Source of the DNA: a bacterium
GTDB taxonomy: Bacteria; CSSED10-310; JAJRTK01
Assembly (NCBI GenBank): GCA_024278345.1
Contig: JAJRTK010000004.1
Coordinates: 1-5,380, forward strand
Reading direction: 5' to 3'
Length of the DNA: 5,380 nucleotides
Part shown: positions 1 through 5,380 of the stretch, piece after piece
Numbering within the stretch: position 1 is the stretch's first letter
Layout: every line of letters starts with the position of its first letter
The notes under the pieces: generated by a model
What the model was told of the DNA's origin: nothing
Seen by the model: only the letters and a program-made list of their open reading frames with translations
Databases searched by the model: none
Program-made: the position numbers and the translations under genes

Positions 1-341
1 AAGGGGCCGAGCGAAGCGTGCCTTGACTGGCACTGGGCACCGGATTACCTCAAAAATCTTCCAGCTCTACGCTTGACATTCAAGACAGTTGCTGGACCCA
101 CATTTTTTGTACGGTGGGCCTCGCTTATGCTCGGCGTCTCGCTTCGCTCGGCACCACATTTTCCTTTTTTTTCCTGTTCTGTCCCGCCTTGCGTGGATGC
201 CCGAAAGGAGGAAGCGATCGACCACCGGGAAACCTCTGAAGATGGAACGCGGGCGGCCTCGGCAAACCTGGACTTTTGCGGACGACCGTTGTGGAGTAGT
301 CTTCCTGAAAGCCACCTGCACTCTTTTCGGGAGAACGATCC
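1..341. other. Left flank without a convincing gene; short repeats
   Basis: No reading frame here looks like a conserved protein; the short frames on both strands are arginine/serine-rich and match no family I recognise. What is visible is repeat structure. A 13-bp perfect inverted repeat pairs 6-18 with 140-152 (GCCGAGCGAAGCG against its complement). A near-identical direct copy of the right arm lies just before it at 121-135, differing by one inserted base. T-rich runs lie at about 103-108 and 160-175. A TTGACA hexamer at 73-78 resembles a -35 box but has no good -10 box at the right distance, so I do not call a promoter. The segment presumably carries the upstream region of the Uma2 gene that starts at 342. 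Confidence 0.5.
329..333 (+). promoter_or_regulatory. Ribosome binding site of the Uma2 gene
   Basis: GGGAG lies 8 bases before the ATG at 342. This supports that ATG as the true start over the in-frame downstream ATGs at 486 and 564, even though conserved Uma2 sequence only begins around residue 60. Confidence 0.6.
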
Positions 342-1262
342 ATGACCCAGGCAGTATTGGAGAGCACGCGGACCGCGCCGCCTTTCGCCGCGGCGCGGCT
401 GCAGGCCCAGGGCAAGGGCGGCGGCGAAGAACTCGGAGTCCCCCCGGCTGAGGAAGAAGAGCTTCCTCACGCGGGCGGCGGGTCCATGGAGAACCGGGGG
501 CTCGGCGAAGACGTCGAGATTCCGCCCACGGAGGACCAACTTCCGTACAGCGATGGAGTGCCCATGGAGAGCGAGCGACACTTTTTGCAGATGAGCTTGT
601 TGTTGGAAAGCCTCAAGTTGGCCTGGAAGGAGCGGGACGACTTCTACGCGGGCGGGGACATGTTCGTCTATTTCAGCCTCGACCAGACCAAGGGACGCGA
701 CTTTCGCGGGCCCGATTTTTTCGTGGTTCTCGATGTCCCCAGGCGAGAGCGGAAGAGCTGGGTCGTGTGGCAGGAGGGGAAGGGGCCCGACCTCGTTCTG
801 GAGCTTCTTTCGGAGAGCACGGCGGAGGTGGATCGGGGAGAGAAAAAGGAGGTGTACGAGAAGCAGCTCCGGGTTCCGGAATACTACTGGTACGACCCGT
901 TCACCCAAGAGTTGGCGGGGTTTTACTTGCAGGGCGGCCGGTACGTGGCCCTGGAAGGCGATGGGGGGACGGGGCTTACGAGCCGGTTGCTGGGGCTTCA
1001 GCTAGAGGTGCGGGAGGGGCTTTACCAGGGGCTCCGAGCGCCTTGGCTCCGGTGGGCGACCTTGGAAGGGGAGATTTTGCCCACGGCGGAAGAGGCGGCG
1101 CAAAAGGCGGAAGAGGCGGCGCAAAAGGCGGAAGAGACCGCGCAAAAGGCGGAAGAGACCGCGCAAAAGGCGGTGGAACGGGCGAAACTGCTGGCGGAGA
1201 AGCTCCGGGAGCTGGGCGTGGACCCCGATAGCTTAGGGGGGCTGGCGTTCCCGGGCTCGTGA
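342..1262 (+). CDS. Uma2 family (DUF820) putative endonuclease with coiled-coil tail
   Basis: This is a complete 306-residue protein of the Uma2/DUF820 family, a PD-(D/E)XK-like nuclease fold that is very abundant in some bacteria and whose physiological role is unsettled. The core spans about residues 60-235. Candidate catalytic residues are Asp125 (RGPD), Glu154 (LVLELLSES) and Lys168/Lys169 (GEKKEVY), followed by the family's typical YYWYDP stretch at 181-186. Residues 33-51 and 60-77 are diverged copies of one motif (PP-acidic-LP...ME), so the N-terminus holds an internal duplication absent from a standard Uma2 protein. Residues about 249-290 form a heptad-repeat, probably coiled-coil tail ending in LRELGVDPDSLG, a tail type common in this family. 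A ribosome binding site supports the start. A truncated paralogue lies downstream at 1439-1721. Family assignment is firm; enzyme activity is inferred. Confidence 0.9.
   Translation: MTQAVLESTRTAPPFAAARLQAQGKGGGEELGVPPAEEEELPHAGGGSMENRGLGEDVEIPPTEDQLPYSDGVPMESERHFLQMSLLLESLKLAWKERDDFYAGGDMFVYFSLDQTKGRDFRGPDFFVVLDVPRRERKSWVVWQEGKGPDLVLELLSESTAEVDRGEKKEVYEKQLRVPEYYWYDPFTQELAGFYLQGGRYVALEGDGGTGLTSRLLGLQLEVREGLYQGLRAPWLRWATLEGEILPTAEEAAQKAEEAAQKAEETAQKAEETAQKAVERAKLLAEKLRELGVDPDSLGGLAFPGS
1086..1169 (+). repeat. Four tandem 21-bp units encoding heptads
   Basis: Four consecutive 21-base units (1086-1106, 1107-1127, 1128-1148, 1149-1169) lie inside the Uma2 gene. The first two are identical to each other (EEAAQKA heptads), as are the last two (EETAQKA heptads). 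A fifth, diverged unit follows. The unit is exactly seven codons, so copy-number change would lengthen or shorten the predicted coiled coil without a frameshift. The pairwise identity suggests recent duplication by slippage or unequal recombination. Confidence 0.9.
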
Positions 1263-1407
1263 GTCGCAAGTTCCCCTCTGCCATCCATGACACCAGCGAA
1301 ACCCGTTTCGGCATTTGCGAGACAAGAACTGCGTCCCGCCCCTTGAAATCGCCTTGGCAAGGGAATCATGCCTCGCAGGTCTTCCCTTTCGATGGAAGGC
1401 TTCGACA

Positions 1408-1448
1408 GTTCTCCATGGCGAAGGCGGGACGCCTTCGCCATGGAGAAC
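1408..1448. repeat. 18-bp perfect palindrome with 5-base loop
   Basis: The arms 1408-1425 (GTTCTCCATGGCGAAGGC) and 1431-1448 are perfect reverse complements around the loop GGGAC. The right arm runs into the first bases of the truncated Uma2 copy (CCATGGAGAAC), and that same stretch occurs without the left arm in the intact gene at 484-494. There is no T-run on either side, so it does not look like a terminator. It may be a dispersed palindromic element or a fold-back product at the edge of the duplicated segment. Confidence 0.85.
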
Positions 1449-1721
1449 CGGGGGATCGGCGAAAACGTCGAGATTCCGCCGACGGAGGAGGAAATTCCTT
1501 ACAGCGATGGACTGCCCATGGAGAGCGAGCGCCACTTTTTTCAGATGAGCTTGGGGTTGGAAAGCCTCAAGTTGGCCTGGAAGGAGCGGGACGACTTCTA
1601 CGCGGGTGGGGACATGTTCGTCTATTTCAGCCTGGACCAGGTGAAGGGGCGGGATTTTCGCGGGCCGGATTTTTTCGTGGTTCTCGGCGTCCCCAGGCGA
1701 GAACGGAAGAGCTGGGTGTGG
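1439..1721 (+). pseudogene. Truncated second copy of the Uma2 gene
   Basis: This segment matches 485-771 of the intact upstream gene over its whole length, with about 25 substitutions by hand count plus a 3-base deletion near the right end. It encodes the equivalent of residues 49-143, from MENRG through PMESERHF, YAGGDMFVYFSLD and RGPDFFVVLGVPRRERKSWV. Homology stops at about 1721, before the part that would carry the catalytic Glu and Lys, so no working nuclease can be made. An open frame starting at ATG 1368 runs through it and continues to 1883, but everything after 1721 is the antisense of the neighbouring amidotransferase remnant, so any product would be a chimera. I see no good ribosome binding site. 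The loss of the 3' end and the lack of a native 5' end make this a pseudogene. Confidence 0.88.
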
Positions 1722-2313
1722 CTGTCAACACCCTCAAAAAGGCTCTGGCGGCCGGGAATGAAGCGGATGTTCACCAGGAAATGGAGCGCCTGGAGGTTCA
1801 TGCGCGGCGTGAAATCCGGGCAGGGGAGGAACGCCTTGACCTCGGAAGCGAAAGCCAGCTTCCTGGGCCGCCGCCAGAGGTAGAGAGGCTTGATTCCCAG
1901 GTGATCGCGCACCAGGAGGAGCTTGCGCCGGCGGCTGTCCCAGAGGGCGATGGCGAACATGCCATCCAGGCGGCGGGGAAAGTCGTCGCCGAACTCCTTG
2001 TACAGGTGGGGGATCACCTCGGTATCGGTGGAGGAACGGAAGACGTGACCCCTCTTCCCCAGATCCCGGCGGAGTTCGCGAAAGTTGTAGATTTCGCCGT
2101 TCTGGACGGCGACGATGGACCGGTCCTCGGAATAGACGGGCTGCCGCCCACCAGAAAGGTCGATGATGCTCAGCCGCTGGTTGGCCAGGTAGAGGCTCGG
2201 TCCGGGCTCCTCGAAAAACCCCCTTCGCCGGGCCCACGATGGACGAGCATCGCCGCCATTCGCCGAGTCAGCTCGGGGCTTCCAAAACCCAGGATTCCGC
2301 AAATTCCACACAT
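1722..2313 (-). pseudogene. Asparagine synthase (glutamine-hydrolysing) remnant, glutaminase domain only, frameshifted
   Basis: Read from ATG 2313 leftwards, it begins MCGICGILG; after start-Met removal Cys2 is the N-terminal nucleophile of class II glutamine amidotransferases. It continues through HRGP, RLSIIDLSGG, NGEIYN, STDTEV, LDGMFAIALWD, GIKPLY and FASEVKAFL, all hallmarks of the AsnB glutaminase domain, which releases ammonia from glutamine. The frame changes once, at the A5C5 run (plus strand 2214-2223), where one base appears to be missing. Homology ends at LFEGV (about 1727), just before the usual linker to the ATP-using synthetase domain, which is wholly absent. About 197 codons remain of a protein usually 500-650 long. 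The minus-strand frame then reads on through antisense Uma2 sequence to a stop at 1622. A weak AAAGGG ribosome site lies 8 bases before the ATG. It could derive from any AsnB-like amidotransferase, including those in polysaccharide clusters. Confidence 0.9.
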
Positions 2314-2450
2314 GAGTAGGGCCCTTTCTCCCGTGGGACTCGCCTGATGGTGGCGCAGTCTAGAAAACGGTTTCCCCGAGCGCAACCGTCGGCTCCTGCA
2401 AAGCGGCAAAGAGGGTTATCGCCCCCATCTCCTTTCTTGGGTTGCGTTCC

Positions 2451-2486
2451 GCTCCCGTCGGCGGCAATCCGTCCGCCGACGGGAGC
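2451..2486. repeat. 14-bp perfect inverted repeat, 8-base loop
   Basis: The arms 2451-2464 (GCTCCCGTCGGCGG) and 2473-2486 are exact reverse complements around the loop CAATCCGT. The stem is GC-rich and should be very stable. No U-tract follows on either strand, so it is not a standard intrinsic terminator. Its right arm overlaps the first unit of the tandem repeat beside it. Confidence 0.85.
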
Positions 2487-2589
2487 CCCTTGTCACCCGG
2501 GGCTTGACCTCCAGCCCACGGGGCACCACCCACCGCCGGGAGCCCGGCGCCGCCCGGGGCTCTATCCCCAGCCCACGGGCACCGCCCAC
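2474..2589. repeat. Two-copy imperfect tandem repeat, 56-60 bp units
   Basis: Unit A (2474-2533) and unit B (2534-2589) share CGCC...GGGAGCCC, then CCCGGGGCT, then CCAGCCCACGGG, then CACC(A/G)CCCAC, in the same order and spacing apart from small indels. Both are rich in short self-complementary GC blocks. This looks like a small intergenic repeat family rather than a gene or mobile element. Confidence 0.75.
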
Positions 2590-2706
2590 TCGCCATCACC
2601 ACACCCGCTTCCCCGGACCCGAATCGACCCACGAGGAACGAACGCGGACTTGATCTTCGTGAGACATCTCTGAAATGGATGAAAACGAGAAGTCTTCCAG
2701 CCCCCC

Positions 2707-2711
2707 GGAAG
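2707..2711 (+). promoter_or_regulatory. Ribosome binding site of the cyclase gene
   Basis: GGAAG lies 7 bases before ATG 2719. An in-frame TGA at 2680-2682, with no ATG or GTG between it and 2719, fixes this as the only credible start. The protein is then a complete N-terminus, with only a short lead before the family-typical IIAPFLPPHL stretch. Confidence 0.65.
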
Positions 2712-2718
2712 AAAGGCA

Positions 2719-5380
2719 ATGCCAAGTGAAAAAGCGCATTCCGACAGGCAGGCTCCTGGTGGTTCCTTCGATTCGAAGAGAATCATTGCACCCTTTTTGC
2801 CTCCACACCTGGTCCGGAGCAAGACGGCGAAAAATCGCCAACCGCCCTTCTCGGAACACCTGGACGCCGCCATGCTCTTTTCCGACATCAGCGGCTTCAC
2901 CGCTCTCACCGAGTCCCTCTGGAAAAGCGGCCGGGCCGGCGCCGAAGAGATTGCGGCCATCATCAACCTCTGTTTCGATCCCGCCATTGCCGCGATAGAG
3001 AGAGAGGGCGGCAGCATCACCAGCTTCGGCGGCGACGCCATCTTCTCCCTCTTCCTCGGACGCCGCGCAGCCTCCCGCGCACTGGCTGCCGCCCGGGCCA
3101 TCCGCGATTGGTTCCACCGGAACGGGCGGCTCGAGACGAGCCAGGGAACCGCCCACGTCGGCATCTCCCAGGGCCTCCACCTCTCCCGCGTCCGGGGAAT
3201 CCACCTGGGCACCCCAGAACAGCGACACTACCTGGTGGCCGGTCCCGGCATCGCCGCGCTCCTCCGCTGTGAAGCCGCCGCCAACGCCGGCGAGATCCGA
3301 CTCTCCAGGGCTGCAAGGAAGCGCCTCCGGCAAGAAGAAGATGGAGGGCCGGCCGCCCACCGACCCAGGGAGGGCGCTAAGACAAGCCACGAGCCAGCCC
3401 GCCGCGCCCTGGAGGCGCACCGCCATCCCGGCGGCCGCGGGCCGGAGGCGGACCTGGAACCCAACGAACGCGCCCTGGAGGCGAACTTGGCACTGGATGG
3501 GCGGCGGGCGCCCGGGGACCAGCCAACGCCAAGGAGCGGGGGAAACGCCCAAGGAGGCCCGGGACTCCAGGAAGCCCCGCAAGGGCGCCTCCCGGCCAGC
3601 GAGGGGGACGCTCTGGACGCGGCCGCTCTCTACCTGCCACCCTATCTGCCGCCCCTCCTGGACAGATACAAAGGTGCCTTCCGCCGCGCCGCCGTCCTCT
3701 TCCTCGAAACCAAAGGCTGGTCCCTTCCTCGCCTCCAGGCCTTCTACCTCGACTTGACCCGAAAACTCCGGGACCACGGCGGCGTCCTCTGGAAGACCGA
3801 CGTCTCCCTCCACGGCGTCAAGTGGCTCTGCATCTTCGGCATTCCCCAGGCCCACGAGCGGGACGCCGAGCGGGCCGCAAGAACGGCCCTAGCCCTGGAG
3901 CCGCCCAGGGGCCTTGACTGGCGCGGCGGGCTCCACGAAGACGTCCTCGCCAACCTCATGATTGGAACCGACTCCCGCAGGGCTTTCGACGTCATGGGCG
4001 ACGTTATCAACACTGCGGCCCGCGCACTGGGGCAGGCCGAATGGGGGAGCCTCCTGGCCACCGAACAGGCCCGCCCAAGACTGGGAGGCATCCAGACCCA
4101 ATCCTTCGGCCGCCGGCGGGTCAAGGGCAAGGCGGCGCCCCTCCTCCTCCACCGCCTCGTCCGGGCAGAAGGCGTCCAGGCACGCCGCCTCCAGGTGAGC
4201 TTTCCCCTGGTGGGCCGGCAAAAGGAGATGGACACCCTGGAAAAGGCCCTCCTCGACGCCAGGGAGGGGCGAGGCTCCGCCACAGGCATCGAGGGCGCCG
4301 CGGGACTGGGCAAGAGCCGCCTGAAGTGGGAAACCATACGCCTGGCAAAAAAGATGGGCCACGCAATCCACGAAGGCCGCGCCATTCCTTTCGGCGGCAC
4401 CGCGTTCTGGGCGGTGAGGGAGCTCCTGGGCCACCTGCTCGGCCTGGGGGACGTCTCGGCGGAATGGAGCCGGGACGCGGTCCTGGAAAAGGTCCGGGAA
4501 GCAGCCCAACGCCTGGGCCTCTCCAGAACGGACCGCCACCACCTGGCCAACGTTTTCGGCTTCCGCTTCGACGACTCCGCCCTCCGCCACCTGGACGGCA
4601 AGGCCATCCGCCTCAACAACATGCTGGCCATCAAGAACACCGTGACGGTCGCCGCACGCCATGAGCCGCTCCTCCTGGTCCTGGAGGATCTCCACTGGGC
4701 CGACGAGGCCACCCGCGAAGCCGTGACCTGCCTCGCCAAGGGCATCACCTGGAGCAAGGCCCTCCTTCTCCTTCTCTACCGCCCCGAGTACCAGCCCCCC
4801 GATCAGGTTCGGGAGATCGTCCTGCCAGAGCTGTCCGGAAAGCTGGTGCGGGAGATGCTTTCCGCGCTGCTGGGAGAGCTCACGGATGAGATTGCAGCTC
4901 ACGTGGTGGAGAGATCCGGAGGCAATCCCTTCTACGTGGAAGAGCTGCTACGCTACATGCTAGAGTCGGGATGGTTGGCTCCATCAGATAGCGAGTACAT
5001 GTTGACAAGGTCGCCGGAATTGGAAGAATTCCCGGGGAGTCTCGAATCGCTCATCACGGCGCGGCTGGATCGCCTCAGCAAAGAAGCCCGGCGGATCGTC
5101 GAGTTGGGGGCGGTCATCGGGCGAAGCTTCCTCCTAGAGCTACTCCCCTGGTTGCATAACGACCAAAAAGTGACCGACCGGGCGTTGCTGGAAATTCGGG
5201 AGAAGGAGATCGCCTTCGAGAAAACACCAGAGCCACGCCGAGAATACATTGGCCTCGGTCATGGTACCGGCCACGGTGCAGATTTCAGACGCCGCCCCAG
5301 GGCTTCCAGCCCTGGAACCCGGCGGAGGCTCTGCCTCCGGACCTCCGCTGGGAGCGCCGCTCCCAGACCCACGCCAGGGA
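2719..5380 (+). CDS. Tandem class III adenylate cyclase / P-loop ATPase, soluble adenylyl cyclase-like; 3' part displaced
   Basis: This single frame stays open for 887 codons to the window edge. Each cyclase domain follows an LPPxL lead-in (residues 24-28 and 306-314). Domain 1 (about 50-200) has the metal aspartates Asp56 (LFSDISGFT) and Asp106 (SFGGDAIF) but Leu172 and Ala179 where the adenine-binding and Asn residues belong. Domain 2 (about 322-482) lacks the metal aspartates (Glu330, Ser363) but has Lys359, Asp424, Asn431, Arg435 and VKGK at 468-471. Together they should form one cAMP-producing site, as in ADCY10. A low-complexity linker covers about 205-297. The NTPase domain (about 495-844) has VGR at 498-500, Walker A GAAGLGKS at 526-533, Walker B LLLVLEDLHWAD at 651-662, RPEY, GNPFYVEELL at 735-744 and ITARLDRL at 779-786. 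No signal peptide or membrane segment is seen, so it should be cytosolic. Homology stops after REYI (844, base 5250); the next 43 codons read repeat DNA, and the usual C-terminal half (often TPR-like) is not in the window. The product may be truncated or non-functional. Confidence 0.9.
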   Translation, partial: MPSEKAHSDRQAPGGSFDSKRIIAPFLPPHLVRSKTAKNRQPPFSEHLDAAMLFSDISGFTALTESLWKSGRAGAEEIAAIINLCFDPAIAAIEREGGSITSFGGDAIFSLFLGRRAASRALAAARAIRDWFHRNGRLETSQGTAHVGISQGLHLSRVRGIHLGTPEQRHYLVAGPGIAALLRCEAAANAGEIRLSRAARKRLRQEEDGGPAAHRPREGAKTSHEPARRALEAHRHPGGRGPEADLEPNERALEANLALDGRRAPGDQPTPRSGGNAQGGPGLQEAPQGRLPASEGDALDAAALYLPPYLPPLLDRYKGAFRRAAVLFLETKGWSLPRLQAFYLDLTRKLRDHGGVLWKTDVSLHGVKWLCIFGIPQAHERDAERAARTALALEPPRGLDWRGGLHEDVLANLMIGTDSRRAFDVMGDVINTAARALGQAEWGSLLATEQARPRLGGIQTQSFGRRRVKGKAAPLLLHRLVRAEGVQARRLQVSFPLVGRQKEMDTLEKALLDAREGRGSATGIEGAAGLGKSRLKWETIRLAKKMGHAIHEGRAIPFGGTAFWAVRELLGHLLGLGDVSAEWSRDAVLEKVREAAQRLGLSRTDRHHLANVFGFRFDDSALRHLDGKAIRLNNMLAIKNTVTVAARHEPLLLVLEDLHWADEATREAVTCLAKGITWSKALLLLLYRPEYQPPDQVREIVLPELSGKLVREMLSALLGELTDEIAAHVVERSGGNPFYVEELLRYMLESGWLAPSDSEYMLTRSPELEEFPGSLESLITARLDRLSKEARRIVELGAVIGRSFLLELLPWLHNDQKVTDRALLEIREKEIAFEKTPEPRREYIGLGHGTGHGADFRRRPRASSPGTRRRLCLRTSAGSAAPRPTPG
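5297..5380. repeat. Evenly spaced array of small hairpins with 3-base loops
   Basis: Three perfect hairpins, each with a triloop, start 25-26 bases apart: 5297-5315 (8-bp arms CCAGGGCT/AGCCCTGG), 5323-5339 (7-bp arms CGGAGGC/GCCTCCG) and 5348-5366 (8-bp arms CTGGGAGC/GCTCCCAG). The last bases, CCAGGGA at 5374-5380, are spaced like the left arm of a fourth, cut off by the window edge. The arms differ between units while spacing and loop size are kept, which implies selection or a copying mechanism acting on structure. The array lies in the cyclase reading frame just after its homology ends. Confidence 0.8.

Follow-up and report, generated by a model that had tools for sequence, protein, structure and literature searches.

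A probable ADCY10-type soluble adenylyl cyclase gene in a bacterium, with aspartate at the adenine position and interrupted by a MITE-like element

The window analyzed in this study is a whole stretch of 5380 bp, which corresponds to the complete contig C23 (JAJRTK010000004.1) of a 6.06 Mb genome in 550 contigs. An open reading frame (ORF) starts with ATG at position 2719 and continues to the contig end, and its translation contains two cyclase homology domains (CHD1 and CHD2) and an AAA domain in that order. The features are listed below, with residues compared to those of mammalian soluble adenylyl cyclase (sAC; ADCY10).

2719-5250, + strand: cyclase gene, surviving frame of 844 codons (CHD1, linker, CHD2, AAA/STAND-like ATPase) that ends at the insertion; from the ORF, translation and paralog identity
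2791-3318, + strand: CHD1 (C1-type), residues ~25-200; phmmer match to ADCY10 17-187, pLDDT ~90
2884-2886, + strand: Asp56, metal ligand equivalent to ADCY10 Asp47; phmmer, invariant in 86/86
3022-3024, + strand: Ser102 at the ADCY10 Lys95 (bicarbonate) position; alignment, Lys95 role from PMC12867704
3034-3036, + strand: Asp106, metal ligand equivalent to ADCY10 Asp99; phmmer, invariant in 86/86
3166-3168, + strand: Ser150 at the ADCY10 Lys144 (pyrophosphate) position; survey column, Lys144 role from PMC12867704
3319-3630, + strand: long, low-confidence linker between CHD1 and CHD2, residues ~201-304; pLDDT <50 over model residues 191-297
3631-4143, + strand: CHD2 (C2-type), residues ~305-475; Pfam PF00211, ADCY10 C2 alignment, pLDDT ~90
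3793-3795, + strand: Lys359, purine contact equivalent to ADCY10 Lys334; phmmer, column with Lys 30/86 and Arg 25/86
3988-3990, + strand: Asp424, aligned with ADCY10 Thr405 and matching the Asp of membrane cyclases; Asp in 4/86 only
4009-4011, + strand: Asn431, equivalent to ADCY10 Asn412; 85/86
4021-4023, + strand: Arg435, equivalent to ADCY10 Arg416; 85/86
4204-4743, + strand: AAA_16 P-loop ATPase domain, residues 496-675; Pfam PF13191, E 7.7e-17
4294-4317, + strand: Walker A motif GAAGLGKS in the AAA_16 domain; sequence
5243-5250, + strand: 8-bp target-site duplication AATACATT; identical 8 bases directly after the element on contig C474
5251-5380, no strand: MITE-like element, first 130 of 201 bp, within which the contig ends; ~40 genomic places, inverted repeats, 8-bp duplications

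Several other features were observed upstream of the cyclase gene. Two Uma2-type genes at 342-1262 and 1368-1720 share 91% identity over 280 bp. The second breaks off near position 1720 and passes directly into the interior of a glutamine amidotransferase (asparagine-synthetase-like) gene in reverse orientation at 1730-2311, and this junction reflects either a rearrangement or a join made during assembly. Positions 2429-2502 hold a REP-like hairpin repeat (GCTCCCGTCGGCGG...CCGCCGACGGGAGC), which occurs in at least 35 other genomic places.

When the first 534 residues were searched against all PDB sequences using phmmer, human ADCY10 was the best match (E 1.8e-12). A profile of the C23 protein and 23 relatives matched ADCY10 across both domains (E 9e-54). 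Pfam identified Guanylate_cyc (PF00211) in CHD2 at residues 362-472 (E 1.3e-07). Domain 1 was not reported by PF00211 at E 0.1, and CHD1 was therefore defined by the ADCY10 alignment and the structure instead. Two cyclase homology domains within one soluble chain, as expected of an sAC-type protein, were found by phmmer, Pfam, the profile and the model, and a P-loop/STAND-type ATPase (AAA_16) follows C2.

The surviving frame and the intact paralog C203 (1316 aa) are 62% identical across 776 aligned codons, and the linker between CHD1 and CHD2 is shorter in the paralogs than in the C23 protein. TPR-like repeats are visible by eye in the C-terminal part of C203, and this part is cut off and seems mostly lost in the C23 copy. 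Dozens of proteins of ~1100-1400 aa matching the AAA/TPR-like half are encoded across many contigs, which represents an unusually large STAND-like regulator set.

The earlier note had assigned Asp56 and Asp106, 50 residues apart, to domain 1, and Lys359, Asp424, Asn431 and Arg435, the last three spaced by 7 and 4, to domain 2. All six were confirmed in the ORF starting at 2719. Asp56, Asp106 and Lys359 fall on ADCY10 Asp47, Asp99 and Lys334 by phmmer, and the ADCY10 Thr405, Asn412 and Arg416 columns hold Asp424, Asn431 and Arg435 in the profile alignment. Both metal Asp residues are located in C1 and the purine Lys, Asn and Arg in C2, which is the sAC-type arrangement. The roles of Asp47, Asp99, Lys334, Thr405 and Arg416 in ADCY10 are described in PMC12867704 and PMC12250328.

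The further claim that each domain lacks what the other has was correct for most counterparts. Those of Lys, Asp/Thr and Asn are missing from domain 1, which has Ser102, a hydrophobic residue and Ala179 instead, and the counterpart of Asp106 is missing from domain 2. However, the counterpart of Arg435 in domain 1 is still an arginine (Arg183), and the residue of domain 2 that corresponds to Asp56 is Glu330. With these two residues in place, the second, decayed site is not wholly bare.

In ADCY10, Lys95 and Arg176 are the bicarbonate residues and Lys144 binds pyrophosphate (PMC12867704). Thr at the adenine position is held to predict bicarbonate regulation (PMC12867704, PMC12250328, PMC3383692). 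The bicarbonate residues are absent from the C23 protein, with Ser102 for Lys95 and Leu182 for Arg176, and Asp424 replaces the predictive Thr. Two findings go beyond the earlier note, namely Ser150 in place of the pyrophosphate-binding Lys144 and the cut of the reading frame at 5251.

The structure was predicted by AlphaFold2 without templates from an alignment of 24 sequences only, with the linker unmodelled. The model showed a pTM of 0.73, with both cyclase domains near pLDDT 90. The superposition on ADCY10 proposed earlier covered 372 residues, with both domains in a single superposition (Z 38.6, TM ~0.66, rmsd 3.0), and ADCY10-like head-to-tail C1/C2 packing was found in the predicted model. 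Among the solved structures compared with the model, the membrane cyclases AC5, AC8 and AC9 ranked after ADCY10 (Z 29-33). An ordinary membrane cyclase was rejected since ADCY10 is closer by both fold and sequence. The model predicts, without proving it, a head-to-tail pseudo-heterodimer as in ADCY10. Together, the profile and the predicted fold support the claim of an ADCY10-type intramolecular C1/C2 pseudo-heterodimer with one complete residue set.

Bacterial sAC-type cyclases were reportedly described by Kobayashi, Buck and Levin in 2004. Our survey included 86 aligned tandem-cyclase proteins of bacterial origin, drawn from many families; of the last 40 loci, about half yielded no usable reading frame, and the 86 proteins are a sample biased toward query-like sequences. 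The tally omits rows L057, L158 and L160-L162, in which domain 1 was unaligned or the architecture doubtful. The metal Asp pair in domain 1 was present in all proteins (86/86 at each position), and Asn and Arg in domain 2 were each present in 85/86. The Lys334 column contained Lys in 30 and Arg in 25 of the 86 proteins, and the Thr405 column contained Thr in 64, Ser in 11, Asp in 4 and other residues in 7. At the Lys144 column, Lys (53/86) or Arg (19/86) was found in 72 proteins. The full set of Asp, Asp, Lys/Arg, Thr/Ser/Asp, Asn and Arg was present in 54/86.

A split site peculiar to the C23 protein was rejected by this survey. As judged from the aligned residues, the split is the rule among bacterial tandem-CHD-AAA proteins. 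Lys95 and Arg176 occurred together in none of the 86 proteins, and one or both of these bicarbonate residues are also missing from the sACs of non-mammalian animals (PMC12867704), so their loss in itself is not rare. The sAC-like Plasmodium adenylyl cyclase beta displays the same residue split, and earlier bacterial work is cited in that report (PMC3383692).

Asp at the Thr405 position was found only in the C23 protein and in C203, C156 and C377, all of one genome, and this variant is new within the sample. The Thr405 column of the survey supports the earlier proposal that Asp424 is a membrane-cyclase-like adenine residue. The three other paralogs, which are 42-64% identical to the C23 protein, also keep all six catalytic residues. 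The Lys95 position of the four Asp-type proteins is Ser/Thr/Ser/Gly, the Arg176 position is Leu or Ala, and the Lys144 position is Ser in all four.

In a tree built without the columns of residues 359 and 424, and for which the root was not inferred, the Asp-type four formed one clade (SH-aLRT 100) that adjoins the Thr-type proteins L115 and L121 (support 80). Since they form one clade among Thr-type proteins, the most parsimonious interpretation is a single change from Thr to Asp. With Asp424, the protein departs from class IIIb, which has Thr or Ser at the Thr405 position, although its nearest relatives belong to class IIIb. Conversely, the Lys359/Asp424 adenine pair is that of class IIIa, but the closest kin are not class IIIa, as ADCY10 is top by sequence and fold and the clade lies among Thr-type proteins. 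We tentatively suggest, at rather less than an even chance, that a single swap from Thr to the membrane-cyclase Asp occurred in one little-sampled lineage, in which the bicarbonate Lys and the pyrophosphate Lys were lost, and was followed by expansion to at least four paralogs. A further tandem-cyclase paralog on contig C455 (L012 3192-6905, - strand) has a second domain in which the two purine positions are Gly and Ala while Asn and Arg are kept; it is probably an inactive or altered relative.

The similarity of the C23 gene to its paralogs ends at codon 844. The frame beyond 5250 was rejected as genuine protein because the sequence is a mobile element. Contig C474 starts with the same element, completes the 201 bp with the inverted end, and then continues with the next cyclase codons. 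The empty site in the intact C203 is GAGTACATCTTCAAG, and the inverted ends of the element are GGCCTCGGTCATGGTA. The element is also present in full length (201 bp) on C506 and on C413, in both cases between perfect 8-bp repeats. Copies were located at C23 5251-5380, L043 890-1090, L044 37-237 and L039 1-158, and the ~40 genomic places are often contig ends. The element is short and multicopy, has terminal inverted repeats and a target duplication (3 copies), and carries no gene, as is typical of MITE-like elements. Internal palindromes are abundant in it (DNA fold z -3.0). Many contigs of the assembly are broken by this 201-bp element.

We infer the joining of C23 and C474 from the common element and the target duplication, not from a read. 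The element and the duplication add up to 209 bp, resulting in a frame shift with a stop soon after. The cyclase remnant on C474 is short and ends shortly before another high-copy repeat, and the TPR half of the C23 gene seems to be lost as well. The longest product of the gene would thus be a truncated CHD-CHD-AAA protein. A second dispersed high-copy repeat of ~150 bp was observed at L039 510-760, directly behind the cyclase remnant, and a similar stretch is present near position 120 of C23 (tcgcttatgctcggcgtctcgc).

The frame-shifting insertion after codon 844 and the loss of the TPR half are what would be expected if the C23 copy were a plain pseudogene that yields no working protein, which is compatible with active intact paralogs. 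On the other hand, all 844 codons are open, and identical residues are present in the intact paralogs. Furthermore, the dN/dS of the C23 copy versus C203 was ~0.15-0.18 in each of CHD1, CHD2 and the ATPase, with dS near saturation, and these low values suggest that the protein was constrained until recently, before the insertion. The human truncated isoform sACt consists of approximately the two cyclase domains alone and is active (PMC12802110). We consider a plain pseudogene a serious prospect, somewhat below an even chance.

For the gene family as a whole, we regard it as probable that the locus represents an ADCY10-type bacterial soluble adenylyl cyclase gene with one interface site, of which the C23 copy is interrupted and the intact paralogs are likely working enzymes; activity, ATP specificity and regulation are what we infer. 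Among these paralogs, C203 and C156 are the probable working enzymes. In the proposed mechanism, two non-equivalent CHDs would fold head-to-tail in one chain to form a single catalytic site where they meet. Domain 1 would supply the metal-binding Asp56 and Asp106, and domain 2 the adenine-reading Lys359/Asp424 and the transition-state Asn431/Arg435, while the second, pseudo-symmetric site would have decayed. The C-terminal AAA/STAND-type ATPase, followed by TPR-like repeats in the intact paralogs, probably gates the cyclase. The product is likely to be cAMP, which may be read by some of the nine proteins with cNMP-binding domains in the genome. ADCY10-like bicarbonate control is unlikely, since Lys95 and Arg176 are lost in the Asp-type four. 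The loss of the pyrophosphate Lys (Ser150) means that catalysis may be weak or altered and that activity is not assured, and the Ser150-type enzymes may be weak, altered, or ATP sensors.

In an alternative reading, the Asp-type proteins would be dead or nearly dead ATP-binding regulators, in which the tandem fold serves to sense ATP and to control the AAA/TPR part instead of producing cAMP. There is a precedent in 6yii of Pseudomonas aeruginosa, by its PDB title a two-domain class III cyclase-like ATP-binding protein (Z 24.9). Ser150 in place of the pyrophosphate Lys in 4/4 paralogs and the related C455 of the same genome, without Lys and Thr/Asp, also agree with this reading. However, four paralogs retain all six core catalytic residues, with the other three being 42-64% identical to the C23 protein, and a mere ATP binder would not need all six. 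We consider such regulators unlikely. That the product is cGMP or another cyclic nucleotide is very improbable: guanylyl cyclases also belong to class III and sequence gives no certain substrate specificity, but Lys and Asp occupy both purine positions in 4/4 paralogs, which is the adenylyl signature, and the residues typical of guanylyl cyclases at these positions are Glu and Cys or the like.

These results highlight that the animal sAC architecture is common to bacterial tandem cyclases, and the survey shows the generality of the split site in bacteria. In one clade, Thr gave way to Asp at the adenine position, whose residue is held to predict bicarbonate regulation, and the bicarbonate and pyrophosphate residues changed with it. 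The Asp clade is thus a natural test of whether the adenine residue or the neighbouring basic ones set the bicarbonate response and the catalytic rate. If the single swap is true, the IIIa/IIIb division was crossed by one change inside the sAC clade, and the Asp-type proteins would be natural bicarbonate-blind sAC enzymes.

Compared to known systems, 6yii resembles the C23 protein in having two cyclase-like domains in one bacterial chain, but it is clearly further from it than ADCY10 (Z 24.9, 14% identity). The membrane cyclases AC5, AC8 and AC9 share the C1a/C2a pseudo-heterodimer and the Lys/Asp adenine pair (Z 29-33), whereas the C23 protein has an AAA domain instead of membrane domains and matches them less well in fold and sequence than ADCY10. 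The bacterial sAC-type CHD-AAA-TPR proteins of Chloroflexota, Acidimicrobiaceae and others, mostly 1200-1470 aa, are similar in domain order, size and residue split, but in most of them the adenine position is Thr/Ser and the Lys144 position is Lys/Arg, in contrast to Asp and Ser in the Asp-type clade. Unlike mammalian ADCY10 (PDB 4clf/8co7), the C23 protein has Asp for Thr405, lacks Lys95, Arg176 and Lys144, and contains a long linker, and its gene is interrupted. It nevertheless shares with ADCY10 the C1-C2 tandem followed by a P-loop region, the Asp47/Asp99 pair in C1 with Lys334/Asn412/Arg416 in C2, and a predicted fold that superposes over both domains.
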